Below are positions 1 through 64,000 of a stretch of DNA of 64,000 nt, piece by piece; position 1 is the first letter of the stretch, and every line of letters begins with the position of its first letter. Source of the stretch: a bacterium (GTDB lineage Bacteria; Armatimonadota; Fimbriimonadia; Fimbriimonadales; Fimbriimonadaceae); NCBI GenBank assembly GCA_027485645.1, contig JAIXQR010000003.1, positions 310,001 to 374,000 of the forward strand, read 5' to 3'. The notes below the pieces were generated by a model. It had not been told where the DNA came from. It ran no database searches and worked only from the letters and a program-made list of their open reading frames with translations. A program made the position numbers and the translations under genes.

Positions 1-1
1 T

Positions 2-2317
2 TCAGGTCACTTCCTGGTGGCTACAGACTTCTGCGATTGGGCCAGAGATCGTAATATTCAACTCAGCGGGCGGGGGTCGGTCGTGGATTCCGCGGTTGCC
101 TATGTGCTCGGGATGTCCCGAATCGATGCGATTCGCCACAAGCTCCACTTCGACCGATTTCTTCCCGATGACGGCACCAAACGCCCGGATATCGACATCG
201 ACTTCGAGGCTCACCGAAGAAACGACATTCGGAACTATCTGATTCAAAAGTACGGAGTTGACCGCGTTGGCCAAGTCGCGGCAATCGGGGCTTTCTGCAG
301 TCGTGGAATCATTCGCGAAGTCGGCAAAGCGCTTGGCTTGCCAAGTGAATCCATAAGCTTTTTGGCCAAGCGGATGCACGGTGGCGTCGCGCCAGACCAA
401 ATCCTTTCCGCCCTGGAAAAGAAGCCCGAGCTGCGCGCCAGCGGTATCCCGAAGGATAAATTCTGCTGGGTTTTCCGCCTTGCCGAACTACTGATGGACG
501 TGCCAAGAGACATGAGATGCCACTCATCGGGAGTGGTGATTTCAGATCGTGCCCTTGCCGAGACTGTCCCTGTCATGTGGAGCGCTTCCGACTGCGAATA
601 TGACGGGCAACAGGAAAACCTCCGTCTGATTCAGTGGGACAAGCGGTCGGCAAAGTACTACTTCGACAAGTTCGACATTCTTTGTCTTCGGGGGCAGGAT
701 GTGCTTTCTGGCACCGAAAGGCGAATGCGCCAGCAGGACGAGAGTTTCAACGTCCAGTCGGTGCCCATTGACGATCCGGAGATCTATCGATCCTTTCGAT
801 CCGGCGAGCTTATTGGTATTCCTCAATCTGCCTCTCCCGCCATGCGCCAAGCTCATGTTCGCCTTAAAACGGACAACCTCGAGGACGCCAGCCTCGTTCA
901 GGCCGGTATCCGGCCCGGCGTTGGTGGTGCAGTTAAGATCAATGAACTCATTGCCCGCAGAAGAGGCAAACCGTACACTTTTCTAGATCCCAAATTCGAG
1001 GAAATCCTCGGCCATACGTACGGCATCATCGTTTTCCAAGAGCAAGTCGACCAGCTTTTGCAGACCTTCTGTGGTTACACCGGCGGGGAAGCAGAGGACA
1101 TACGCGATGCCATCCACAAGCGAAGAAGGGAGGATTTTGGGCAGACCATTCGGGACGAACTTCTTCGGCGGGTGACCGAAAACGGATTTTCACCCGCCGT
1201 CGCGGAGCAGGTTTTTGAGTACGTCGCCGGATTCAAAGGCTACGGGTTCGCCCAAGGGCATGCCTTGGCCTTTGCTGAGGTCTCCATTCGAAGCGTTTTT
1301 TGCCAGCAAAACTTTCCGGCGGAGTACTTTGCCTCCCTTCTTTCAGCCCAACCAGCAGGCTATTACGGGCCGTGCACCATCGTTAATGAGGCTCGAGCCC
1401 GGGGCGTGCCCATTCTTCATCCCGATGTGAACCGATCTGGCGCTGAATTTACGGTTGAAGATGCCAAAAGCGCCATGGATCCCAAGGTCGTGGTTCCCAA
1501 TGGAGCCATCCGGGTTGGACTTGCCCAAATTGCTGGCTTGTCCGAAGCAACCCGAGACCGAATCATTCAAGCCCCCACCGTAATCAACCTCGGAACGGCA
1601 ATAGGGGAAGCCGGCTTCCACGCTAATCCCGCAAACCAACAGATTCGATTCCGGTCGATCTTCGATTTCTGCACCCGAATTCGACCCAACCGAGATGAAC
1701 TGGAAAACCTGATTCTCGCCGGGGCATTCGATTCGTTACACGCGAACCGCCGAGCTCTCCTCTGGGCAATTCCAGAAGCAATGGCCTTAGCCCAAGTCGA
1801 GACTTCGGCGAATCCTGAGCTGCCTTTCGATGTTCCCGAACCCAAGATTCCGGATGAGATAGAAGACTTTTCCGAAGCCGAGAAGGCGGTGCACGAGCGG
1901 CGGGTGATGGGCCTAGATGTCGAGCATCACCTCATGGCGTTCGAGAGAGATCGAATTTCTTCGCGTGGTGGAGTGGTGAGCAGCCGGGCGAAAGCCCTCA
2001 AACCCGGGCAAAAAGCGATCGTTGTCGGTAACCCGATTCGACTGCGCTTCCCCCCGACCCCAAGCGGCAAACGGGTGGTCTTCTTCGATCTTGAGGATGA
2101 GGCAGGGTTGCTTAATGTCACCTGTTTCGATGCGGTTTACCAACGAGATGGACATGCGATTGTCTGCTCGCCCTACGTGACGATCATTGGTGAGGCGCAA
2201 GACCGTGATGGACACACCGCATTTTTAGCCCACCGGGTTTTTCCTTACCGGCCACAACTCCTCCAAGACCGTAAGATAAAACTTCCCGTTGCCGTCGCTG
2301 ACTTTTTGGTGGGGTGA
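2..2317 (+). CDS. dnaE2: Error-prone DNA polymerase III alpha subunit, DnaE2/ImuC type (5' partial)
   Basis: The reading frame is open to the left edge, and conserved residues precede the first possible start (GTG at 17), so the real start lies outside the window. About 770 C-terminal residues are visible. They contain the GRGS nucleotide-binding loop, the catalytic aspartate motif PDIDIDF, the second-aspartate region KFDILCL, and the fingers motif VFQEQ. A C-terminal OB-fold segment (FFDLEDEAG) directly follows the helix-hairpin-helix region. The stretch around GYYGPCTIV and this domain order resemble DnaE2/ImuC, the SOS translesion polymerase, more than the longer replicative DnaE1. Partners ImuA/ImuB would lie upstream and are not visible. 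The polymerase family is certain; the DnaE2 assignment is likely. Confidence 0.85.
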   Translation, partial: SGHFLVATDFCDWARDRNIQLSGRGSVVDSAVAYVLGMSRIDAIRHKLHFDRFLPDDGTKRPDIDIDFEAHRRNDIRNYLIQKYGVDRVGQVAAIGAFCSRGIIREVGKALGLPSESISFLAKRMHGGVAPDQILSALEKKPELRASGIPKDKFCWVFRLAELLMDVPRDMRCHSSGVVISDRALAETVPVMWSASDCEYDGQQENLRLIQWDKRSAKYYFDKFDILCLRGQDVLSGTERRMRQQDESFNVQSVPIDDPEIYRSFRSGELIGIPQSASPAMRQAHVRLKTDNLEDASLVQAGIRPGVGGAVKINELIARRRGKPYTFLDPKFEEILGHTYGIIVFQEQVDQLLQTFCGYTGGEAEDIRDAIHKRRREDFGQTIRDELLRRVTENGFSPAVAEQVFEYVAGFKGYGFAQGHALAFAEVSIRSVFCQQNFPAEYFASLLSAQPAGYYGPCTIVNEARARGVPILHPDVNRSGAEFTVEDAKSAMDPKVVVPNGAIRVGLAQIAGLSEATRDRIIQAPTVINLGTAIGEAGFHANPANQQIRFRSIFDFCTRIRPNRDELENLILAGAFDSLHANRRALLWAIPEAMALAQVETSANPELPFDVPEPKIPDEIEDFSEAEKAVHERRVMGLDVEHHLMAFERDRISSRGGVVSSRAKALKPGQKAIVVGNPIRLRFPPTPSGKRVVFFDLEDEAGLLNVTCFDAVYQRDGHAIVCSPYVTIIGEAQDRDGHTAFLAHRVFPYRPQLLQDRKIKLPVAVADFLVG

Positions 2318-2330
2318 ACCACAATAGCGT

Positions 2331-2828
2331 ATGGACTACGATCGACTCGTTAGGAGCCACAAGGACGCGGTCTACCGACAAATGGTCCGTGTTTGTGGAA
2401 ACATCGATGACGCCGAAGATGTCCTGGTTGAATCCCTGCTGGCCGCGTACAAGTTTCAGGAGACCCTCAAAGATCCCGCTGCATTTCAGGCTTGGTTAGC
2501 GATGATCGCCCGAAGGGCGTGCACCCGGATCAAGCGACACGAAGCTCTCCGACCCATCCTCGCTTTACAAGAAGGGTTTGAATCTGCTGATCCTTCAACC
2601 GACATCGTGAAGCAGGTTGAAGCCGCCGAAATGCATCAATGTGTTCACAATGCCCTCGACTCTCTTCCACCAAAACTTCGAGAAGTGTATGAGCGCCGAG
2701 AGCTGCGACAGCAGTCCGCCGAAGAGACCGCAAGTGAACTCGGGATCTCAATTTCCGCGGTAAAGTCGCGACTTCATCGGGCCCGACAGATCGTGCGCGA
2801 CTACCTAGAACAGCACGCTTGCGGCTGA
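2331..2828 (+). CDS. ECF-type RNA polymerase sigma factor
   Basis: This 165-residue protein has the two-domain layout of an extracytoplasmic-function sigma factor. A sigma-2 region spans about residues 5-70 (helix with DAEDVLVESL). A sigma-4 helix-turn-helix spans about residues 105-160 (LPPKLREVYERREL, then SISAVKSRLHRAR). It would direct RNA polymerase to a small regulon. It sits 13 bp after the polymerase gene and just before a TauE exporter and two rhodanese-containing genes, so control of this sulfur module is a reasonable inference. No anti-sigma gene follows, so any inhibitor is elsewhere or absent. A CACAAT hexamer ends 5 nt before the ATG, which could mean a leaderless transcript. 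Confidence 0.88.
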   Translation: MDYDRLVRSHKDAVYRQMVRVCGNIDDAEDVLVESLLAAYKFQETLKDPAAFQAWLAMIARRACTRIKRHEALRPILALQEGFESADPSTDIVKQVEAAEMHQCVHNALDSLPPKLREVYERRELRQQSAEETASELGISISAVKSRLHRARQIVRDYLEQHACG

Positions 2829-2860
2829 ATCCTTTTGCCGCAGTCGTTACTCTTAACACC

Positions 2861-3613
2861 GTGACTTGGCTTTTATCTGCGCTCATGGGTCTGAGCTTAG
2901 GGCTCGTTGGCGCCGGAGGCTCCATCTTGACCGTTCCACTTCTGGTCTATGGGTTCGGAATCAGTCCGAAATCTGCAACAGGAGCGGCCTTCGTGGTTGT
3001 TGGCATTTTGAGCGCCATCGGCGCGGCAACCAGCGCCTACCAAAAGAACATAGATTACAAAACGCTCGCGATCTTCTCTCCAGTCTCGCTGACGATTGCC
3101 ATCCTTTCTCGGAGTCTCTTCTTCAACCTGGCCCCTAAAGCGGTCTTTGGTGTTGAAGTCGATAAGATTTTGATGTCGGCATTTGCGGTTTTGATGGTCC
3201 TTGCCGCGTACGCTATGACCAGGCCGGTCGATGACGAGAAGCCTCAAATTGCCCTCTGGAAAGTGATCCTTAGTGCGGCGATTGTTGGGGCGCTCAGTGG
3301 CATTCTCGGCGCGGGCGGCGGATTCCTGATCATTCCTGCGCTTGTTTTAGGGCTCAGGCTCTCCCTTCCGGTGGCACTCGGGACGTCCCTTGGGATCATC
3401 ACGATTAACTGTCTTGCCGGAATCGGGGCAGACGCGATGGGGGGAAGAACTTATCCCTGGCCGACCATTTGGAGCGTCACCGGAGTCGCCCTCCTCGGGA
3501 TGGCGGTTGGAATGCTCGTTCGATCGAAGCTGAAAGTCCCCCAACTTAAGCAAGCGTTTGCCGGAACGGTGATTCTCACCGCGATCTTCGTCCTGATTCA
3601 AGAATGGAAATGA
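2861..3613 (+). CDS. TauE/SafE-family membrane transporter (sulfite exporter-like)
   Basis: This 250-residue, very hydrophobic protein has about eight predicted membrane helices. It contains the two glycine-rich repeats typical of the TauE/SafE (DUF81) family: GLVGAGGSILTVPLL near the N-terminus and GILGAGGGFLIIPALV near residue 150. Family members export sulfite, sulfonates or related anions across the inner membrane. I chose GTG at 2861 because it places the first helix at the N-terminus. A TTG at 2819 would add 14 residues and overlap the sigma factor gene. The next genes encode a rhodanese and an MBL-rhodanese, so the likely cargo is an oxidised sulfur species produced by persulfide breakdown. 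The substrate is inferred from context only. Confidence 0.87.
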   Translation: MTWLLSALMGLSLGLVGAGGSILTVPLLVYGFGISPKSATGAAFVVVGILSAIGAATSAYQKNIDYKTLAIFSPVSLTIAILSRSLFFNLAPKAVFGVEVDKILMSAFAVLMVLAAYAMTRPVDDEKPQIALWKVILSAAIVGALSGILGAGGGFLIIPALVLGLRLSLPVALGTSLGIITINCLAGIGADAMGGRTYPWPTIWSVTGVALLGMAVGMLVRSKLKVPQLKQAFAGTVILTAIFVLIQEWK

Positions 3614-3649
3614 ATCCTTTCTCAGCGGCTGATCCTCTTCCTTTCCAGA

Positions 3650-4189
3650 ATGAACAAAACCGTCAGCGCTCACGAGCTCTCTCGACAACTGAAGGCAGGG
3701 GCAAGACCCCAAATCGTTGATGTCCGCAGTCCCGGTGAATACAACGTTGGGCACATTCCGGGTGCCATCAACATCCCCCTCGAGCAAGTTGAGGCCCGGC
3801 ACGACGATCTAGAATCCGATGTCGTCCTGGTCTGCAAATCAGGAAAGCGAGCGACGATGGCCTGCGCTCGAATCCCCTCCGACCTTGCAAAAGCGGTTGT
3901 TCTGGAAGGAGGCACAGAAGCGTGGCAGCAGGCAGGGCACTCTGTCGTCGTCAGCTCGAACTCTAGCTGGGCTCTCGAAAGGCAGGTCCGCTTTGGTGCT
4001 GGACTCATGGTGCTCACCGGGACAATCCTCGGCGTCACCGTTGCGCCGGGGTGGTTCGGGCTCGCTGGCTTTGTTGGTGCCGGCCTGACCTTTGCCGGTT
4101 TAACCGACATTTGCGGCTTTGCGATGCTCCTTGGCGCGATGCCATGGAATAAGCCGAAGTCAAAGGTTTCGGCAGAGGTGCGAGCGTGA
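3650..4189 (+). CDS. Rhodanese domain protein with C-terminal membrane (DUF2892-like) segment
   Basis: The 179-residue product has a rhodanese domain at residues 1-100 (VDVRSPGEYNVGHIPGAINI, active loop CKSGKRA with catalytic Cys). Two hydrophobic helices follow at about 115-165 and resemble the DUF2892/YgaP-type membrane anchor. Rhodaneses carry a persulfide on the active cysteine and transfer sulfane sulfur. The membrane anchor would place this one at the inner membrane. Its stop overlaps the start of the next gene (MBL-rhodanese) by 4 nt, indicating translational coupling. Together with the TauE exporter upstream this looks like a persulfide oxidation and sulfite efflux module. Confidence 0.88.
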   Translation: MNKTVSAHELSRQLKAGARPQIVDVRSPGEYNVGHIPGAINIPLEQVEARHDDLESDVVLVCKSGKRATMACARIPSDLAKAVVLEGGTEAWQQAGHSVVVSSNSSWALERQVRFGAGLMVLTGTILGVTVAPGWFGLAGFVGAGLTFAGLTDICGFAMLLGAMPWNKPKSKVSAEVRA

Positions 4190-5550
4190 TTTTCGAAAGA
4201 TTCTTCGACGACATGCTCGCCCAGGCAAGCTACTTGGTGGCGTGTCCGGGCGTTTGCGAGGCAATTGTGATTGATCCTACAACGAACCTTGACCGCTACT
4301 TGGACTTTGCGGAGCGCAACGGACTGAAGATCACCCACGTCACCGAAACTCACATTCATGCTGACTTCGTATCGGGATCAAGAGAACTCGCTCTTCGTAC
4401 CGGCGCCCAACTTCATGTCTCAGACGAGGGCCCGGCGGAATGGAAGTACGCCTTTTCGGACTCGGCGCGGCTGCTAAAGGATGGGGACACGATTCGAGTG
4501 GGGAATGTCATTCTTCGAGCGATCCACACCCCTGGACACACCCCCGAACACCTAACCTTTGGCCTGGAAACCGTCGCCGGTGAAACCTTAGGCCTGTTCA
4601 CCGGAGACTTTGTCTTTGTCGGAGACCTTGGTCGCCCCGATTTGCTCGAAACCGCCGCTGGAATGGCGAACACGATGGAGGCAAGCGCGAAAGTGCTGTA
4701 CCAATCTGTGCAGAAGCTGGCCAAATACGACGATTCCGTGATCCTCTGGCCGGGACATGGAGCAGGTTCGGCCTGTGGGAAAAGCCTCGGAGGCACCCCA
4801 GAATCGAGTCTCGGTCAGGAGCGAAGGCACAACTGGGGGCTGCAACCACAATCGGAAGCCGCTTTCGTTGCCGCTGCTCTCGCCAACCAGCCCGAACCAC
4901 CGAGCTATTTTGCCGAGATGAAGCGAGTCAACAAACTCGGCTTGATCGCGGAAGACTTTGCGATGCCGTTCCGGCGATATGCCGGGAGCGTTCTTCGAGA
5001 CCTGATCGCCGATGGCTATCAGGTGATCGATGTTCGTCCGCGCCCAACGGTGCTGAACCAGTATTTGCATGGCAGCCTCACCATCCCGCTTGGTCGTTCG
5101 TTCACCAACTGGGCTGGCTCCCTGGTTGAGTTTGAACGTCCGGTTGTGGTTCTAAGCAATTCTGAAATCGACGGCAACTTGGCTATCGCCGCTTTGCGGA
5201 GCATCGGATTTCGGCGGATTTTCGGTTATGCCACCAGTGCGGGCGTGCCGCAAGATCACTGGCAACCGTTTCCACAGACTCGCTCGGAGAACCTGGACGC
5301 TACCGCGGCACTTGTCGATGTCCGGTCAGGCGCGGAGAGAGTCGAAGATCACATTCCCGGTTCAAAGCACTTGCCGATCTACCGACTCCTAGGAAGCGTC
5401 GTTGAGAACATGCCGCCGTGCGCCGTTCATTGCGGCTCGGGAGCAAGGGCCTTCGCGGCGACTTCCTTCCTGGTCTCCAAGGGCGTGCCTGCTGAAGCGC
5501 TCCTCGAAAGTTTTGCGAGCGTGCAAAAGAACCTGGCCAAGGACAGATGA
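4186..5550 (+). CDS. MBL-fold hydrolase with C-terminal rhodanese domains (persulfide dioxygenase-like)
   Basis: This 454-residue protein has an N-terminal metallo-beta-lactamase domain (about 1-245). Its metal ligands are visible as THIHADF, HTPGHTPEH, TGDFVFVGD and PGHGAGS. One or two rhodanese-like segments follow (about 270-350 and 365-450), the second with the loop HCGSGARA. The arrangement matches ETHE1/CstB-type persulfide dioxygenases, which oxidise glutathione or coenzyme A persulfide to sulfite using iron. The first motif ends in Phe where classic enzymes have His, as in the ETHE1-like branch. It begins with GTG, overlapping the upstream rhodanese by 4 nt. The second rhodanese loop keeps its Cys; the first repeat seems to lack one and may be structural. 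Confidence 0.87.
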   Translation: MIFERFFDDMLAQASYLVACPGVCEAIVIDPTTNLDRYLDFAERNGLKITHVTETHIHADFVSGSRELALRTGAQLHVSDEGPAEWKYAFSDSARLLKDGDTIRVGNVILRAIHTPGHTPEHLTFGLETVAGETLGLFTGDFVFVGDLGRPDLLETAAGMANTMEASAKVLYQSVQKLAKYDDSVILWPGHGAGSACGKSLGGTPESSLGQERRHNWGLQPQSEAAFVAAALANQPEPPSYFAEMKRVNKLGLIAEDFAMPFRRYAGSVLRDLIADGYQVIDVRPRPTVLNQYLHGSLTIPLGRSFTNWAGSLVEFERPVVVLSNSEIDGNLAIAALRSIGFRRIFGYATSAGVPQDHWQPFPQTRSENLDATAALVDVRSGAERVEDHIPGSKHLPIYRLLGSVVENMPPCAVHCGSGARAFAATSFLVSKGVPAEALLESFASVQKNLAKDR

Positions 5551-5652
5551 CCTTCTGGCCCATCCATGGGAAACCAGCAAGCAAAGAAAATCCTGCACGA
5601 AACAAAAGAAGCTCACTTCGGCACATCAATTGGCGGGTAAAAGAAACTCGGC

Positions 5653-7041
5653 ATGCGTAAGCTGTGGGGCGGAGCGTTTACAGAGAGCACATCAGAACTT
5701 GTGGATCGTTTTGGACAAACGATCCACTCGGATCTGAACTTTTGGCAAGAAGACATCATTGCCAGCGTCGCACACGCGCGAATGCTTGGGGAAGTTGGCA
5801 TCCTCACGAAGGAAGAAGCCAAGCAACTGATCGACGGACTCGAGAAGATTCACGAGCAAGGTCCGAGCTATCTGAAGCTGGACGTTGAGGACATTCACAC
5901 CGCGATCGAGACCCGGCTGTACGAGCTCGTGGGCGATGTTGCGGGCAAGCTCCACACCGCTCGATCTCGAAATGACCAAGTGGCAACCGACACCCGGATG
6001 TACGTGGTCAATGAGCTCATCTCCCTGCAGGATGATCTGAAGAACCTCCAAGAACTGCTCCTCGCGCTGGGAGAGGAGTACCAGTCAGCCCTGATGCCCG
6101 GTTACACCCACCAGCAGCGGGCGCAGCCGATTACTCTCGGCTTCCACTTTTTGGCGCACTTCTGGGCTCTCCAGCGTCACGGTTGCCGCGCCGAGCGAAT
6201 TCTTACGGTCACAAACCACTGCCCGCTCGGAGCCGCTGCCTTGGCCGGTACGTCGTTCCCCATCGACCGGCAGATGACCAGTGACGAACTCGGATTCATC
6301 GCGCCGATACCGAATGCGTTGGATGCCACCAGCGACCGCTCATACATCCTCGACGCCCTTCACCTTTGTGCCTTGATCATGCTTGACCTGAGTCGCGTCT
6401 CCCAAGAGCTCATTCTTTGGAGCGGAAAGGAGTTCGGCTTTGTAAAGCTCGCGGATGGTGTTACGACCGGGTCGAGCATCATGCCGCAGAAGCGGAATCC
6501 GGACATGGCTGAGCTCATTCGGGGCCGCACCGCCCGAGCAATTGCAAACTGGACGACCCTTGCAGGAGTCATGAAAGCGCTTCCCCTGGGCTACAACCGC
6601 GATACTCAGGAAGACAAGCCGCCGCTTTTCGATAGTCTTCGAAAATGCCGTGACAGCATTGAGCTCATCAACTTGATGTTGAAGTCGGCCGACTGGCAGA
6701 TTGAACGCATGGCCGCTGGCACTTACGGTGATTTCTCGACCGCTACTGACCTTGCGGATTACCTGGCTTCACAGGGGGTTCCGTTCCGACGAGCTCATGA
6801 GATCGTGGGTCAGATCGTGGTTGCTTGTGTCAGCGAAGGAATCGTTCTCGAAGACTTGACCCCGGAAAAGCTGAAAGAGATTGCGCCGGAAATCCCCGAA
6901 ACCGCGCTGTCGGTACTGAGTGCCACCGGTTCGGTTAGGCGACGCAACTCGCTTGGCGCGCCAGGTCCGGACGCGATGAAGTTGCAGCTTGAACACGCGA
7001 CTCGGATTTTCAACGAACGGGGCTTCCCGAGAATCGCCTAA
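5653..7041 (+). CDS. argH: Argininosuccinate lyase
   Basis: The 462-residue protein is full length for ArgH. It carries the fumarase/aspartase superfamily signature GSSIMPQKRNPD at about residues 273-284, whose mobile loop serine acts in catalysis. It also has the conserved N-terminal KLWGGAF, HTARSRNDQ and GYTHQQRAQP motifs. It cleaves argininosuccinate to arginine and fumarate in the last step of arginine synthesis. No other arg gene is adjacent. The 102-bp gap before it holds no convincing gene. A 24-codon ORF at 5566-5640 was judged to be chance. Confidence 0.97.
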   Translation: MRKLWGGAFTESTSELVDRFGQTIHSDLNFWQEDIIASVAHARMLGEVGILTKEEAKQLIDGLEKIHEQGPSYLKLDVEDIHTAIETRLYELVGDVAGKLHTARSRNDQVATDTRMYVVNELISLQDDLKNLQELLLALGEEYQSALMPGYTHQQRAQPITLGFHFLAHFWALQRHGCRAERILTVTNHCPLGAAALAGTSFPIDRQMTSDELGFIAPIPNALDATSDRSYILDALHLCALIMLDLSRVSQELILWSGKEFGFVKLADGVTTGSSIMPQKRNPDMAELIRGRTARAIANWTTLAGVMKALPLGYNRDTQEDKPPLFDSLRKCRDSIELINLMLKSADWQIERMAAGTYGDFSTATDLADYLASQGVPFRRAHEIVGQIVVACVSEGIVLEDLTPEKLKEIAPEIPETALSVLSATGSVRRRNSLGAPGPDAMKLQLEHATRIFNERGFPRIA

Positions 7042-7090
7042 ATAAAGGCAAATCTACGCGGTTAGGTTCCCTTTCCGGCAAGGAGAGGGA

Positions 7091-7096
7091 TATAAT
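7091..7096 (+). promoter_or_regulatory. -10 box before ctaA-ctaB
   Basis: A perfect TATAAT lies 14 nt before the ATG of the fused heme synthase gene, in the 69-bp gap after argH. The expected start site would leave only about 8 nt of leader, consistent with the absence of a clear Shine-Dalgarno sequence. No good -35 hexamer is seen 16-18 bp upstream. Confidence 0.5.
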
Positions 7097-7110
7097 TCAA
7101 GCGTAGTTTC

Positions 7111-8991
7111 ATGAAGGGAGTATTCTCAACTTTCAATAATTTCAGAAAGTACGGTGAATCGTTCAAGCTGCTTCCGCCGTTTGCGAAGTTCGCTTGGGGC
7201 CTTCTTGTTTACACCTTGATCGCAATCGGCTGGGGCGTTTTTGTCCGAGCAAGTTTCTCCGGTGACGGTTGCGGCGATGTTTGGCTCGGTTGCGACCAAA
7301 CCCACAGCCCGATGGCCGGAACCATGGGGCGCGTGATTGAGCTTTCGCACCGACTCTCGACGGCAATCCTCGGCCCACTTGTTCTGGGGCTCGTAATCTG
7401 GGCTTTCCGCATCTTTCCGAAGGGACATCTGGTCCGGAAAGCGACCGTGGCGACCTTCGTGCTGACAGCGCTAGAAGGGCTGATTGGCGCCGCTCTTGTT
7501 AAATTTCAGCTTGTAACCGTCAACGACACGCCACTACGAGCGGCCGTCATGGCCTTCCACGTTGTCTCGACCTACTCGCTCCTCGCTTCGCTCGCGATGG
7601 CGGCCTTGAGTGCTGGCGGCGCGCCGAAGATGCTCAGTAAAGGGCAGGGCACGGCCGGCACGATGATCGTGATGGGCTTCGTGGGTGCGGTTTTGCTTGG
7701 TTTCAGCGGTGCAGTCTCCGCACTGGCGCATCAGTTGCACCGGGCCGAAAACGTTCTGCAGGCGGCGAAGGACCCGACGAGCCATTGGATGGTTCAACTT
7801 CAGCCTCTCCATCCACTCATTGCGGCTTCGGTTGGGCTCTACATTTTCCTTTACGCGGGTCTCATCATCCACCTGCGACCTAGTCCGCAAGTCAAGCTGG
7901 CGGCGCAGCTCATGTCGGGCGTTTACATCTTCCAATGCATCGTTGGCGGGATCACGATCTGGTTTAACGCGCCGATCTTCATGCAGGTTTTCCACCTCGT
8001 CATGGCGGACATTCTGGTTGTGACGATGACCGGCGTAGCGATGTTTGCTCTGGCGGACAACGTCGAGCGGGTTGAATGGCGTCCCGCGCCGAACTCAATC
8101 GAAGCGAGCGAGCCCCTCAAGGGTCGTGCGCTTGTAAATGCATACATCGCCCTCACGAAGCCTCGCGTCATCAGTCTTCTCCTCTTCACAACGCTCACGG
8201 CGATGGTCGCCGCGCAAGGGCATTTCCCGCCGATCTGGCAGTTCCTTGCCGTCGCGTTGGGTGGCTACATGTCGGCTGGTGCTGCCAACGCCATCAACAT
8301 GGTCATTGACCGCGACATCGACTTAACGATGAAGCGAACCGCCAGTCGACCCACGGTCACGCAGTCAATTACTTCCCGCCAGGTGCTCGCGTTTGCTTTC
8401 GTGCTGAGCACTGGTTCATTCCTGCTGCTTTGGCTCAGTTCGAACCTGCTGAGTGCTGTGATGGCCCTCAGTGGCCTCGTATTCTATGTTGTGGTCTACA
8501 CGATGCTTTTGAAGCGTCGAACTTGGCACAACATCGTTATCGGCGGTGCTGCTGGTGCCTTCCCTCCGCTCGTGGGCTGGTCTGCGGTGACGAACGATCT
8601 GCCGCCCCTTGCGCTGTACTTGTTCGCGATCATCTTCGTCTGGACGCCCGTTCACTTCTGGGCGCTCGCGTTGATGCTCAAGGATGACTATGCTTCTGCT
8701 GGCGTCCCGATGCTTCCCGTTGTTAAAGGCGAGAAGGTCACTGTCCAGCAGATTGGCATTTACACCGTGGTCACCGTCGTTGTGACCATGATTCCGTTCC
8801 TCATGCCGCAGGTTGGCTGGATTTATGGCATCGCGGCGGCGATCCTCAATCTACTCCTCGTTAGGAAGTGCATCGAGTTGTGGCGACACATCGATCGTCC
8901 GCACGCAAGCTCGCTTTTCCACTACTCCATGCTGTACTTAGCTCTCCTTTTCCTGGCGTTCGCGGTTTCCCGCTCGGTGGTGCTGGCATGA
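7111..8991 (+). CDS. ctaA-ctaB: Fused heme A synthase (CtaA/Cox15) and protoheme IX farnesyltransferase (CtaB/Cox10)
   Basis: One 626-residue ORF joins two enzymes that are separate in most bacteria. Residues about 1-315 are a multi-helix Cox15/CtaA domain with the paired histidines (ELSHRL, FHVVST, ALAHQLHR, FHLVMADIL) that bind heme. Residues about 340-626 are a UbiA-type prenyltransferase with the prenyl-diphosphate/Mg motif NMVIDRDID (about 395-404) followed by KRTASRP, the CtaB signature. Together they convert heme B to heme O and then heme A for the cytochrome oxidase encoded downstream. The order CtaA-CtaB within one chain would channel heme O. Fusions of this kind are known in some lineages such as Thermus. 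All helices look intact. Confidence 0.93.
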   Translation: MKGVFSTFNNFRKYGESFKLLPPFAKFAWGLLVYTLIAIGWGVFVRASFSGDGCGDVWLGCDQTHSPMAGTMGRVIELSHRLSTAILGPLVLGLVIWAFRIFPKGHLVRKATVATFVLTALEGLIGAALVKFQLVTVNDTPLRAAVMAFHVVSTYSLLASLAMAALSAGGAPKMLSKGQGTAGTMIVMGFVGAVLLGFSGAVSALAHQLHRAENVLQAAKDPTSHWMVQLQPLHPLIAASVGLYIFLYAGLIIHLRPSPQVKLAAQLMSGVYIFQCIVGGITIWFNAPIFMQVFHLVMADILVVTMTGVAMFALADNVERVEWRPAPNSIEASEPLKGRALVNAYIALTKPRVISLLLFTTLTAMVAAQGHFPPIWQFLAVALGGYMSAGAANAINMVIDRDIDLTMKRTASRPTVTQSITSRQVLAFAFVLSTGSFLLLWLSSNLLSAVMALSGLVFYVVVYTMLLKRRTWHNIVIGGAAGAFPPLVGWSAVTNDLPPLALYLFAIIFVWTPVHFWALALMLKDDYASAGVPMLPVVKGEKVTVQQIGIYTVVTVVVTMIPFLMPQVGWIYGIAAAILNLLLVRKCIELWRHIDRPHASSLFHYSMLYLALLFLAFAVSRSVVLA

Positions 8992-9141
8992 TGGTTTCTT
9001 CAGCACGTTCGAATCGAATCTCGGTACCATTGATCGGGGTTGGGGGCGTTCGTCAGAGTCGACAAGCTTTCGTTATCCACGGAGACGTGACTGAACCTGA
9101 GATGGTTCTGATCGAATCTGATTTCCAAATGAGAGGTCCAA

Positions 9142-9897
9142 ATGGCGCAGATCTTTAAACCGAGTGCAAACCATATCACGCAGGCGACCCTTATGGGGCT
9201 GGCCATCGGGGTTCCGACGGTTTGGCTTGCCATCGCGGCATTGAGCCGATCACCTGCCAATACCAAGGTGAACGTTCCGCTCAACCAGCCCATTCCGTTC
9301 TCGCACCAGCACCATGCGTGGGAACTTGGAATTGACTGTCGGTACTGCCACACCAGCGTAGAGAAATCGAGCTATGCAGGTCTTCCGGCGACCGAGACCT
9401 GTATGAGCTGCCACTCGCAGATTTGGACGAACTCGCCGCTGCTTGAGCCCGTGCGCCAGAGCTACGAAACCGGCACGCCGATCAAGTGGAACTTGGTCAA
9501 CAAGGTTCCCGACTTCGTTCACTTCAACCACAGCATTCACATCTCGCGAGGCTTGAACTGCAACACTTGCCACGGACCCGTGCAGCACATGCAGATCACC
9601 TATAAGGGCAACTCCTTCCAGATGCAATGGTGCCTTGAGTGCCACCGCGCGCCAGATCGGCACATCTATAAGGATGAGACTCGGCCAGACCTGCAGCCTC
9701 GTCAGCAAGTTTTCAACCTCTACTGGAAGTACCAGACGACCGGACTGGATGGTCTGAGTGAGCGCGAGCGCGCCCTCATGCTCGGCACGTTCAACGGTAC
9801 GGACAATCCAAAGGAACGCGAGGCTGGAAAGCAACTCGTGAAGGACTACGGCATTAAGGTTCAGCAGCTCGCAGACTGCTCGGTGTGCCACTACTAA
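9142..9897 (+). CDS. actA: Alternative complex III subunit ActA, pentaheme cytochrome c
   Basis: This 251-residue protein has an N-terminal membrane anchor (about 13-35) and five CxxCH heme-binding motifs at residues 66-70, 87-91, 140-144, 164-168 and 246-250. That is the count and spacing of the ActA subunit of the quinol:cytochrome c oxidoreductase ACIII. It takes electrons from the iron-sulfur subunit ActB and passes them towards the monoheme subunit or the oxidase. A GAGAGG Shine-Dalgarno sequence lies 6 nt before the ATG. It is the first act gene; actB starts one nucleotide after its stop. The 150-bp gap upstream holds no recognised element. Confidence 0.95.
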   Translation: MAQIFKPSANHITQATLMGLAIGVPTVWLAIAALSRSPANTKVNVPLNQPIPFSHQHHAWELGIDCRYCHTSVEKSSYAGLPATETCMSCHSQIWTNSPLLEPVRQSYETGTPIKWNLVNKVPDFVHFNHSIHISRGLNCNTCHGPVQHMQITYKGNSFQMQWCLECHRAPDRHIYKDETRPDLQPRQQVFNLYWKYQTTGLDGLSERERALMLGTFNGTDNPKEREAGKQLVKDYGIKVQQLADCSVCHY

Positions 9898-9898
9898 T

Positions 9899-12800
9899 AT
9901 GGAAGCAAACGACGGCATGGAAAAGAAGGAAGACGCGGTCGAGCTCACCGAGCAGAAGCCGGCCGCCAATGGCGGTTTGGACATTGACGCCATTCAGGCA
10001 AAGCTCGCGGGCAAGTCGGGCAAGCATTACTGGCAGAGCCTTGACGAGATCGCGGACACGAAGGAGTTTCGCAAGTGGATGGACGACGAGTTCCCGAACC
10101 GGTCCACCCTCCTGACGATGAACCGCCGCGACTTGCTGAAGTTCATGGGCGCTTCGATGGCGCTCGCTGGACTCGCCGGTTGCCGAGGCGTTTTCCTTCC
10201 GCAAGACAAGGTCATTCCATACGTCAAGCAACCAGAAGAGCTGGTTCCGGGCGTTCCGCTTTATTACGCATCTTCCATTCCGCTCGCTGGCTTCGGCATG
10301 GGCGTTCTGGTTGAGCAGCACGAAGGGCGACCGACGAAGATCGAGGGTAACCCGCTTCACCCAGGCTCGCTCGGCGCGCTAGACGTTTTCTCGCAAGCGG
10401 AAATCTTGGGTCTGTACGACCCAGACCGAGCTCGATCGGTGATCAACAACGGCGACGTCTCAACCTGGGAGCTGTTCAACAAGAACGCCACCAAGTTGCT
10501 CGCCGGGGCAAAGAAGATTGCGGTCCTGACCGGAGCCGTGACCTCGCCAACGATGCTCGCGCAATTGAAGGCATTCAAAGCCGCGCATCCTGGTACGACT
10601 TGGTACAGCTACGAGCCGCAAGATCGCAGCAATGTGATCAACGGCCTTCAGGCTTCGAGCGGTCAGCCGCTTGAGCCAATCTTTGACTTCACGAAAGCGA
10701 ACGTTGTCATTTCCCTTGACAGCAGCTTCCTTTCTGCCGAAGAGCAGCCAGGCGCACTGAAGTACGCCCGAGACTTCGCTTCGAAGCGCCGAGTCGTTGG
10801 ACTCACCGGCGAGATGAGCCGGGTTTACGCCTTTGAAAGCACGCCAACTTTGGTTGGCATCATGGCCGACCACCGCTGGGCAGTGAAGAGTTCGGCAATC
10901 GCCGGAATCGCCGGTGCAATCGCCGAAGCCCTTGGCATCGGAATGATTCGCTCCGCTGTGCCGCAGAACGTAAACCGTGCGCACTTCTCCGCGATGATGG
11001 AAGACATCCGTGCGGCAGGTTCGAGCGCCGTTGTTGTGGCAGGACCGCACCAGCCAGCAGAAGTACACGCCGTCGTTGCGGCCATCAATGCCGCTATTCA
11101 GAGCGCGGCCGTTCAGTACATCAGCCCGGTTAATGCTGCTTACACTGCGCTTGGGATCGGTGAGCTGAAGGATGCGCTAGCAAGCGGATCAGTCGACGTC
11201 CTCTTGGTCGTTGGCGGCAATCCTGCCTTCGATGCACCAGGCGATGTTGAGTTCGAGAAGAACGCGAAACTTGCCAAGCATGTGATTTATTTGGGTCGAG
11301 ATCAGAACGAGACGGCGGCACTTGCCGAATGGGCTCTTCCGATGACCCACCCGCTCGAAGAATGGGGCGACCTTCGCGCCTTCGATGGTTCGGTTTCGAT
11401 CATTCAGCCGCTCATCGCTCCGCTGTTTGAGGGTCGAAGCGCAATCGAAGTACTGAGCTCGCTTTCGGGCAAGCCGATTGCTGGTTACGACATCCTCAAG
11501 GGCTACTGGCAACAGGCTGGCATGCCTGGAACCGGCGAATTCGAGGCACGATGGCGAGACTTCGTTCACGATGGCGTCATCAAGAACTCCGCATTCGTTC
11601 CGAAGACGGTCTCGAATTTGAAGACTCCAGCCGAGTTGCCGCTCGATGACACCACAATCGAGATCAACTTCCGGCCCGACCCAACGATCTTCGATGGCCG
11701 CTTTGCAAACAATGGCTGGCTGCAAGAGTTGCCCGCACCGGTCACAAAGCTGACCTGGGACAACGCGGCGATCATGTCGATGTCGACGGCCAAGAAGCTT
11801 GGCCTGACCCACGAAGATGTGATCAATCTTGAAGTTGGCGATCGATCCGTCAAGATCGGCGTCTTCCTCCAGCCCGGCCAAGCCGATGACTCCATTGTCG
11901 TCAACTACGGCTACGGTCGAACGGTAGGTGGAGCGGTTGCCACGGCAAGTACGAACGGTGGAGTGCCCGATCCAACCGAAGGTGGAGGCGTCAACGTTTT
12001 TGGCCTCCGAACGCTTTCCTCACTGAACTCGGCGTCAGGGGTCAAGATCACGAAGCTGAACGAGCGCGCGCAGTTGGTCACGACTCAAGGCCACCGGCCA
12101 TTGCAGAGCGACCGAATTGTTGATGAACGCGATATCCTCCGCGAAGTCACGATTCAGCAGTTCCTCCGCGACCCAGCAGAGGTCGTGCCGGAATTCGCCT
12201 TCCCAGAAGAAGAGATCAAGAAGAACAACCTCTACGTTGAAGAGGTTTTCGAATGGAACGGCCCTCAGTGGGGAATGACCATTGACCTCAACACCTGTAT
12301 CGGCTGTAACGCCTGCGTGACGGCCTGCCAAGCGGAAAACAACATTCCGGTTGTCGGTAAGCAGCAGGTGGCCAATGGTCGAGAAATGCACTGGATTCGA
12401 ATCGACCGCTACTACAAGGGCGACGATGTCAATCCGCAGGTGACCTGGCAGCCGCTGATGTGCGTGCACTGCGAAAAGGCTCCTTGCGAGCCGGTTTGCC
12501 CGGTTGCCGCAACGGTTCACAGCCACGAAGGCTTGAACCAGATGATTTACAACCGCTGCGTTGGAACGCGGTACTGCTCCAACAACTGCCCCTATAAGGT
12601 TCGACGCTTCAACTATCTGAACTACTCAGATAACCAGCCGAACTTCATGACCAAGGTGCGACCCATCGCGGCCGTGCTTGGAAACACGACCGAGGAACGA
12701 CAGAACGGAATTCAGCTCGTCAAGATGCTGAACAACCCCGACGTCACCGTCCGAGGCCGAGGAATCATGGAGAAGTGCACCTACTGCGTGCAGCGAATCA

Positions 12801-13201
12801 ACGATGCCCGAAAGGAATCGAAGAAAGCCGGTCGGGACCTCAAGGATGGCGAGATCATCACGGCTTGTGAGCAGGCTTGTCCGACCCAGAGCATTGTCTT
12901 TGGAAACATCGCGGACAACGAAAGCCGAGTTTCGAAGCTTCGAAACGATCCACGAGCGTGGTTGCTGCTAGAAGAGCTGCAAACCCGACCTCGAACGAGC
13001 CACCTCGCCAAGCTTCGCAACCCGAATCCGGAGATCACTCCGATTCCAGAACCGAAGCCAAAGAAGGCCAAGCACGGCGAAGAGCACGGATCAGAGGGCC
13101 ACGCAGAAGGCGAAGCCCACAAGGAAGAAGCTCACAAGGAAGAATCTCATTCAGAAGGACAAACTGGAACGGTGAAGACGGAGGCTGCTCATGGCGAATA
13201 A
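9899..13201 (+). CDS. actB: Alternative complex III subunit ActB, molybdopterin-like plus iron-sulfur protein
   Basis: This 1100-residue fusion has a twin-arginine signal (NRRDLLKFMG at about residues 75-84, followed by LAGLAGC). A long catalytic-like region related to molybdopterin oxidoreductases spans about 100-740. A C-terminal ferredoxin-type domain carries four cysteine clusters (CIGCNACVTAC near 800, CVHCEKAPCEPVC near 858, a cluster near 886, and CTYC with a distal ACEQACP near 960). In ACIII this subunit holds the iron-sulfur wire but no molybdenum cofactor; that comes from family knowledge. The last ~50 residues are unusually rich in His and Glu. Its 3' end overlaps actC by 11 nt. 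Confidence 0.95.
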   Translation: MEANDGMEKKEDAVELTEQKPAANGGLDIDAIQAKLAGKSGKHYWQSLDEIADTKEFRKWMDDEFPNRSTLLTMNRRDLLKFMGASMALAGLAGCRGVFLPQDKVIPYVKQPEELVPGVPLYYASSIPLAGFGMGVLVEQHEGRPTKIEGNPLHPGSLGALDVFSQAEILGLYDPDRARSVINNGDVSTWELFNKNATKLLAGAKKIAVLTGAVTSPTMLAQLKAFKAAHPGTTWYSYEPQDRSNVINGLQASSGQPLEPIFDFTKANVVISLDSSFLSAEEQPGALKYARDFASKRRVVGLTGEMSRVYAFESTPTLVGIMADHRWAVKSSAIAGIAGAIAEALGIGMIRSAVPQNVNRAHFSAMMEDIRAAGSSAVVVAGPHQPAEVHAVVAAINAAIQSAAVQYISPVNAAYTALGIGELKDALASGSVDVLLVVGGNPAFDAPGDVEFEKNAKLAKHVIYLGRDQNETAALAEWALPMTHPLEEWGDLRAFDGSVSIIQPLIAPLFEGRSAIEVLSSLSGKPIAGYDILKGYWQQAGMPGTGEFEARWRDFVHDGVIKNSAFVPKTVSNLKTPAELPLDDTTIEINFRPDPTIFDGRFANNGWLQELPAPVTKLTWDNAAIMSMSTAKKLGLTHEDVINLEVGDRSVKIGVFLQPGQADDSIVVNYGYGRTVGGAVATASTNGGVPDPTEGGGVNVFGLRTLSSLNSASGVKITKLNERAQLVTTQGHRPLQSDRIVDERDILREVTIQQFLRDPAEVVPEFAFPEEEIKKNNLYVEEVFEWNGPQWGMTIDLNTCIGCNACVTACQAENNIPVVGKQQVANGREMHWIRIDRYYKGDDVNPQVTWQPLMCVHCEKAPCEPVCPVAATVHSHEGLNQMIYNRCVGTRYCSNNCPYKVRRFNYLNYSDNQPNFMTKVRPIAAVLGNTTEERQNGIQLVKMLNNPDVTVRGRGIMEKCTYCVQRINDARKESKKAGRDLKDGEIITACEQACPTQSIVFGNIADNESRVSKLRNDPRAWLLLEELQTRPRTSHLAKLRNPNPEITPIPEPKPKKAKHGEEHGSEGHAEGEAHKEEAHKEESHSEGQTGTVKTEAAHGE

Positions 13202-14633
13202 GGAAACCCTCAATAACGTTCTCATAACGGGTGAAAACTCGTATGCGAGCGTCGAAGATTCAATTGGTCGGCTGATTCTGAAGCCCCAATTGCACCAGCG
13301 CGGTTGGTGGATCTTCTTCTTCATCGGCCTGGCAGGCACCGGGTTGCTCGGAGTCTCGATCACCTGGCTCGTTTATCAGGGTGTCGGTATCTGGGGCAAC
13401 AACCAGCCGGTTGCTTGGGCCTTTGACATTGTTAACTTCGTTTGGTGGATCGGTATCGGCCACGCAGGAACGCTGATTTCGGCGATTCTGCTCCTCTTTA
13501 AACAGCAATGGCGTAACTCGATTAACCGGTTCGCCGAGGCGATGACCATCTTCGCCGTTATGTGTGCCGGTCTCTATCCGCTGCTGCACACCGGACGACC
13601 CTGGGTCGCGATCTTCTGGCTCTTCCCGTACCCGAACATCATGGGTATGTGGCCACAGTTCCGGTCCGCTCTGGAATGGGACGTTTTCGCCGTTTCGACT
13701 TACTTCACCATCTCGCTTGTCTTCTGGTTCATGGGACTCATCCCAGACTTCGCGACGATGCGAGACCGAAGCCGCAACAAGTTCGGAAAGATCGCCTTCG
13801 CGATCCTCTCCCTCGGATGGCGAGGAAGCAACCAGCACTGGCACCGATATGAGCAGGCGAACATGCTGCTCGCCGGACTTTCAACGCCGTTGGTTCTTTC
13901 GGTTCACACGATCGTTAGCTACGACTTTGCGATCTCCACCGTTATTGGTTGGAACGTCACCGTCTTCCCGCCCTACTTCGTCGCTGGTGCCGTCTTTGCC
14001 GGTTTCGCGATGGTTATGAACTTCCTTATCCCGGTCCGCGCCTACTACGGACTCAAGGATCTGGTCACGATTCGTCACATCGACTGGATGTGCAAGATCT
14101 TGCTTGCCACCGGAATGATCGTCTTCTACGGCTACATCCTCGAAGTCTTCTATGGCTTCTACAGCGGCAACGTGTTCGAGACCGCGCTGACGAAGGACTG
14201 GCGATTCAACGGACCTTACTCGGGCTACTACTGGGCACTGATCCTGTGTAACGGAATCATCCCGCAGCTCTTCTGGATTCCAAAGATGCGAACGAACCTG
14301 CTGGTTGTCTGGCTTGTCTCGTTCGTGGTCGGAATCGGAATGTGGCTAGAGCGGTTCGTCATCATCCCGATCTCGCTGACCAACAACTACTTGCCGGCCA
14401 GCAACAAGATGTACTACCCAACGATGTGGGACTTCATGATGTTCGGTGGAACCATCGGCTTCTTCATCTTCCTAATGATGCTGTTCCTGCGCTTCCTGCC
14501 AGCGATCAACATCTTCGAAATGAAGGACCTTCTCCACAAGGTTATCAACGACGAGTCCAAGGTTGAGCCAACCGTCGAGGCGATGAATAGCAAGATGAAT
14601 CCGACGCCAGCTAAAGAGGAGGTGCCCGCATGA
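13191..14633 (+). CDS. actC: Alternative complex III subunit ActC, NrfD-like quinol-binding membrane protein
   Basis: The 480-residue protein has about ten membrane helices and the NrfD/PsrC fold hallmarks (WWIGIGHAGTLISAIL, RPWVAIFWLFPYPN, GRAY-like loops). In ACIII, ActC contains a quinol-oxidising site and is thought to link to proton movement. It begins inside the end of actB (11-nt overlap), and its own stop overlaps the actD start by 4 nt, so the subunits are translationally coupled. The length matches known ActC proteins. Confidence 0.95.
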   Translation: MANKETLNNVLITGENSYASVEDSIGRLILKPQLHQRGWWIFFFIGLAGTGLLGVSITWLVYQGVGIWGNNQPVAWAFDIVNFVWWIGIGHAGTLISAILLLFKQQWRNSINRFAEAMTIFAVMCAGLYPLLHTGRPWVAIFWLFPYPNIMGMWPQFRSALEWDVFAVSTYFTISLVFWFMGLIPDFATMRDRSRNKFGKIAFAILSLGWRGSNQHWHRYEQANMLLAGLSTPLVLSVHTIVSYDFAISTVIGWNVTVFPPYFVAGAVFAGFAMVMNFLIPVRAYYGLKDLVTIRHIDWMCKILLATGMIVFYGYILEVFYGFYSGNVFETALTKDWRFNGPYSGYYWALILCNGIIPQLFWIPKMRTNLLVVWLVSFVVGIGMWLERFVIIPISLTNNYLPASNKMYYPTMWDFMMFGGTIGFFIFLMMLFLRFLPAINIFEMKDLLHKVINDESKVEPTVEAMNSKMNPTPAKEEVPA

Positions 14634-15184
14634 GCCACGCCGTAGCGGAAGAAACCAGCACCGTTTACGCCATCGTTGCGGAATTCGACACGCCGGAGAA
14701 GCTGATGAGCGCGGCCGAAAGCGCTCGGAAAGCCGGATTCAAGAAGATGGATGCGTACTCGCCGTTCCCCATTCATGGTCTCTCTGAGGCCATCGGATTC
14801 AAGGACGTCAAAGTTCCGTTCCTCTGCTTTGCGGGTGGACTCACCGGAGCGCTGTTTGGCTACACGCTGCAGTACTACGTGCACGTTTTCGACTATCCGA
14901 TGAACGTCGGTGGTAAGCCGCTTGTGTCTCTTCCGAGCATGATTCCGGTCACCTACGAAGCCACGATCTTGTTCGCAGGACTCACCGCGTTCTTTAGCAT
15001 GATCGCGCTAAACCGGCTTCCACAGCCGTACCACAGCATTTTCAACACACCCGGCTTCGAGCGAGCAACCCAAGACAGGTTCTTCCTTGCCATCGAAGCT
15101 GCGGATGCTCACTTTGACGCGGAGAAGGTTAAGCGCTTCCTCCAAGATCACGAGCCAATCCGGGTGAGTGAGGTGGAACCATGA
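14630..15184 (+). CDS. actD: Alternative complex III subunit ActD (DUF3341)
   Basis: A 184-residue membrane protein of the DUF3341 family. A soluble N-terminal domain (about 10-60, with KMDAYSPFPIHGL) precedes two transmembrane helices (about 65-90 and 105-130). ActD sits beside ActC in ACIII and has a structural role. The ATGA overlap with actC and the 4-nt overlap with actE fit a tightly packed operon. Confidence 0.93.
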   Translation: MSHAVAEETSTVYAIVAEFDTPEKLMSAAESARKAGFKKMDAYSPFPIHGLSEAIGFKDVKVPFLCFAGGLTGALFGYTLQYYVHVFDYPMNVGGKPLVSLPSMIPVTYEATILFAGLTAFFSMIALNRLPQPYHSIFNTPGFERATQDRFFLAIEAADAHFDAEKVKRFLQDHEPIRVSEVEP

Positions 15185-15879
15185 ACCGACGACTTCCGCT
15201 TTTTGCCATCGCCGCGCTCTCGCTCGCTGGATGCCACACCGACATGTGGCGACAGCCGAAAGGCGAGCCCCTGGGCGAGAACGACTTCTTCCCAGATGGC
15301 CAGATGAGCCGACCGCTGCTTACCGGCACGATCGCCCGCGGCAAGATCCGAAAGGACGATGCCTTCTTCACCGGCGCCGTTAACGGTAAGTGGGTCGACA
15401 CCCTGCCCGTTCCCCTCACGAAAGCTCTGCTTGAGCGAGGTCAGGAGCGATACAACGTTTACTGCTCCCCTTGCCACGGCCAGATCGGTGACGGCAACGG
15501 AATGATCGCCAACCGAGGCTTCACCTTGAAGCGACCCGTGGGCAACTACCACACGGATCGACTTCGAAAGATGCCCGTTGGACACTTTTACGATGTCATC
15601 ACGAACGGCTACGGCGCGATGTACTCCTACTCTTCACGAGTAGAGCCATCGGACCGATGGGCCATCGTTGCTTACATCCGAGCGCTTCAGGTCAGTCAAA
15701 GCCCCGAAGCCTACGGCATGGACCGATTTGAAGTCGAAGCCCTCAAGAAGACGCATGCGCCAGCCGCTGGTACCGAGTCGCACGGTGGTGGTTCCCACGC
15801 TGGCGAATCGCATGCCGGCGAGTCGCACGCGGGCGAATCGCACAGTGGAGAAGCTCATGCAGAAGGAGCCGCGCACTAG
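15181..15879 (+). CDS. actE: Alternative complex III subunit ActE, monoheme cytochrome c lipoprotein
   Basis: The 232-residue precursor has a lipoprotein signal (lipobox LAGC, Cys18) and one CxxCH heme site (CSPCHGQ, residues 95-101). A likely distal Met lies further on (GAMYSY). ActE is the terminal electron donor of ACIII to the oxidase or to a soluble carrier. The C-terminal ~35 residues are a tandem repeat of the unit GESHA (nucleotides about 15780-15865), giving a His-rich tail probably absent from most homologues. The gene overlaps actD by 4 nt and ends two nucleotides before actF. Confidence 0.93.
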   Translation: MNRRLPLFAIAALSLAGCHTDMWRQPKGEPLGENDFFPDGQMSRPLLTGTIARGKIRKDDAFFTGAVNGKWVDTLPVPLTKALLERGQERYNVYCSPCHGQIGDGNGMIANRGFTLKRPVGNYHTDRLRKMPVGHFYDVITNGYGAMYSYSSRVEPSDRWAIVAYIRALQVSQSPEAYGMDRFEVEALKKTHAPAAGTESHGGGSHAGESHAGESHAGESHSGEAHAEGAAH

Positions 15880-15881
15880 TT

Positions 15882-17105
15882 ATGGAAGAGACACAGCAGA
15901 AAACGCTTAATCTTGGCAAGTTAGCACCTGGTGCTGGTGTGCTCGGCCTGGTCGGAACGCTCGCTTGCTGGGGGATGATGTTCTCCGGCAACGACAAGAT
16001 GTGGGGCTCGTTTATGTTTGGCTGGTACTTCTGGATGTCGATCACCATCGGCATGTTCGGAATCACCATCCTTCACCACGCCGTTCGAGGTCAGTGGTCG
16101 CTCGCAATCCTTCGATTGCTCGAAGCCGGTTCGGGCTGGAAGACGTTCGTCATCATGGGCGTCCTCTTAAGTCCGGTCATCCTTCAGCCGATTCACCTTT
16201 ACGAGTGGGCTGACCGAGCGTTCACGATGGCAGACCCGGTTCTGCGACGAAAAGAGTGGTTCCTAAACCAACCAGGCTGGACCATTCGAGTCATCGCGGT
16301 CCTCGTGCTTTTCGCCGCCCTCTCGGCATTCTTCCGACACTCAACGGTTCGGCAAGACAAGAACCTCAACTTTAAGCTCGAAGCTGGTCGATCCAGCTGG
16401 GCCGGCGTCAGTCTCGTCTTCTTCTTCCTTGCGTCCACTCTGTTTGTGACCGACTTGGTCATGAGCATGGAGCCGCACTGGAGCAGCACGATGTACGGTC
16501 CTTGGCAGATCATCGCCGGTGGCGGCGCGGCTCTCGCGTTCTGCCTCCTCCTGCAATGCACCGAGGCAGGCAAGAAGCCATTCTCGGACATCCTTCGCCC
16601 GCAGCTCACCCGGGACCAGGGCAACATGATGTTCGCGCTGACGATGTTCTGGGGCTACACCACGATTTCGCAGTTCTTGATCATCTGGAACGGAAACATC
16701 CCCGAAACGACGGCTTACTTCGCAAAACGAAGTAGCGCCATGTACCCACAGGGCATGGAAGGAAACCACTGGGGAATCCTTGGTTTGCTCCTCATCATCG
16801 GCCGGTTCTTCATTCCGTTCTTCCTGCTCATCGCACCGCGTTCTAAGACGAAGGTCATGAACCTTGCGAAAATCACTGGCTGGATTCTGGTGATGCACTT
16901 CTTCGACATGTATATGCTGGTGATTCCGGCGGTCCACGGTCGAGCCGAGATGGGCCCGCTCAGCGGCCAGATCTTCTTCGATATTCTCGCTTGCTTCTCG
17001 GTAGGCTGCCTCTGGCTCGCCACGTTCGCCCACCAAACCAAGCAGGCTCCACTCTTCCCGGTCTACGACACCCGACTCCAGGAGGCAAAGGCACATGCAC
17101 ACTGA
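15882..17105 (+). CDS. actF: Alternative complex III subunit ActF, second NrfD-like quinol subunit
   Basis: The 407-residue protein has about ten membrane helices and resembles ActC in the NrfD superfamily (GWYFWMSITIGMFGITILHH near the N-terminus, HFFDMYMLVIPAVHGR near the C-terminus). In known ACIII structures ActF forms a pseudo-symmetric pair with ActC. The ATG follows actE by two nucleotides. Its end overlaps the next gene by 11 nt, and an AGGAGG inside the actF end serves as that gene's ribosome binding site. Confidence 0.94.
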   Translation: MEETQQKTLNLGKLAPGAGVLGLVGTLACWGMMFSGNDKMWGSFMFGWYFWMSITIGMFGITILHHAVRGQWSLAILRLLEAGSGWKTFVIMGVLLSPVILQPIHLYEWADRAFTMADPVLRRKEWFLNQPGWTIRVIAVLVLFAALSAFFRHSTVRQDKNLNFKLEAGRSSWAGVSLVFFFLASTLFVTDLVMSMEPHWSSTMYGPWQIIAGGGAALAFCLLLQCTEAGKKPFSDILRPQLTRDQGNMMFALTMFWGYTTISQFLIIWNGNIPETTAYFAKRSSAMYPQGMEGNHWGILGLLLIIGRFFIPFFLLIAPRSKTKVMNLAKITGWILVMHFFDMYMLVIPAVHGRAEMGPLSGQIFFDILACFSVGCLWLATFAHQTKQAPLFPVYDTRLQEAKAHAH

Positions 17106-17679
17106 AAAGCGTGAAGATCCACTAGTCGAGATGGGCTATGAAGTCCGCGACATCAACCTGAAGGGAATCACGAAGGCGGTCATCGTTTTCGTAGTCTTCG
17201 CCGTTGCCATGATCCTCATCAGCTGGGTCGTATTGTTTGGATTCAAACTCGGGCCGATCAACATGATCGGAATGAACCCGATGTACGCCAACAAGCAGTC
17301 GGGCTACAACAAGATGCGCGTCATTCCAACCGCGCCAAACCCAGTGCTTCAGACCAACGTCAGCGCGCGAACCGACATCGCGAGCATGCGACAGAACGAA
17401 GCCAAGCGCCTTACCGGATTCAGCGGTATACAAGATGCTAAGCAGCACATCCCAATCGATCTTGCGATCGAGAAGGTCCTTGAGAAGGGAATTTCCACCG
17501 GAGCCAGCGTCCCCGCGGTTTCGCAAGGAAACACCCAACCCAAGATGAACGTGAATTTCACGGAGTCCAAGGAGGCTGCGCTTAGCCGAATGCAAGCTGC
17601 CGAGGACGCCGCCGTGCAGAAGTACGGCCCAGCCGGCAAGACGTCAACTCCTCCAGCTGGAGACGGAGCAGCCCACTAA
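17095..17679 (+). CDS. Membrane-anchored protein of the ACIII/oxidase operon, unrecognised family
   Basis: This 194-residue protein has a single N-terminal transmembrane helix (about residues 22-46) after a short charged start containing GYEVRDINLKGI. A hydrophilic, presumably periplasmic domain of ~145 residues follows, without cysteines or heme motifs. The N-terminal pattern recalls small proteins encoded beside SCO genes in other phyla such as Acidobacteria. I cannot assign it to ActG. Overlap with actF (11 nt) and its place between ACIII and SCO suggest an accessory or assembly role in the ACIII-oxidase complex. The C-terminus is low complexity (Ala, Pro, Gly). Confidence 0.85.
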   Translation: MHTEKREDPLVEMGYEVRDINLKGITKAVIVFVVFAVAMILISWVVLFGFKLGPINMIGMNPMYANKQSGYNKMRVIPTAPNPVLQTNVSARTDIASMRQNEAKRLTGFSGIQDAKQHIPIDLAIEKVLEKGISTGASVPAVSQGNTQPKMNVNFTESKEAALSRMQAAEDAAVQKYGPAGKTSTPPAGDGAAH

Positions 17680-17683
17680 GCAC

Positions 17684-18565
17684 ATGACTCTTCGACTCCG
17701 ACCTTTGCTCGCAACCACTGCCCTCATCGGGGCGGCGTTTGCGACTGCCCAAACCGAAACGCCGAAGACCCCGAGTCTAGCGGACGACATGGGCATTACG
17801 CAAAAGCTCGGAGAAACGGTTGATCTGAAGGCGACCTTCAAGGACGAATCCGGCGCAACCACGACGATTGGCGAGATCCTGACCGATCGACCGGTCGTGA
17901 TCCTGCCCGTGTACTTCACCTGTCCATCGGGTTGCCCGGTTATCATCGAAAACTTGATGAAGACCGTCGGGAAGCTGAACGCTTCTGGACGAACTAACCG
18001 CATCAACATCGGCAACACCACCGACATTCGCGTCGGTAAAGATTTCGACGTTATTTTCCTGAGCCTAAACCCGACGGAAACCCCAGACATCGCCGCCAAA
18101 AAGAAGGCGCAGATTTTGCGAGGATTGGAAGATCAGTCCACCGCAAACGGATGGCACCTCCTCACCGGAGATCTGGACAACATCAAAGCCGCCACCAATT
18201 CTTTGGGCTTCCGCTGGGCTTACCGCCCGATGGAAAACGTGCTCAACCACCCAACGGGCACGGTTACCGTGACCCCGAAAGGCAAGATTGTCGGCTACAC
18301 GATTGGCAACGATTTGCCATCGATCATTTTCGAATCGAACCTCGACAACGCGAAGAACGATGTCGTCGGTTTCAAAGCGGATCAGACCCGAATGTTCGGC
18401 TGCATTCGCCTCTCGCCCACCGCCTCAAAGTATCGACCGACGGTTGAAAATGCCTTGAGGATCACCGGCGTCAGCTTCGCGCTCATCATGATGTGCTGGA
18501 TCGGATTTCTAACCTTTAAGTATCGGCAGCCTGCTCTTCCTGAAGGAGGCCTGCCCAAAGCCTGA
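17684..18565 (+). CDS. SCO1/SenC-family copper chaperone for cytochrome oxidase
   Basis: The 293-residue precursor has a signal peptide (about 1-22) and a thioredoxin-fold domain with the copper-binding motif CPSGCP (about residues 83-88; Cys-x3-Cys). A distal conserved His fits the family. A hydrophobic helix near the C-terminus (about 262-280) makes it a membrane-tethered SCO. SCO proteins deliver copper to, or reduce, the CuA site of subunit II, whose gene follows directly. The start is 4 nt after the previous stop. Confidence 0.93.
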   Translation: MTLRLRPLLATTALIGAAFATAQTETPKTPSLADDMGITQKLGETVDLKATFKDESGATTTIGEILTDRPVVILPVYFTCPSGCPVIIENLMKTVGKLNASGRTNRINIGNTTDIRVGKDFDVIFLSLNPTETPDIAAKKKAQILRGLEDQSTANGWHLLTGDLDNIKAATNSLGFRWAYRPMENVLNHPTGTVTVTPKGKIVGYTIGNDLPSIIFESNLDNAKNDVVGFKADQTRMFGCIRLSPTASKYRPTVENALRITGVSFALIMMCWIGFLTFKYRQPALPEGGLPKA

Positions 18566-18597
18566 CCTGGTCAGGCAACAAAGTGCAGAGAAAATTT

Positions 18598-19737
18598 ATG
18601 TTCTCAAACTTCCCCGCAACCCCGCCCCAAGCGTCGAGCTTCTCCCGAGAGCACGACATCATTTTCTATGCGCTCTTGGCGCTCACCATTATCTTCACGG
18701 TGATGGTTGGCATTGGTGTCATTTACTTTGTCATCAAGTACAAGCGCGGGTCAGATGCGGACCGATCTCGGCCAATTTACGAAGATGCGCGGCTCGAAAC
18801 CGCTTGGTCGGTCATTCCGCTTATCTTGGCGCTGATCATGTTCTATTTCGGTACGAAGCTCTTCATCACGATGCGCGTACCGCCCGCGGATGCACAGGAA
18901 ATCTTTGTCATCGGTAAGCAGTGGATGTGGCACGTCCAGCACAGCAACGGCGTTCGAGAGAACAACACTCTCCACGTTCCTGCTGGCAAGCCATTCAAGC
19001 TCACGATGATTTCGCAAGACGTCATTCACGCGTTCTACATTCCAGCGTTCCGAGCCCAGATGCACGTCGTGCCGGGCCGGTACACCACCATGTGGTTCAC
19101 CCCGACCCAACCTGGCAAATACCACCTGTTCTGCTCGATGTACTGCGGTACGCAGCACAGCGAAATGGGCGGCACCGTTGTGGTCATGGAACCACGCGAA
19201 TGGGCGAACTGGATTGAGAATGGCGGCCAAAGCCAAGCTTCTCTGACCCTTGAGCAGTCCGGAGAGCGACTTTACAAGCAGCTCGCCTGTAACAACTGCC
19301 ACGGCGCAGAAGACAACATGCGCGCTCCAAGCCTGTACGGCATTTGGGGCAAGAAGCGAACCCTCACCGGTGGCCGAACCGCGATCGCCGATCAGAGCTA
19401 CCTGCGAGAATCCATCTTGCGGCCGCACAACAAAATCACGAACGGCTACAGCAACACGATGCCCGTTTATGACGGTCAGATCAACGAAGAAGACGTACTT
19501 AAACTAATGGCTTACATCAAAGTCATCGGTTCGTCCGTTGGTGGACCTTCGTCGAGCGGTACCGACACCGCCGCCGCCGTCCTGAACGGAACGAAAGGCA
19601 CGATGAGCCCGTTTGCGGCAAACGCAATCCAATATCAAAATTCTTCAATGCGACGCGTTGACTCAACGCCAACCACCCGATCTGGGGAACTGGCAGTAAA
19701 TGCAATCGCCGCTCAACAGGAGGCAAAAGGAAACTAA
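18598..19737 (+). CDS. ctaC: Cytochrome c oxidase subunit II fused to cytochrome c (caa3 type)
   Basis: With the ATG at 18598 the protein is 379 residues; a GTG at 18583 would add five. Two transmembrane helices lie at about 25-50 and 70-95. The cupredoxin domain binds CuA through a distant His (about 144) and the cluster [12 protein letters not shown] (Cys179, Cys183, His187, Met190). A C-terminal cytochrome c domain with CNNCH (Cys231-His235) makes the oxidase caa3 type, able to receive electrons directly from ACIII. The C-terminal 60 residues are low complexity. It follows SCO by 32 bp. Confidence 0.95.
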
Positions 19738-19739
19738 AA

Positions 19740-21476
19740 ATGAGTGCAATTCCTGCAGATCCAAACGTGACCGCGGTTAGCGCCACGCCCCGGACCGAGA
19801 CAAACTACTTAAACGCCGATTGGTCGATTAAGTCTTGGCTTCTCACCGGCGACCATAAACGTATCGCGATCCTGTACCTCGTATCCGTAAGCTTCTTCTT
19901 CTTCCTGGGAAGCATCGCGGCGGGTCTGATTCGCTACGAGCTTACGGCCCCAGCAGGCTTCATCCTAGAGTCGGAAACCTATAACAAGGTCTTCTCGGCG
20001 CACGGGATCATCATGGTCTTCCTGTTCCTCATCGTGGCCATTCCGGCCATTCTCGGGAACTTCCTCTTACCGTTGATGATAGGAGCGCGCGATATGGCGT
20101 TCCCCCGCCTTAACTTGCTTAGCTGGTACCTGTTCATGGCCGGCGGCATTTTGATCATGGGCGGAATGATCAACGGCGGCGTCGACTCAGGCTGGACGTT
20201 CTACGTTCCGTACTCCAGCATGTACGCGAACTCGAACGTGACGATGGTCCTTACCGGCATCTTCATCGCCGGATTCAGCTCCATCACGACCGGTATCAAC
20301 TTCATCGTTACCACGCACAAGATGCGCGCTCCGGGCATGACCTGGTTCCGCTTGCCGCTCATGGTTTGGGCGCTTTACGCGACCGGTGTTGTCATCATCC
20401 TCGGTACGCCGGTTGTTGCCGTCACCCTGCTCTGCATCATCTTCGAGCGAGTCTTCCACCTTCCAATTTTCAGCGCCGAACTCGGTGGTGACCCGGTTCT
20501 CTTCCAGCACCTGTTCTGGTTCTACAGCCACCCAGCGGTCTACATCATGATCCTGCCGGCCTTCGGAGTCCAGAGTGAGCTCATCGCGAACTTTGCCCGA
20601 AAGCGAGTCTTTGGTTACCACCTGATCGCCTTCTCCTCGTTGGCGATTGCTGGTCTTGGCTTCCTCGTGTGGGGCCACCACATGTTCATCTCCAGTGAGT
20701 CGATGTACCAAGGTGTCGTCTTCTCGCTGATCAGCTTCCTCGTCGCTATTCCAAGCGCCATCAAGGTCTTCAACTGGACCGCAACCCTTTATAAGGGCAA
20801 CATCCGGTTGCAGACTCCGATGATTTATGCCCTGGGCTTCATCGGCCTATTCACCATCGGCGGACTTACCGGTCTGTTCCTTGGCTGCCTTGGCACCGAC
20901 GTTCACCTCACCAACACCTACTTCATCGTCGCACACTTCCACTACGTTATGGTTGGCGGAGCGGTAACCGCGTTCTTGGGAGGACTCCACTACTGGTGGC
21001 CCAAGATGACGGGTCGCCTGTATCCAGAAAGCATCGCAAAGTGGAACGCGGTGTTGGTCTTTATCGGCTTCAACCTCACGTTCTTCCCACAGTTCATCGT
21101 GGGCTTCATGGGAATGCCTCGCCGGTACCACTACTACTACTTCGCGCCTGAGTTCCAGCCGTACCATATCATGTCGACGCTGGGATCAACCGTCCTCGCC
21201 TTGTCCTTTATCATTCCAGGCCTTTACCTGACCCGATCGCTCTCGAAGGGCGCAAAGGCAAGTGCAAACCCATGGGGTGCTCACGGACTTGAGTGGGAAA
21301 CCTCGTCGCCACCGCCGACTTCCAACTTCGACCAGATCCCAGTCGTTCTTGACGAAGTCTATGACTTTGATCCGGTGACCGAGCACGAGCAAGATAAGGC
21401 TGCCCAGGCTCTTGAAGTGCCAAGCTACCTGTCGAACGAAGCTAAGTCCGCTGAGAGCGAGAAGGAGAAACGTTAA
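19740..21476 (+). CDS. ctaD: Cytochrome c oxidase subunit I (A2-type heme-copper oxidase)
   Basis: The 578-residue protein has twelve expected helices. It has the Cu-B ligand region YSHPAVY (residues 262-268: His264 and the cross-linked Tyr268), the double histidine WGHHMF, and the heme ligands near HFHYVMVGG. The K-pathway lysine lies in SAIKVFNW, and the D-pathway entry is [11 protein letters not shown]. Helix VI carries Tyr-Ser (YSHP) instead of the glutamate of HPEVY, which marks the A2 subfamily. It reduces oxygen to water while pumping protons. The start is 2 nt after ctaC and its stop overlaps ctaE by 1 nt. Confidence 0.97.
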
Positions 21477-22168
21477 TGGCCGCCATCGCAAGCGATCACG
21501 GACATGGACACGGCCACGATGAGGCCCTGCACCACCAGTTCGAAAACATGGAGCAGCAGAACGACTCCTACATCGTTGGGATGTGGACGTTCTTGGTCAC
21601 CGAAGTCATGTTCTTCGGTGCCCTGTTCCTCATCTACACGCTGTACCGTTCGATGTACCAAATGGACTTCTTCTTGGCCCATGAAGCCTTGAACGTTCAG
21701 ATGGGAATGATCAACACCTTCGTGTTGCTGTTCAGTTCGTTCACGGTTGCGATGTCCGTCCGCTACGCACAGCTTCAGAAGAGGGGTGGGGTTCTTGCTA
21801 TGCTCGGAATCACCCAGGTGTGCGCTCTAGCGTTTATGGTGGTGAAGTACTTTGAGTACCAAGAGAAGTTCGGTCACCACCTGTACCCGGGTCCAGGGTT
21901 TGGATCTCACCCCGAGTACCTCCACGGAGCAACACCAAACTTCGCTCAACTCTACTTCGGGTTGTATTTCGGCATGACCGGTCTTCACGGCCTTCACGTT
22001 GTGATCGGGATGATCGTCATCGGTTACTTGATGGCCAAATGGTGGAGAAATTCCCCGATGGTCACCAAGGACTACATTCCGACCGAGCTCGTCGGTCTCT
22101 ACTGGCACTTCGTCGACTTAGTGTGGATCTTCCTGTTCCCGCTGATGTACCTGATGCCCAAACCCTGA
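21476..22168 (+). CDS. ctaE: Cytochrome c oxidase subunit III
   Basis: A 230-residue protein with about five helices and the subunit III signature near the C-terminus ([15 protein letters not shown], then [20 protein letters not shown]). The first ~15 residues after the start are His-rich (alternating His-Gly). TAATG start-stop overlap with ctaD indicates coupled translation. It stabilises subunit I and proton uptake in the oxidase. Confidence 0.95.
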
Positions 22169-22174
22169 TCAATC

Positions 22175-22615
22175 ATGGCAAGCACTCCCCTTTCTTCAGA
22201 TTCAAAGCACGGCGGTCACTCGCATGTGCAGCCAGTGTGGTTGTTGCTGGGCAACATGCTGTGGTTGATGGTTTTGCTCATCATCACTTGGTGGGCAAGC
22301 ACTTTTGATTTCGGCAACGTGGTCATCAACAACGTCGTCGCCATGCTGATCGCAACCATCAAAGCGGTCTTCGTCATCTGGATCTTCATGGGCGTGATGC
22401 ACGCATCGAAGCTCGCCAAGATCTGGGTGGTTGCTGGTTTCGGCTTCCTGTTCTTGATGTTCGGAATCCTCGGCGACTACGCGACGCGCCAGTTCGAGCC
22501 GGTCAGCGGTTGGGAAACTAACGTGCCAAACGGTGGAGCGTCCTCGTTCCCGCGTCAATGGCCACCGCAGAAGAAGCCAGAACAAGTTGGCGAGAACTTC
22601 CGCCCCCGCGGTTAA
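22175..22615 (+). CDS. ctaF: Cytochrome c oxidase subunit IV-like protein
   Basis: The 146-residue protein has three hydrophobic helices (about 18-40, 48-72, 80-100) and the pattern AMLIATIKAVFVIWIFMGVMH typical of prokaryotic subunit IV (COX4_pro). It is the last gene of the respiratory supercluster, six bases after ctaE, and is followed 15 bp later by a strong terminator. The C-terminal 45 residues are polar and rich in Pro and Gly. Confidence 0.9.
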   Translation: MASTPLSSDSKHGGHSHVQPVWLLLGNMLWLMVLLIITWWASTFDFGNVVINNVVAMLIATIKAVFVIWIFMGVMHASKLAKIWVVAGFGFLFLMFGILGDYATRQFEPVSGWETNVPNGGASSFPRQWPPQKKPEQVGENFRPRG

Positions 22616-22630
22616 GTTTTGGCCAATCGA

Positions 22631-22663
22631 AAGCCGCTCAGCATCCGCTGAGCGGCTTTTTTA
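22631..22663 (+). terminator. Rho-independent terminator of the respiratory operon
   Basis: A perfect 12-bp stem (AAGCCGCTCAGC, complement at 22647-22658) with the 4-nt loop ATCC is followed by a T-run. It lies 15 bp after the ctaF stop and right at the 3' end of the convergent PlsC gene. Confidence 0.93.
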
Positions 22664-23323
22664 TTCCACCGCCGGCATGCCGGAGAGCTGAACCAGCTCA
22701 GTCCGTAGAGTTTCGAGCACCTGCTCTGGCTCAGCATCTTTGCTGAACTGCATGGGCTGACCCCAAACAACACGGATATCGCCCGTCTTTACGCGTACGT
22801 TCAGATCGCCTCCGCTCAAGAACTCCCCGGTTCCCTGAAGCCCGCAACAGAGCACCGTAGCTCCGGTGTGGCGAAGAATGAGTGTCACCCCCGGTTCGAG
22901 AGGTCGCACTCCAAAGGCCGTCGTGATTCCGCCTTCTGGGAAAATACAGACCACCTCGCCCATTTTTAGCAGCTCGATGGCGTGGCGAAGCGCAGCCCGA
23001 TCCACCTTGCCACGCGAGATGGGAAACGCGTGAAAGAACCGAATCGCGGGTCCCCAGATCTTCATTTCGAACAAATAGTCCTGTCCCATGAAGTGAATCC
23101 CGCGCGGAAAGTTGTACTGAACTAGGGGCGGATCAATGTCGCTCCGATGGTTCGCAATAATCAGCAGCCCACCCGTTGGAATAACCGACGGGCCGACAAC
23201 CTCCAGCGGGGGCTTCTGCCAGGGTTTCCTCCCCACGAACTTTCGAAGCTGCAGACGAATCAGGCAGCGTCCGAGAGGAAAGAGCGCGCGTGGTAGCCAG
23301 CTATACGGTTTCGGCGAGGACAT
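22661..23323 (-). CDS. plsC: 1-acyl-sn-glycerol-3-phosphate acyltransferase family protein (PlsC)
   Basis: The protein has the acyltransferase motifs in order: HRSDID (HX4D catalytic pair), a KVDR-containing block II, FPEGGIT (block III), and a downstream Pro-containing block. It transfers an acyl group to lysophosphatidic acid or a similar acceptor at the inner membrane. I chose the ATG at 23323 (220 residues) because a GGAAG ribosome binding site precedes it; a GTG at 23347 would add eight residues. The 5' end overlaps the 3' end of purN by about 23 nt, so the two form an operon with unrelated functions. Confidence 0.88.
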   Translation of the reverse strand: MSSPKPYSWLPRALFPLGRCLIRLQLRKFVGRKPWQKPPLEVVGPSVIPTGGLLIIANHRSDIDPPLVQYNFPRGIHFMGQDYLFEMKIWGPAIRFFHAFPISRGKVDRAALRHAIELLKMGEVVCIFPEGGITTAFGVRPLEPGVTLILRHTGATVLCCGLQGTGEFLSGGDLNVRVKTGDIRVVWGQPMQFSKDAEPEQVLETLRTELVQLSGMPAVE

Positions 23324-23879
23324 GGCGAATGGCTTCCGGATAGGCACGATGCTCTAAGGCAAGAACGCGTGCCGCTAGCGAGTCGGGCGTGTCGTCCGGC
23401 ATCACCGGGCAGCGTAATTGCACAACGATTTGGCCTTCATCATACGCTCCGGTGACCCGATGAACAGTGCAGCCGGACTCGGTCTCCCCGGCGGCAATGA
23501 CTGCTTCGTGGACAAAATGCCCGTACATTCCCTTTCCGCCAAACTTAGGCAACAGTGCAGGGTGAATATTTAAAACGTGTCCCGGAAAGGCAGTAATAAC
23601 CGCCGAAGGTAACAGCTTGAGATACCCGGCTAAGCACACAAGTTGAACCTGACCGAGGGCTTCCAGCAGGCGCTCGGGGTAGTCATCTCCGTATGCGACG
23701 ACGGCGGTCGGGACACCGAGCGACTGTGCCAGCGATTTTGCGGGGGTAGTCTCTTTTGGTGCGATGACAATGCTGACTCGAGCGTTAATGCTCCCTTCAG
23801 CACACGCCTTAGCGATGGCCGCCATATTGCTACCACGACCAGTTGGGCCGACCAATATTCCGATTTGTTTCAACGCCAA
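23301..23879 (-). CDS. purN: Phosphoribosylglycinamide formyltransferase
   Basis: The 192-residue protein has the PurN fold motifs: an N-terminal GPTGRGSNMAA loop, the substrate and catalytic segment NIHPALLPKFGGKGMYG (Asn and His catalytic), and HRVTGAYDEGQIV with the catalytic Asp. It formylates GAR using 10-formyl-tetrahydrofolate in de novo purine synthesis. The start is TTG at 23879, or TTG at 23873. purS and purQ lie elsewhere in this window, so the purine genes are scattered. The 48-bp gap to the divergent yegS-like gene must hold both promoters. Confidence 0.94.
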   Translation of the reverse strand: MALKQIGILVGPTGRGSNMAAIAKACAEGSINARVSIVIAPKETTPAKSLAQSLGVPTAVVAYGDDYPERLLEALGQVQLVCLAGYLKLLPSAVITAFPGHVLNIHPALLPKFGGKGMYGHFVHEAVIAAGETESGCTVHRVTGAYDEGQIVVQLRCPVMPDDTPDSLAARVLALEHRAYPEAIRHVLAETV

Positions 23880-23927
23880 GGAGCGTACTCTGGGCGACGT
23901 TTCCGCGTGCTGTAGGAGGTCCGACTA

Positions 23928-24812
23928 GTGCTAGACGCGGTCATCATTCTGAATCCGGCGGCGGGCCGAGGGAGAGCGAACCAAGTGATCTCGGATATCC
24001 AGACTTGGATCAAGCGCGTGGGCTGGAAAACCCAACTGATGTTCACCGAAAGGTCGGGCCACGCAGAACAACTTGCCGTAACGGCTCCCGATTGTGAAAT
24101 GATGATCGCTGCCGGCGGTGACGGCACGCTCCGCGAGGTGCTCAACGGCACGATGCGGAGAAAAGGAAACGTCCCGGCCCTCGGCGTTCTTCCCGTAGGA
24201 ACAGGCAACGATTTCGCTCGCTGCGCCGGGATCGGCCTCAATCTTCCGAACGCTTTTGCGGTCCTGGAGGATCGACACACCGAGAAGGTCGACATCGGCA
24301 TTGCGGGCGAAAAATTCTGGCTCAACGTCGCCGGCATGGGATTCGATGCGGTGGTCGCCAAGCGCATCAACCAAGGGTTCCGTTTCACAACGGGCACGGC
24401 GGCCTACATTCTTGCCGTGATCAGCGAGCTGCGCCGGTTCGAGCCGATTCGCCTGAAAATTAAGACCGAAGAAGAGTCAATGGAAATGCTGGCTGTTCTT
24501 TGCGCCGTTGCCAATTGCCAAAGTTACGGTGGCGGAATGTGCATTGCGCCAAACGCCAAGGTGAACGACGGCAAGCTGGAGGTCGTGCTCGTCGGTGACA
24601 TGAGCAAAGCGGAGTTCCTGCGCCAATTCCCGAAAGTCTTTAAGGGCGCGCACCTAGGGCACCCAAAAGTGCAGACCTGGCAGACCGAATCGATCGAAAT
24701 CATCGGGCCAGCGGACACGCCGGTCTTGATGGACGGTGAGCTTGCTGCGCCGGGCGGATTTAGAACGCGCATCATCCCCGGTGCAATCTCCTTCGTGATG
24801 CCGCCGTTGTAG
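23928..24812 (+). CDS. Diacylglycerol kinase family lipid kinase (YegS/DgkB-like)
   Basis: The 294-residue protein starts with LDAVIILNPAAGRGRAN and contains GGDGTLREVLNG, the nucleotide-binding motif of the DAGK catalytic domain, then LPVGTGNDFAR. The C-terminal sandwich ends with MDGELA near residue 270, typical of YegS. It phosphorylates a lipid such as diacylglycerol. The start is GTG at 23928 with AGGAGG about 9 nt upstream. It is divergent from purN. Confidence 0.92.
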   Translation: MLDAVIILNPAAGRGRANQVISDIQTWIKRVGWKTQLMFTERSGHAEQLAVTAPDCEMMIAAGGDGTLREVLNGTMRRKGNVPALGVLPVGTGNDFARCAGIGLNLPNAFAVLEDRHTEKVDIGIAGEKFWLNVAGMGFDAVVAKRINQGFRFTTGTAAYILAVISELRRFEPIRLKIKTEEESMEMLAVLCAVANCQSYGGGMCIAPNAKVNDGKLEVVLVGDMSKAEFLRQFPKVFKGAHLGHPKVQTWQTESIEIIGPADTPVLMDGELAAPGGFRTRIIPGAISFVMPPL

Positions 24813-24815
24813 AAT
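24810..24815 (+). promoter_or_regulatory. -10 box, probable leaderless promoter
   Basis: TAGAAT ends 6 nt before the ATG of the oxidoreductase at 24822, so transcription would begin at or next to the start codon. The box overlaps the stop codon of the lipid kinase gene. No -35 hexamer is obvious. Confidence 0.4.
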
Positions 24816-24821
24816 CGGCCC

Positions 24822-25862
24822 ATGAGTGAATCATCGCGGATTCTTCGTTCGGCAATCATCGGCTGCGGCAAACCCTGGAAAGCGGAAGGCTCAACCGGCA
24901 GCGGAATTTCTCATAGCCACGCGCGAGGCTACAAGGCTTGCCCAAACACGGAACTCGTTGCTCTAGCCGATATCGTCCGCGAGAATGCCGAAGCCTTTGC
25001 CGAAGAGCATGGCAAAGCGGAGATCTTTACGGATTACCAAGAGATGCTTGCCACGGTGAAGCCAGATCTCGTGAGCATCTGCACCTGGCCGCACTTGCAT
25101 GAACCGATGGTCTTGGCGTGTGCCGAAGCCAAGGTGCCCGCAGTCCACTGCGAAAAGCCGATGGCCCCAACCTGGGCGGCGGCAAAACGAATGGTCGAAG
25201 CCTGTGCGGCATCTGGAACGCAACTCACCTTTAACCACCAACGCCGGTTCGACAAGGCTTACACGATCGCCAAGTCGCTCACCGAGTCTGGTCGAATTGG
25301 CGAACTCCAAGTGCTAGAGCTTCCAACGCACAACCTCTTCGACTGGGGGACTCACTGGTTCGATATGGCGTTCTTCCTGAATGCCGAATCGCCAGCAGTT
25401 TCGGTCCTTGGACAAGTCGAACCAACGGGCGGACACAAGGTGTTTGGTGTCCAACTCGAAGGACAAGGGGTCAGCCTGATCAAGTTTGAAAACGGCGTGC
25501 GCGCCATCATGCCAACCGAAGCCGATCACGGCTGGAAAGTGCAAATCCGGATCGTTGGCTCGAAAGGGTTCATCGAGATTGGTGCCACCGGCTGGGATTC
25601 CCTCCGTGCTTGGTCGGACGGTACCAATGGATGGGAAGAAATTTCGACCAAGCTCGAAGAAGGAGAACTCGATGCCTTTGCACTCGCCTTTGCGGACATT
25701 GCCGCGAGCCTGGAATCGGGTCGAGAGCCACAGCTCTCCGCGCGTCGTGCCCTGCGGGCGACGGAGCTGATCTTTGCGACCTACCATTCGGGACGCAAGG
25801 GTGGACGCGTCGATCTGCCGTTTACGGCCGAAGATGAAGCGATCTACGCTACGGCCGACTAG
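24822..25862 (+). CDS. Gfo/Idh/MocA family oxidoreductase
   Basis: The 346-residue protein begins with a Rossmann NAD(P)-binding segment (SAIIGCGKPW) and has the family motif HCEKPMAPT (about residues 108-116), where Lys is the conserved catalytic residue. A C-terminal alpha/beta domain follows, with DWGTHWFDM. Such enzymes oxidise or reduce sugars, inositols and related polyols. The substrate cannot be told from the sequence, and no sugar gene is adjacent. The N-terminal loop between strand 1 and helix 1 is longer than usual (KAEGSTGSGISHSHARG). Confidence 0.93.
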   Translation: MSESSRILRSAIIGCGKPWKAEGSTGSGISHSHARGYKACPNTELVALADIVRENAEAFAEEHGKAEIFTDYQEMLATVKPDLVSICTWPHLHEPMVLACAEAKVPAVHCEKPMAPTWAAAKRMVEACAASGTQLTFNHQRRFDKAYTIAKSLTESGRIGELQVLELPTHNLFDWGTHWFDMAFFLNAESPAVSVLGQVEPTGGHKVFGVQLEGQGVSLIKFENGVRAIMPTEADHGWKVQIRIVGSKGFIEIGATGWDSLRAWSDGTNGWEEISTKLEEGELDAFALAFADIAASLESGREPQLSARRALRATELIFATYHSGRKGGRVDLPFTAEDEAIYATAD

Positions 25863-25897
25863 GCATTACGGCAAAGGCTGATGCCCACTTTGCAATA

Positions 25898-28807
25898 ATG
25901 GGTGGAGTGAGTTTAGTGGCCCGATTGCATTTGTTTGGGCCACTACGGATTGAGCACGCTTCAGGCACGCTGTCTCGCTTTCCGACTCGCAGAAGCGCCC
26001 TGATTCTCGCCCGAGCGGCCACCGCCCGGGATCGCCGGATGGGGCGCGATGAACTGGCAGAAGAGCTATGGCCAGACGAATATCTCGATGTCACGCGGGT
26101 CCGGCTCCGCCAAGAACTTCGGCGATTGCGCGAGTCGCTGGGTGAGTTTGGGCATATCATCGAGGCGGACCGACAATGGGTGTCGCTCGTCACGTCGGGG
26201 ATCTCGGTTGACACTTTGGAGTTCGATGCGGCGATGCGCAATGCGTCGATTGCCGAAGAACCGGAGCGCCGAGTTCAGCAGTATGAGCTTGCGACCAAAC
26301 AAGTTAGCGGTCCATTTCTCGCCGGATACCTCGAACCTTGGACCTTGTCGGTTCGGCAGTCCTACGCAGAGCGGGTTCGTCAGGCATGGCTTGCCTTAGC
26401 CGAGGCCCAGGAGTCGAGCGGTCGCCTAGACGAGGCCATTGAGTCCACCCTTCAGGCCGTCCAGCATGATCCGCTGGACGAAGATTCGCAGCGCGCTTTG
26501 CTGCGACGGCTGGTCGCGAGAGGCAAGCATCCGAGAGCCCGCCAAGCCCTGCAAAACTACGACGAGCTGCTCCAGCGAGAGCTTGGTAGGCGGGCAAGTG
26601 ACGAGCTTCGCTCACTCCTAAAGGCGGTAGCGCCAGAGCGATCAGCGGCTCCGGTCAAGGAAGTTTCGGAGCCGGTCATGCGGCCTCCGACGACTTTTGG
26701 CCGAGAAGCAGAACTGACTACAGCGTTGTGGGCTCTCGCGAGCCCACAAGCGTGGGTCAACGTAGTAGGTCCGATTGGGATCGGAAAGTCTCACTTCGCC
26801 CGCGAGATCGCCTGGAACTTTCACCAACAAACCGGGTTGCCCGTCGCTTGTGAATTGGAACGTGACACTCCGCCCGGTTCTTTGCTGCTGAAGTTAGAGG
26901 AGTTCTCTCCGGAGCAACTCGGCCACGCGGCGGAATCGGCCCGACGGCTCGGTCATCGACTCCTAACGGTATCCCGCACAACTATGGATCGGGACGACAT
27001 GACTGCGGTGTATCTTGGCCCGTTGCCTATTCCGGGCCCGAGCCAATCCGCAGTGGAATTGCGGTCTTTCGCCTCGGTCCAGCTGTTGCTGTACGGAATG
27101 GATGCTTCCATCGTCGATGCGTTCACCGATTCCGATTGGTCGGCGATTCGAATGATCGTTCAGAAGCTTGACGGGTTGCCGCTGGCGCTCCGACTCTACG
27201 GAAGTCGGCTCCGCATCTTGACTCCCGGCGAGATTCTGCAGCAATGGGACAAGGGTTTCACCGAATGGGTGCTGCAAGGCGGCTCCGGAGCGAATCGCCA
27301 GCCTGGTTTAGAAGCGGCTTGGCTCGGAATCCGAGCGGATCTTTCTCCGGAACTTCGCATCGCCATGACCCGACTGTCGTTTCTGCCGAATGGCACAAAC
27401 CGACGTCTTGCTGAGGACATCCTTGGGCCAACGGCTCCTGATCTCCTGGAAGCGCTTGCGCGACGTTGCTTGTTGCAGGTGGAGGCGACTCCGGCGGGGC
27501 GGCGCTTCCGCGTTTTAGAGCCGATTCGGGCGGCGATCCGTGCCGCAGGCGACGCGTCGGAGCTTCAGACGGAAGAAGTGGCAGTCTTAGACGGTATCGC
27601 AAACTGGGCATACCGGCTAAGCCGAGAGCAGACCGGACCGGAGCAAGCCTCGGCGTTCCTCGAAATGTCAAAGGAGGCAGATCTGTTGGATTGGGCGCTT
27701 CGTCGAGCCAATCAGGTCTCGCCATCTATCGCGACCCGCTATGTCGTGGCAATTTGGCGATGGGGTTGTGCGCAAGGCAACGCCGCCAAATTGGTCGAAC
27801 CCGTCCGGACGGCGGTTCGACAGTCGACGGAGATTGGGACTCGCACATTTGGCGAAGCAGCCATGGGTCTCGCGCTGTTCCTTTCCCTTTTGCGCGAGGA
27901 TGCAGAAGCCGACGAAGCTTTCGAACGGGCAGAAAAAGCCTTCGCGGCAATCGAGGACGAGGTTGGAGTGGCATGGGTGCAGATGAACTGGTCTTCCCGG
28001 ACCCTCGCGTTCACAAATGCTGACCGCGCGATCGAAATGGCAAAGCAGGCGGCGGCCACCTTTGACCGATTCAACCGACCTAGCGACCGGGACCTCGCTC
28101 GGGCAGTCCTCAGCAGTCTTTTGTTGCAGAAGGGTGAGGTCGCGAGCGCGGTTCAGCTGGCCGAACAGGTCTTCGCGGCTCGATTGCGATCTCCGGATTT
28201 GGCCGAGATGTCACGCAGCTATGCCGATCTCGCGCGGATCTATCTTGGGGCGGGGCGCTCCGAGGCTGCACGTCCGCTCTTGCGGCAAGGCACCCAGCGC
28301 CTTCGCGAAATCGGCATTCAGGACTTCCTTTTCGGAGCGTTGATCGCCTACGCCGAGATCGAGCCTGGTGAGTTTGAGCCGTTGATGCAGGAAGCGGAGG
28401 AGATCGCGGTGCGAAGTGGTAATCGCAGTTTGCTGTGGGAGACCTACCGAGTTCGGGCGACCAATGCCAGCCGCACAGGTGATCTCGATGCATTCCGAAC
28501 GGCAATTTCTCAGTTGTTCTCCGCCTGCACGTCCCTCAGCGACCTGTTCCTGGCGGACGCGTTTGATTTATTTGCGGAGTTTGCCAAGGGCACCAATACG
28601 GAACTCGCCCTCGGCGCGGCGGCGGCGGCGAGTCACTGGAGAGGAAAAGAATCGAACGGGCCAGGGCACCCGGTGTGGTCCACCCTTTGGACCTGCGACT
28701 CGAAGGATATGGCGTGTGCGATGGCCAACGCAGCGGCAGAAGAATTTGCACGCGAACCGGCATTTGTCACGGAAATGTCCCGACGACTTGATAGCGTGGT
28801 GTCATGA
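25898..28807 (+). CDS. Large BTAD-domain transcriptional regulator with ATPase and TPR regions
   Basis: The 969-residue protein has an N-terminal winged-helix (about 1-90, RLHLFGPLRIE start), a bacterial transcriptional activator domain (about 95-250), a STAND-like ATPase (Walker A GPIGIGKSH near 290) and ~500 residues of helical TPR-like repeats. This is the architecture of SARP/AfsR and LuxR-LAL-like regulators, which bind DNA in response to a ligand or partner. ATG at 25898 is used; in-frame GTGs at 25907 and 25916 are alternatives. Its stop overlaps the globin start by 4 nt, so the globin is likely co-expressed. Codon use is more mixed (CGC, CGG) than in the operons around it. Confidence 0.9.
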   Translation: MGGVSLVARLHLFGPLRIEHASGTLSRFPTRRSALILARAATARDRRMGRDELAEELWPDEYLDVTRVRLRQELRRLRESLGEFGHIIEADRQWVSLVTSGISVDTLEFDAAMRNASIAEEPERRVQQYELATKQVSGPFLAGYLEPWTLSVRQSYAERVRQAWLALAEAQESSGRLDEAIESTLQAVQHDPLDEDSQRALLRRLVARGKHPRARQALQNYDELLQRELGRRASDELRSLLKAVAPERSAAPVKEVSEPVMRPPTTFGREAELTTALWALASPQAWVNVVGPIGIGKSHFAREIAWNFHQQTGLPVACELERDTPPGSLLLKLEEFSPEQLGHAAESARRLGHRLLTVSRTTMDRDDMTAVYLGPLPIPGPSQSAVELRSFASVQLLLYGMDASIVDAFTDSDWSAIRMIVQKLDGLPLALRLYGSRLRILTPGEILQQWDKGFTEWVLQGGSGANRQPGLEAAWLGIRADLSPELRIAMTRLSFLPNGTNRRLAEDILGPTAPDLLEALARRCLLQVEATPAGRRFRVLEPIRAAIRAAGDASELQTEEVAVLDGIANWAYRLSREQTGPEQASAFLEMSKEADLLDWALRRANQVSPSIATRYVVAIWRWGCAQGNAAKLVEPVRTAVRQSTEIGTRTFGEAAMGLALFLSLLREDAEADEAFERAEKAFAAIEDEVGVAWVQMNWSSRTLAFTNADRAIEMAKQAAATFDRFNRPSDRDLARAVLSSLLLQKGEVASAVQLAEQVFAARLRSPDLAEMSRSYADLARIYLGAGRSEAARPLLRQGTQRLREIGIQDFLFGALIAYAEIEPGEFEPLMQEAEEIAVRSGNRSLLWETYRVRATNASRTGDLDAFRTAISQLFSACTSLSDLFLADAFDLFAEFAKGTNTELALGAAAAASHWRGKESNGPGHPVWSTLWTCDSKDMACAMANAAAEEFAREPAFVTEMSRRLDSVVS

Positions 28808-29205
28808 CGTCGAACCAACTCAGTGACTTGAATCGATCCGTGACCCTACTAGGCGCACCGGAATCGAATTTTGCCGAGCGGTTCTATTCCGCCTTATTCA
28901 CCGCCCTGCCGGAAACGCGACCGATGTTCGGATCCGACATGTCGCGCCAAAAGGCTCGGCTGATGGAAATGCTCAGTTTCCTCGTGGAGCAGATTGAGCA
29001 TCCGGAAGTTCTTGAGCCGATGCTCTCGGGACTAGGAAAGCGGCACGAGGCTTACGGTGTGAAGCCCGAGCACTATGCGCCGATGGGGCAGGTTCTCTTG
29101 ACCGAGATGGCGCTTACGCTCGGCGAAAGCTGGACCCCCGAAGTAGAAACCGCCTGGAAGGCAGCCTTCCAGGCGATTGTTGATGGCATGGGCGTTGGTT
29201 CGTAA
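28804..29205 (+). CDS. Single-domain globin
   Basis: A 133-residue globin resembling the haem domain of flavohaemoglobins. The segment KRHEAYGVKPEHYAPMG places the proximal His at about residue 81, and the B/CD region contains FYSALF and a Tyr usable as distal residue. No FAD or NAD domain follows. It could bind oxygen or nitric oxide or act as a sensor. The ATGA overlap with the BTAD regulator suggests the two proteins work together. A small palindrome (CGCTCA-GGGT-TGAGCG, 29206-29221) follows the stop but has no T-run. Confidence 0.88.
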   Translation: MTSNQLSDLNRSVTLLGAPESNFAERFYSALFTALPETRPMFGSDMSRQKARLMEMLSFLVEQIEHPEVLEPMLSGLGKRHEAYGVKPEHYAPMGQVLLTEMALTLGESWTPEVETAWKAAFQAIVDGMGVGS

Positions 29206-29208
29206 CGC

Positions 29209-30117
29209 TCAGGGTTGAGCGGGCAGAACCAGTCGTCCGATGGAGATGGGTCTTGCGATCTGGGTTTGGCCGCTGTTGTTCATGATGTTCGTGTACGTCT
29301 TGCTGTACGTTGCAGTCGTGAACTTCCAGGCGTATCCCTGAATCTCATTTGCCGTGTCGGTGATTACGAACAGGGTCCCAACTCCAGCACCCTTCGCCGA
29401 GTGAGTCGCGCCAGACTTCAGCGTGATGCGGCGACTGTCAGTACGGTCGTAAGTGTCGTCGTGGGGCGAAGACGTGCTGTCGACAATGCCGAACGACCAG
29501 ACTCGATACACCTTGCTCTCGGCGGCGTCCGCCGTCGTCGTGAAGAAGCCGTTGTTGCTTCGCACGATCATCGTGTGACCGCTGTTCACGTCGCTATCTG
29601 GGTCGGTCTTGTAATCGATCACCATGATGTCGCCCTTGGTTATGGTCGCGATATCGGTGATTTGCGTAAAGCCAAGGCCGTTTTGGATCAGCTTTGCGTA
29701 CTGACGACTGTTCGGGCTGTTGGTGGTTGTTTCGCCAGGAATGGCGTACTGAGTCCAGTCCCAGTTGTAGGCTATGCCGAGCATCCGCGTGACAAAGTTT
29801 CCGCAGACCGTGTTGTTCTTGTAATAGGTTGCGTAGACCGGCTTGTCCTTGGAGTAGATCGACGTTCCGAACTCGATCACCGTGTTCGCCCAACTCGCCC
29901 CGTATCGGTTGTGGGAAACGTAAGCACCGTTGACCTGCTCGCCAAGATGGCCGTAGTAGGTCTGCTCGTAGATCCCCAGCGCCATCTGCTCCGCGCGGAA
30001 CAGGTGCTCCGGCGCCTTTTGTGTGAATGAGAATTGGGCTTGGGCGCCCGCCGCAAGCGCCATTGCCACGCCGGAGATGAACAAAGCACGAGCAACGAAG
30101 ATTTGCGAATTTTTCAT
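29209..30117 (-). CDS. Exported papain-like (CHAP/NlpC-type) protein, function unknown
   Basis: I use the ATG at 30117 (302 residues), which has an AAAAGGAA ribosome binding site and starts a clear signal peptide ending AAGAQAQ. The longer frame to 30204 is unlikely. The mature part has the pattern of a papain-fold amidase: TVCGNFVTRML (Cys), KGDIMVID, then SGHTMIVRS (His), as in CHAP and NlpC/P60 enzymes. No cell-wall binding domain is seen. The C-terminal third is beta-rich. It is divergent from a NamZ-like muramidase, so a role in peptidoglycan turnover is plausible but unproven. Confidence 0.75.
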   Translation of the reverse strand: MKNSQIFVARALFISGVAMALAAGAQAQFSFTQKAPEHLFRAEQMALGIYEQTYYGHLGEQVNGAYVSHNRYGASWANTVIEFGTSIYSKDKPVYATYYKNNTVCGNFVTRMLGIAYNWDWTQYAIPGETTTNSPNSRQYAKLIQNGLGFTQITDIATITKGDIMVIDYKTDPDSDVNSGHTMIVRSNNGFFTTTADAAESKVYRVWSFGIVDSTSSPHDDTYDRTDSRRITLKSGATHSAKGAGVGTLFVITDTANEIQGYAWKFTTATYSKTYTNIMNNSGQTQIARPISIGRLVLPAQP

Positions 30118-30178
30118 GGTTCCTTTTCTCGCTCTCGGTGAGCGATGGATACATGATTCCAACCGTCCCGATACATCT

Positions 30179-30218
30179 CCGTGACTCTGCCGTGACAAAT
30201 TCATTCAAGGTCTGTCAC
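30179..30218. promoter_or_regulatory. Repeat elements between divergent cell-wall genes
   Basis: The sequence CCGTGAC occurs at 30179-30185 and again at 30190-30196, an 11-bp period. GTGACA (30192-30197) also pairs with TGTCAC (30213-30218) as an inverted repeat. Such spacing fits a dimeric regulator or a response regulator binding on one DNA face. A TAAAGT box at 30226 precedes the GTG start at 30238 by 6 nt. Confidence 0.35.
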
Positions 30219-30237
30219 CGGAGAGTAAAGTTCAGCG

Positions 30238-31488
30238 GTGATCGTAACCGGACTTGACCAGCTTGTGGAGTCGGACTTTGCGAAGTTGCGTGGAAAGCGG
30301 ATTGGCGTTGTTTGCAACCAAGCGACCATCGATGCGAACGCAGACCACATCCTCGACCTGCTTTTGCCGCTGCACCAAACCGGATTCCTCACGATCGCCG
30401 CCGTCTTTGGGCCAGAGCACGGCCTCTATGGCCACACCCAGGACAACATGATCGAGTGGGAGGGACTCGCCGATGCTCGCACCGGTTTAGTCATTCACTC
30501 GCTGTACGGAAGTCATCGCAAACCGACGCCGGAAATGTTGAGCGGTGTGGAGCTTCTGGTCGCCGACATTCCCGACATCGGCAGCCGCTACTACACCTTC
30601 GTCTGGACCATCTGCCACTGCATGGAGGCTTGTGCCGACTTGGGAATTCCGATGTTGCTTCTGGACCGGCCGAATCCCATCGGTGGTTCGCAAGTCGAAG
30701 GTCCGGTGCTCGATATGGCGTTTTCCAGCTTCGTCGGGTTGTATTCCGTCCCGACCCGGCACGGCCTAACCGCAGGAGAAGTCGTCAGCTACGTAAACGG
30801 CCGCTACCTCGACGGCAAGGCGGAGCTTGAGATCCTAGCGGTCCAGGGTTGGCATCGAGACCAGTACTTCGACACCCTTGACTATCCGTGGGCAATGCCT
30901 AGTCCGAACATGCCTTCGGTCGAGACAGCGGTGGTATATCCCGGCGGTTGCTTGCTAGAAGCTACAAATCTGAGTGAAGGCAGAGGGACCACGCGGCCCT
31001 TTGAGACCTTTGGCGCACCATTTTTGGATGGCTGGAAGCTAGCCGCCGACCTGAGTGGGCTCGGGTTAGAGGGCGTGAAGTTTCGACCCATCCAGTTTGA
31101 GCCCACGTTCAACAAGCACGCCAAAACTCTGTGTGAAGGTTGCTTTGTGCACGTCACAGACCGACTTGCGTTTCGGCCGGTGTTGGCGTATATCGCAATC
31201 CTTCAGGCTTGTATCCGGCAAACCGGTCTGGTTGATTCCAGCTCGGTTGAGCGACCGAGCATGTTCGAAGCAGCTTCAGCGGAGACGCAACTGGGTGGGT
31301 TCTCCTGGAAGCAGCCGCCGTACGAATACGTTCACGATCGCTTGCCGATCGATATCCTTGCGGGGAACAGCTGGCTCAGAGTTGAAATCGAAAACCTCAC
31401 GCCGCTTTCGGTAATCCAAGATCGAATGGAGGCTGAAGCGGCCGAGTTCGGCGTCTATCGAGAGCAGGTTCGACTCTATCCGAACTAG
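30238..31488 (+). CDS. DUF1343 family protein, exo-beta-N-acetylmuramidase NamZ-like
   Basis: The 416-residue protein matches the DUF1343/NamZ family in order: GKRIGVVCNQATID, VFGPEHGLYG, the DIGSRYYTF block, LLDRPNPIGG, PTRHGLTAGE and the NLSEGRGTTRPFE motif. NamZ releases MurNAc from the non-reducing end of peptidoglycan fragments. No signal peptide is seen, so this copy is probably cytoplasmic and serves muropeptide recycling. The start is GTG at 30238, 6 nt after a TAAAGT box. Divergent from an exported papain-like protein. Confidence 0.9.
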   Translation: MIVTGLDQLVESDFAKLRGKRIGVVCNQATIDANADHILDLLLPLHQTGFLTIAAVFGPEHGLYGHTQDNMIEWEGLADARTGLVIHSLYGSHRKPTPEMLSGVELLVADIPDIGSRYYTFVWTICHCMEACADLGIPMLLLDRPNPIGGSQVEGPVLDMAFSSFVGLYSVPTRHGLTAGEVVSYVNGRYLDGKAELEILAVQGWHRDQYFDTLDYPWAMPSPNMPSVETAVVYPGGCLLEATNLSEGRGTTRPFETFGAPFLDGWKLAADLSGLGLEGVKFRPIQFEPTFNKHAKTLCEGCFVHVTDRLAFRPVLAYIAILQACIRQTGLVDSSSVERPSMFEAASAETQLGGFSWKQPPYEYVHDRLPIDILAGNSWLRVEIENLTPLSVIQDRMEAEAAEFGVYREQVRLYPN

Positions 31489-31540
31489 TAAACGCTGGTC
31501 TTGACCACCTCACCAAGGAGGATTAGACTTTTGCGGACGC

Positions 31541-31557
31541 ATAACATTTTCTTAACA
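31541..31557 (+). promoter_or_regulatory. Pho-box-like tandem repeat before prepilin cassette 1
   Basis: ATAACA (31541-31546) and TTAACA (31552-31557) are separated by 5 bp. The same TTAACA-N5-TTAACA layout with an 11-bp period precedes the other two prepilin genes. It resembles the direct-repeat boxes bound by PhoB/PhoP-family response regulators, but the regulator is unknown. Confidence 0.5.
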
Positions 31558-31605
31558 AAATCGCGTCAAAATCCATTTGTTCGGTTCGAACGAAGAGCGC
31601 CAACC

Positions 31606-31745
31606 ATGAAAAAAGCATTCACTCTCATTGAGCTCCTCGTCGTGATCGCGATTATTGCGATTCTTGCGGCGATTCTATTCCCAGTGTTCGCGCAAGCGAA
31701 GGTCGCCGCGAAGAAGACCGCTGCGCTTTCGAACCAGAAGCAGAT
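31606..31745 (+). repeat. Conserved prepilin 5' segment, copy 1 of 3
   Basis: The first ~135 nt of the three prepilin genes (31606, 33006, 34314) are closely similar in DNA as well as protein, far beyond the rest of the genes. They could recombine with one another or reflect recent duplication. Confidence 0.7.
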
Positions 31746-32580
31746 TGGTCTTGGCATCATTCTCTACACCACGGATTACGATGACATGTATCCGCGAAAT
31801 GACGATTGCGTTGCTGGAAGCTCGCTGAACCCAGCGCTTAACCAGAACGACTTTCCGGCGAACGGAATTGGCGTCGGTTGCACCACCGGCAACTTCAAGT
31901 ACCGACGAAACGCGTTCTCTTGGCAGAAATGGGTCTTCCCATACATCAAGAACGTTCAGCTTTTTGAGCACCCGCTCCGCGTTAAGGACAGCACGAACTG
32001 GAACAACAACGGCCAGATCGTTGGTGGATTCGCGCTCAACACTTCTGTGACCGGACAGCTGGACACCTACAACCGAACGCCGACCTTCGCTCGACAGTTT
32101 CGAAACAGCTGGCTCGGTGGTTCCACCACCTCGGTCCCATCGCCATCCGAGACGTTAATCATGCTCGAAGTTCCAAACTCCGGTGTCCCAATGCTTCCGG
32201 GCGGATCGGTCGACTCCCAGGGCATCACCCCAACCGTCACGATCTACCCAGCTGCCATTCGGGAATTCTGGCGCTACAAGCTCATGAAGGGCACGATCGC
32301 CGACTGCATCGCTGGAACGAGCGGAACCGAGCCAGACTCGGCGAAGATCGCTTCGGGCGGCGTCACTGTCGGATTCACGGACGGAAGCGCGAAGTTCCTG
32401 AACGCAGGCAACTTCCTCGGCCGAACTCCGTCGAAGCTTGAGTACCTCGGCGTGACCGGAAGCCACACCGCAGGTTGGACCTTCCAGGACGATTGCCGGT
32501 ACCTCACTTCGGGCAATCTTGGCTTCGTGCAGCCAAACCTAAACATCAACTACCCAATGTGGGGATTGGTAGCTAACTAG
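31606..32580 (+). CDS. Prepilin-like DUF1559 protein, cassette 1
   Basis: The ATG at 31606 (324 residues) starts the type IV prepilin leader [15 protein letters not shown]; the longer frame from 31501 was rejected. The leader is only four residues, with Ala at the -1 position and Glu at +5. A 25-residue hydrophobic helix follows, then FPVFAQAK, then a beta-rich C-terminal DUF1559 domain with a late GGVTVGFTDGSAKFL motif. Proteins of this kind are processed by PilD and form pseudopili or surface structures. The first ~40 codons are nearly identical to those of the next two prepilin genes. Its stop overlaps a lipoprotein gene by one base. Confidence 0.9.
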   Translation: MKKAFTLIELLVVIAIIAILAAILFPVFAQAKVAAKKTAALSNQKQIGLGIILYTTDYDDMYPRNDDCVAGSSLNPALNQNDFPANGIGVGCTTGNFKYRRNAFSWQKWVFPYIKNVQLFEHPLRVKDSTNWNNNGQIVGGFALNTSVTGQLDTYNRTPTFARQFRNSWLGGSTTSVPSPSETLIMLEVPNSGVPMLPGGSVDSQGITPTVTIYPAAIREFWRYKLMKGTIADCIAGTSGTEPDSAKIASGGVTVGFTDGSAKFLNAGNFLGRTPSKLEYLGVTGSHTAGWTFQDDCRYLTSGNLGFVQPNLNINYPMWGLVAN

Positions 32581-32801
32581 TGAAGAAGCTTGCGCTTTTG
32601 CTTTTGGGCGCCATCGCCATCTGTAGCCTCGGTTGCGCGCCAACCGAGGTGACCGAAGCGGATTCGCAAAAGATGAAGCAGGAATTCTCGCAGGAGAACT
32701 ACGAGAAGGCGATGAAAGCGGCCGGAAAAGAGAAAGAGCTCGAAGAGCAGAAAGCTCGGGAAGCGGCTCGAAACGACGGTCAGGTCGAAGGGCAACAGTA
32801 A
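32580..32801 (+). CDS. Small lipoprotein, prepilin cassette 1
   Basis: A 73-residue protein with a signal peptide and lipobox (SLGC, Cys at about 19). The rest is a charged, Lys/Glu-rich helical tail likely to form a coiled coil. GTG start at 32580 shares one base with the prepilin stop, so translation is coupled. It may anchor or assist the prepilin partner at the membrane; this is inference from pairing only. No family was recognised. Confidence 0.75.
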   Translation: MKKLALLLLGAIAICSLGCAPTEVTEADSQKMKQEFSQENYEKAMKAAGKEKELEEQKAREAARNDGQVEGQQ

Positions 32802-32822
32802 GCTAATCGGCCGCAACGGCAA

Positions 32823-32858
32823 AGGGCGATCCCGGAGAAATCCGGGGTCGCCTTTTTT
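32823..32858 (+). terminator. Rho-independent terminator after cassette 1
   Basis: GGCGATCCCGGA pairs with TCCGGGGTCGCC across a GAAA loop (one wobble pair), then TTTTTT. It starts about 20 bp after the lipoprotein stop. Confidence 0.92.
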
Positions 32859-32912
32859 CTTTCGCCAGCAAAACTACGGTGTTATCAGATTCTTTCTCAA
32901 TCCTCAAGAAGC

Positions 32913-32929
32913 TTAAAACAATCTTAACA
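32913..32929 (+). promoter_or_regulatory. Pho-box-like tandem repeat before prepilin cassette 2
   Basis: TTAAAA (32913-32918) and TTAACA (32924-32929) with a 5-bp spacer repeat the layout found before cassettes 1 and 3. The ATG is 76 bp downstream. The string TGTTGAGGTCG at 32961 recurs before cassette 3. Confidence 0.5.
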
Positions 32930-33005
32930 AAGTGTTCCTAAACTCGCGTTGGACGGTGGGTGTTGAGGTCGTTCGGGATTTTGTGCACCTGCAGGAATCG
33001 ACATC

Positions 33006-33980
33006 ATGAAAAAGGCATTTACCCTGATTGAGCTCCTCGTCGTCATCGCGATCATCGCGATTCTCGCGGCAATCCTGTTCCCAGTTTTCGCTCAAGCGAA
33101 AGCCGCCGCGAAGCGAACTTCTTCGCTCTCTAACCAGAAGCAGATCACGACCAGCATGTTCCTGTACACGAGCGACTACGATGACGTTTATGCTCGAAAC
33201 GACGAGTGCGTCCTCTTCAGCTCGCTCAACCCAGCCCTCAAGACCGCCGCACTCAACTCGGCGGCTGGTCAGGGATGCACTCCAGACGGATCGACTCAGT
33301 TTTACAACCGCTTGAACCACTTCAGCTGGCCAAAGTGGGTGATGCCTTACGTTAAGAACGTCGACATGTTCTTCAACCCAGTTAAGGGCCGACCAACGGG
33401 CGCAACTTTCGGTTGTCCAAACGGCGCGTGGGAGTCTTGCGGTCAGATGTTTGGCAGCTACGCCATCAACCTCGCAATCACCGGATCTTTGAACACCTAC
33501 GACGAAGCTGTCATCGGCGCTTCTTCGCGAATCTACCGAAACAGCTGGACCGGCGGAACGCAGACTGCGCTCGTGCAGCCAGCCGCTACCATGCTCTTCT
33601 GGGTCACTTCCAACCCAACCACGTCGGTTCTTCCTAACGGATTCCTCGACGCTGAGTTCACCAACCGAACCGCGACCGTTTATCCGGCCGTCGTTCGAGA
33701 GCACCTGATCAACGACCTTTACGACGGAACCAACGACGGAACGGTTGCCGGCAAGAGGATCATCGAAGGTCGAACGGAAAATGGTGGATTCACCATCGGT
33801 TACGCGGACGGACACGCGAAGTACCTCAAGGCTGAAGCCATGATCGGCGCAACGCCAACCATCGCTGAGTACTCGCCAGGAATGAGCTCGACGGCTGCCG
33901 GTCTCGCCGGTTCCACCCAGCGACTCGGCGCGGCGGTTAACCTGAACGTGAACTACCCACTTTGGGGCCTCGGACAGTGA
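33006..33980 (+). CDS. Prepilin-like DUF1559 protein, cassette 2
   Basis: A 324-residue protein with the same four-residue leader [15 protein letters not shown] helix and FPVFAQAK junction as its two neighbours, then a divergent DUF1559 body ending in a [18 protein letters not shown] motif. It belongs to the family of surface or pseudopilin-like proteins expanded in Armatimonadota and Planctomycetes. Nearly all Arg codons are CGA, suggesting high expression. Its stop codon overlaps the 50-residue lipoprotein at 33977 by four bases. Confidence 0.9.
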
Positions 33981-34129
33981 GAAAGCTTGCGATCTTTCTT
34001 GCGCTCGGAATTCTCGGCGCCGCTCTATTGAGCGGTTGCGGAGAACCGACCCAAAAGGAAGCGCAAGACTCTCAAGCCGCCATCGAAAAAGAACGAAAAG
34101 AAACCGGCGACGATAAGAACGCTTATTGA
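33977..34129 (+). CDS. Very small lipoprotein (50 aa), prepilin cassette 2
   Basis: GTG at 33977 overlaps the prepilin stop by 4 nt (GTGA). The ORF encodes [20 protein letters not shown] followed by the lipobox Cys at residue 21, then a 29-residue charged tail with Glu, Lys and Gln. It is too short for ordinary ORF cut-offs. Its position and layout match the lipoproteins of cassettes 1 and 3, which supports it being real. Confidence 0.78.
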
Positions 34130-34144
34130 GCCGAGATTTCAGCG

Positions 34145-34202
34145 AGGTGCGGATGACTTTGTCGTCCGCACCTGCCTTGTCCCCGTGCGCTCGATCACGG
34201 GG
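34145..34202 (+). terminator. Two successive hairpins after cassette 2
   Basis: AGGTGCGGATGAC (34145-34157) pairs with 34161-34173 around a TTT loop, with one wobble. A second stem CCCCGTG (34181-34187) pairs with CACGGGG (34196-34202). Neither is followed by a T-run, so they may be processing or stability elements rather than intrinsic terminators. Confidence 0.5.
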
Positions 34203-34235
34203 ATTTCGGAAAATCGTGAAATTATTGGCGAATTG

Positions 34236-34252
34236 TTAACAAAGTCTTAACA
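34236..34252 (+). promoter_or_regulatory. Pho-box-like tandem repeat before prepilin cassette 3
   Basis: The clearest of the three copies: TTAACA (34236-34241), 5-bp spacer, TTAACA (34247-34252), flanked so that each half also reads YTTAACAA. The 11-bp period equals one DNA turn. The ATG follows 61 bp later, after a TGTTGAGGTCG string shared with cassette 2. Confidence 0.55.
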
Positions 34253-34313
34253 ATTCGGACTCACAATTTTGTTGAGGTCGCGAAGCGGTAGTTTCGCATC
34301 CAGATTTAGACTC

Positions 34314-35264
34314 ATGAAAAAGGCATTTACCCTCATCGAGCTGCTCGTAGTTATCGCGATCATCGCGATTCTCGCAGCTATCCTTTTCCCAGTTTTCGCT
34401 CAGGCCAAGGCTGCTGCTAAGAAGACCGCTGCTCTCTCCAACCAGAAGCAGATCTCGACCAGCATGTTCCTGTACACGTCCGACTACGACGATATCTATC
34501 CTCGTAACGACGACTGCATCGCTCGATCCGCACTCAACCCAGCCCTCAACGCGGCTAGCTACACGCCATCAAACGGCGACGGTTGCTCGGGCGCTGGTCC
34601 ATACCCATACCGAATGAACCACTACTCTTGGCAGAAGTGGGTCTTGCCATACACCAAGAACGTTGGTCTCTTCGAGCACCCAGGCCGAACCAAGATTGAC
34701 GCCGGCACGCCACGACAGTGGAGCGACAACGGCCAGATCATGGGTGGCTTCGCGCTCAACCTCGGCATCACCGGTGCAGTAAACACCTACCTCCGATCGA
34801 ACACCGCGGCAGGACGACTTCGAAACTCCATCTTCGGTGGCAGCCAGAACGCGCTTCCAGCCGTTGCTGATGCAATGCTGTTGTTCGAATTCAGCAACCC
34901 GCTCACCAACTTCGCGCCAGTCGTTCTCCGAGCTGACCAGAGCTCTGCTTCCGAGCAGACCGTCTACCCAGCCGCTATCCGAGAATTCTGGGCTGCAAAC
35001 TTCTTCGTCACCGACGCCAGCTGCGTCAACACTGGACGAATTGACGCCAGCCGAGTCTTCGCCGAGAGCATCATCATCGGCTACGCTGACGGCCACGCGA
35101 AGAGCATCAAGCCACAGGCATTCCTTGGCAACACCCCAACCGCCGCTGAGTACGGTGTGACCCTCAACGCTTCGCAGCAGTGCGGAATTTCGAGCGGCAC
35201 CATCTCCGGTCAGCCAACTCCGATCACCAACATTAACTATCCGTTCTGGGGCCTCCAGAACTGA
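34314..35264 (+). CDS. Prepilin-like DUF1559 protein, cassette 3
   Basis: The ATG at 34314 (316 residues) is used because it begins the [11 protein letters not shown] leader; a TTG at 34269 would add 15 residues. The protein has the single N-terminal helix, FPVFAQAK and a DUF1559 body with [14 protein letters not shown]. Eleven of about twelve Arg codons are CGA. It is most similar to cassette 1 in its internal blocks (YPRNDDC, NHYSWQKWVLPY). It overlaps the next lipoprotein by one base. Confidence 0.9.
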   Translation: MKKAFTLIELLVVIAIIAILAAILFPVFAQAKAAAKKTAALSNQKQISTSMFLYTSDYDDIYPRNDDCIARSALNPALNAASYTPSNGDGCSGAGPYPYRMNHYSWQKWVLPYTKNVGLFEHPGRTKIDAGTPRQWSDNGQIMGGFALNLGITGAVNTYLRSNTAAGRLRNSIFGGSQNALPAVADAMLLFEFSNPLTNFAPVVLRADQSSASEQTVYPAAIREFWAANFFVTDASCVNTGRIDASRVFAESIIIGYADGHAKSIKPQAFLGNTPTAAEYGVTLNASQQCGISSGTISGQPTPITNINYPFWGLQN

Positions 35265-35449
35265 TGAGCAACTGGACTAAGTGTCTGGCACTTGGTCTGG
35301 CGATCTTCTCCCTTGCTGGATGTTCCGGCGGGGGAGACGTTTCTGCCGAGGGAGCAGAGGCGAGCTACAAGAACCAAGAAAAGAAGGCAGAAGCTCTCGC
35401 TCAACAGCGAGGCGAAACCGTCGAAAAGCCTACGAGCCAGGGCGAATAA
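35264..35449 (+). CDS. Small lipoprotein, prepilin cassette 3
   Basis: A 61-residue protein with signal peptide and lipobox (LAGC, Cys20) and a short charged, Gln/Glu-rich tail. The ATG shares one base with the preceding TGA. It completes the third prepilin-lipoprotein pair. No known family was recognised. Confidence 0.75.
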   Translation: MSNWTKCLALGLAIFSLAGCSGGGDVSAEGAEASYKNQEKKAEALAQQRGETVEKPTSQGE

Positions 35450-35455
35450 CCTAGA

Positions 35456-35487
35456 AAGCTCCGATGCAAATGCGTCGGGGCTTTTTT
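35456..35487 (+). terminator. Rho-independent terminator after cassette 3
   Basis: AAGCTCCGATGC pairs with GCGTCGGGGCTT (two wobbles) across AAAT and is followed by TTTT. It starts seven bases after the lipoprotein stop. Confidence 0.9.
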
Positions 35488-35559
35488 GTGTCTGCCGATT
35501 GGAGTTTGAGTTTGTGATGCGTTTTTGAATCCGCAACCCACGCGGTTCGGCGCTTCCTT

Positions 35560-35565
35560 TATAAT
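35560..35565 (+). promoter_or_regulatory. -10 box before the c-di-AMP receptor gene
   Basis: TATAAT ends 8 nt before the ATG at 35574, giving a transcript with essentially no leader. The 124-bp gap before it also holds the cassette 3 terminator. Confidence 0.5.
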
Positions 35566-35573
35566 CAGGATTA

Positions 35574-35903
35574 ATGAAACTCGCCGTTTGCATCGTTCAC
35601 AATCGAGACAAGGGCCACGTGACCGATGAACTTGTAAAGGCTGGGTTCAAGTTCACCATCATCGGCTCCACCGGCGGCTTCCTTCGGGAAGGAAATACGA
35701 CCATGCTGATCGGGTCGGAAGAGAACGACTTACCCGCGCTGAAGAAGCTGTTCAAGGAGAGTTGCCAGTCTCGGGATCAGCTGGTGAATGTGATGCCGTT
35801 CGATGCCACGACCCCCGGCGGATTCATTCCGAGCCCGGTCAAGGTTCCGGTGGGCGGAGCGGTAATGTTTGTGATAGACGTTGAGCAATTCCATCGATTC
35901 TGA
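35574..35903 (+). CDS. darA: Cyclic-di-AMP receptor protein (PII-like, DarA/PstA family)
   Basis: A 109-residue PII-like protein of the DUF970 family. The diagnostic TGGFLREGNTTMLIG block (about residues 33-47) forms the cyclic-di-AMP pocket and is followed by the extended loop typical of DarA/PstA. It signals c-di-AMP levels, which control osmolytes and wall metabolism; its target is unknown in any species to my knowledge. The end overlaps the next gene by about 23 nt. In Firmicutes this gene also sits beside the DNA polymerase III delta' gene, which matches the order here. Confidence 0.92.
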   Translation: MKLAVCIVHNRDKGHVTDELVKAGFKFTIIGSTGGFLREGNTTMLIGSEENDLPALKKLFKESCQSRDQLVNVMPFDATTPGGFIPSPVKVPVGGAVMFVIDVEQFHRF

Positions 35904-36855
35904 ACTCGACAAACTCGTCGGGTTGACCGGGGCCAAGCGCTTTGTCTCACGACTCGCGAAGGGCGACATCGGTGTGCACGCCGTCCTTTTCTACGGTCCG
36001 CCGGGTAGCGGCAAGTCCGAGCTGGTCCGGATCCTCACCAAGGCTTGGCTGTCAAACGACCCAAATTCCGAGGAACCCGATCGGGCTTGTCGGGCCTTTG
36101 AGCGCGGAAATAATCCTGACGTGCTGGCGATCTCGCCGAGCGCGAGTTCAGACCAAATCCTGATCAAGCAGATTCGAGAGGACGAGCACCCAGATAAGGA
36201 TGATCCGGTCGCGGTCGATACCTTCATGCGGTCCATGCCGCTCATGTCGCGCCACAAAGTCGTGACGATCACCGACGCGCATCGAATGAACCACCGGGCC
36301 GCGAATGCGTTGCTGAAGTCGCTTGAAGAGCCCTTGCCGCATGGTCGGTTCATCCTGACCACCCCGAGCGCTGGTAGCGTGCTGCCGACTATCCTCAGCC
36401 GCTGCCTCGCGGTCATGTGCGAGCTTCCAACCGTCGAAGAGATCGTGAGCCAAATGGGCGAATTCAGCCCGGCCGAGTTGGCGCTGGCCGAAAACACTCC
36501 CGGGCGATTGCGAGAGATTTTTGAGCACCGCGACCGGTACTCCGAGCTGATCGAGTTCGCTCGTACCTTGCCGACAAAGAATCATACGGCGGCTTTAGCC
36601 GTTGCCGAAGATTTTCGAGATCTCACCGAGCGGCTGGAACCGGCCTTCCCCGGTAAAGAGAGATATGCCGCTGCCGAGACGCTTGAACGGCTCGGCACGT
36701 TGCTGTCAAAGGATCACCGAGTTCCGGGCGAGTGGACGCAGGCCATCATCGAAAGCCACCGCCGGCTCAAGCAAAACGGCCATGAGGCGATCGTGACCGA
36801 TGCCCTCTTTGCCCGCCTGCTTCGGCCTAAGAAGGGCCCAAGATCGGGAACCTAG
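35881..36855 (+). CDS. holB: DNA polymerase III delta' subunit-like clamp-loader ATPase
   Basis: The 324-residue protein has an AAA+ module with Walker A GPPGSGKSE (about 40-48) and the sensor-like motif ANALLKSLEEP found in HolB and DnaX, then TTPSAGSVLPTILSRC. It would be part of the clamp loader. The TTG start at 35881 lies inside darA (23-nt overlap); TTG at 35923 is the alternative. Only one Cys of the zinc-binding cluster is recognisable, so the zinc module seems reduced. Confidence 0.85.
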   Translation: MSNSIDSELDKLVGLTGAKRFVSRLAKGDIGVHAVLFYGPPGSGKSELVRILTKAWLSNDPNSEEPDRACRAFERGNNPDVLAISPSASSDQILIKQIREDEHPDKDDPVAVDTFMRSMPLMSRHKVVTITDAHRMNHRAANALLKSLEEPLPHGRFILTTPSAGSVLPTILSRCLAVMCELPTVEEIVSQMGEFSPAELALAENTPGRLREIFEHRDRYSELIEFARTLPTKNHTAALAVAEDFRDLTERLEPAFPGKERYAAAETLERLGTLLSKDHRVPGEWTQAIIESHRRLKQNGHEAIVTDALFARLLRPKKGPRSGT

Positions 36856-36886
36856 TTCGTCGTACTATGCGTACACCTTTTCGTAC
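36847..36886 (+). promoter_or_regulatory. Candidate ECF-type promoter of the envelope-stress operon
   Basis: GGAACC (36847-36852) followed after 17 bp by CGTAC (36870-36874) resembles ECF sigma promoters of the GGAAC-N16/17-CGT type. CGTAC also occurs at 36861-36865 and 36882-36886. The sequence overlaps the end of the holB-like gene. This would allow autoregulation by the sigma factor encoded next. The match is suggestive only. Confidence 0.35.
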
Positions 36887-36907
36887 TCATTAGAGGAGTG
36901 GAATGCG

Positions 36908-37504
36908 ATGCTGTTTGCAGCTTTGAGAGAAAGGACCGAGGTTGTGAAAGATCGAGCGCGAATGTTCGAGGGGCTCATTCGTGATACCCACAAGCAGGCT
37001 TACGGCCTTGCCTACCGCCTAACCGGCAATCCGTCGGAAGCCGAGGATTTGGTTCAGGAGTCGTTTGTTCGTGCGTTCCGATTCTTCGATAAATACGATG
37101 ACCGGCTGCCGTTTACGAGCTGGTTGTATCGAATCATCAGTAACACTCACATCGACCTTATTCGGCGAAAAGGGCGTCTAAAAACGACCAGTCTTGACAA
37201 CTCTGGGCCAGAAGGTACGACAACTTGGGATGTCGCCGACGAGGAGTCGTCGCCCGATCGCGAGCTGATGAATGACTCGATGGCAGAGCCGGTTCAGAAG
37301 GCTTTACTTTCGATGAATGAAGATTTTCGAACGGCGGTAATTCTTGCCGACGTAGAAGGCATGGCGTACGAAGAAGTCGCCGAGATCATGAAAACTAGCG
37401 TTGGAACCGTCAGGTCTCGAATCCACCGAGGGCGAAAGCAACTCCGGGATCACCTGCTCAAAAACTCCCCTGATTTCTTTGGAAGGTTTGCAAATGAACT
37501 GTAA
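36908..37504 (+). CDS. ECF sigma factor of the envelope-stress operon (RpoE-like)
   Basis: The ATG at 36908 (198 residues) has AGAGGAG 8 nt upstream; the longer frame from 36800 was rejected. Sigma-2 lies at about 20-90 (DLVQESFVRAFRFFDKY, LPFTSWLYRIISNTHIDLIRRK) and sigma-4 at about 130-185 (FRTAVILADVEGMAYEEVAEIM, VGTVRSRIHRGRKQL). The next genes encode a zinc anti-sigma, an RseB-like protein and DegP. This is the gene order of the sigma-E envelope stress response, so it probably senses misfolded envelope proteins. Confidence 0.93.
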   Translation: MLFAALRERTEVVKDRARMFEGLIRDTHKQAYGLAYRLTGNPSEAEDLVQESFVRAFRFFDKYDDRLPFTSWLYRIISNTHIDLIRRKGRLKTTSLDNSGPEGTTTWDVADEESSPDRELMNDSMAEPVQKALLSMNEDFRTAVILADVEGMAYEEVAEIMKTSVGTVRSRIHRGRKQLRDHLLKNSPDFFGRFANEL

Positions 37505-37967
37505 ATCTGTACAAGCAAGGCTCAGCGCCTACCTTGATAAGGAGCTGCCAAGCCACGAGCAAACTGCCGTGCGAGCGCACGTATTCGACTGTGCTGCTTG
37601 CCGGGAAGAGCTGGATTCGCTGGCGATCATCAAGCAAATGCTTGGCCGATGTGCTGCTCCAGACCCGGCTGACTGCTTCGAAGAGCGACTTGTCGCAAAC
37701 GTGATGCGACAGGTTGAGCCCAAGCGCACGCTTTGGAATTTCCAGTTTCGACCGGTTCTTACCTTCGCCGGAATCGCGGCTTGTTCTATGGTTGCCACCT
37801 TATTGGTCTTACAGTTCGTCTTAAAGGCGGATTCAGCCCCGGTGACGCAGTCGACCCCGGATCGATCCATCGCGTTTGATATTCAGCGCGATCAGATCTA
37901 TTCGGTCGGTACAGACCCGATGGGAGGAATCCCGGTGATCAATGTTCAATCCGATCCAAATCGCTAA
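37494..37967 (+). CDS. Zinc-finger anti-sigma factor
   Basis: The ATG at 37494 (157 residues) overlaps the sigma gene by 11 nt. The N-terminal domain (about 1-45) has the ZAS motif HVFDCAACREEL with HxxxCxxC. A single transmembrane helix lies at about 87-107, and ~45 residues face the periplasm. It would hold the sigma factor at the membrane until regulated proteolysis. GGAAGG upstream is a good ribosome binding site. Confidence 0.92.
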   Translation: MNCKSVQARLSAYLDKELPSHEQTAVRAHVFDCAACREELDSLAIIKQMLGRCAAPDPADCFEERLVANVMRQVEPKRTLWNFQFRPVLTFAGIAACSMVATLLVLQFVLKADSAPVTQSTPDRSIAFDIQRDQIYSVGTDPMGGIPVINVQSDPNR

Positions 37968-39093
37968 ACGAGCTTTGTTCCCGCTCGTCACCAGTTGCCT
38001 CATTGCGGTTGCCGGTGCTAGTTCGCTGGCACCTGGCTGTGGGGAAGATGCCGACGCTTGGCTACTAAAGAGCATGCGGAGGAACTTCCCGACGCATGTG
38101 ATCGCGGTGATCATTCAGCGCGATCCATCGGCCGAAGATCAACACCAGACCGTCCGGGTGGAGCGATCCAAAGATGGCAAGGTTCACCACGTGGTTCTGC
38201 AGCCGCTCCGACGCCAAGGCACGGAGTCGGTGGATGACGGTAAGCGACTTCGCGTCTACCTTCCGGACCAAAACGTGATGATCGACCAAGCTTCGCCTCA
38301 CCTGCAAGAGGACGATGCGGAAACCCGCTGGAAGCTAGCGAAAAAGAACTACGAACTGAAGTTTGGCCAAGGGATCAAAATCGCGGGTCGGGATACCCAC
38401 TGCATCGTCGCGAGTCCGCACGACGAGCGAATGGACACGCGGCGGTATTACGTGGACCGCAAGACCGGCTACCCGCTGAGAATGGAAACGATTTCAGAAG
38501 ACAGCTCGCGGAAGATCATTTACGACACGCGAGAGATTCAGTTCCCGTCCGAGATTGATTCAGAACGGTTCGAAATGAACCCGGTAGGTGGCGCGCGGGT
38601 GTTGTCCTATGATCCGCCGCAAAGTCTCAAAGCTGCGGACGCGAAACGAAAGCTGGGTTTCGCGCCAATCCTTCCCCCTAACCTGCCGATGGGTTTTAAA
38701 GTCCAGGATATGCAGCTGACCACAAGCGATCGGTGGAGAGCTCTGGCGGTGAGAATTTCTGACGGCTTGGTCAAGGCGACCGTCTATCAGTGGCTCAGTG
38801 CCGATAACGTGAAAATTCGAAGCGTCGAAATGGGCACGGCCGGAACGGTGGGTGATGTCCGACTGATGGTCGTGTCGGAGATGAACTCAGACATCCGACG
38901 CGATCTGTTGCGAGCGTTCACCCGAGCAGGCGATGTTGGCGTTTTGCAGCCTGCAGGCTGGTGTTTACAGACCATTGACCCAGCACAGGACCTAGTTTTC
39001 GCGGGCTGGGAACCGTACTTCTTTCCAATGCGGTTAACCGTGCTAACCGCGATCAAATCGCACAATGGCCCAGCGATCTGCGCTGGACCCTAA
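37942..39093 (+). CDS. RseB/MucB-like periplasmic sigma regulator
   Basis: A 383-residue protein with a signal peptide (about 1-30), then a two-part periplasmic body like MucB/RseB. The first part resembles an LolA-type fold (VERSKDGKVHHVVLQP, RRYYVDRKTGYPLRMETI). The second begins with LGFAPILPPNLPMGFK. RseB binds the anti-sigma and senses lipoprotein or LPS signals. The gene overlaps the anti-sigma by 26 nt. Similarity to RseB is judged from these patterns and gene order. Confidence 0.82.
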   Translation: MFNPIQIAKRALFPLVTSCLIAVAGASSLAPGCGEDADAWLLKSMRRNFPTHVIAVIIQRDPSAEDQHQTVRVERSKDGKVHHVVLQPLRRQGTESVDDGKRLRVYLPDQNVMIDQASPHLQEDDAETRWKLAKKNYELKFGQGIKIAGRDTHCIVASPHDERMDTRRYYVDRKTGYPLRMETISEDSSRKIIYDTREIQFPSEIDSERFEMNPVGGARVLSYDPPQSLKAADAKRKLGFAPILPPNLPMGFKVQDMQLTTSDRWRALAVRISDGLVKATVYQWLSADNVKIRSVEMGTAGTVGDVRLMVVSEMNSDIRRDLLRAFTRAGDVGVLQPAGWCLQTIDPAQDLVFAGWEPYFFPMRLTVLTAIKSHNGPAICAGP

Positions 39094-39107
39094 ATCGAAA
39101 GAGAACC

Positions 39108-40676
39108 ATGAAACCATCCATTAGAACGCCGAAATCGGTGTATCTCACCATCGGAGCCGGGTTTGCTTTGGGAGCTGTCTGTATGGCGGCGGTCTTTAGC
39201 GGCAAGGCGCTTCCGCAAGTCATTGCCCAAGAAAAGCCGGCCGTTGCCGCGCCACGACTCGTCGCCGAAACATCGGCCGAGAGCATGGCGGAACTGCGAA
39301 ACCTCGACACCTCGTTCGCGAACTTGGCGGAGTATGCCGGCGCGGCAGTTGTTGACATCAAGGCCGTGCAAGAAAGAGCCCAGGGCAAAGATGGGCGCCG
39401 CGTCCCAATCTCGCAAGGCGAGGGATCTGGCTTCATCTTCCGCGCTGACGGCTACATCATGACCAACGACCACGTTGTTGGCGACGCGACGAAAGTCACC
39501 GTTTCCCTGAAAGACGGCCGCGAATTTAAGGGCACGGTCACCCGTGCGCCGTTTGCCGACATCGCCCTCGTCAAGATCGAAGCGAAAGATCTGCCGACGC
39601 TCAGCTTTGCTGACTCGAGCAAGGTTCGCCCCGGCCAGTTCGCCATGGCGCTCGGCGCGCCGTTCGGTTTGGAGAACACGGTCACGGTTGGCCACGTGAG
39701 CGCGCTGCATCGTAGCGAGCAGTTCATTCAGGACAAGGTTTACGCTGACTTGATTCAGACCGACGCCTCCATCAACCGGGGCAACTCGGGTGGACCGCTG
39801 ATCAACATTGATGGTCAGGTCGTTGGGGTCAACACGGCAATCTTTAGCCCAAGCGGCGTCTCGGCCGGCATTGGCTTTGCGATTCCGAGCAATCAGGCCA
39901 AGTTCATCGGAGACATCCTGCTGGAGAAGGGCAAGGTCACCCGCGCTTATCTCGGCGTTCGGATGGAATCGCTCAAGGAATTTGAGAAGAAGGACATGAA
40001 TCTGACCGGTGGCGCGAGGGTCGTCGATCCGGGCAGAGACGTGCCTGGATTCACCGCTTCGGACACGCCAGCCGGAAAAGCCGGAATTCGACCAGGCGAT
40101 GTGATTGTCCAGATCGGAGACCGAAAGATCGATTCTTCCGTGGATCTGCGCAACTCGATGCTCGTGTTTGCCCCTGGAACCGAGGTTGACGTTAAGTACG
40201 TTCGCGACGGCAAGACATCGAGCGTGAAGGTCAAGCTTGGCGCCGCTCCAGAGCCACCAAAGATGACGACCCCGCAGATTGACGAGATGGAATCTCCGTT
40301 CGGAATGGAAATTCCTGAAGAACTGCGAAAGATGATTCCGGACTCCAAACCAGAGAAGCCGATTACGCCAGAAAGCGACAAGCCACGCCTCGGTGTGAGC
40401 GTTGCCGACGTCACGGCGGAAATGCGAAAGCAGTTCGGCGTACCGGAAGGCACGAAGGGAGCCCTCGTCCTCAGCGTGAGCCCAAGCAGCCCAGCCGCCA
40501 GCCTAGGCATGCGGCCCGGCGATGTGATCACCAAGATCGGTAGCCGCAGCATCAGCTCGTCGGGCGAGATCGTGGAGATCGTCGGCAAGATGAAGTCGGG
40601 CGAGAGCACGACGGTCGCCTACAGCCGCTTCACGGACGGCGCGACCACGAAGGTCGAAGCCACCGTCACCTTCTAA
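39108..40676 (+). CDS. degP: DegP/HtrA-family periplasmic serine protease
   Basis: The 522-residue Do-type protease has a signal or anchor helix (about 14-36), a trypsin-like domain with the catalytic triad His122 (TNDHVVG), Asp151 (FADIALVKIE) and Ser227 (GNSGGPL), and two PDZ domains (about 280-380 and 420-520). It degrades or refolds envelope proteins and is the usual effector of sigma-E. The gene lies 14 bp after the RseB-like gene and ends at a strong bidirectional terminator. Confidence 0.96.
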   Translation: MKPSIRTPKSVYLTIGAGFALGAVCMAAVFSGKALPQVIAQEKPAVAAPRLVAETSAESMAELRNLDTSFANLAEYAGAAVVDIKAVQERAQGKDGRRVPISQGEGSGFIFRADGYIMTNDHVVGDATKVTVSLKDGREFKGTVTRAPFADIALVKIEAKDLPTLSFADSSKVRPGQFAMALGAPFGLENTVTVGHVSALHRSEQFIQDKVYADLIQTDASINRGNSGGPLINIDGQVVGVNTAIFSPSGVSAGIGFAIPSNQAKFIGDILLEKGKVTRAYLGVRMESLKEFEKKDMNLTGGARVVDPGRDVPGFTASDTPAGKAGIRPGDVIVQIGDRKIDSSVDLRNSMLVFAPGTEVDVKYVRDGKTSSVKVKLGAAPEPPKMTTPQIDEMESPFGMEIPEELRKMIPDSKPEKPITPESDKPRLGVSVADVTAEMRKQFGVPEGTKGALVLSVSPSSPAASLGMRPGDVITKIGSRSISSSGEIVEIVGKMKSGESTTVAYSRFTDGATTKVEATVTF

Positions 40677-40685
40677 GGCAGACAC

Positions 40686-40721
40686 AAAAAAGCCCCGCTC
40701 ACGATGTGAGCGGGGCTTTTT
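40686..40721. terminator. Bidirectional terminator between degP and the Fur-like gene
   Basis: AAAAAGCCCCGCTCAC (40686-40701 plus flank) pairs with GTGAGCGGGGCTTTTT across a 3-nt loop. A-tract and T-tract on either side let it serve both convergent genes. Confidence 0.95.
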
Positions 40722-40732
40722 GTTTTGTCGGC

Positions 40733-41218
40733 TTAGTTCGAGAACTTGCCGCGGATTTCGACCTTCAGCATGTGGGCTTCAAATCCCTGTGCCTTGGCCT
40801 GCTTGTCGATGGCGGCGATGATTTCGGACGGGAGGGTGAGCTCTCGAACCTTGTCCGTGTCGACATCAACGACAACTTCGGTCGCGGTTGCATCTGGCTT
40901 GGTGGTCCGAGCCGGGAAGTAACCGTCAACGATTCCGATGTGGTGGATCAAACCAACTTCCTGAAGGGTGCTCAGGATTCGATAAACGCTGACTACGTCG
41001 ATTTTTCCGCCGGTGGTCACGATCTTTTCGTGGATGGCATAGGCGCTCAAAGCGATCTCCGAATCGGAAAGTGCTCGGATGACTTGAACACGTGGCATGG
41101 TGATTCTGTAGCCCGCATTCTTGAGTTCCGTGAGCGCATGCTCTTCGTAAAGCCGTGCTTCGTTCATAACAGGTGCGACTGGGGCAACCTTGGCTTCTTT
41201 ACTTCTTCTTTGTCTCAT
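40733..41218 (-). CDS. Fur-family-like transcriptional regulator lacking canonical metal ligands
   Basis: The ATG at 41218 gives 161 residues; an open frame reaches 41308. The winged helix (about 24-100: GYRITMPRVQVIRAL, IDVVSVYRILSTLQEVGLI) is clearly Fur-type. The C-terminal region should carry the His-rich HHHHH and CxxC zinc sites, but there is no Cys at all and only one His (in EAHML near residue 149), and the usual HHDHLICTDCG block is replaced by FPARTTKPDA. It may respond to a different signal or be a constitutive regulator. Palindromes lie in its promoter region (41319-41342). Confidence 0.85.
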   Translation of the reverse strand: MRQRRSKEAKVAPVAPVMNEARLYEEHALTELKNAGYRITMPRVQVIRALSDSEIALSAYAIHEKIVTTGGKIDVVSVYRILSTLQEVGLIHHIGIVDGYFPARTTKPDATATEVVVDVDTDKVRELTLPSEIIAAIDKQAKAQGFEAHMLKVEIRGKFSN

Positions 41219-41489
41219 GATTAGTTTTATGACGCCTGCTTTGGACAGATGATTCCAACCTGGAAATAACTGGGTCCAATCGGGCGACTCTTTTCCCTTT
41301 CCGCGCAAGCGGCGTAAGTTGCGTCATTGTGTTTGACGACAATTTACTTGGTGTACTAAACACTACCACGAATGGTGATGAAAGTGTTAGATGCGAGTTA
41401 AGGTTCTTGCTAAAAAATAGATTTATTCAAGGCAAACTCTTTTAGCAGGGGTTTCAACTCAAAAAAGTGTTCCCGAGAAGCTAAGAGTG

Positions 41490-41498
41490 TGTTATGAT
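41490..41498 (+). promoter_or_regulatory. Extended -10 promoter of the 65-aa protein
   Basis: TGTTATGAT (TGn plus TATGAT) ends 56 nt before the ATG at 41555. The -35 region (about 41470) is weak, which fits an extended -10 promoter. Confidence 0.5.
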
Positions 41499-41512
41499 CG
41501 TGAGCGACTATA

Positions 41513-41543
41513 GTGAACCTATGAAAGGTTTGGTTTGGTTCAC
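41513..41543 (+). promoter_or_regulatory. 5' leader hairpin of the 65-aa protein
   Basis: GTGAACC (41513-41519) pairs with GGTTCAC (41537-41543) close to the GAGGG ribosome binding site (41546-41550). A nested ACCT/AGGT pair offers an alternative fold. It could stabilise the mRNA or control translation. Confidence 0.4.
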
Positions 41544-41554
41544 CCGAGGGATAG

Positions 41555-41752
41555 ATGAAGTTTTATAATCTTAAGACCCGTACTCACGTTGAGGTAGAAG
41601 ACAGCAAAGTCAAGAAGCGAAAAGTGTTCATCAAGACCAAGTCTGCTGAACAGGTCCGCTATCAGTTCGTCGCCGAAGAGAATGGCACCCCGCTGTACAA
41701 GCTGTGCTCCGAGAAGGACTACACCGCTTTCGACGGCGAAGAGATTTCGTAA
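41555..41752 (+). CDS. Small basic protein (65 aa), unknown function
   Basis: No family was recognised. The protein is Lys-rich in its first half (KVKKRKVFIKTKS) and acidic near the end, with a single Cys, no signal peptide and no membrane segment. GAGGG sits 4 nt before the ATG. It stands alone with its own extended -10, leader hairpin and strong terminator, and prefers C-ending codons. That combination suggests a well-expressed, possibly conserved small protein. Confidence 0.78.
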   Translation: MKFYNLKTRTHVEVEDSKVKKRKVFIKTKSAEQVRYQFVAEENGTPLYKLCSEKDYTAFDGEEIS

Positions 41753-41783
41753 GCGAGTTCGCTTCGTTTCTTTGACCGTTCCC

Positions 41784-41815
41784 AAGGTCAGCCGAATCTG
41801 TTCGGCTGACCTTTT
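41784..41815 (+). terminator. Rho-independent terminator of the 65-aa gene
   Basis: AAGGTCAGCCGAA pairs perfectly with TTCGGCTGACCTT around a TCTG loop and is followed by TTT. Confidence 0.93.
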
Positions 41816-41864
41816 TGTTGCCTGACCGGTGAACCTCTTCGGCGTTTGTCCGTCTGCACCCACC

Positions 41865-43271
41865 ATGCCGCTTCAGACCGATCGAGAAAAAGGAGCCCAT
41901 CTGCTGAGAAGGTTTGGCCTTGGCGCAAGCGAGGCCGAGCTGGATTACTATTTGAAAGACGGGCTTAACGGCGCCGTGGATCGCCTCACTGAGTACGAGT
42001 CGATCGACGAAGGGTTCAGCATTAATCCCTTCGACTTGCAGCCAGAGAAGGCCAAGAATCTCCCGATGCCGATTGTCACGGCATGGTGGATTGCCCGGAT
42101 GATCTCGACGCGGCGGCCATTGCAAGAAAAGATGACCCTGTTCTGGCACGATCACTTTGCCACGAGTGCTAGCAAAGTCAAGGCATCCGAGATGATGCTC
42201 CAGCAGAACGAGACGCTGCGCCAGTACGCGACCGGCAACTTTCGATCTTTGCTCACGAACGTCAGCAAAGACCCGGCCATGCTGTTCTGGCTGGATAACC
42301 AAGAGAATGTCCGAGGAAAGCCCAACGAGAACTTCGCACGCGAGGTCATGGAGCTTTTCACCCTCGGCGTCGGAAACTACTCAGAAAAGGACGTACAAGA
42401 GGCAGCACGGGCATTTACCGGCTGGTCGGTGGCGCGATCTCGCCGAAATGTGAGCGATGACCAGCCCCCGAAGGCAGAATTTCTTTTCCGCCCTCGACTT
42501 CACGACTCCTCGATGAAAGTCGTTCTGGGCAAGTCGGGCCAGCTCACGGGCGAAGACGTGCTCAATCACCTTTGCGACATGCCGCGGACGGCGGAGTACA
42601 TCTCCGAGAAGCTGCTGACTTGGTTTGCGTATCCTGAGCCAGAGCCCGCATTCGTGAAGCGCATCGCCAAGGTCTTTCGAGATTCGAACCTCGACATCAA
42701 GACGACGCTCAAGGCGATCATGCGGTCCAGTGAGTTTTATTCCGACAAGGCGGAGCGCGCCATCGTGAAGACGCCGGTGGACTTTGTCGTGCCGACGATG
42801 CGACAGCTTGGTTTTGGCCCGATCATGCGGGCAACGGTGAGCCGAGGGGTGGATAACCGGCTGGCCTTGCTACCTGCTGCCAGCGCAGGAACCACGATGA
42901 AGAACATGGGTATGCAACTGCTGTACCCGCCCGACGTTGCGGGTTGGGAAGGCGGCGAAGGATGGATTTCCTCGGCGACGATGGTCGAGCGGATCGGTTG
43001 GTCTGCTTCCCTCTTCGGAACCGGCAAGGGACGCCGATTAGGGAACGGCTATCCGTACGAAGCCCTGTTCGACGGCGCTTCAACGCCGACCGAAATCGTG
43101 GATCGACTCACTTCGCTGTTCGATGCGAAAGTGAATCCCGAACGCAAGAAAATTCTTGTGGCCAACGCCGAGAAGGAACTCACCGGGCCGATGTCCCGAG
43201 CGATGGCTCAGAAGGTTGGGTCTTCCGTGACGCGGCTCATGTTTGCGACGCCCGAGTTTCAGTTCGCCTGA
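41865..43271 (+). CDS. DUF1800 family protein
   Basis: With ATG at 41865 (468 residues; GTG at 41829 would add 12) the protein shows the DUF1800 pattern: HLLRRFGLGAS at the start, MTLFWHDHFATS, NENFAREVMELFTLGVG, and a final block RLMFATPEFQ. Most family members are exported and paired with a DUF1501 gene, but here no signal peptide and no partner are seen. The function of the family is unsettled. The gene is preceded by a terminator and so has its own promoter. Confidence 0.9.
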   Translation: MPLQTDREKGAHLLRRFGLGASEAELDYYLKDGLNGAVDRLTEYESIDEGFSINPFDLQPEKAKNLPMPIVTAWWIARMISTRRPLQEKMTLFWHDHFATSASKVKASEMMLQQNETLRQYATGNFRSLLTNVSKDPAMLFWLDNQENVRGKPNENFAREVMELFTLGVGNYSEKDVQEAARAFTGWSVARSRRNVSDDQPPKAEFLFRPRLHDSSMKVVLGKSGQLTGEDVLNHLCDMPRTAEYISEKLLTWFAYPEPEPAFVKRIAKVFRDSNLDIKTTLKAIMRSSEFYSDKAERAIVKTPVDFVVPTMRQLGFGPIMRATVSRGVDNRLALLPAASAGTTMKNMGMQLLYPPDVAGWEGGEGWISSATMVERIGWSASLFGTGKGRRLGNGYPYEALFDGASTPTEIVDRLTSLFDAKVNPERKKILVANAEKELTGPMSRAMAQKVGSSVTRLMFATPEFQFA

Positions 43272-43294
43272 ACCTCTGATCGCTCCCGAAAACG

Positions 43295-43321
43295 GGTTCC
43301 TTGGCGAAGCGCGCCAAGGAA
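43295..43321. terminator. Hairpin between convergent genes
   Basis: TTCCTTGGCG (43296-43305) pairs with CGCCAAGGAA (43311-43320). There is no T-run on either side, so termination efficiency is uncertain. Confidence 0.45.
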
Positions 43322-43325
43322 CTCG

Positions 43326-44708
43326 TTACTGTTTGTCGGCGCCGAACAACACGTTCCCGATTCCGGGCTGGGCCATCAGTTTCTCGATCTCCGGGATGGT
43401 TCTCGGGGCCTTAGCGCTTAGATTCACCGGTGCACCGCTGGTCACCAGAATGTCGTCTTCGATGCGCACGCCGATATTCCACCACTTCTTGTCGCAAGGG
43501 CTGCCCTCCTTGATGTAGATGCCGGGTTCAACCGTCAAGACCATATTGGGAGCGAGAACGTTGGAGCCGTTGGAGTCGTGAACATCCAGGCCGAGGAAGT
43601 GAGAGGTGCCGTGCATGAAGTACATGCCAGCCTCGTTTTCCTTCTTGATGATGCCAAGCTTGACCAAGCCCTTTGCGATGACCGCGCGTGCGGCGCGATC
43701 GGTTGAACTGAACGGCTTTCCGCTCACACATTCTCGAATTCCGGCGTCTTGAGCCTCGCGCACGATTTCGTAAATGGCCCGCTGTTCGGGGTTGAACGTC
43801 CCGTCGATCGGCCAGGTTCGAGTGACATCGGCCGTGTATCCATGGTACTCGCCGCCCGCATCCACGCAGATCAAGTCATCGCCCGTCACCTTTCGGCGGT
43901 TTGCTGTGTAGTGCAAGGTGCAAGCGTTCGGTCCGCTTCCAACGATGTTTGGATAGCCGACATACTCGCAACCTCGTCGCCCAATCACGTAGTGGAAAAT
44001 TGCCCCGAGGTCGTACTCGTTCATGCCCTTTTCCGCGCTTCGCATCATCTCTACGTGGCCATCCACCGATGCAGAAATGGCGCGTCGCATCAGCCGAAGC
44101 TCGTCGGCGGATTTGATCACGCGGTACTTGGCGAGGGTGTCATTCAGGCTGGCGCGCGGGGTGGGGGATTTGGCTTCCCACGCTCGATACGCCTCCACCA
44201 TCTTTGAAAGTTGTCCGGTAGGCCCGTCGGGAAGCGTTGCTCTAACCGCGCTTCCGGCAGGGAAACGGTTGAGGAAGTTCGCGAACTCCGTGTTCGGGAG
44301 CGCCGCTTCAATCTTAAGGATCGATTCTGCTCCCTTGGGTTCCATTCGGTAGCCAAGCCAGGTCTCGGACATTCGAGTGGCGACGTTGCAGAACAACACC
44401 TCCTTAACGGTGCGGCCATTGACTTCGATGCCATCCGGAATCAGCACCAGCGCACTGTCGGGCTCGTTGAACCCGGAGAGGTAAAGGAGGTTTGAATCTT
44501 GACGAAAGAGGAAGTCGACGTCGTTGTTTCGATTGCGCTCTGGGTTGCTGAAGAACACCGCAACTCCACCCGGTGCCATCGCCGTGCGCACCTTTTCTCG
44601 CCGTTCCTTATGCTCGGCAGGCGGAATGAAATCGGTCTCGAAGATTGGATAATCGGCCGGTACGGCCGCACCGAGAACGATTGCGAGGGCGATTGCGAAA
44701 CGACGCAT
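43326..44708 (-). CDS. Exported Xaa-Pro aminopeptidase (M24B)
   Basis: The ATG at 44708 (460 residues) follows a TATAGT box by 7 nt; a GTG at 44717 adds three residues. A short signal peptide precedes an AMP_N domain (about 15-175) and a pita-bread catalytic domain. The dinuclear metal ligands are visible as DAGGEYHGYTADVTRTW, GTSHFLGLDVHD, TVEPGIY and RIEDDIL. It removes N-terminal residues before proline, probably in the periplasm, for peptide use. An unusual extra feature is the export signal, since E. coli PepP is cytoplasmic. Confidence 0.93.
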   Translation of the reverse strand: MRRFAIALAIVLGAAVPADYPIFETDFIPPAEHKERREKVRTAMAPGGVAVFFSNPERNRNNDVDFLFRQDSNLLYLSGFNEPDSALVLIPDGIEVNGRTVKEVLFCNVATRMSETWLGYRMEPKGAESILKIEAALPNTEFANFLNRFPAGSAVRATLPDGPTGQLSKMVEAYRAWEAKSPTPRASLNDTLAKYRVIKSADELRLMRRAISASVDGHVEMMRSAEKGMNEYDLGAIFHYVIGRRGCEYVGYPNIVGSGPNACTLHYTANRRKVTGDDLICVDAGGEYHGYTADVTRTWPIDGTFNPEQRAIYEIVREAQDAGIRECVSGKPFSSTDRAARAVIAKGLVKLGIIKKENEAGMYFMHGTSHFLGLDVHDSNGSNVLAPNMVLTVEPGIYIKEGSPCDKKWWNIGVRIEDDILVTSGAPVNLSAKAPRTIPEIEKLMAQPGIGNVLFGADKQ

Positions 44709-44715
44709 ACGCGTC

Positions 44716-44721
44716 ACTATA
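44716..44721 (-). promoter_or_regulatory. -10 box of the aminopeptidase gene (leaderless)
   Basis: TATAGT on the minus strand ends 7 nt before the ATG at 44708, so the RNA should start at the start codon. Confidence 0.45.
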
Positions 44722-44730
44722 TCGCACTCT

Positions 44731-45063
44731 TTAGCCGGGAGGCCAACTCAACTTGCGCCCACCAAGCAAATGCGCATGAAGGTGCGGCACGGTCTGTCCG
44801 GCATCTTCACCTTGGTTGATCACGAGGCGGTATCCGGAAGTGAGGCCAAGCTGCTCGGCGATGGTTTTTGCCGCATTCAAGATTGCGAGATGGTCTCCTG
44901 CGTCAGGGAGCGTAGCGAGCCCAGGAATCTCCTGACGAGGCACGATGACGATGTGGACGGGAGCCTGCGGTGCGATGTCCTTGAACGCCACCACATGCTC
45001 ATTTTCGAACACGATCTCTGCCGGAATTTCGCGGGCAATGATCTTCGTGAAGAGGGTCGCCAT
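44731..45063 (-). CDS. HIT-family nucleotide hydrolase (HINT-like)
   Basis: With ATG at 45063 the protein is 110 residues and starts MATLFTKIIAREIPA, the usual HINT start. The catalytic triad HLHAHLLGG (HxHxHxx) lies near residue 97. HINT proteins hydrolyse adenosine phosphoramidates. The CATACT box 6 nt upstream overlaps the promoter side of the divergent lpxK gene, whose start is 25-35 bp away. Confidence 0.93.
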   Translation of the reverse strand: MATLFTKIIAREIPAEIVFENEHVVAFKDIAPQAPVHIVIVPRQEIPGLATLPDAGDHLAILNAAKTIAEQLGLTSGYRLVINQGEDAGQTVPHLHAHLLGGRKLSWPPG

Positions 45064-45097
45064 ATCTTCAGTATGGAACCTTGCCAGAATGAGTCCC

Positions 45098-46054
45098 ATG
45101 CACGTTGAGGAGTTCTGGGAATCGCGTGCCGTCGGACCCGTGCTCGGTCGTATTGCTTTATTGCCCCTGGCTGGGCTGTACGCGCTTGGCTGGGAGTGCT
45201 ACCTCGCCTGGTACAAGCTTGGGTTCAAGCGCGCCAAGATGCCGCATCCCAGGACCCTGTGCATCGGAAACTTGGTGGTCGGCGGCGTTGGGAAGACGCC
45301 GACCGTGGTCTTTGTTGCCAAGGAGCTTTTGGCTCGTGGCCATGAGGTCGTCATCAGCAGTAGTGGTTACGGCGGGCCGATGTCGACCGGCGCGCAACTT
45401 GCGCCAGACGGACCGATACTGGCCTCGGCTTGGGGAGACGAGCCAGCCCTCTTTCGAGAGGAACTGCCGAATGTGCCGATTATCGTCGGACGAGATCGAC
45501 TGGCGGCGGCGACGATTGCCGGCGAACAGTTTCGCCACTCAATCTTGTTGATGGATGACGGTTTTCAGCACTTGCCGGTCGCAAAACGTGTATCGGTTGT
45601 CCTAGATCCGCCCCGGCGAAATCGCCTGTGTCTTCCGGCCGGACCGTACCGAGAGCCCCGTTGGCGCAAACGTCGGGCCGACTTGGTGATCCCTGGCCAC
45701 TACCAAGTGCGTTCAAATCCGCTTGAGGTTGAGAGCGTCTCGGGTGCATACGCTCTACTTAGCGCGATCGGGCAACCCGAGCGATTTTTGCAGAGCTTGA
45801 TCGAGAGTGGAATGGTCTCGGGTCCGCCAGCAATGGACCTTCGGCTGCCGGATCATGACGATTTACAGGCAGGTAACCTTTTGGCTCCCGTGCCGGTTGC
45901 CATGCCTATCATCACCACGCAGAAGGACTGGGTCAAGCTCCGCGAGCGAACCGATATTGCCGAGCGGAAAATCGTGGTTGCCAAACATTCGGTTCGAATC
46001 GAACCCGCCGATGAGTTTGTTGCGTGGATAGAAGAGCGGTTGAATGATCTCTAA
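45098..46054 (+). CDS. lpxK: Tetraacyldisaccharide 4'-kinase
   Basis: Start at ATG 45098 (318 residues) or ATG 45089; the frame reaching 44945 runs through the HIT gene and is rejected. The Walker A motif VGGVGKT (about 61-67) and DDGFQH (about 155-160) are the LpxK hallmarks, with LCLPAGPYREP following. It phosphorylates lipid A at the 4' position on the inner membrane. The next gene, an LpxL-like acyltransferase, overlaps by 11 nt. The gene shows that the organism makes lipid A-type LPS. Confidence 0.93.
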   Translation: MHVEEFWESRAVGPVLGRIALLPLAGLYALGWECYLAWYKLGFKRAKMPHPRTLCIGNLVVGGVGKTPTVVFVAKELLARGHEVVISSSGYGGPMSTGAQLAPDGPILASAWGDEPALFREELPNVPIIVGRDRLAAATIAGEQFRHSILLMDDGFQHLPVAKRVSVVLDPPRRNRLCLPAGPYREPRWRKRRADLVIPGHYQVRSNPLEVESVSGAYALLSAIGQPERFLQSLIESGMVSGPPAMDLRLPDHDDLQAGNLLAPVPVAMPIITTQKDWVKLRERTDIAERKIVVAKHSVRIEPADEFVAWIEERLNDL

Positions 46055-46946
46055 GAAGCAAGCTCTCAACAAACTGGCCAGCAATGTCTTCGACCACGCG
46101 GTCCGACATTTTGAGAGGAAGAGCGAAGCGGATGCCGAGCGGCGTGGTGCCCAATTAGGCCGCCTCTTTATGCGGCTCGACAAAAAGCACCGAACGCAAA
46201 CGCTCGCCAATGTCGCCATGGCATTTCCGGAACTGAGCGATGCGCAGGTACTGAGGCTCGGAACGCGCACCTTCGAGCACTTCGGCATGTTGATGGCAGA
46301 TTTCCTGCGCAGCCGATTGCGAACGAAAGAGCAGATGATTGCCAGCACCACGTACGAGGGCGAAGAGTATGTGAATGCGGCAAAGGAGCAAGATCGCGGC
46401 ATCCTCGCGCTCACCGCGCATTTCGGAAACTGGGAGCGCTTCGCGGCTTTTGGCACGGCGCTCGATTGGCCGATTACCGTCGTGGCTCGCGATGTTGATG
46501 ACGAGGGGTTTCAAAGCAAAGTCCTGAAGTTCCGCGAAAGCACCGGCATCGAGGTGCTTAGCCGTGGAAACGCGGCCCGAGGAATGTTGAGCGCACTGAA
46601 GGCCGAGCGCCTCGTTGCGGTCTTGCCCGATCAGAACTCGTCCGAGTGCTTCGTGCCGTTTTTTGGTCACCCGTGCGGCACGGTACTCGGGCCGGCCGTG
46701 ATTCACAAGCGAAGCGGTGCACCGCTCGTGCCGGTGTATTGCGCGAAAGTCGGAGTCGGGAAGTACCACTGCATCGTGAAGCCGATGATTGACCCCGACA
46801 ACACGTGCGATGACCCAACCCAGATTGCGGCCGAGATGAATGCCGTGCTCGAATCCGTGATTCGGCAGTATCCCGAGCAGTACCTTTGGCTCCACGATCG
46901 CTGGCGAAGCGCCAAGCGGGCTGGACTTATCACCACATCGCGTTAA
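46044..46946 (+). CDS. Lipid A biosynthesis acyltransferase (LpxL/HtrB-like)
   Basis: The 300-residue protein has the HX4E acyltransferase motif HFGNWE (His126, Glu131), then LPDQNSSECFVPFFG. It would add a secondary acyl chain to lipid A. The N-terminal 90 residues lack an obvious membrane helix, unlike E. coli LpxL. It starts 11 nt inside lpxK and is followed 5 bp later by a GT9 gene. Confidence 0.9.
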   Translation: MISKKQALNKLASNVFDHAVRHFERKSEADAERRGAQLGRLFMRLDKKHRTQTLANVAMAFPELSDAQVLRLGTRTFEHFGMLMADFLRSRLRTKEQMIASTTYEGEEYVNAAKEQDRGILALTAHFGNWERFAAFGTALDWPITVVARDVDDEGFQSKVLKFRESTGIEVLSRGNAARGMLSALKAERLVAVLPDQNSSECFVPFFGHPCGTVLGPAVIHKRSGAPLVPVYCAKVGVGKYHCIVKPMIDPDNTCDDPTQIAAEMNAVLESVIRQYPEQYLWLHDRWRSAKRAGLITTSR

Positions 46947-46951
46947 ACTGA

Positions 46952-47890
46952 ATGGTGATGGGTCCAAGGATTTTGCTGGTCCGCTTCAGCGCAATCGGAG
47001 ATTGCGTAATGGCGGCCTGGACGGCGACCTCGATTAAAGAGCGACATCCAGACGCGTTCTTGGTCTGGGCGGTCGAAGGTCGCTGCGCGCCAGTGATCGA
47101 CCGACATCGTCTGGTCAGCCAGCGAGTCGAGTTCCCCCGGGATCGATGGCGACTGAAGAAATGGTCGCCCGCCACGTGGCGTGAACAGGTTCTGAAGCAC
47201 ACGCGACTTCGGAAAATTGGGTTCGACTTTGGGATCGATCTGCAGGGACACTCCAAAACGGCCATCTGCCTCCGCGTTGCGGCACCCAAGCGCCGGATGG
47301 CAGCTGCGGCAACGGATGGCTTCGCCGCGAAACTAAATCCGGTTCTGGGGGATCGGCCCGCAGGGATGCACCAAGTCGAATGGTTCCAGCGCGTTCTGCA
47401 AACGATGGGGGAATTTAGTTTGCCGAAGTCGCCGGTCATGCCAGAGGTTCCATCCGAACCGAATCCTAAGCTAGTGAGTATTTCCGTCTCGGCCGGGCAA
47501 GAGTTCAAGGCATATCCGCTTGAACGCTGGCAAGATATTGCTCGTCAAGTCGTCGCCGCCGGCTATGAGGTGACTTTGTTGGGCGGCCGCACGGACACGG
47601 GATTTGAGATGCCCGGAGTCACGAACGAGGTTGGCAAGCTTCGGCTCAAGGACACCCTGAGCGTTGTTGCCCGAAGCGTCGTGCATCTTGCCGCCGACAC
47701 CGGCACGGGTCACATGGCCGCGGCGCTCGGCACCCCTGCCGTCAGCATCTTTGGGCCAACCGATCCGGCCATTTTCCGTCCTTACGCCACAAATGCGGTC
47801 GTTCTTCGGAATGGGGAGAGCACGACGTCTGTCTCTACCGAAGAGGTGCTGAGCGCGTTTCAAAGCGCAACTCGAGCGGTGGCGGTTTGA
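46952..47890 (+). CDS. Glycosyltransferase family 9 (heptosyltransferase-like), copy 1
   Basis: A 312-residue GT-B protein. The N-terminal part shows RILLVRFSAIGDCVMA, the GT9 start. The nucleotide-sugar side has HLAADTGTGHMAAALGTPAVSIFGPTD, split here as the usual D-T-G-x-x-H motif. It likely adds a core sugar to LPS. Donor and acceptor cannot be told. It overlaps copy 2 by 4 nt and follows the LpxL-like gene by 5 bp. Confidence 0.9.
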   Translation: MVMGPRILLVRFSAIGDCVMAAWTATSIKERHPDAFLVWAVEGRCAPVIDRHRLVSQRVEFPRDRWRLKKWSPATWREQVLKHTRLRKIGFDFGIDLQGHSKTAICLRVAAPKRRMAAAATDGFAAKLNPVLGDRPAGMHQVEWFQRVLQTMGEFSLPKSPVMPEVPSEPNPKLVSISVSAGQEFKAYPLERWQDIARQVVAAGYEVTLLGGRTDTGFEMPGVTNEVGKLRLKDTLSVVARSVVHLAADTGTGHMAAALGTPAVSIFGPTDPAIFRPYATNAVVLRNGESTTSVSTEEVLSAFQSATRAVAV

Positions 47891-48825
47891 AGCGCTTTCT
47901 GATCGCGAGGCTTTCTGCCCTTGGCGATGTCGTCTGCTCGCTTCCGGTAGCCAGTGCCTTAAAGTCTGCGTATCCGGATTCACACATCACTTGGGCGGTG
48001 GACCGCCGGTTTGCGGGAATCGTGGAGTGCTGTGATGCGGTGGACGAAGTCGCGGTTGTGAAACCAGGGCTCTCGGCGATTCCGAAATGGCCCGAGAAGT
48101 TCGATGCGGCGTTCGATCTTCAGAGCCTCCTGAAAAGTGGATTGTGCTTGGCCAGAGCGAAGGCAGAGGTCAAGCTTGGTTACCATTGGCAGCGCGAAGG
48201 GAGCTGGCTCTATTCTGGAGCGGTCCAACCTGATCCAACGTCGTTCCACATTGTTGACCAATACGTTGACGTGGTCCGAGCCTACGGTGTCGAGGTTGAT
48301 CGGGCAGAGTTCCGACTGAAGGCACCTGAAGCCGACGTGCTTTCGGTGCGGAAAAAGCTCAAGGAACGTGGCTTGGTGGGCCGGTTCGCGGTGATGAACG
48401 CCGGGGCAGGCTGGGCGACCAAGCGATGGCCAGCGGAGAGCTTTGCTCAGTTGATCGAGGCTTGCCGTACCGAAGATCTGCCAACGGTTTTGGTCGGTGG
48501 CCCGGCGGCGGCAGACCGAGCGGCGGGAGCTGAAGTTGCGGCAGCGGGTGGAAACTTTGTCGACTTGATCGGGGAAACGAACGTGCGCGAACTGGTGGCG
48601 CTCATTCGAATGGCGTCGGTGCACGTAGGAGGCGACACCGGCAGTACGCACATCGCCGCGGCCGTTGGCACGCCGGCAATCGGGCTCTACAGCATCACGC
48701 GGCCCAAAAGGTCGTGTCCGTACGGCCAAGTTGAAAACTGCTTGTACAATCCGGAATCCTTAAGCGGAATCTCTACGGAAGATGTGCTGAGTCGAGTCAA
48801 GCACTCCCTGGCAATAAGGTTTTGA
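47887..48825 (+). CDS. Glycosyltransferase family 9 (heptosyltransferase-like), copy 2
   Basis: A 312-residue protein starting with TTG at 47887, with the GT9 pattern FLIARLSALGDVVCSLP and the sugar-donor motif HVGGDTGSTHIAAAVGTPAIG. It resembles copy 1 in fold but not closely in sequence, so the two probably add successive core sugars. It is the last gene of the lpxK operon. The 116-bp gap after it holds no clear promoter or terminator. Confidence 0.91.
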   Translation: MKRFLIARLSALGDVVCSLPVASALKSAYPDSHITWAVDRRFAGIVECCDAVDEVAVVKPGLSAIPKWPEKFDAAFDLQSLLKSGLCLARAKAEVKLGYHWQREGSWLYSGAVQPDPTSFHIVDQYVDVVRAYGVEVDRAEFRLKAPEADVLSVRKKLKERGLVGRFAVMNAGAGWATKRWPAESFAQLIEACRTEDLPTVLVGGPAAADRAAGAEVAAAGGNFVDLIGETNVRELVALIRMASVHVGGDTGSTHIAAAVGTPAIGLYSITRPKRSCPYGQVENCLYNPESLSGISTEDVLSRVKHSLAIRF

Positions 48826-48941
48826 TATCGCTTGATGCCGATACTGACCGGTGTTTTGACGGGGTTGATATTGTGCTTCCGAGCGCAAGATTTGCCGGTT
48901 TTAGATAGCCCAAGTTCATTGCTGGTACCCTCGGACCGGGG

Positions 48942-49556
48942 ATGTATCGTACAACAATCGGAATAGCTGGGGGATCAGCGAGCGGGAAAACCACGCTCGC
49001 GGACGCGCTTGCGGCACGATTGGAGGCCGTGATTATTCGCACGGACGACTACTACCGACCGTTGGATCATCTTCCGTTTGAAGAGCGTTGCCGAGTCAAT
49101 TTTGACGACCCAGACGCGATTGATCACGAGCTGTTGCAACAGCACATTGAACTACTCAGAGCAGGTCGGGCCATTGACGCCCCACGCTACGATTTTTCGA
49201 AGCACACTCGCAGCCCACGCCGCCACAAGGTCCTGCCGCGTAAGACGGTCATGATTGAAGGCATCTTCTCGCTTTGCTACACACCGATCCGCGAGATCTG
49301 CGACGTCAGTATTTTCGTTGAAACGGGCGAAGAGGAGTGCCTTCGCCGTCGTCTCGACCGAGACGTGCGCGAGCGCGGACGAGACGAAAAGGAAGTCTTG
49401 GCCCGATTCAGAAATCAGGTCACCCCGATGTTCTATCGTTACGTTCAGCCGATCCGGGATTTGGCCGATGTCGTCGTGAGCGGCGAAGTCGATACGGACC
49501 TCAACGTCGCCGCCGTGCTCAACTTTATCGACGACCGAATTTCGGTTCCCGCTTAA
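48942..49556 (+). CDS. udk: Uridine kinase
   Basis: The 204-residue protein has a P-loop GGSASGKT (10-17), DDYYRPLD and FDDPDAIDHELL, typical of uridine-cytidine kinase. It phosphorylates uridine to UMP in pyrimidine salvage. The GGGG before the ATG is a weak ribosome binding site. Its stop overlaps that of the convergent aminotransferase gene by 4 bp. Confidence 0.92.
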   Translation: MYRTTIGIAGGSASGKTTLADALAARLEAVIIRTDDYYRPLDHLPFEERCRVNFDDPDAIDHELLQQHIELLRAGRAIDAPRYDFSKHTRSPRRHKVLPRKTVMIEGIFSLCYTPIREICDVSIFVETGEEECLRRRLDRDVRERGRDEKEVLARFRNQVTPMFYRYVQPIRDLADVVVSGEVDTDLNVAAVLNFIDDRISVPA

Positions 49557-50764
49557 GCAGAGAGCATCGGCCCAAGGACAGCAAAGAGCTTTTCGAGTTC
49601 TTCCTGGCTGGTTGTGTGCGAAAGGCTGATTCGAGTGACGCCTTCTTCTGGCTTTAGGCCGAGTCCTTTGCACAGGCGATAGGAATAAAAATGGCCTGAC
49701 TTGATGCCGATCCCGCTAGCGGCCGCCGTAGCGACGATTTCAGCATTGCTCAGACCTGAGTGAACAAACGAGATCGTTGGAAGCCGTTTCGACGAGGCTT
49801 CCGATGGCCCGATGACGCGGATGTTCGGTTTGGAATTGAGGAACGCCAAAACTTGCTCCGTTAAGGGCGATTCGATTTCGGCCGCCAGCCGCATTGCGGC
49901 TTGTTTCCCCGTTGGGGCCAGCCATTCGAGATACCGTTCTAGCCCGCGACTACCGGCGCAACCTTCGTGACTCGGTCCACCGGGCTCAAAGGCGTAGGCG
50001 GTTCCGTCTTGCGGGATGAAGAAATGATTGGGCCCGTTTAGTTTTTGGAGATGCTCGGTACGCCCCCAAAGCGCGGCCATGTGCGGACCAAAAACCTTGT
50101 ACGTGCTGAAAACGTACCAATCAACTCCCCAATCTTGAACTTGGAGCGGAAGGTGAGGGGCAAACGCGACGCCGTCGACAACCACCTTGGCACCGACTTT
50201 ATGGGCTAGCTTGGTGACGGTCTCAATATCTTCAACCGATCCGAGCAGGTTCGATACGTGGGGAAGTGCCACGATCGCGGTTTGTTCGGTCAGAAGTGGG
50301 GCGAGGGTTTCTGGATGGCAGTGTCCCGTCTCAGGGTCAATCGGCCAGATTGTGACCTTGAAACCGCGCTTCTCTAATCGAACCCACGGCCCGACGTTGG
50401 CTTCGTGACCGCTCTCGGCAACGATAATCTCGGCTCCCGCAGGCAACTCGTTGGCAATCGAATCTGACAACAAGTTCATCAGCACGGTGGTGGATGAACC
50501 CAGAACGACCTCTCCGCGCGGCTCGGCGAGGTCATCGCCGAAGAACTGGCGAAGAAACTCGCGTGCCAGCCGAATGTTCTCGGTGGCGGCAATCGAGGCG
50601 GGGTAATCCCCGCCTACCTGGACGTAGGTTTCGTGGAAGTAGCGAGTAGTGGCGTCGATGACGTCTACCGGCACTTGCGACCCGCCAGCGTTATCCATGA
50701 AGACGTAGCCAGATGCTAGAGCCGGAAACCGAGCGCGGATTTCGGAATGGCTGGGGAAGCTCAT
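49553..50764 (-). CDS. Class V aminotransferase (cysteine desulfurase-like, SufS/CsdA family)
   Basis: A 403-residue PLP enzyme. The PLP lysine is Lys223 in STYKVFGPH, with the upstream Asp197-Gly pair (VVVDGVA) and a C-terminal block RISLSHTTSQEE. This is the cysteine desulfurase/selenocysteine lyase branch, which takes sulfur from cysteine or acts on related substrates. The active-site cysteine loop of CsdA (near 330) is not obvious. Overlap of 4 nt with the isomerase gene makes them an operon. The exact reaction is uncertain. Confidence 0.85.
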   Translation of the reverse strand: MSFPSHSEIRARFPALASGYVFMDNAGGSQVPVDVIDATTRYFHETYVQVGGDYPASIAATENIRLAREFLRQFFGDDLAEPRGEVVLGSSTTVLMNLLSDSIANELPAGAEIIVAESGHEANVGPWVRLEKRGFKVTIWPIDPETGHCHPETLAPLLTEQTAIVALPHVSNLLGSVEDIETVTKLAHKVGAKVVVDGVAFAPHLPLQVQDWGVDWYVFSTYKVFGPHMAALWGRTEHLQKLNGPNHFFIPQDGTAYAFEPGGPSHEGCAGSRGLERYLEWLAPTGKQAAMRLAAEIESPLTEQVLAFLNSKPNIRVIGPSEASSKRLPTISFVHSGLSNAEIVATAAASGIGIKSGHFYSYRLCKGLGLKPEEGVTRISLSHTTSQEELEKLFAVLGPMLSA

Positions 50765-51849
50765 TCGCCTAGTTTCGCCAGTTCCGTTTTAAGCGTATCG
50801 ATGTTCGCGATCTGAGTTGGATCCGCCCCGTTGAGTCGAGCCAGGTAAATGCTCACCCAGTCTCCGATGAAGGTCAGGGTTAACATTCGCTCCAGCAGAG
50901 CCTCGCCTCGAGCGCGTACCGGGGCAAAGGTAGCGACATCTGCACCAATCACATCTCCAGTGACTTTCGCTCGAACTCGCATTCGCTCGGGTTCCGTGCC
51001 GTCTTGCAGCACGACGCCGAAGAACGCGTCTGCCTGCTGCTTCGCCTCAACCCAGCCCACGATCTCGTTGTGGCAAAGCTCAGGGTAGGAATTGGCGAAC
51101 AAGAGGTATTTCGCATTCTCGTTGAACTGGCATCGCCATCGGTTCGCAATGTAGCCGCGATATCCACCGAGGCCGTAGCAAAGACCGATCTTGCCGTGGA
51201 ACTGATTCGCGAGCGCCATTGCCTCGTTGTCCGGCGCATCGGGGCCGAGGTCAGCGGTGACTTTGTCCAGAAGTGCGAAGGCAGACTCGTATGGCTGGGC
51301 AGGAATGAGTCCGAGTTTCTCGCAGGCGACAAGCACCGGAATCAGCATGTATCCAAGAGCCGATCGTGGTGGCTGGCCCCCGGGCACGGTGATCAGGGTC
51401 TGGTTTCGCTGCTGAGCGAGTTCGGAAATTTTGCCGCCGCTGCTGACAACGATGATATGAGCGCCTCGTTCGGTCGCTTGCTCGTAGGCGCTGAGCGTCT
51501 CCTCCGTGTTGCCGGAGTAGCTGGCGATAAAGACGATGGTGTTCGGACCAACCGCATTTGGAACGTCGTAATCGCGAATAACTTGGAACGGAATCGTGCC
51601 TTCGGCTTCAAAAACAGCTTTTACGAAGTCGCCACCCGCGGCAGATCCACCCATTCCGCTGAGAACCGCGAATGCTGGATCGAAGTTCAGACTTGGGATC
51701 TCGGCGGCAGAAGCAATCGCGTAGGCGCGACGACACTGATCGGGAAAGTCCTCGATCAGGGCGAGCATTCCGAGCGGGTCGAGGGCGGTCAGTACGTCGC
51801 GGTTTCCGAGATCGAGGGAGGCAGTCATCTCAATTTCAGTTTGGCGCAT
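50761..51849 (-). CDS. Bifunctional phosphoglucose/phosphomannose isomerase
   Basis: The 362-residue protein has two SIS domains (GMGGSAAGGDF, ASYSGNTEETLSAYE, VPGGQPPRSALGYML) and the C-terminal catalytic region with ELCHNEIVGWV. This pattern belongs to the bifunctional PGI/PMI family seen in archaea and some bacteria. It interconverts glucose 6-phosphate, fructose 6-phosphate and mannose 6-phosphate, linking glycolysis to mannose for polysaccharide. Start at 51849, with an in-frame ATG at residue 8 as alternative. Confidence 0.93.
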   Translation of the reverse strand: MRQTEIEMTASLDLGNRDVLTALDPLGMLALIEDFPDQCRRAYAIASAAEIPSLNFDPAFAVLSGMGGSAAGGDFVKAVFEAEGTIPFQVIRDYDVPNAVGPNTIVFIASYSGNTEETLSAYEQATERGAHIIVVSSGGKISELAQQRNQTLITVPGGQPPRSALGYMLIPVLVACEKLGLIPAQPYESAFALLDKVTADLGPDAPDNEAMALANQFHGKIGLCYGLGGYRGYIANRWRCQFNENAKYLLFANSYPELCHNEIVGWVEAKQQADAFFGVVLQDGTEPERMRVRAKVTGDVIGADVATFAPVRARGEALLERMLTLTFIGDWVSIYLARLNGADPTQIANIDTLKTELAKLGE

Positions 51850-51871
51850 TACAGACCGCCAGGGCGTGCGG

Positions 51872-52741
51872 TTAGTAGATGACTTTGTTCAGCGGATACT
51901 CGACCAAACCGGTGGCTCCAGCTCGCTTGAGCGCCGGGATGAGGTCGCGAACTTCCTTCTCGCTAAGAATCACCTCGGCTGCCACCCAATTCTCGTCCGA
52001 GAGCGTGGAGAGAGTCGGAGTGTTCAGCGCCGGCAGAATGGAAAGGATCTCGGTTTGACTTGCCTTTGGCAAGTTCATCTTGAGTCCGACTAGCTTGGAA
52101 GCATTCATCGCACCGGTAAGCAAAATCTGGAGCGATTCGATGCGTTCACGCTTCCAAGGATCAGCCCATGCCTGGTTCGAAGCCACGAAGCGTGTGGTCG
52201 AGGTTAGCAGGGTGTCAACGATGCGCAAGTTGTGGGCTCGGAGCGAGTTTCCGGTCTCGGTGTTTACAACGATTGCATCGACCAACGTCGGCACTTTAAC
52301 TTCGTCCGCACCCCAGCTGAACTCAACGTCCGCCTTTACACCGTGCTTGTCGAGATAGCGCTGCGTGAGCCGAACGTACTCGCTGGCCAGCCGTTTGCCC
52401 GCCAAATCAGCGGCGGAATGAATGTCACTGTCCTGGTGAACGGCAAGGACAATTCGGATTGGATTGTTGGTGAGTTTGCTGTAGCGGAGCTCACAGATCT
52501 CCTGCAAATCTGCTCCGGTGTCTTCAATCCAGTCTTTGCCGGTGAGCCCAGCGTCAATCACGCCATCGGCAACATAAAGGGGAATTTCTTGCGGTCGGAG
52601 AAGTACCGGCTCGAGGGTTTCGTCATCGACAATGGGTTGGTAGGATCGTCCGTCGACCTTGATCGAGTAGCCGGCACGGGCAAAAAGCGCAAACGTGGCT
52701 TCTTGCAGGCTTCCTTTCGGTAATCCTAGCTTCAGTTTCAT
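51872..52741 (-). CDS. hisG: ATP phosphoribosyltransferase, long form
   Basis: With ATG at 52741 (289 residues) the protein starts MKLKLGLPKGSLQEAT, the HisG signature, and has the substrate loop near DAGLTGKDWIED. The C-terminal domain after about 210 (NLPKASQTEILSILPALNTPTLS) is the allosteric histidine-binding domain, so it is the HisG-long form that needs no HisZ. It starts histidine synthesis. Minus-strand -10 TATAGT (52778-52783) is about 37 nt upstream. It is divergent from purS. Confidence 0.95.
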   Translation of the reverse strand: MKLKLGLPKGSLQEATFALFARAGYSIKVDGRSYQPIVDDETLEPVLLRPQEIPLYVADGVIDAGLTGKDWIEDTGADLQEICELRYSKLTNNPIRIVLAVHQDSDIHSAADLAGKRLASEYVRLTQRYLDKHGVKADVEFSWGADEVKVPTLVDAIVVNTETGNSLRAHNLRIVDTLLTSTTRFVASNQAWADPWKRERIESLQILLTGAMNASKLVGLKMNLPKASQTEILSILPALNTPTLSTLSDENWVAAEVILSEKEVRDLIPALKRAGATGLVEYPLNKVIY

Positions 52742-52786
52742 AGGCGGAAGTCTACCGGTGTGGCCAGAATAAGCCAAACTATAGAT

Positions 52787-53020
52787 GTGGCCCGCGCTCA
52801 AATTCTCGTTACGCTGAAGCCGTCATTGCTCGATTCCGCCGGGAGAACGGTGGCAAGCTCACTCCAAAATCTTGGGTTCACCGAAGTGGGCGAGGTTCGT
52901 GTGGGCAAGCTGATTGAGATCGAACTTGCGGAGTTCTCCGAAGCTCGCGTCAAGGAAATGTGCGAAAAGCTCTTGGCGAATCCGGTTATTGAGCGCTTTG
53001 AGATTAAGGAGATTGTCTGA
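52787..53020 (+). CDS. purS: Phosphoribosylformylglycinamidine synthase PurS subunit
   Basis: GTG at 52787 gives 77 residues starting MARAQILVTLKPSLLDSAG, the usual PurS start; GTG at 52760 would add nine. The body has VGEVRVGKLIEIEL and MCEKLLANPVIERFEI. PurS bridges PurQ and PurL in the FGAM synthase. purQ follows after two bases. purL is not in the window. Confidence 0.93.
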   Translation: MARAQILVTLKPSLLDSAGRTVASSLQNLGFTEVGEVRVGKLIEIELAEFSEARVKEMCEKLLANPVIERFEIKEIV

Positions 53021-53022
53021 CC

Positions 53023-53709
53023 GTGAAAGTAGCGGTTCTTCGATTCCCCGGTTCAAACTGCGATCAGGATGCGTTTTTTGCGCTGACCGAAGACATGGGA
53101 ATTGACGCCGCTTATGTCTGGCACGAAGAGACGTCTCTGAAAGGTTTTGACGGCGTTTTCGTTCCGGGCGGATTTAGCTACGGTGACTACCTGCGCTGCG
53201 GCGCAATGGCATCGCGCTCGAATGTGATGCAAGAGGTTGTTCGGTTCGCGGCCGACGGTGGTCCTGTTCTCGGAGCCTGCAATGGTTTTCAGATTCTTTG
53301 TGAAGCAGGCTTGTTGCCAGGTGCCCTCCTGCTGAACGAACAACAGAAGTTTGTATGTCAAGACGTCTTTCTTAAGACCGAAACCCGCCGTTCGCCTTGG
53401 ACCAGTGAGGCGGCGGACATAGTTCGAATTCCGATCGCGCACGGAGAGGGCCGCTACGTTGTTGAGCCCGAAGATCTGAAAAGAATGGAAGATCGTGCAC
53501 AAATCGCTTTTCGGTACGTCAATGCATCAGGAACGGTAGATGCAGAGTCGAACCCAAACGGGAGCGTTGACGGGATCGCGGGCGTATTGAATGAGGCGGG
53601 GAACGTGCTCGGCCTTATGCCGCACCCAGAGCGAGCGACGCGAACCATGTTGGGTGGCACGGATGGAAAAGGGATTCTGAAGGGTTTTGAGTTGGTGATG
53701 GCGAAATGA
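53023..53709 (+). CDS. purQ: Phosphoribosylformylglycinamidine synthase PurQ glutaminase subunit
   Basis: The 228-residue class I glutamine amidotransferase has catalytic Cys86 (GACNGFQIL), the oxyanion-side FVPGGFSYGDYLR, and His201/Glu203 in MPHPERATR. It supplies ammonia for FGAM synthesis. GTG start at 53023. Its last codons overlap the NlpC/P60 gene by 4 nt. Confidence 0.96.
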   Translation: MKVAVLRFPGSNCDQDAFFALTEDMGIDAAYVWHEETSLKGFDGVFVPGGFSYGDYLRCGAMASRSNVMQEVVRFAADGGPVLGACNGFQILCEAGLLPGALLLNEQQKFVCQDVFLKTETRRSPWTSEAADIVRIPIAHGEGRYVVEPEDLKRMEDRAQIAFRYVNASGTVDAESNPNGSVDGIAGVLNEAGNVLGLMPHPERATRTMLGGTDGKGILKGFELVMAK

Positions 53710-54407
53710 AGACGTTGGTGTTAAGCGTGACCGCCCTGGCGATTGCTACCGGGGCGCTTGCGGCTGACACCAAGTCGGTCCTTGGTCGGTATGGCCAAAC
53801 CGTTGAATCCACGAAGATCTATAAAGCACCAAACAGCCAGAGTCGGGCCTATTACACCGCCAAGGCTTTTGAGTACATCTGCGTTAATTGGTACAGCAAC
53901 CCGAAGTGGTTGAAAGTCCTGATGTCGAACGGGACCCAAGGCTATGTTCCGTCCGCAAAGGTGGCGGTGCTTCCGTACGAAGTCACGGTCTCACGCACTT
54001 CAAACACCCGCTCAAAAGGGTTGCCGCTAGCGAGTACGACCTCGCGCGGAGCCGTTGCGCAATGGTCATTGAATTTCATTGGCACGCCCTATAAGTGGGG
54101 CGGGAACGATATCCAGAATGGAATCGACTGTAGTGCATTCGTGCAGAAGCTCTATGGCGAAATCGGTCTAAAGTTGCCCCGGACGGCCTCCGAGCAAGCG
54201 ATGGTCGGTCAACCGATCGAGCGGCTAGAGGATTTGCAAAAAGGCGATCGTCTCTACTTCTGGGAGAACCGACGCTGGAAGATTGGCCATACCGGCATCT
54301 ATCTTGGTAACGGCTACTTCGTTCATAGCTCCAGTGGAAAGAAGGGCGTCTCGACTGACTTTTTGTCTGAACGCTGGCGGAAAATTCTTGTTGCCGCCCG
54401 CCGCTGA
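53706..54407 (+). CDS. Exported NlpC/P60 family peptidoglycan hydrolase with SH3-like region
   Basis: A 233-residue protein with signal peptide (cleavage near ALAA, residue 20), an SH3-like segment (about 25-90) and a C-terminal NlpC/P60 domain with Cys142 (GIDCSAFVQ), His195 (IGHTGIYLG) and His207 (YFVHSS). It would cut peptide cross-links in the wall. The gene is coupled to purQ by a 4-nt overlap, an odd pairing of functions. The last codons are followed by a hairpin and then the 22-bp repeat array. Confidence 0.92.
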   Translation: MKTLVLSVTALAIATGALAADTKSVLGRYGQTVESTKIYKAPNSQSRAYYTAKAFEYICVNWYSNPKWLKVLMSNGTQGYVPSAKVAVLPYEVTVSRTSNTRSKGLPLASTTSRGAVAQWSLNFIGTPYKWGGNDIQNGIDCSAFVQKLYGEIGLKLPRTASEQAMVGQPIERLEDLQKGDRLYFWENRRWKIGHTGIYLGNGYFVHSSSGKKGVSTDFLSERWRKILVAARR

Positions 54408-54416
54408 CTTTTCTGT

Positions 54417-54442
54417 AGTTCACTGAAAAGTGAACTTAATTT
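54417..54442 (+). terminator. Hairpin after the NlpC/P60 gene
   Basis: AGTTCACT (54417-54424) pairs perfectly with AGTGAACT (54429-54436) around a GAAA tetraloop. A weak T-rich tract follows. It starts 10 bp after the stop and probably ends the transcript. Confidence 0.6.
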
Positions 54443-54451
54443 CCGATAATT

Positions 54452-54627
54452 TTTGTCATTATCCTCCATTTAGTGGTGGATTATCCGCCATCAAGTGGAG
54501 GATAATCCCGCGCTTGATGGTGGATTCACCCCTGATGGTCTTCTGACATCTAGGAGATTTGTGGCGGAAAATGGGCCAAATGATGGTGGAAAATCCACCA
54601 CTTGGTGGAGGATTTGTGCAGGGTGTC
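54452..54627. repeat. 22-bp palindromic tandem repeat array (8 degenerate units)
   Basis: Units start at 54452, 54474, 54496, 54518, 54540, 54562, 54584 and 54606, exactly 22 bp apart. The best-fitting unit is TGGNGGATTATCCNCCA plus five variable bases. Its first half and second half are inverted repeats of each other. The core TGGNGGA recurs in six units in the plus orientation, and its complement ATCCNCCA is kept in the first, second and seventh units. The unit at 54540 is degraded. Inside this spacing several hairpins form, including TGGTGGA-AAA-TCCACCA (54584-54600). There are no spacers, so it is not a CRISPR. It lies just before the DUF4143 ATPase. Confidence 0.8.
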
Positions 54628-54642
54628 GGGTAAAGTTTTGTT

Positions 54643-55875
54643 GTGGTCAGGCGAAGACTTATCAAAAAGTTGCGCGATGCGCTTTCGGATAATCCGGTAG
54701 CGATGATCGTTGGGCCGCGGCAGGCGGGCAAGAGCACGCTGGTGGAGGAACTCACCGATCGTGAGTACGTCACCCTGGATGACCCGGTCATTCTGGAGCA
54801 GGTCACCACGAATGCTGGCGACTTCTTGGATAGTTTTCCGGGTGCCGTGACCATTGACGAAGTGCAGCGGGCCCCGAAAATCTTGTTGCCGATCAAACTT
54901 CGTGTTGATCGAAAGCGGACCGCAGGGCGCTATTTGCTCACGGGCTCGGCGAACGTGCTGACACTGCCCAAAGTGTCGGACAGTCTGGCTGGCCGGATGG
55001 AGGTACTCGACCTTCTGCCCTTAACTCAGGCAGAAATTGAGGGTCACGATGGGAACTTCATCGACCGGATTTTTTCGGATGATCCGATTCAGGCCGGAAC
55101 CTGGCCGGAGGAGGACGATCTGATCGACCGCGTGGTACGGGGTGGCTTTCCGCAGCCGGCCCTGGCTCGTAGGGCAGATCGGCGTCGCGATTGGGCGGAC
55201 TCGTACATTCGTACCTTGCTCGATCGAGACGTTCGCGACTTGGCCAACATCGAAGGAGCACGGCAATTCCCGCAGATATTTCGCCTGCTGGCCGCTAGAA
55301 ATGGCGGCACGTTGAATGTCGATAGCCTCTCACGGGACACCGGCATTCCGTCGACCACGATTCGTCGCTACATCGATTTGATGGCAAAGATGTTCCTCGT
55401 TCAGCAGGTTCCGGCATGGTCCGGGAACATGAGCACGAGATTCGTGAAATCACCGAAGGTGTACCTCTGCGATTCGTTGCTCACGAGTCACGTGTTGCAC
55501 ATCGAGGCGAGCCATTTGAAGCAGGATCGGCTCCGGTTAGTGCCGATTTTGGAGGGATTTGTTGCCAACGAGCTTGCTCGGCTCCAAACCTATTCTGATG
55601 TTCGACCTTGGTTGCATCACTTGCGAACGGTGCGGCAGAAGGAGGTCGACTTTGTGCTCGAGGTCGGGGATCGACAGATCGTCGGCATAGAAGTCAAGTC
55701 GTCGCGAAGCCTCAGCCCAAGCGACTCGCACGGGCTGGAGTACCTTCAGTCGCTCGATCCGGACCGATTCCATCGGGGCGTCATTTTGTACGATGGCAAC
55801 CGAACGGTGCGGATCAACAAGCACATCATTGGGTTGCCGATGGCGGCCCTTTGGAACGTTGCTCCTATGGGCTAA
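54643..55875 (+). CDS. AAA ATPase with C-terminal DUF4143 domain
   Basis: The 410-residue protein has Walker A GPRQAGKST (24-32), Walker B VTIDEVQ (about 69-75), a sensor region LLTGSANVL, a winged-helix segment near 230-290, and the DUF4143 C-terminal region with VDFVLE and GIEVKSS, resembling a PD-(D/E)XK nuclease core. Such proteins are scattered in genomes, often by transfer, and their role is unknown. GTG start at 54643, 15 bp after the 22-bp repeat array. Arg codons are mixed, unlike the CGA-rich genes nearby. The 3' end overlaps the convergent DgcN-like gene by 11 nt. Confidence 0.92.
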   Translation: MVRRRLIKKLRDALSDNPVAMIVGPRQAGKSTLVEELTDREYVTLDDPVILEQVTTNAGDFLDSFPGAVTIDEVQRAPKILLPIKLRVDRKRTAGRYLLTGSANVLTLPKVSDSLAGRMEVLDLLPLTQAEIEGHDGNFIDRIFSDDPIQAGTWPEEDDLIDRVVRGGFPQPALARRADRRRDWADSYIRTLLDRDVRDLANIEGARQFPQIFRLLAARNGGTLNVDSLSRDTGIPSTTIRRYIDLMAKMFLVQQVPAWSGNMSTRFVKSPKVYLCDSLLTSHVLHIEASHLKQDRLRLVPILEGFVANELARLQTYSDVRPWLHHLRTVRQKEVDFVLEVGDRQIVGIEVKSSRSLSPSDSHGLEYLQSLDPDRFHRGVILYDGNRTVRINKHIIGLPMAALWNVAPMG

Positions 55876-56920
55876 CGAGCGCGTCCAGCAAGCGAGCTGG
55901 ACCTTGGCGAACTGGATCGGCAGCGGGCAACTGCAGCCGGTCCTCAATTTCTTGAATGGCCGGAATGGCTTCAGCTTCCGATAGGTGCGCGGTGTTTACC
56001 GCCACGGCAACCGTTTGCGGACGATAGAACGTTCCGGCCGCTTCGGCGAGGTCCTCGTACAAGGTGATGAACCGGCGCAGATCCGGGACCTTGATGTGTT
56101 CGAGCATCTTCAGGTGCTCTTGCTTTGCTCTAACGCAGAGAAGCAGATGAGTTGGGCAGGATCCCCGTAGCAGCGGCAGATTTGCGGTGCTGCTTGGGTG
56201 GGCCAGAGAGCCTTGACCTTCGATAATCACCAAGTCTGCGCCAGCAGAGCTTGCCGAGACCACTTCTCGCTCAATCGCGCCGCTGGCAAAATCGACCCGA
56301 ACACAGTCGAGCGGAACTCCACCACCGGTGATCGTGATCCCGATTTGGCCGGTTGCAACGAATGCCGAATTGATGCCTCGCTCAAGCGCTAGGCGGTTGA
56401 TCTCTAGGCCCGCCGTCATTTTGCCAACCGCCATATCGGTGCCGATGATCAGCGCTCGGCGGTTATTGAACTTGGCGGCAAGGCCGGTGCCATTGACCAG
56501 GCCGGTGGGCTCGACGCGGATATCCCAGACCCATTGCGCGTTCGGTCCCGCGTTTTCTAAGCGCGGCAGGTCGGTATACCGAGCGCCTAGGCGGTCATGG
56601 AGTCCGTTCACGAGCGACATTTTGAGCTCGACCGCTCGGTCAATCACGGTGAACCACTCGGCAGGAATGGCACCGCCGGAGGGGGCTATTCCGAGGACGA
56701 AAACGTTCGCGCCGAGGGCGGCGCTGTCCTCGACCGAAGCGACGATGGGCACATCCCTGGGAAATCCAAACTCGCTGGTAGAGCGCCCGGCGAATTCCGA
56801 ATCGATGACGGCGCAGATTTCGTTCGGCGAGTAGCGCAAGACTCCATGCCCCATTTTCCCGGCGGGAATGGTGAGGCTACGCTCCATGTATAAGGCGAGC
56901 TTTGCGTTACTGGGCAGCAT
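55865..56920 (-). CDS. DUF1611 protein, DgcN-like (D-glutamate catabolism N-acetyltransferase family)
   Basis: ATG at 56920 gives 351 residues; longer starts at 56935 and 56974 exist. The DUF1611 pattern is visible: HGVLRYSPNEICAVID, VLGIAPSGGAIP, a P-loop-like RALIIGTDMAVGKMTAGLE, GQIGITITGGGVPLDCVRVDF, and VIIEGQGSLAHP. In marine bacteria a DUF1611 protein (DgcN) acetylates D-glutamate together with an enolase-superfamily racemase (DgcA), and the next gene here is such an enzyme. The two overlap by 14 nt. Function is inferred from this pairing. Confidence 0.8.
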   Translation of the reverse strand: MLPSNAKLALYMERSLTIPAGKMGHGVLRYSPNEICAVIDSEFAGRSTSEFGFPRDVPIVASVEDSAALGANVFVLGIAPSGGAIPAEWFTVIDRAVELKMSLVNGLHDRLGARYTDLPRLENAGPNAQWVWDIRVEPTGLVNGTGLAAKFNNRRALIIGTDMAVGKMTAGLEINRLALERGINSAFVATGQIGITITGGGVPLDCVRVDFASGAIEREVVSASSAGADLVIIEGQGSLAHPSSTANLPLLRGSCPTHLLLCVRAKQEHLKMLEHIKVPDLRRFITLYEDLAEAAGTFYRPQTVAVAVNTAHLSEAEAIPAIQEIEDRLQLPAADPVRQGPARLLDALVSP

Positions 56921-57959
56921 TGAGGTGAGCTCCATGACCTGGGGCCTCGGTGGGAATGACAACGCCGTCAACAATCGGAGCGCCCGATGCTGGGTCCGGG
57001 TTCAGGTTCAGGTGGCTATCCAAGTCGATGTAATCGAATAGTGCACCGATCGCGGCACCGGCGGCAATGGCAATGGATGCCTCGCTCATGCAGCCGATCA
57101 TCGTTTGGAGTCCGAACGCTCTGGCTGTTCCGACGATTCGGAGTGCTTCGGTAATTCCTCCGCACTTCATGAGCTTAAGATTGACTCCATCCGTACAGTG
57201 GGCAAAGCCTGGAATATCGTGGCTGGTTCGGCAGCTCTCGTCAACAAAGATCGGCAATTTGCGGTTCTCGAAAACGTGTGGAAGGTCAGCTTCGGCACCC
57301 TTCGGAAGAGGTTGCTCGACGTATTCCACCCCCCTTTCGGCGAGCCAGGGAATCATCTCGTTTGTTTCGTCGACCGTCCATCCGCCGTTAGCATCGACTC
57401 GAAGAGCAGCATTAAATGGTGCGGCCGCTTCCGCTGCCGCGAGGAAGTGTGCCCGGTCGTGCTCGCGGCCTTCGGGAGATCCAAGCTTGATCTTGAGGCA
57501 TTTCGCGCCGGTTCGTCGAAGAATGTCGGGCACCCGCTCCCGGGTTACTTCGGGTGGATTGATGCCGATCGTGACGCTGGTTGGCTCGCTTGGCAAGGGC
57601 AATCCCAGCAAGCGGTACAGCGGCAAACCTGCGCGTTTCGCTAACAGGTCCCAGAGGGCAACGTCCAAAGCGGCCATCGCGGGCGGATCAATCTCCGCTT
57701 CCACCATCCGAAGATAGTTCACGTGCGGCGACAGGAAGTCGGGATCATTCCCCCACCGCTCCACGAAGCCTTCGAGTTGTCTTTTTCCAGATGCGGCGGT
57801 CCAAGCTGACCCGGTGGCGGGGGAGAGTTCGCCGATGCCTTCCAAGTCGCCATCTCGAATCGTGACGAACAAATTGTCCGAAGACGTCATCACGCCTCGG
57901 CTGATCGCCAATGGATACAACTTTTCGAGGGATAGCACGGAAAACGAAGCCGAAGGCAT
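56907..57959 (-). CDS. Enolase-superfamily dipeptide epimerase / N-acetyl-D-glutamate racemase (DgcA-like)
   Basis: ATG at 57959 (350 residues; open to 57995). The muconate lactonising subgroup signature is complete: catalytic KIKLG, metal ligands in RVDANGGW, YVEQPLP and FVDESC, and a second catalytic Lys in NLKLMKCGG. The fold and length match L-Ala-D/L-Glu epimerases. Overlap with the DUF1611 gene suggests either the D-glutamate route or muropeptide recycling; both use D-amino acids. Confidence 0.87.
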   Translation of the reverse strand: MPSASFSVLSLEKLYPLAISRGVMTSSDNLFVTIRDGDLEGIGELSPATGSAWTAASGKRQLEGFVERWGNDPDFLSPHVNYLRMVEAEIDPPAMAALDVALWDLLAKRAGLPLYRLLGLPLPSEPTSVTIGINPPEVTRERVPDILRRTGAKCLKIKLGSPEGREHDRAHFLAAAEAAAPFNAALRVDANGGWTVDETNEMIPWLAERGVEYVEQPLPKGAEADLPHVFENRKLPIFVDESCRTSHDIPGFAHCTDGVNLKLMKCGGITEALRIVGTARAFGLQTMIGCMSEASIAIAAGAAIGALFDYIDLDSHLNLNPDPASGAPIVDGVVIPTEAPGHGAHLNAAQ

Positions 57960-58004
57960 GTTTGGGAAGTTACCCAACCCAGCATAAGGGTACAAACTCT
58001 GGTT

Positions 58005-58571
58005 ATGAACTCAGAGGCGACCTTGGTGTCATACGTTTTGCCGAACCGGACTTTGGTTCGAGACATCGGGTTGGTGATCTTTGGCGTACTGTTCACGGCA
58101 CTCTCGGCCCAATGCTCGCTGCCTTGGCAGCCGGTGCCATTCACGCTTCAGACGCTGGCCGTAACGGTCTGTGGGCTCACCTATGGCGCACGATTGGCAG
58201 CTGCGACGCAGGCTTCTTATGTTCTTGCTGGAGCGGCAGGGCTGCCAATTTTCGCCGAGTTCTCGGGCGGACCGGCAAAGCTGATGGGGCCAACCGGCGG
58301 ATACCTAGTAGCCTTCATCCTGGCGGCATGGCTCCTTGGGTGGGCGACGGAGCGCGGACTGACGAAGAACATTTGGGGTCTCGGCTTGGCTTTGATCGTC
58401 GCGAACGCGGTCATTCTTGCGTTCGGTGCAACCTGGCTGAGCAATTATGTTCCGGCGGGGCAGGCGTGGAATCTCGGCGTCGCGCCGTTTATCTCCGGCG
58501 CGTTTGCAAAGTCGGTTATTGCATGGGCAATGCTGCCGGCGGCGTGGAAGCTCGTTAAGAAGTCGGCGTGA
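58005..58571 (+). CDS. bioY: Biotin transporter BioY
   Basis: The 188-residue membrane protein has about six helices and the BioY pattern: LPWQPVPFTLQTLAV near residue 40, AGAAGLPIFAEFSGG, and MGPTGGYLVAFI. It is the S component of an ECF-type biotin importer, or may work alone. No bioM/bioN genes are adjacent. Its 3' end overlaps the convergent transglutaminase gene by 17 bp. A TACAAA box lies 8 nt before the ATG. Confidence 0.93.
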   Translation: MNSEATLVSYVLPNRTLVRDIGLVIFGVLFTALSAQCSLPWQPVPFTLQTLAVTVCGLTYGARLAAATQASYVLAGAAGLPIFAEFSGGPAKLMGPTGGYLVAFILAAWLLGWATERGLTKNIWGLGLALIVANAVILAFGATWLSNYVPAGQAWNLGVAPFISGAFAKSVIAWAMLPAAWKLVKKSA

Positions 58572-59442
58572 ACTGCGGGGCCGAAACTTCCGACGGCACG
58601 ATCTCTTTGATCCCGACGTGGATTGATAGGCTCTCCGTTTTAGGCCCAATATAGACGCCCTTCGTTGGCGAGACGTCGCCGTAATCCAATCCCCAGTGAA
58701 TCTTCACGTAGTGGTTGTTCACCAGCAAATTGTTCGTGGGGTCAAACCCTACCCACTTGCCGTCGGGCATCAGACATTCGATCCACGCGTGCGTTGCTTG
58801 TTCGCCGCGCATGCTGGAATCTTTTCCGATGTACAAGTATCCGCTCACGTACCGAGCTGGGATGCCATGACTTCGGCAGGCCGCGAGCATTAGGTGGGCG
58901 AAGTCTTGGCAAACTCCGGCTCGCTTTTCGAGAACTTCGGGCAGGGTGGACTGGACGTGGGTAGCGTCGGTGTCGTAAGAGAGCCACTCGTGGAAGTGTC
59001 GATTCAAATCAAGTAATCCGACCGCAGCAGGCTTGCTTGGATTGAGAAACGGAGCGGCGAGTGCATACGCCTCTGGAAGGTGCGGCACGTAAAGTGATGG
59101 CACGAGGAACTCGGCGTAGTTCTGCTTTACGAATTCGGTCTTGTAGAAGTCGTAGTCCAGGTTGACGAGATTGACCCTGGAGAATGGATTGAAGGCGAGG
59201 GTCTCTACCGTCGCGCTTGCTTCGATGACGAGTCGCTCATGCCAAGCTCGGATGCTGAAGTGGTGGACCGTCCCACCGATTTCCTGGTGATGATAAATGC
59301 GGACGGCGGGCGAGGTTTGGAGCTTGAACTCGAGCAGCCGCTGAAATTCATTATCAAACGGTTGCACTCGAACTTCGTTATGGCTTTCTGTGCACACTCC
59401 GGAGTAGCGATACTCCGTCTGGTGCCGAATTTGAAGGTACAT
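58555..59442 (-). CDS. Transglutaminase-like cysteine protease family protein
   Basis: The 295-residue protein has an N-terminal beta domain (about 1-90, starting MYLQIRHQTEYRYSG) and a transglutaminase core with Cys178 (RAGVCQDFAHLM), His218 (ATHAWIE) and Asp234 (FDPTNN). No signal peptide is seen. Bacterial homologues travel with alpha-E and circularly permuted ATP-grasp genes, as here, and are suspected to process peptides made by the ligase. It is the last gene of a three-gene operon, 40 bp after the alpha-E gene. Confidence 0.92.
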   Translation of the reverse strand: MYLQIRHQTEYRYSGVCTESHNEVRVQPFDNEFQRLLEFKLQTSPAVRIYHHQEIGGTVHHFSIRAWHERLVIEASATVETLAFNPFSRVNLVNLDYDFYKTEFVKQNYAEFLVPSLYVPHLPEAYALAAPFLNPSKPAAVGLLDLNRHFHEWLSYDTDATHVQSTLPEVLEKRAGVCQDFAHLMLAACRSHGIPARYVSGYLYIGKDSSMRGEQATHAWIECLMPDGKWVGFDPTNNLLVNNHYVKIHWGLDYGDVSPTKGVYIGPKTESLSIHVGIKEIVPSEVSAPQFTPTS

Positions 59443-59482
59443 GGTAAAGGTGAAGTAGGGACGTACGCGAGTCCGAAAAGGA

Positions 59483-60481
59483 CTAATATTTTAGGTAGGT
59501 CGCTCCGATGGCGAACCCGATTTCCGCACATCTTTTCTCGACGGTCTCCAAAAATTCGTGGAGGCCAGAGGCGATGATCTCGTCGGCGCGCAGGTAGTTG
59601 AGGTCGTTATACAGTCGCCCAACCGCACGCTCTGCCGGGTTACTTGGACTGAGGTCTCGGTTTCCGCTCACGCGGCGTACACATCCTTCGACACGGCCGA
59701 TGCTGTGCCGAACCGAGGCCGGAAATTGAGGATTCAGGATCAAGAATTCGGCAACTCGGGCCGGAGTGACGCCTTGCCGATAGGTTTTTCGAAACGCCTC
59801 GAATGCGCCGACGGACTTTAGAACGGCGGTCCAGCCGTGGGTGTCAACCGTTCCACCGACCGAGAATGGGTCCACAACGGCCGGATCGGTCGGAGCCGGG
59901 ATTGAGACCTCGGATGTAAATCGAGGAAGCAGGTCGTGGTACTTCACGTCCAGGATTCGCGCGGTCTGGTCAGCTCGCTCCAAGAATCGGCCCGCATCGT
60001 GAAAGTCTCGTGTCTCGCCCATCATCAGGGTGCGGTTGGTGATGCCTTGGAACAGGTGTGAGCCGTTCTTGACGCTTTGGAAGAAGGCGAACGGTGATTC
60101 TGAAATGACTCGATCCACGTTCCAGCGTCGATAGTCGAGATAGTAGCGATTGAGCGATTCCCACATCTCACTTGAAATCTGGTCGCGAATCGCTCGGCCA
60201 TTCTCTCGCGCTAGGCGGACGCAGTTCAGAATCGAGTTCGAGTTGTTTTGATCGAACGCGAAGAAATGCAGGATATTGCGTTCGTTGATCTCCTGGTAGC
60301 GCTGATTGAACTTCTTCTTTTGCCCGGAAATGGCAAGGATCGCCTCCCAGGTGAGCGCTCTGCCTACCAGCGGGCTTTCCAGACCGAAGTGGTAATGCAC
60401 GTCGATCATTCGAGCGGTTGCCTCCGCTCGCTCGATGTATCGGCCAATCCAAAAGGCGCAGTCGGCGTGTCGACTTAGCAT
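59483..60481 (-). CDS. Alpha-E domain (DUF403) protein
   Basis: A 332-residue all-helical protein starting MLSRHADCAFWIGRYIERAEATAR, the DUF403 signature. Its function is unknown; it always accompanies the circularly permuted ATP-grasp protein, sometimes fused. It overlaps that gene by 7 nt. The conserved ERAEATARM region holds the charged residues that define the family. Confidence 0.92.
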   Translation of the reverse strand: MLSRHADCAFWIGRYIERAEATARMIDVHYHFGLESPLVGRALTWEAILAISGQKKKFNQRYQEINERNILHFFAFDQNNSNSILNCVRLARENGRAIRDQISSEMWESLNRYYLDYRRWNVDRVISESPFAFFQSVKNGSHLFQGITNRTLMMGETRDFHDAGRFLERADQTARILDVKYHDLLPRFTSEVSIPAPTDPAVVDPFSVGGTVDTHGWTAVLKSVGAFEAFRKTYRQGVTPARVAEFLILNPQFPASVRHSIGRVEGCVRRVSGNRDLSPSNPAERAVGRLYNDLNYLRADEIIASGLHEFLETVEKRCAEIGFAIGATYLKY

Positions 60482-61986
60482 CCGCCCTCCATCCGCTGGG
60501 TCATGGAACCCATGGTTTGTTGCATCACGTTTCGAGATTCACCGAGGACCCAAGTGTCTTTGCTGCCGCCACCTTGGCTTGAGTTGACCACGTATGAGCC
60601 TTTTCTCAGGGCAACCCGTGTGAGGCCGCCGGGCATGATGGTGACCGAATCTTTGCCGCAAAGGATGAATGGACGTAGGTCGATATGCCGGCCCTCAAAT
60701 CGGTCTTCCACGAAGCACGGGCTTCGAGACAGGGCGATCAGGGGCTGAGCGATGTAGTTTCGAGGATCGGCCATGACTTGGTTGAGGTAGTCAGAAATCT
60801 CGGTTGGGCTGGCTTGCGGACCGATGAGCATTCCGTAACCGCCGCTTTCGTTGGTGGCTTTGAAAACCAGTTCTTTGGCGTGGTCCTTCATGTACTGCAG
60901 GTCGCTTTCTCGCCAGCCGAGATAGGTTGGAACCTGCTCCAGAATCGGCTCTTCGCCAAGGTAGTACCGAATCATGTCGGGCACGAAGGGGTAGATCGCC
61001 TTATCGTCTGCGACGCCGGTTCCGATGCCATTTGCGAGCACGACGTTGCCACTTCGGTACGCATTTACGATGCCTGGCACACCGAGCGCGCTCTCGGGCC
61101 GGAAAACCAACGGGTCAAGGAAGTCGTCGTCGATGCGGCGGTAGATGACATCGACTCGCTGAGGACCTCGGGTGGTCTTGACGAAGACCATGTTGTCGTC
61201 GACGAAGAGATCCCGACCTTCCACGAGCTCGATGCCCATTTGCTGGGCAAGGAAGGCATGCTCGAAGTACGCCGAGTTGTATACGCCAGGCGTAAGCAAC
61301 ACCACGTTCGGCTCTTCGCGTCCCGGAGGGGCAAAGGAGCGCAGGTTATTGAGCAAGACGCTCGGGTAGTCGTCGATCGGTCGGACGCTGTTTTCGCGGA
61401 ACAAGCCTGGGAAGACCCGCGTGAGGATCAGCCGGTTTTCGAGCATGTAGCTGACTCCGCTCGGCGTTCGGCAGTTGTCTTCTAAGACTCGGTAGGTGCC
61501 GTCCGCGTCGCGAATGAGGTCCGAGCCGCAGATGTGGATGTAGATGTCTCCCGGAACGTTTGCCCCAATGAAGTTGCGCCGAAAGTTTGGAGCGTTAACT
61601 ACAAGTTCGCGCGGGATCGGGCCGTCGGAAAGGATCTTGGCCTCATGGTAGACATCGTGAAGGAACAGGTTGAGGGCCCGGACACGTTGGCCAAGTCCCC
61701 GCTCAAGGTGTGCCCATTCGCTGGCCGGAATGATGCGGGGCACCAAGTCGACGGGGAATGGCTTTTCCGTGCCTTCCTCGTCTCCGTAAACCGTGAAGGT
61801 GATCCCTTGGTTCATCAGGGTGAGATCCGCTAATTCGGTCCGAGCGCGGAACTCGTGGTGCGACATTGCCGAAAGGTTTTGATACAGCTTTTGGTAATGA
61901 GGCCGCGGACCATCTTCGGTCAGCATCTCATCGAAAAAACCGCCCCGATCATAGGCGTCAAAGAGCGAAAGAGACTCGTTTTGCAT
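60475..61986 (-). CDS. Circularly permuted ATP-grasp type 2 protein (DUF404/DUF407)
   Basis: The 503-residue protein has the family motifs in order: YRVLEDNCRTPSGVSYMLEN, KTTRGPQRVDVIYRR(I), VANGIGTGVADDKA-type glycine loop, LVFKATNESGGYGMLIG (ATP-binding Lys and Gly loop), and a late HIDLRPFILCG. Such proteins are predicted to join amino acids or modify peptides by an acyl-phosphate route. It is the first gene of the operon, with TATAAT on the minus strand about 50 bp upstream (62034-62039). Confidence 0.92.
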   Translation of the reverse strand: MQNESLSLFDAYDRGGFFDEMLTEDGPRPHYQKLYQNLSAMSHHEFRARTELADLTLMNQGITFTVYGDEEGTEKPFPVDLVPRIIPASEWAHLERGLGQRVRALNLFLHDVYHEAKILSDGPIPRELVVNAPNFRRNFIGANVPGDIYIHICGSDLIRDADGTYRVLEDNCRTPSGVSYMLENRLILTRVFPGLFRENSVRPIDDYPSVLLNNLRSFAPPGREEPNVVLLTPGVYNSAYFEHAFLAQQMGIELVEGRDLFVDDNMVFVKTTRGPQRVDVIYRRIDDDFLDPLVFRPESALGVPGIVNAYRSGNVVLANGIGTGVADDKAIYPFVPDMIRYYLGEEPILEQVPTYLGWRESDLQYMKDHAKELVFKATNESGGYGMLIGPQASPTEISDYLNQVMADPRNYIAQPLIALSRSPCFVEDRFEGRHIDLRPFILCGKDSVTIMPGGLTRVALRKGSYVVNSSQGGGSKDTWVLGESRNVMQQTMGSMTQRMEGGC

Positions 61987-62033
61987 TAGGCATATTCGCG
62001 GGCGAGCCTCGTTGCGCGCCTTGGAGATGCCGC

Positions 62034-62039
62034 ATTATA
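62034..62039 (-). promoter_or_regulatory. -10 box of the ATP-grasp operon
   Basis: ATTATA on the plus strand reads TATAAT on the minus strand and lies about 48 nt before the ATG at 61986. A good -35 hexamer at 16-18 bp is not evident. Confidence 0.4.
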
Positions 62040-62081
62040 CAAAGGAGTTGACAATTCCCCGCACAGTTTTGTCTTTCGGGC

Positions 62082-64000
62082 TCACAGTCTTCGAATTTTT
62101 GTCTTCAACGATGCATATCCATCGATTTGAAAGTGTTCGATCCGGAGTTTTCGCTTTCCGCCAGAGAACACGGTTTTGTATTCGGTTGGGCCTTGGTACT
62201 TCCAGCCGTCCTTAATCACCAGTTCGCCATCAACGTAGAGTCGAATGCCGTCGTCCGCCACGATTGAGAACTCATATCGGCCCGAGGGTAGTTCGATTTC
62301 TGCATCGGCGGTGGTGGCGAAATGGGTAGCGGGGACGCCTTTGGCAAACCGACCGTAGCCGGCGAAATCGAGATTCTTGAACTTCTCGCCGGCGAGAACC
62401 GGGTTCCGCCGAAACGCTTGATCATCTTTGCGAGGATCCTGCGTCGCGGGGTCCCACAGGTAGAAATTGACGTCCCAGTCTGCTTCGGCTCGGAATTCTC
62501 GCCAAGTCACGTCAATATCGGTGTTCTTCGGTGATAGGATGCCACGGTAGTCCACCGTTTCGGCCCCGTTGTAGGTCACGGTGAGGTTTCGATCTGGGAT
62601 TGCGGATTCGCGGACCAGCGTGATTTCCATCGGGCTGACCTTGGAGTTCAGGGTGGCCTTCACACCCTTGCTGCTTTTGATCTTCCAGGTTCCCTTTGGA
62701 CCGAGCAACTGCAGCACCAAGCCGGTTGCCGTGTCGGACATCGGCTTCACACGAAGGATCGGGCGCTTGAAGTCATAAGGTCCCCACTCGTCCACGATCA
62801 TGGTTCGCCAGCCACGCGGAGTTCCGGGCTTCAGGAATGGATCAATACCGTTCGGAAGCGGGCGAGGGGCGAGGTTGAGTGTTTCTGCCTGCACCTGAAG
62901 AACATTGAGTCCTTCCAGTCGCTTGCCGAGGCTTAGATAGTCGCCCGCTTTATTCTTGAGCGGATGCCAGTTCGTAACGAACCGGTCAGCGTAGGCGTCG
63001 GCGGGGTCATCGGGCAGCTTGGCGGCCAGCAGGGGCGAGGCGGGGGCGAGTAACCCCTCGTGATTCCCGGCTACGTAGTAGTGCCCTTGGTATTCCTTTG
63101 CAAAGCCAGTGCCCAGAGCGGGAAGATTCACGGCGTTCACCGGACCCGTTCCGGCAAAAATGAAGTTCTTGAACGGCCCACGAAGGTCGAGCAAGGTCCC
63201 GCCAGGTTCAAATCGGTTCTTTCCGACTTCCAAATCAGAAGTCGCGGTGAGCTGTAGCGCGGCGCCGTAATCCACCAGCCCGTCGGGCGAATTTGTCATC
63301 CCAAGGGAGTGCTGCGAAAACGTGTTGTCGAGGATTCGGTACCCCTTGCTCATGGTGTCCCGGACTTTTGCATAGCCCCAAGTTGGGTCTTGCTTTTCGT
63401 TCATCCAGAGCTTGATCGCGGTGCCATCGCGGAAGAACGCATTGTCCTGAATCACGTTTTGTTGGCCGTGCTCGATCGCGATGCTTTCGACGTTATAGCC
63501 AAACAGGTTGCCGATTACGGACGAGCTGTAGCTGTAACCGCCCCAGAGTCCGTGCCAGCACTCTAAGATGAGGTTGTTCGCAAAGGTGTTCTTGCTGAAC
63601 GTTGCCTCGATGCCGTTGGTCGGAGCGTGGCTGAAGTCGTTGCCGTAAAGCAGGTTGTCGTTGCAACCGCCTTTGCCGGAGTCCATCGTCTCCTGCCCCG
63701 CCCAAAGGAAGAAGCCATCTCCGCCGTGGGTCACCGAGTTGTAGGCGAAGACGTTGTCGTTCGACTGTTCATAAATGAGGATGCCCGCGCTGTCTTGGCC
63801 GCGGTTGTAGACCCCGTAGCTGAATCCGCGAAGGCAGTAATCCAGCCGGTTGTGCATGATCCGGTTGTCGCTGGATCGGTACATGCCGATTCCGAGTGAG
63901 CTGAGATAGGAGAAGTTGTTGTTCCAAACGAGGCCGTCGTCGCAGGCGGTTAGCATCAGCCCGTTTTGTCCGCCCACGGCGCGGTTTCCTCGGACCTCGA
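62082..64000 (-). CDS. Right-handed beta-helix protein with C-terminal PA14-like domain (5' partial)
   Basis: The frame stays open to the right edge, so the N-terminus is missing. The first ~250 visible residues form degenerate beta-helix rungs with many Asn (NNNFSYLSS, NRIMHNRLDYCL, NDNVFAYNSV, NDNLLYGNDF), as in polysaccharide-active and surface parallel beta-helix proteins. A middle beta-rich domain follows. The last ~135 residues match a PA14-like lectin module (VADDGIRLYVDGELVIKDGW near the end). It is probably a secreted carbohydrate-binding or -cleaving protein. Catalytic residues cannot be assigned. Confidence 0.85.
   Translation of the reverse strand, partial: EVRGNRAVGGQNGLMLTACDDGLVWNNNFSYLSSLGIGMYRSSDNRIMHNRLDYCLRGFSYGVYNRGQDSAGILIYEQSNDNVFAYNSVTHGGDGFFLWAGQETMDSGKGGCNDNLLYGNDFSHAPTNGIEATFSKNTFANNLILECWHGLWGGYSYSSSVIGNLFGYNVESIAIEHGQQNVIQDNAFFRDGTAIKLWMNEKQDPTWGYAKVRDTMSKGYRILDNTFSQHSLGMTNSPDGLVDYGAALQLTATSDLEVGKNRFEPGGTLLDLRGPFKNFIFAGTGPVNAVNLPALGTGFAKEYQGHYYVAGNHEGLLAPASPLLAAKLPDDPADAYADRFVTNWHPLKNKAGDYLSLGKRLEGLNVLQVQAETLNLAPRPLPNGIDPFLKPGTPRGWRTMIVDEWGPYDFKRPILRVKPMSDTATGLVLQLLGPKGTWKIKSSKGVKATLNSKVSPMEITLVRESAIPDRNLTVTYNGAETVDYRGILSPKNTDIDVTWREFRAEADWDVNFYLWDPATQDPRKDDQAFRRNPVLAGEKFKNLDFAGYGRFAKGVPATHFATTADAEIELPSGRYEFSIVADDGIRLYVDGELVIKDGWKYQGPTEYKTVFSGGKRKLRIEHFQIDGYASLKTKIRRL

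Follow-up and report, generated by a model that had tools for sequence, protein, structure and literature searches.

What does a free globin do when its gene is tied to that of a large transcription regulator? The question is raised by two genes residing in the window, a stretch of 64,000 nucleotides from a member of the Fimbriimonadaceae, within the phylum Armatimonadota. The first gene (25898..28807, + strand) encodes a large BTAD (SARP/AfsR-like) regulator of STAND type, 969 aa long; the second (28804..29205, + strand) encodes a single-domain globin of 133 aa, similar to HGbI and to flavohaemoglobins and devoid of a reductase domain. A sequence-only reading of the locus had described a regulator of this size and a bare globin sharing a 4-nt overlap, and had imagined a gas- or redox-responsive pair in which a STAND-like regulator would receive its signal from the globin. 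Both ORFs are present, as is the shared ATGA (28804..28807, + strand), in which the start codon of the globin lies over the stop codon of the regulator. The same overlap is found in the pairs of genomes G014 and G100. By itself, such an overlap is ordinary; what goes beyond chance is the repeated occurrence of the pair.

The two genes and their products

Near its N-terminus the regulator has a candidate winged-helix DNA-binding region of the OmpR type (Trans_reg_C, residues 34-85; 25997..26152, + strand), identified by a Pfam match (9.2e-05, 22.9 bits) below the cut-off of 26.2; its place and order are those expected for a large SARP. The BTAD domain, hallmark of large SARPs, spans residues 107-244 (26216..26629, + strand) and scores well above the cut-off (PF03704, 3.1e-12, 47.5 bits vs 22.1); a TPR_8 match (4.5e-06) falls within the same region. 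A pattern scan detected the Walker A P-loop of STAND ATPases, GPIGIGKS, at residues 291-298 (26768..26791, + strand), and a GxP-like GLPLA at residue 426. The Walker B position is usually occupied by Asp; the Walker-B-like LLLKLEEF at residues 329-336, the equivalence of which to other NODs was judged by eye, has Glu there, a difference from AfsR. Matches to NOD profiles are weak and below cut-off (AAA_16, 16.5 bits vs 32.6; NB-ARC, 12.2 vs 23.5), and the same holds for the TPR-like C-terminal region, the best stretch of which covers residues 738-803 (28109..28306, + strand; TPR_12, 2.7e-05, 24.7 bits, cut-off 30.1). The structure model of the regulator, built from an alignment of two sequences (the window protein and L044), has a mean pLDDT of 43.2 and is too poor for the reading of docking sites.

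The globin belongs to the globin superfamily (PF00042, 1.1e-17, 65.1 bits vs a cut-off of 22). Its nearest solved sequences are 3wfw, 3ubc and 3s1i, and the structural matches of the AlphaFold model (pLDDT 79.5) in the PDB are globins. An alignment of 46 globins singled out Tyr28 (28885..28887), Phe42 (28927..28929), Gln49 (28948..28950) and His81 (29044..29046), all on the + strand, which we take to be positions B10, CD1, E7 and F8, respectively. His81, the proximal haem ligand, is matched in sequence alignment by a histidine in 3wfw, 3ubc and 3s1i, and the protein thus carries both the proximal His and Phe CD1. It is not a flavohaemoglobin of the Hmp type, as its 133 aa comprise the globin alone; the NCBIfam model of the NO-inducible flavohemoprotein matches it at 7.3e-18, with 64.7 bits vs a cut-off of 432. 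Assignment to the protoglobin/sensor globin lineage is not supported either (PF11563, 15.0 bits vs 25). Globin and regulator are encoded by separate ORFs in the window and in the 16 other pairs described below, differently from globin-coupled sensors, and no globin-regulator fusion was seen in the loci read.

The genome hosting the window (3.19 Mb) contains a single match to the globin at 0.001, and a single PF03704 match at 1e-5, which adjoins the globin. The sister genome G014 keeps regulator, globin and overlap. Between the two genomes the globins are 91% identical (dN/dS about 0.04) and the regulators 81% (dN/dS 0.05), values to be taken as rough because synonymous changes are near saturation. 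A Gfo/Idh/MocA neighbour was also compared and then dropped, the copy found beside the sister regulator in genome G013 being only 24% identical over 157 aa to that of the window.

Conservation of the pair

A profile search of 291 genomes of the phylum identified 25 globins, one per genome. Two profile scans, the second accepting E values up to 0.01, agree on these 25 genomes; the Pfam genome scan at 1e-5 overlooked the globins of G002, G030, G057 and G172, though the G030 globin, taken singly, passes the Pfam cut-off. The pairing is kept well beyond the genome of the window, since 17 of the 25 globins adjoin a regulator of this BTAD/STAND family, where about 0.08 would be expected under a simple and generous model. 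In G000, G014, G006 and G007 the sole PF03704 match at 1e-5 adjoins the globin. The remaining eight globins lack such a regulator alongside; half of them reside in genomes with no PF03704 match at 1e-5, and the other four in genomes with some. The regulator precedes the globin in four pairs and follows it in five, eight pairs are convergent and none is divergent. Adjacency thus persists over three layouts, so that a shared promoter does not account for the pairs in general. Searches started from other points were less informative: the contig search with the window globin as single query returned the sister genome only, and the profile search around regulators covered 37 loci, many with flanks ending before the next gene, so that its silence at other regulator loci was not used.

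The two genes might in principle remain linked to no functional effect, through chance, common descent of the region or joint transfer. Pairs are confined to few clades, and the 17 cases therefore do not represent 17 independent events. In addition, no globin was found in the five genomes hosting the closest relatives of the window regulator (34-36% identity along almost their whole length), and set against these sisters the window pair shows that the link can be gained or lost. Against a linkage of this sort stand the three layouts, the retention of the partner after loss of haem residues (see below), and the changes between linked and non-linked labels forced by well-supported branches, which are at least four in one regulator tree and two in a tree with more rows. 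Neither tree includes L036, which duplicates the G006 regulator, or a further, weak regulator of that genome. For five independent adjacencies the generous model gives a probability of about 1e-8. Linkage void of function is hence hardly tenable. As to the non-linked regulators in the tree, 19 of 21 come from globin-free genomes, because of which the tree does not tell lineages that lost the partner from those that never possessed it.

The histories of the two proteins overlap in part. Six of 14 splits are common to the globin and regulator trees of 17 rows each. The distance correlation is 0.455, a value reached in 2 of 5000 permutations; in a subset of 12 rows it is 0.509, reached in 18 of 5000. 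The postulated link between globin and STAND-like regulator is thus well supported as functional coupling, by the 17 pairs out of 25, the three layouts and the subclades common to both trees; as for its direction, from globin to regulator, the data do no more than favour it.

In a second phylum, one of the 21 globins read belongs to such a pair. At locus L116 of this phylum a globin gene and an HTH-NB-ARC-TPR gene, with about 400 nt between them, are transcribed divergently, and in G431 the genes for an AAA_16-TPR protein and a pyridine-nucleotide oxidoreductase are followed by one for a globin. Related globins also reside between cheA and cheW in G148 and G146, and beside GGDEF-EAL genes. In the phylum of G341, eight matches passed a strict limit of 1e-15; they come from 7 of 199 genomes, all belong to open frames 398-505 aa long, and they were read as flavohaemoglobins. 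None of the seven genomes of the phylum of G388 was matched, an empty answer that carries no weight. Among plasmid-borne globins outside these phyla, none of six lies beside a BTAD gene; this is a small control with incomplete plasmid gene tables, the six having been picked by hand among 30 of 147 records, and two of them being longer than a bare globin.

Partners lacking haem residues and the proposed direction of the signal

Tyr B10, Phe CD1 and His F8 are kept in 14 of the 17 partner globins, that of the window included, and are lost in part or as a whole in three. The regulators of G030 and G057 fell among the globin-linked ones, yet neither genome had yielded a globin in the Pfam genome scan; a profile made from the other 22 globins revealed in both genomes one globin overlapping the regulator. 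These two globins lack the proximal His, Tyr B10 and Phe CD1, and evolve under purifying selection (dN/dS 0.13-0.18). They retain other histidines, so that haem may still be bound through a different ligand. The G172 globin, also paired with a regulator, has Phe CD1 and no histidine anywhere. The notion of a gas- or redox-responsive pair consequently fits the 14 partners featuring an ordinary haem pocket, and is doubtful for the other three.

The same proteins bear on what the pair does. Regulators often control adjoining genes, and neighbours can be linked through regulation alone. The BTAD-STAND protein could accordingly sense through its own TPR region and activate the globin next door, which would act as a NO dioxygenase or O2-binding protein. 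The window globin resembles the globin domain of flavohaemoglobins and has Tyr B10 and Gln E7; the arrangements seen in G431, where an oxidoreductase sits between the two genes, and at L116, in a second phylum, point the same way. Yet divergent pairs are missing and eight of 17 are convergent, unlike the classic arrangement of regulator and promoter, no reductase gene was found among the scanned neighbours of the window pair, and three paired globins lack the usual haem residues, two of them under selection. We consider a regulator switching on its target an unlikely account. Far less probable is that the globin aids the regulator chemically, as donor of haem or redox equivalents or as local gas scavenger, with no stable complex being formed: the three conserved residues of most partners, including that of the window, would suit such a service, which is difficult to attribute to the three partners deprived of them. 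Since these three stay paired, two under purifying selection, a signal running from globin to regulator appears favoured over a regulator switching on the globin.

Known systems and the proposed role of the globin

Solved relatives provide two terms of comparison. HGbI of Methylacidiphilum (3s1i and 3ubc; 8.2e-16 and 9.3e-16) is a single-domain globin like that of the window, and its 3s1i structure has a fold similar to the window model (TM 0.78). To our knowledge HGbI has no regulator partner, nor has AfsR a globin partner; as far as we know MalY does not belong to the globins, and BTAD is absent from MalT. The best solved match in sequence is HGbRL of Methylacidiphilum infernorum (3wfw/3wfx, 7.2e-17), which overlaps poorly with the window model (TM 0.43-0.45). 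PMC4476040 describes HGbRL as a globin fused to Roadblock/LC7, a putative globin-coupled sensor, and reports a site-swapped dimer. HGbRL is thus one fused chain including another partner domain, while the window has two genes and a transcription factor. Globin-coupled sensors of the HemAT type also use the globin as sensory module, in covalent fusion (PMC4476040); the window globin is a bare domain.

On the regulator side, Streptomyces AfsR, a large SARP with NOD and TPR, shows the domain order of the window protein, and in AfsR the NOD and TPR parts are inhibitory and ATP relieves the inhibition (PMC10936776). MalT, described in PMC10427625, is a transcription factor of STAND type under the control of a distinct repressor protein, MalY, and gives a precedent for a STAND activator restrained by a second polypeptide. 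The non-haem globin domain of RsbR, in the stressosome, illustrates that a globin fold devoid of the proximal His may retain a signalling role (PMC4476040). The G030, G057 and G172 globins similarly lack the proximal His. Its absence combined with conservation by selection is found for G030 and G057 only, and not for the window gene. RsbR is fused to STAS, whereas here the globin is a separate gene by a transcription factor; the G030 protein, 150 aa long, has the globin as its sole Pfam match. A description of the globin/BTAD-STAND pair was not found in the literature searched, which mostly excludes subscription papers; publications on adjoining subjects include a nucleotide-cyclase survey and a preprint dealing with a haem-PAS regulator of Fimbriimonas.

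The globin usually adjoins one kind of regulator, even in the three cases lacking the usual haem-binding residues, and for this reason the data suggest that it is a signalling partner of the regulator, and not merely an oxygen or nitric-oxide enzyme. Judging from sequences, the globin probably serves the STAND regulator as protein partner and as sensor, in most cases by means of haem. Sensor and regulator would be split between the two genes, with the globin as the dedicated partner of an AfsR-like STAND transcription factor. Most members would bind haem, and probably O2, NO, CO or redox state would be perceived. Depending on the ligand, the globin would contact the regulator, most likely at the NOD or TPR part, and switch it between inactive and active states, in a manner resembling the hold of MalY on MalT. 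In some lineages a globin lacking the usual haem-binding residues would act as a plain protein partner, like the RsbR domain. Physical contact, direction of the signal, ligand, binding or absence of haem, and target genes are parts of the scheme that we infer.

A broader reading is more tentative, though a serious possibility. In this two-gene sensory system the free globin may be the detector subunit of a STAND factor, and the globin fold, not haem, the conserved property. Haem-based gas sensing may represent one state, which would have disappeared on two or more occasions without loss of the protein-protein switch, and this group of globins may serve as a general plug-in module, also for chemotaxis and cyclic-di-GMP proteins. 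The partners lacking haem residues would be a clean discriminator between protein contact and haem chemistry as the conserved property. Among bacterial STAND regulators of the AfsR/MalT type, many have unknown inducers, and free single-domain globins of bacteria are in many cases without a proven function. With a globin as gene neighbour, one such regulator would gain a defined, spectroscopically visible input and, if this is true, one group of free single-domain globins would find its place in signal transduction.

The regulator-globin pair of the window

The sequence-only reading had described a large regulator gene overlapping a globin gene, and both are indeed present. An ORF of 969 aa (25898-28807, + strand) encodes a STAND-like transcription regulator, and shares an ATGA overlap with a 133-aa globin ORF on the same strand (28804-29205). 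The BTAD domain of the regulator scores above the Pfam cut-off; the winged helix, AAA_16, NB-ARC and C-terminal TPR matches are weak and sub-threshold. The domain order is that of AfsR, a large SARP (PMC10936776). A pattern scan identified a P-loop, and a Glu at the Walker-B-like site, because of which ATP hydrolysis may be altered. The globin consists of one domain, in which an alignment of 46 globins places Tyr at B10, Phe at CD1, Gln at E7 and His at F8; its nearest solved sequences are HGbI and the globin domain of HGbRL. In the genome as a whole, the globin and PF03704 (at 1e-5) are each matched once. A Gfo/Idh/MocA-like oxidoreductase gene lies 35 nt upstream of the regulator on the same strand, preceded at 9 nt by a gene (+ strand) for a YegS-type lipid kinase. 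The oxidoreductase likewise adjoins the pair in the sister genome G014, and is 94.5% identical to that of the window. Three pilin-like ORFs with near-identical N-termini, presumably of the DUF1559 type, reside in a row at 31501-35264.

Distribution and descent of the pairing

A PF00042 search of 291 genomes of Armatimonadota, the phylum of the window, gave 21 globins; family-derived profiles raised this to 25, each in a different genome. When the 25 loci were mapped with a basic ORF caller plus sequence matching, regulators of the window family were seen to neighbour the globin at 17. The pairing thus recurs beyond the window genome, and its conservation within the phylum is strong. The regulator comes first in the window genome (G000), G014, G100 and G011 (overlaps of 4, 4, 4 and 1 nt, respectively), the globin in G163, G119, G120, G012 and G002; gaps in tandem pairs are approximate, start codons being a matter of choice. 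The genes are convergent in G175, G173, G007, G006, G024, G030, G057 and G172, and overlap by 4-103 nt in seven of these eight. Two of the 17 are counted with caution. The regulator of G011 spans just 434 aa and matches AAA_16 and the winged helix at sub-threshold scores in Pfam, where BTAD goes unmatched; it is included for its homology to the window regulator (5.1e-39). The G007 regulator (L080:2785-5592) carries in-frame stops in a fragmented, 77%-complete assembly, next to a globin that is an open frame; its piece nearest the globin had no match of its own. No neighbour of this regulator family was found for the globins of G033, G059, G146, G148, G034, G181, G182 and G070, the last four genomes also being without a PF03704 match at 1e-5.

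Chance would yield 0.08 adjacent pairs, against the 17 observed, in a model based on per-genome PF03704 counts (G011 counted as one) and 900 genes per Mb, with a factor of 1.5 in chance's favour. As the pairs are related by descent, a precise probability for the whole set says little, but five independent adjacencies alone would come to about 1e-8 under this model.

The linked regulators occupy several places in a tree of 37. One clade includes G163, G024, G175, G002, G012, G007, G006 and G173, along with G030 and G057; G000 and G014 are paired, with G011 near, and G100 stands with G119/G120. In a larger tree, to which G172 and a regulator from a second phylum were added, ten linked regulators group together with G163 outside, G100 parts from G119/G120, and several forks drop in support. 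The non-linked entries represent best matches rather than a full census, and the genomes behind 19 of the 21 have no globin. The globin tree has subclades matching the regulator tree, but places G012/G002 with the unlinked G181/G182. Across the 17 pairs the two trees have 6 of 14 splits in common, and distances correlate at 0.455, a value reached in 2 of 5000 permutations. The agreement is moderate, and may partly derive from the species tree. The nearest relatives of the window regulator (G013, G005, G004, G019 and G008; 34-36% identical) reside in genomes in which the globin profile search found none, and the pairing must therefore have been gained or lost in this branch.

In the second phylum, that of G349, a sample of 181 genomes yielded 24 globins, found in 19 of them; 21 of these globins were read in 20 stretches (those of G430, G455 and G464 were left out). 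The same pair was found once, in G457, which carries five globins: one follows a 1120-aa BTAD-AAA_16-TPR regulator (L109). In G431 (L118:1187-7592) a globin comes last in a row opened by an AAA_16-TPR protein; the gene between them encodes a large pyridine-nucleotide oxidoreductase, which also matches 2Fe-2S and is possibly the globin's own reductase. In four genomes of one genus (L101, L102, L103, L119) the globin converges on a PAS-GGDEF-EAL protein, with a 4-nt overlap. At L116:5980-12399 a tandem of STAND-like proteins (811 and 812 aa) has a globin on either side, one in divergent and the other in convergent orientation; the first protein, on a domain scan, is HTH-NB-ARC-TPR. No such neighbours were seen for the other 13 of the 21, among the minority of their neighbours that were domain-scanned. 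Within the window's phylum, non-BTAD, single-domain globins lie between cheA and cheW in G148 (L067:3889-9457), followed by a PAS-MCP gene, and in G146 (L068:4856-7902), followed by an 836-aa ORF; a free globin in such loci is possibly an aerotaxis detector. A LysR-type regulator on an Acuticoccus plasmid (L120:2061-3971) has a globin on each side.

Partner globins altered at the haem site

G030 and G057 fell inside the linked clade of the first regulator tree, though the Pfam genome scan listed no globin there. The globin partner predicted from the tree was found in both: a profile made from 22 other globins gave one match each (5.5e-17 and 1.2e-18), convergent to, and overlapping, the regulator. 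The G030 protein alone scores 27.1 bits against the Pfam globin cut-off of 22, hence these proteins are globins. Yet both (L091:2850-3302 and L092:2910-3362) have Phe for the proximal His, Val for Tyr B10, and a gap at Phe CD1. Other histidines are present, and haem may thus be bound by another route. The dN/dS between the two is 0.18, and 0.13 outside the regulator overlap. A profile of 24 globins then picked up G172 (6.9e-9), whose globin (L099:4539-5069), unrecognised by Pfam, is convergent to a BTAD regulator, carries Glu in place of His F8 and Leu in place of Tyr B10, and contains zero histidines counted from the first ATG. It sits on a very long branch of the globin tree and, being a single sequence, allows no selection test. 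As replacements differ, and G030/G057 nest among regulators with ordinary globins, the data suggest that haem residues have been lost at least twice among partner globins. Tyr B10, Phe CD1 and His F8 are together kept in 43 of 46 aligned globins, and all three exceptions are regulator-linked. The linked globins of G007 and G024 have Leu at E7.

A plausible role for the globin partner

The regulator might simply control expression of the neighbouring globin. This would not easily explain why partner globins were kept after the haem residues had gone, nor why 8 convergent and no divergent layouts occur among the 17 pairs. Both features are accounted for by a protein partnership, in which the globin would contact the STAND regulator and set its state, a haem ligand being the usual input. 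Separate parts of this idea are already known: MalT is kept inactive by MalY (PMC10427625); AfsR is held back by its own NOD and TPR, an inhibition that ATP lifts (PMC10936776); in HGbRL a related globin is coupled to another domain, and RsbR contains a globin that lost haem (PMC4476040). The two-gene combination of globin and BTAD regulator was not found described in the literature searched. A globin acting as sensor partner is, with somewhat better than even confidence, the best among the explanations of the pairing. As for the window pair, judged from its sequence, it would likely serve gas sensing, in line with the gas- or redox-responsive role earlier imagined for it.
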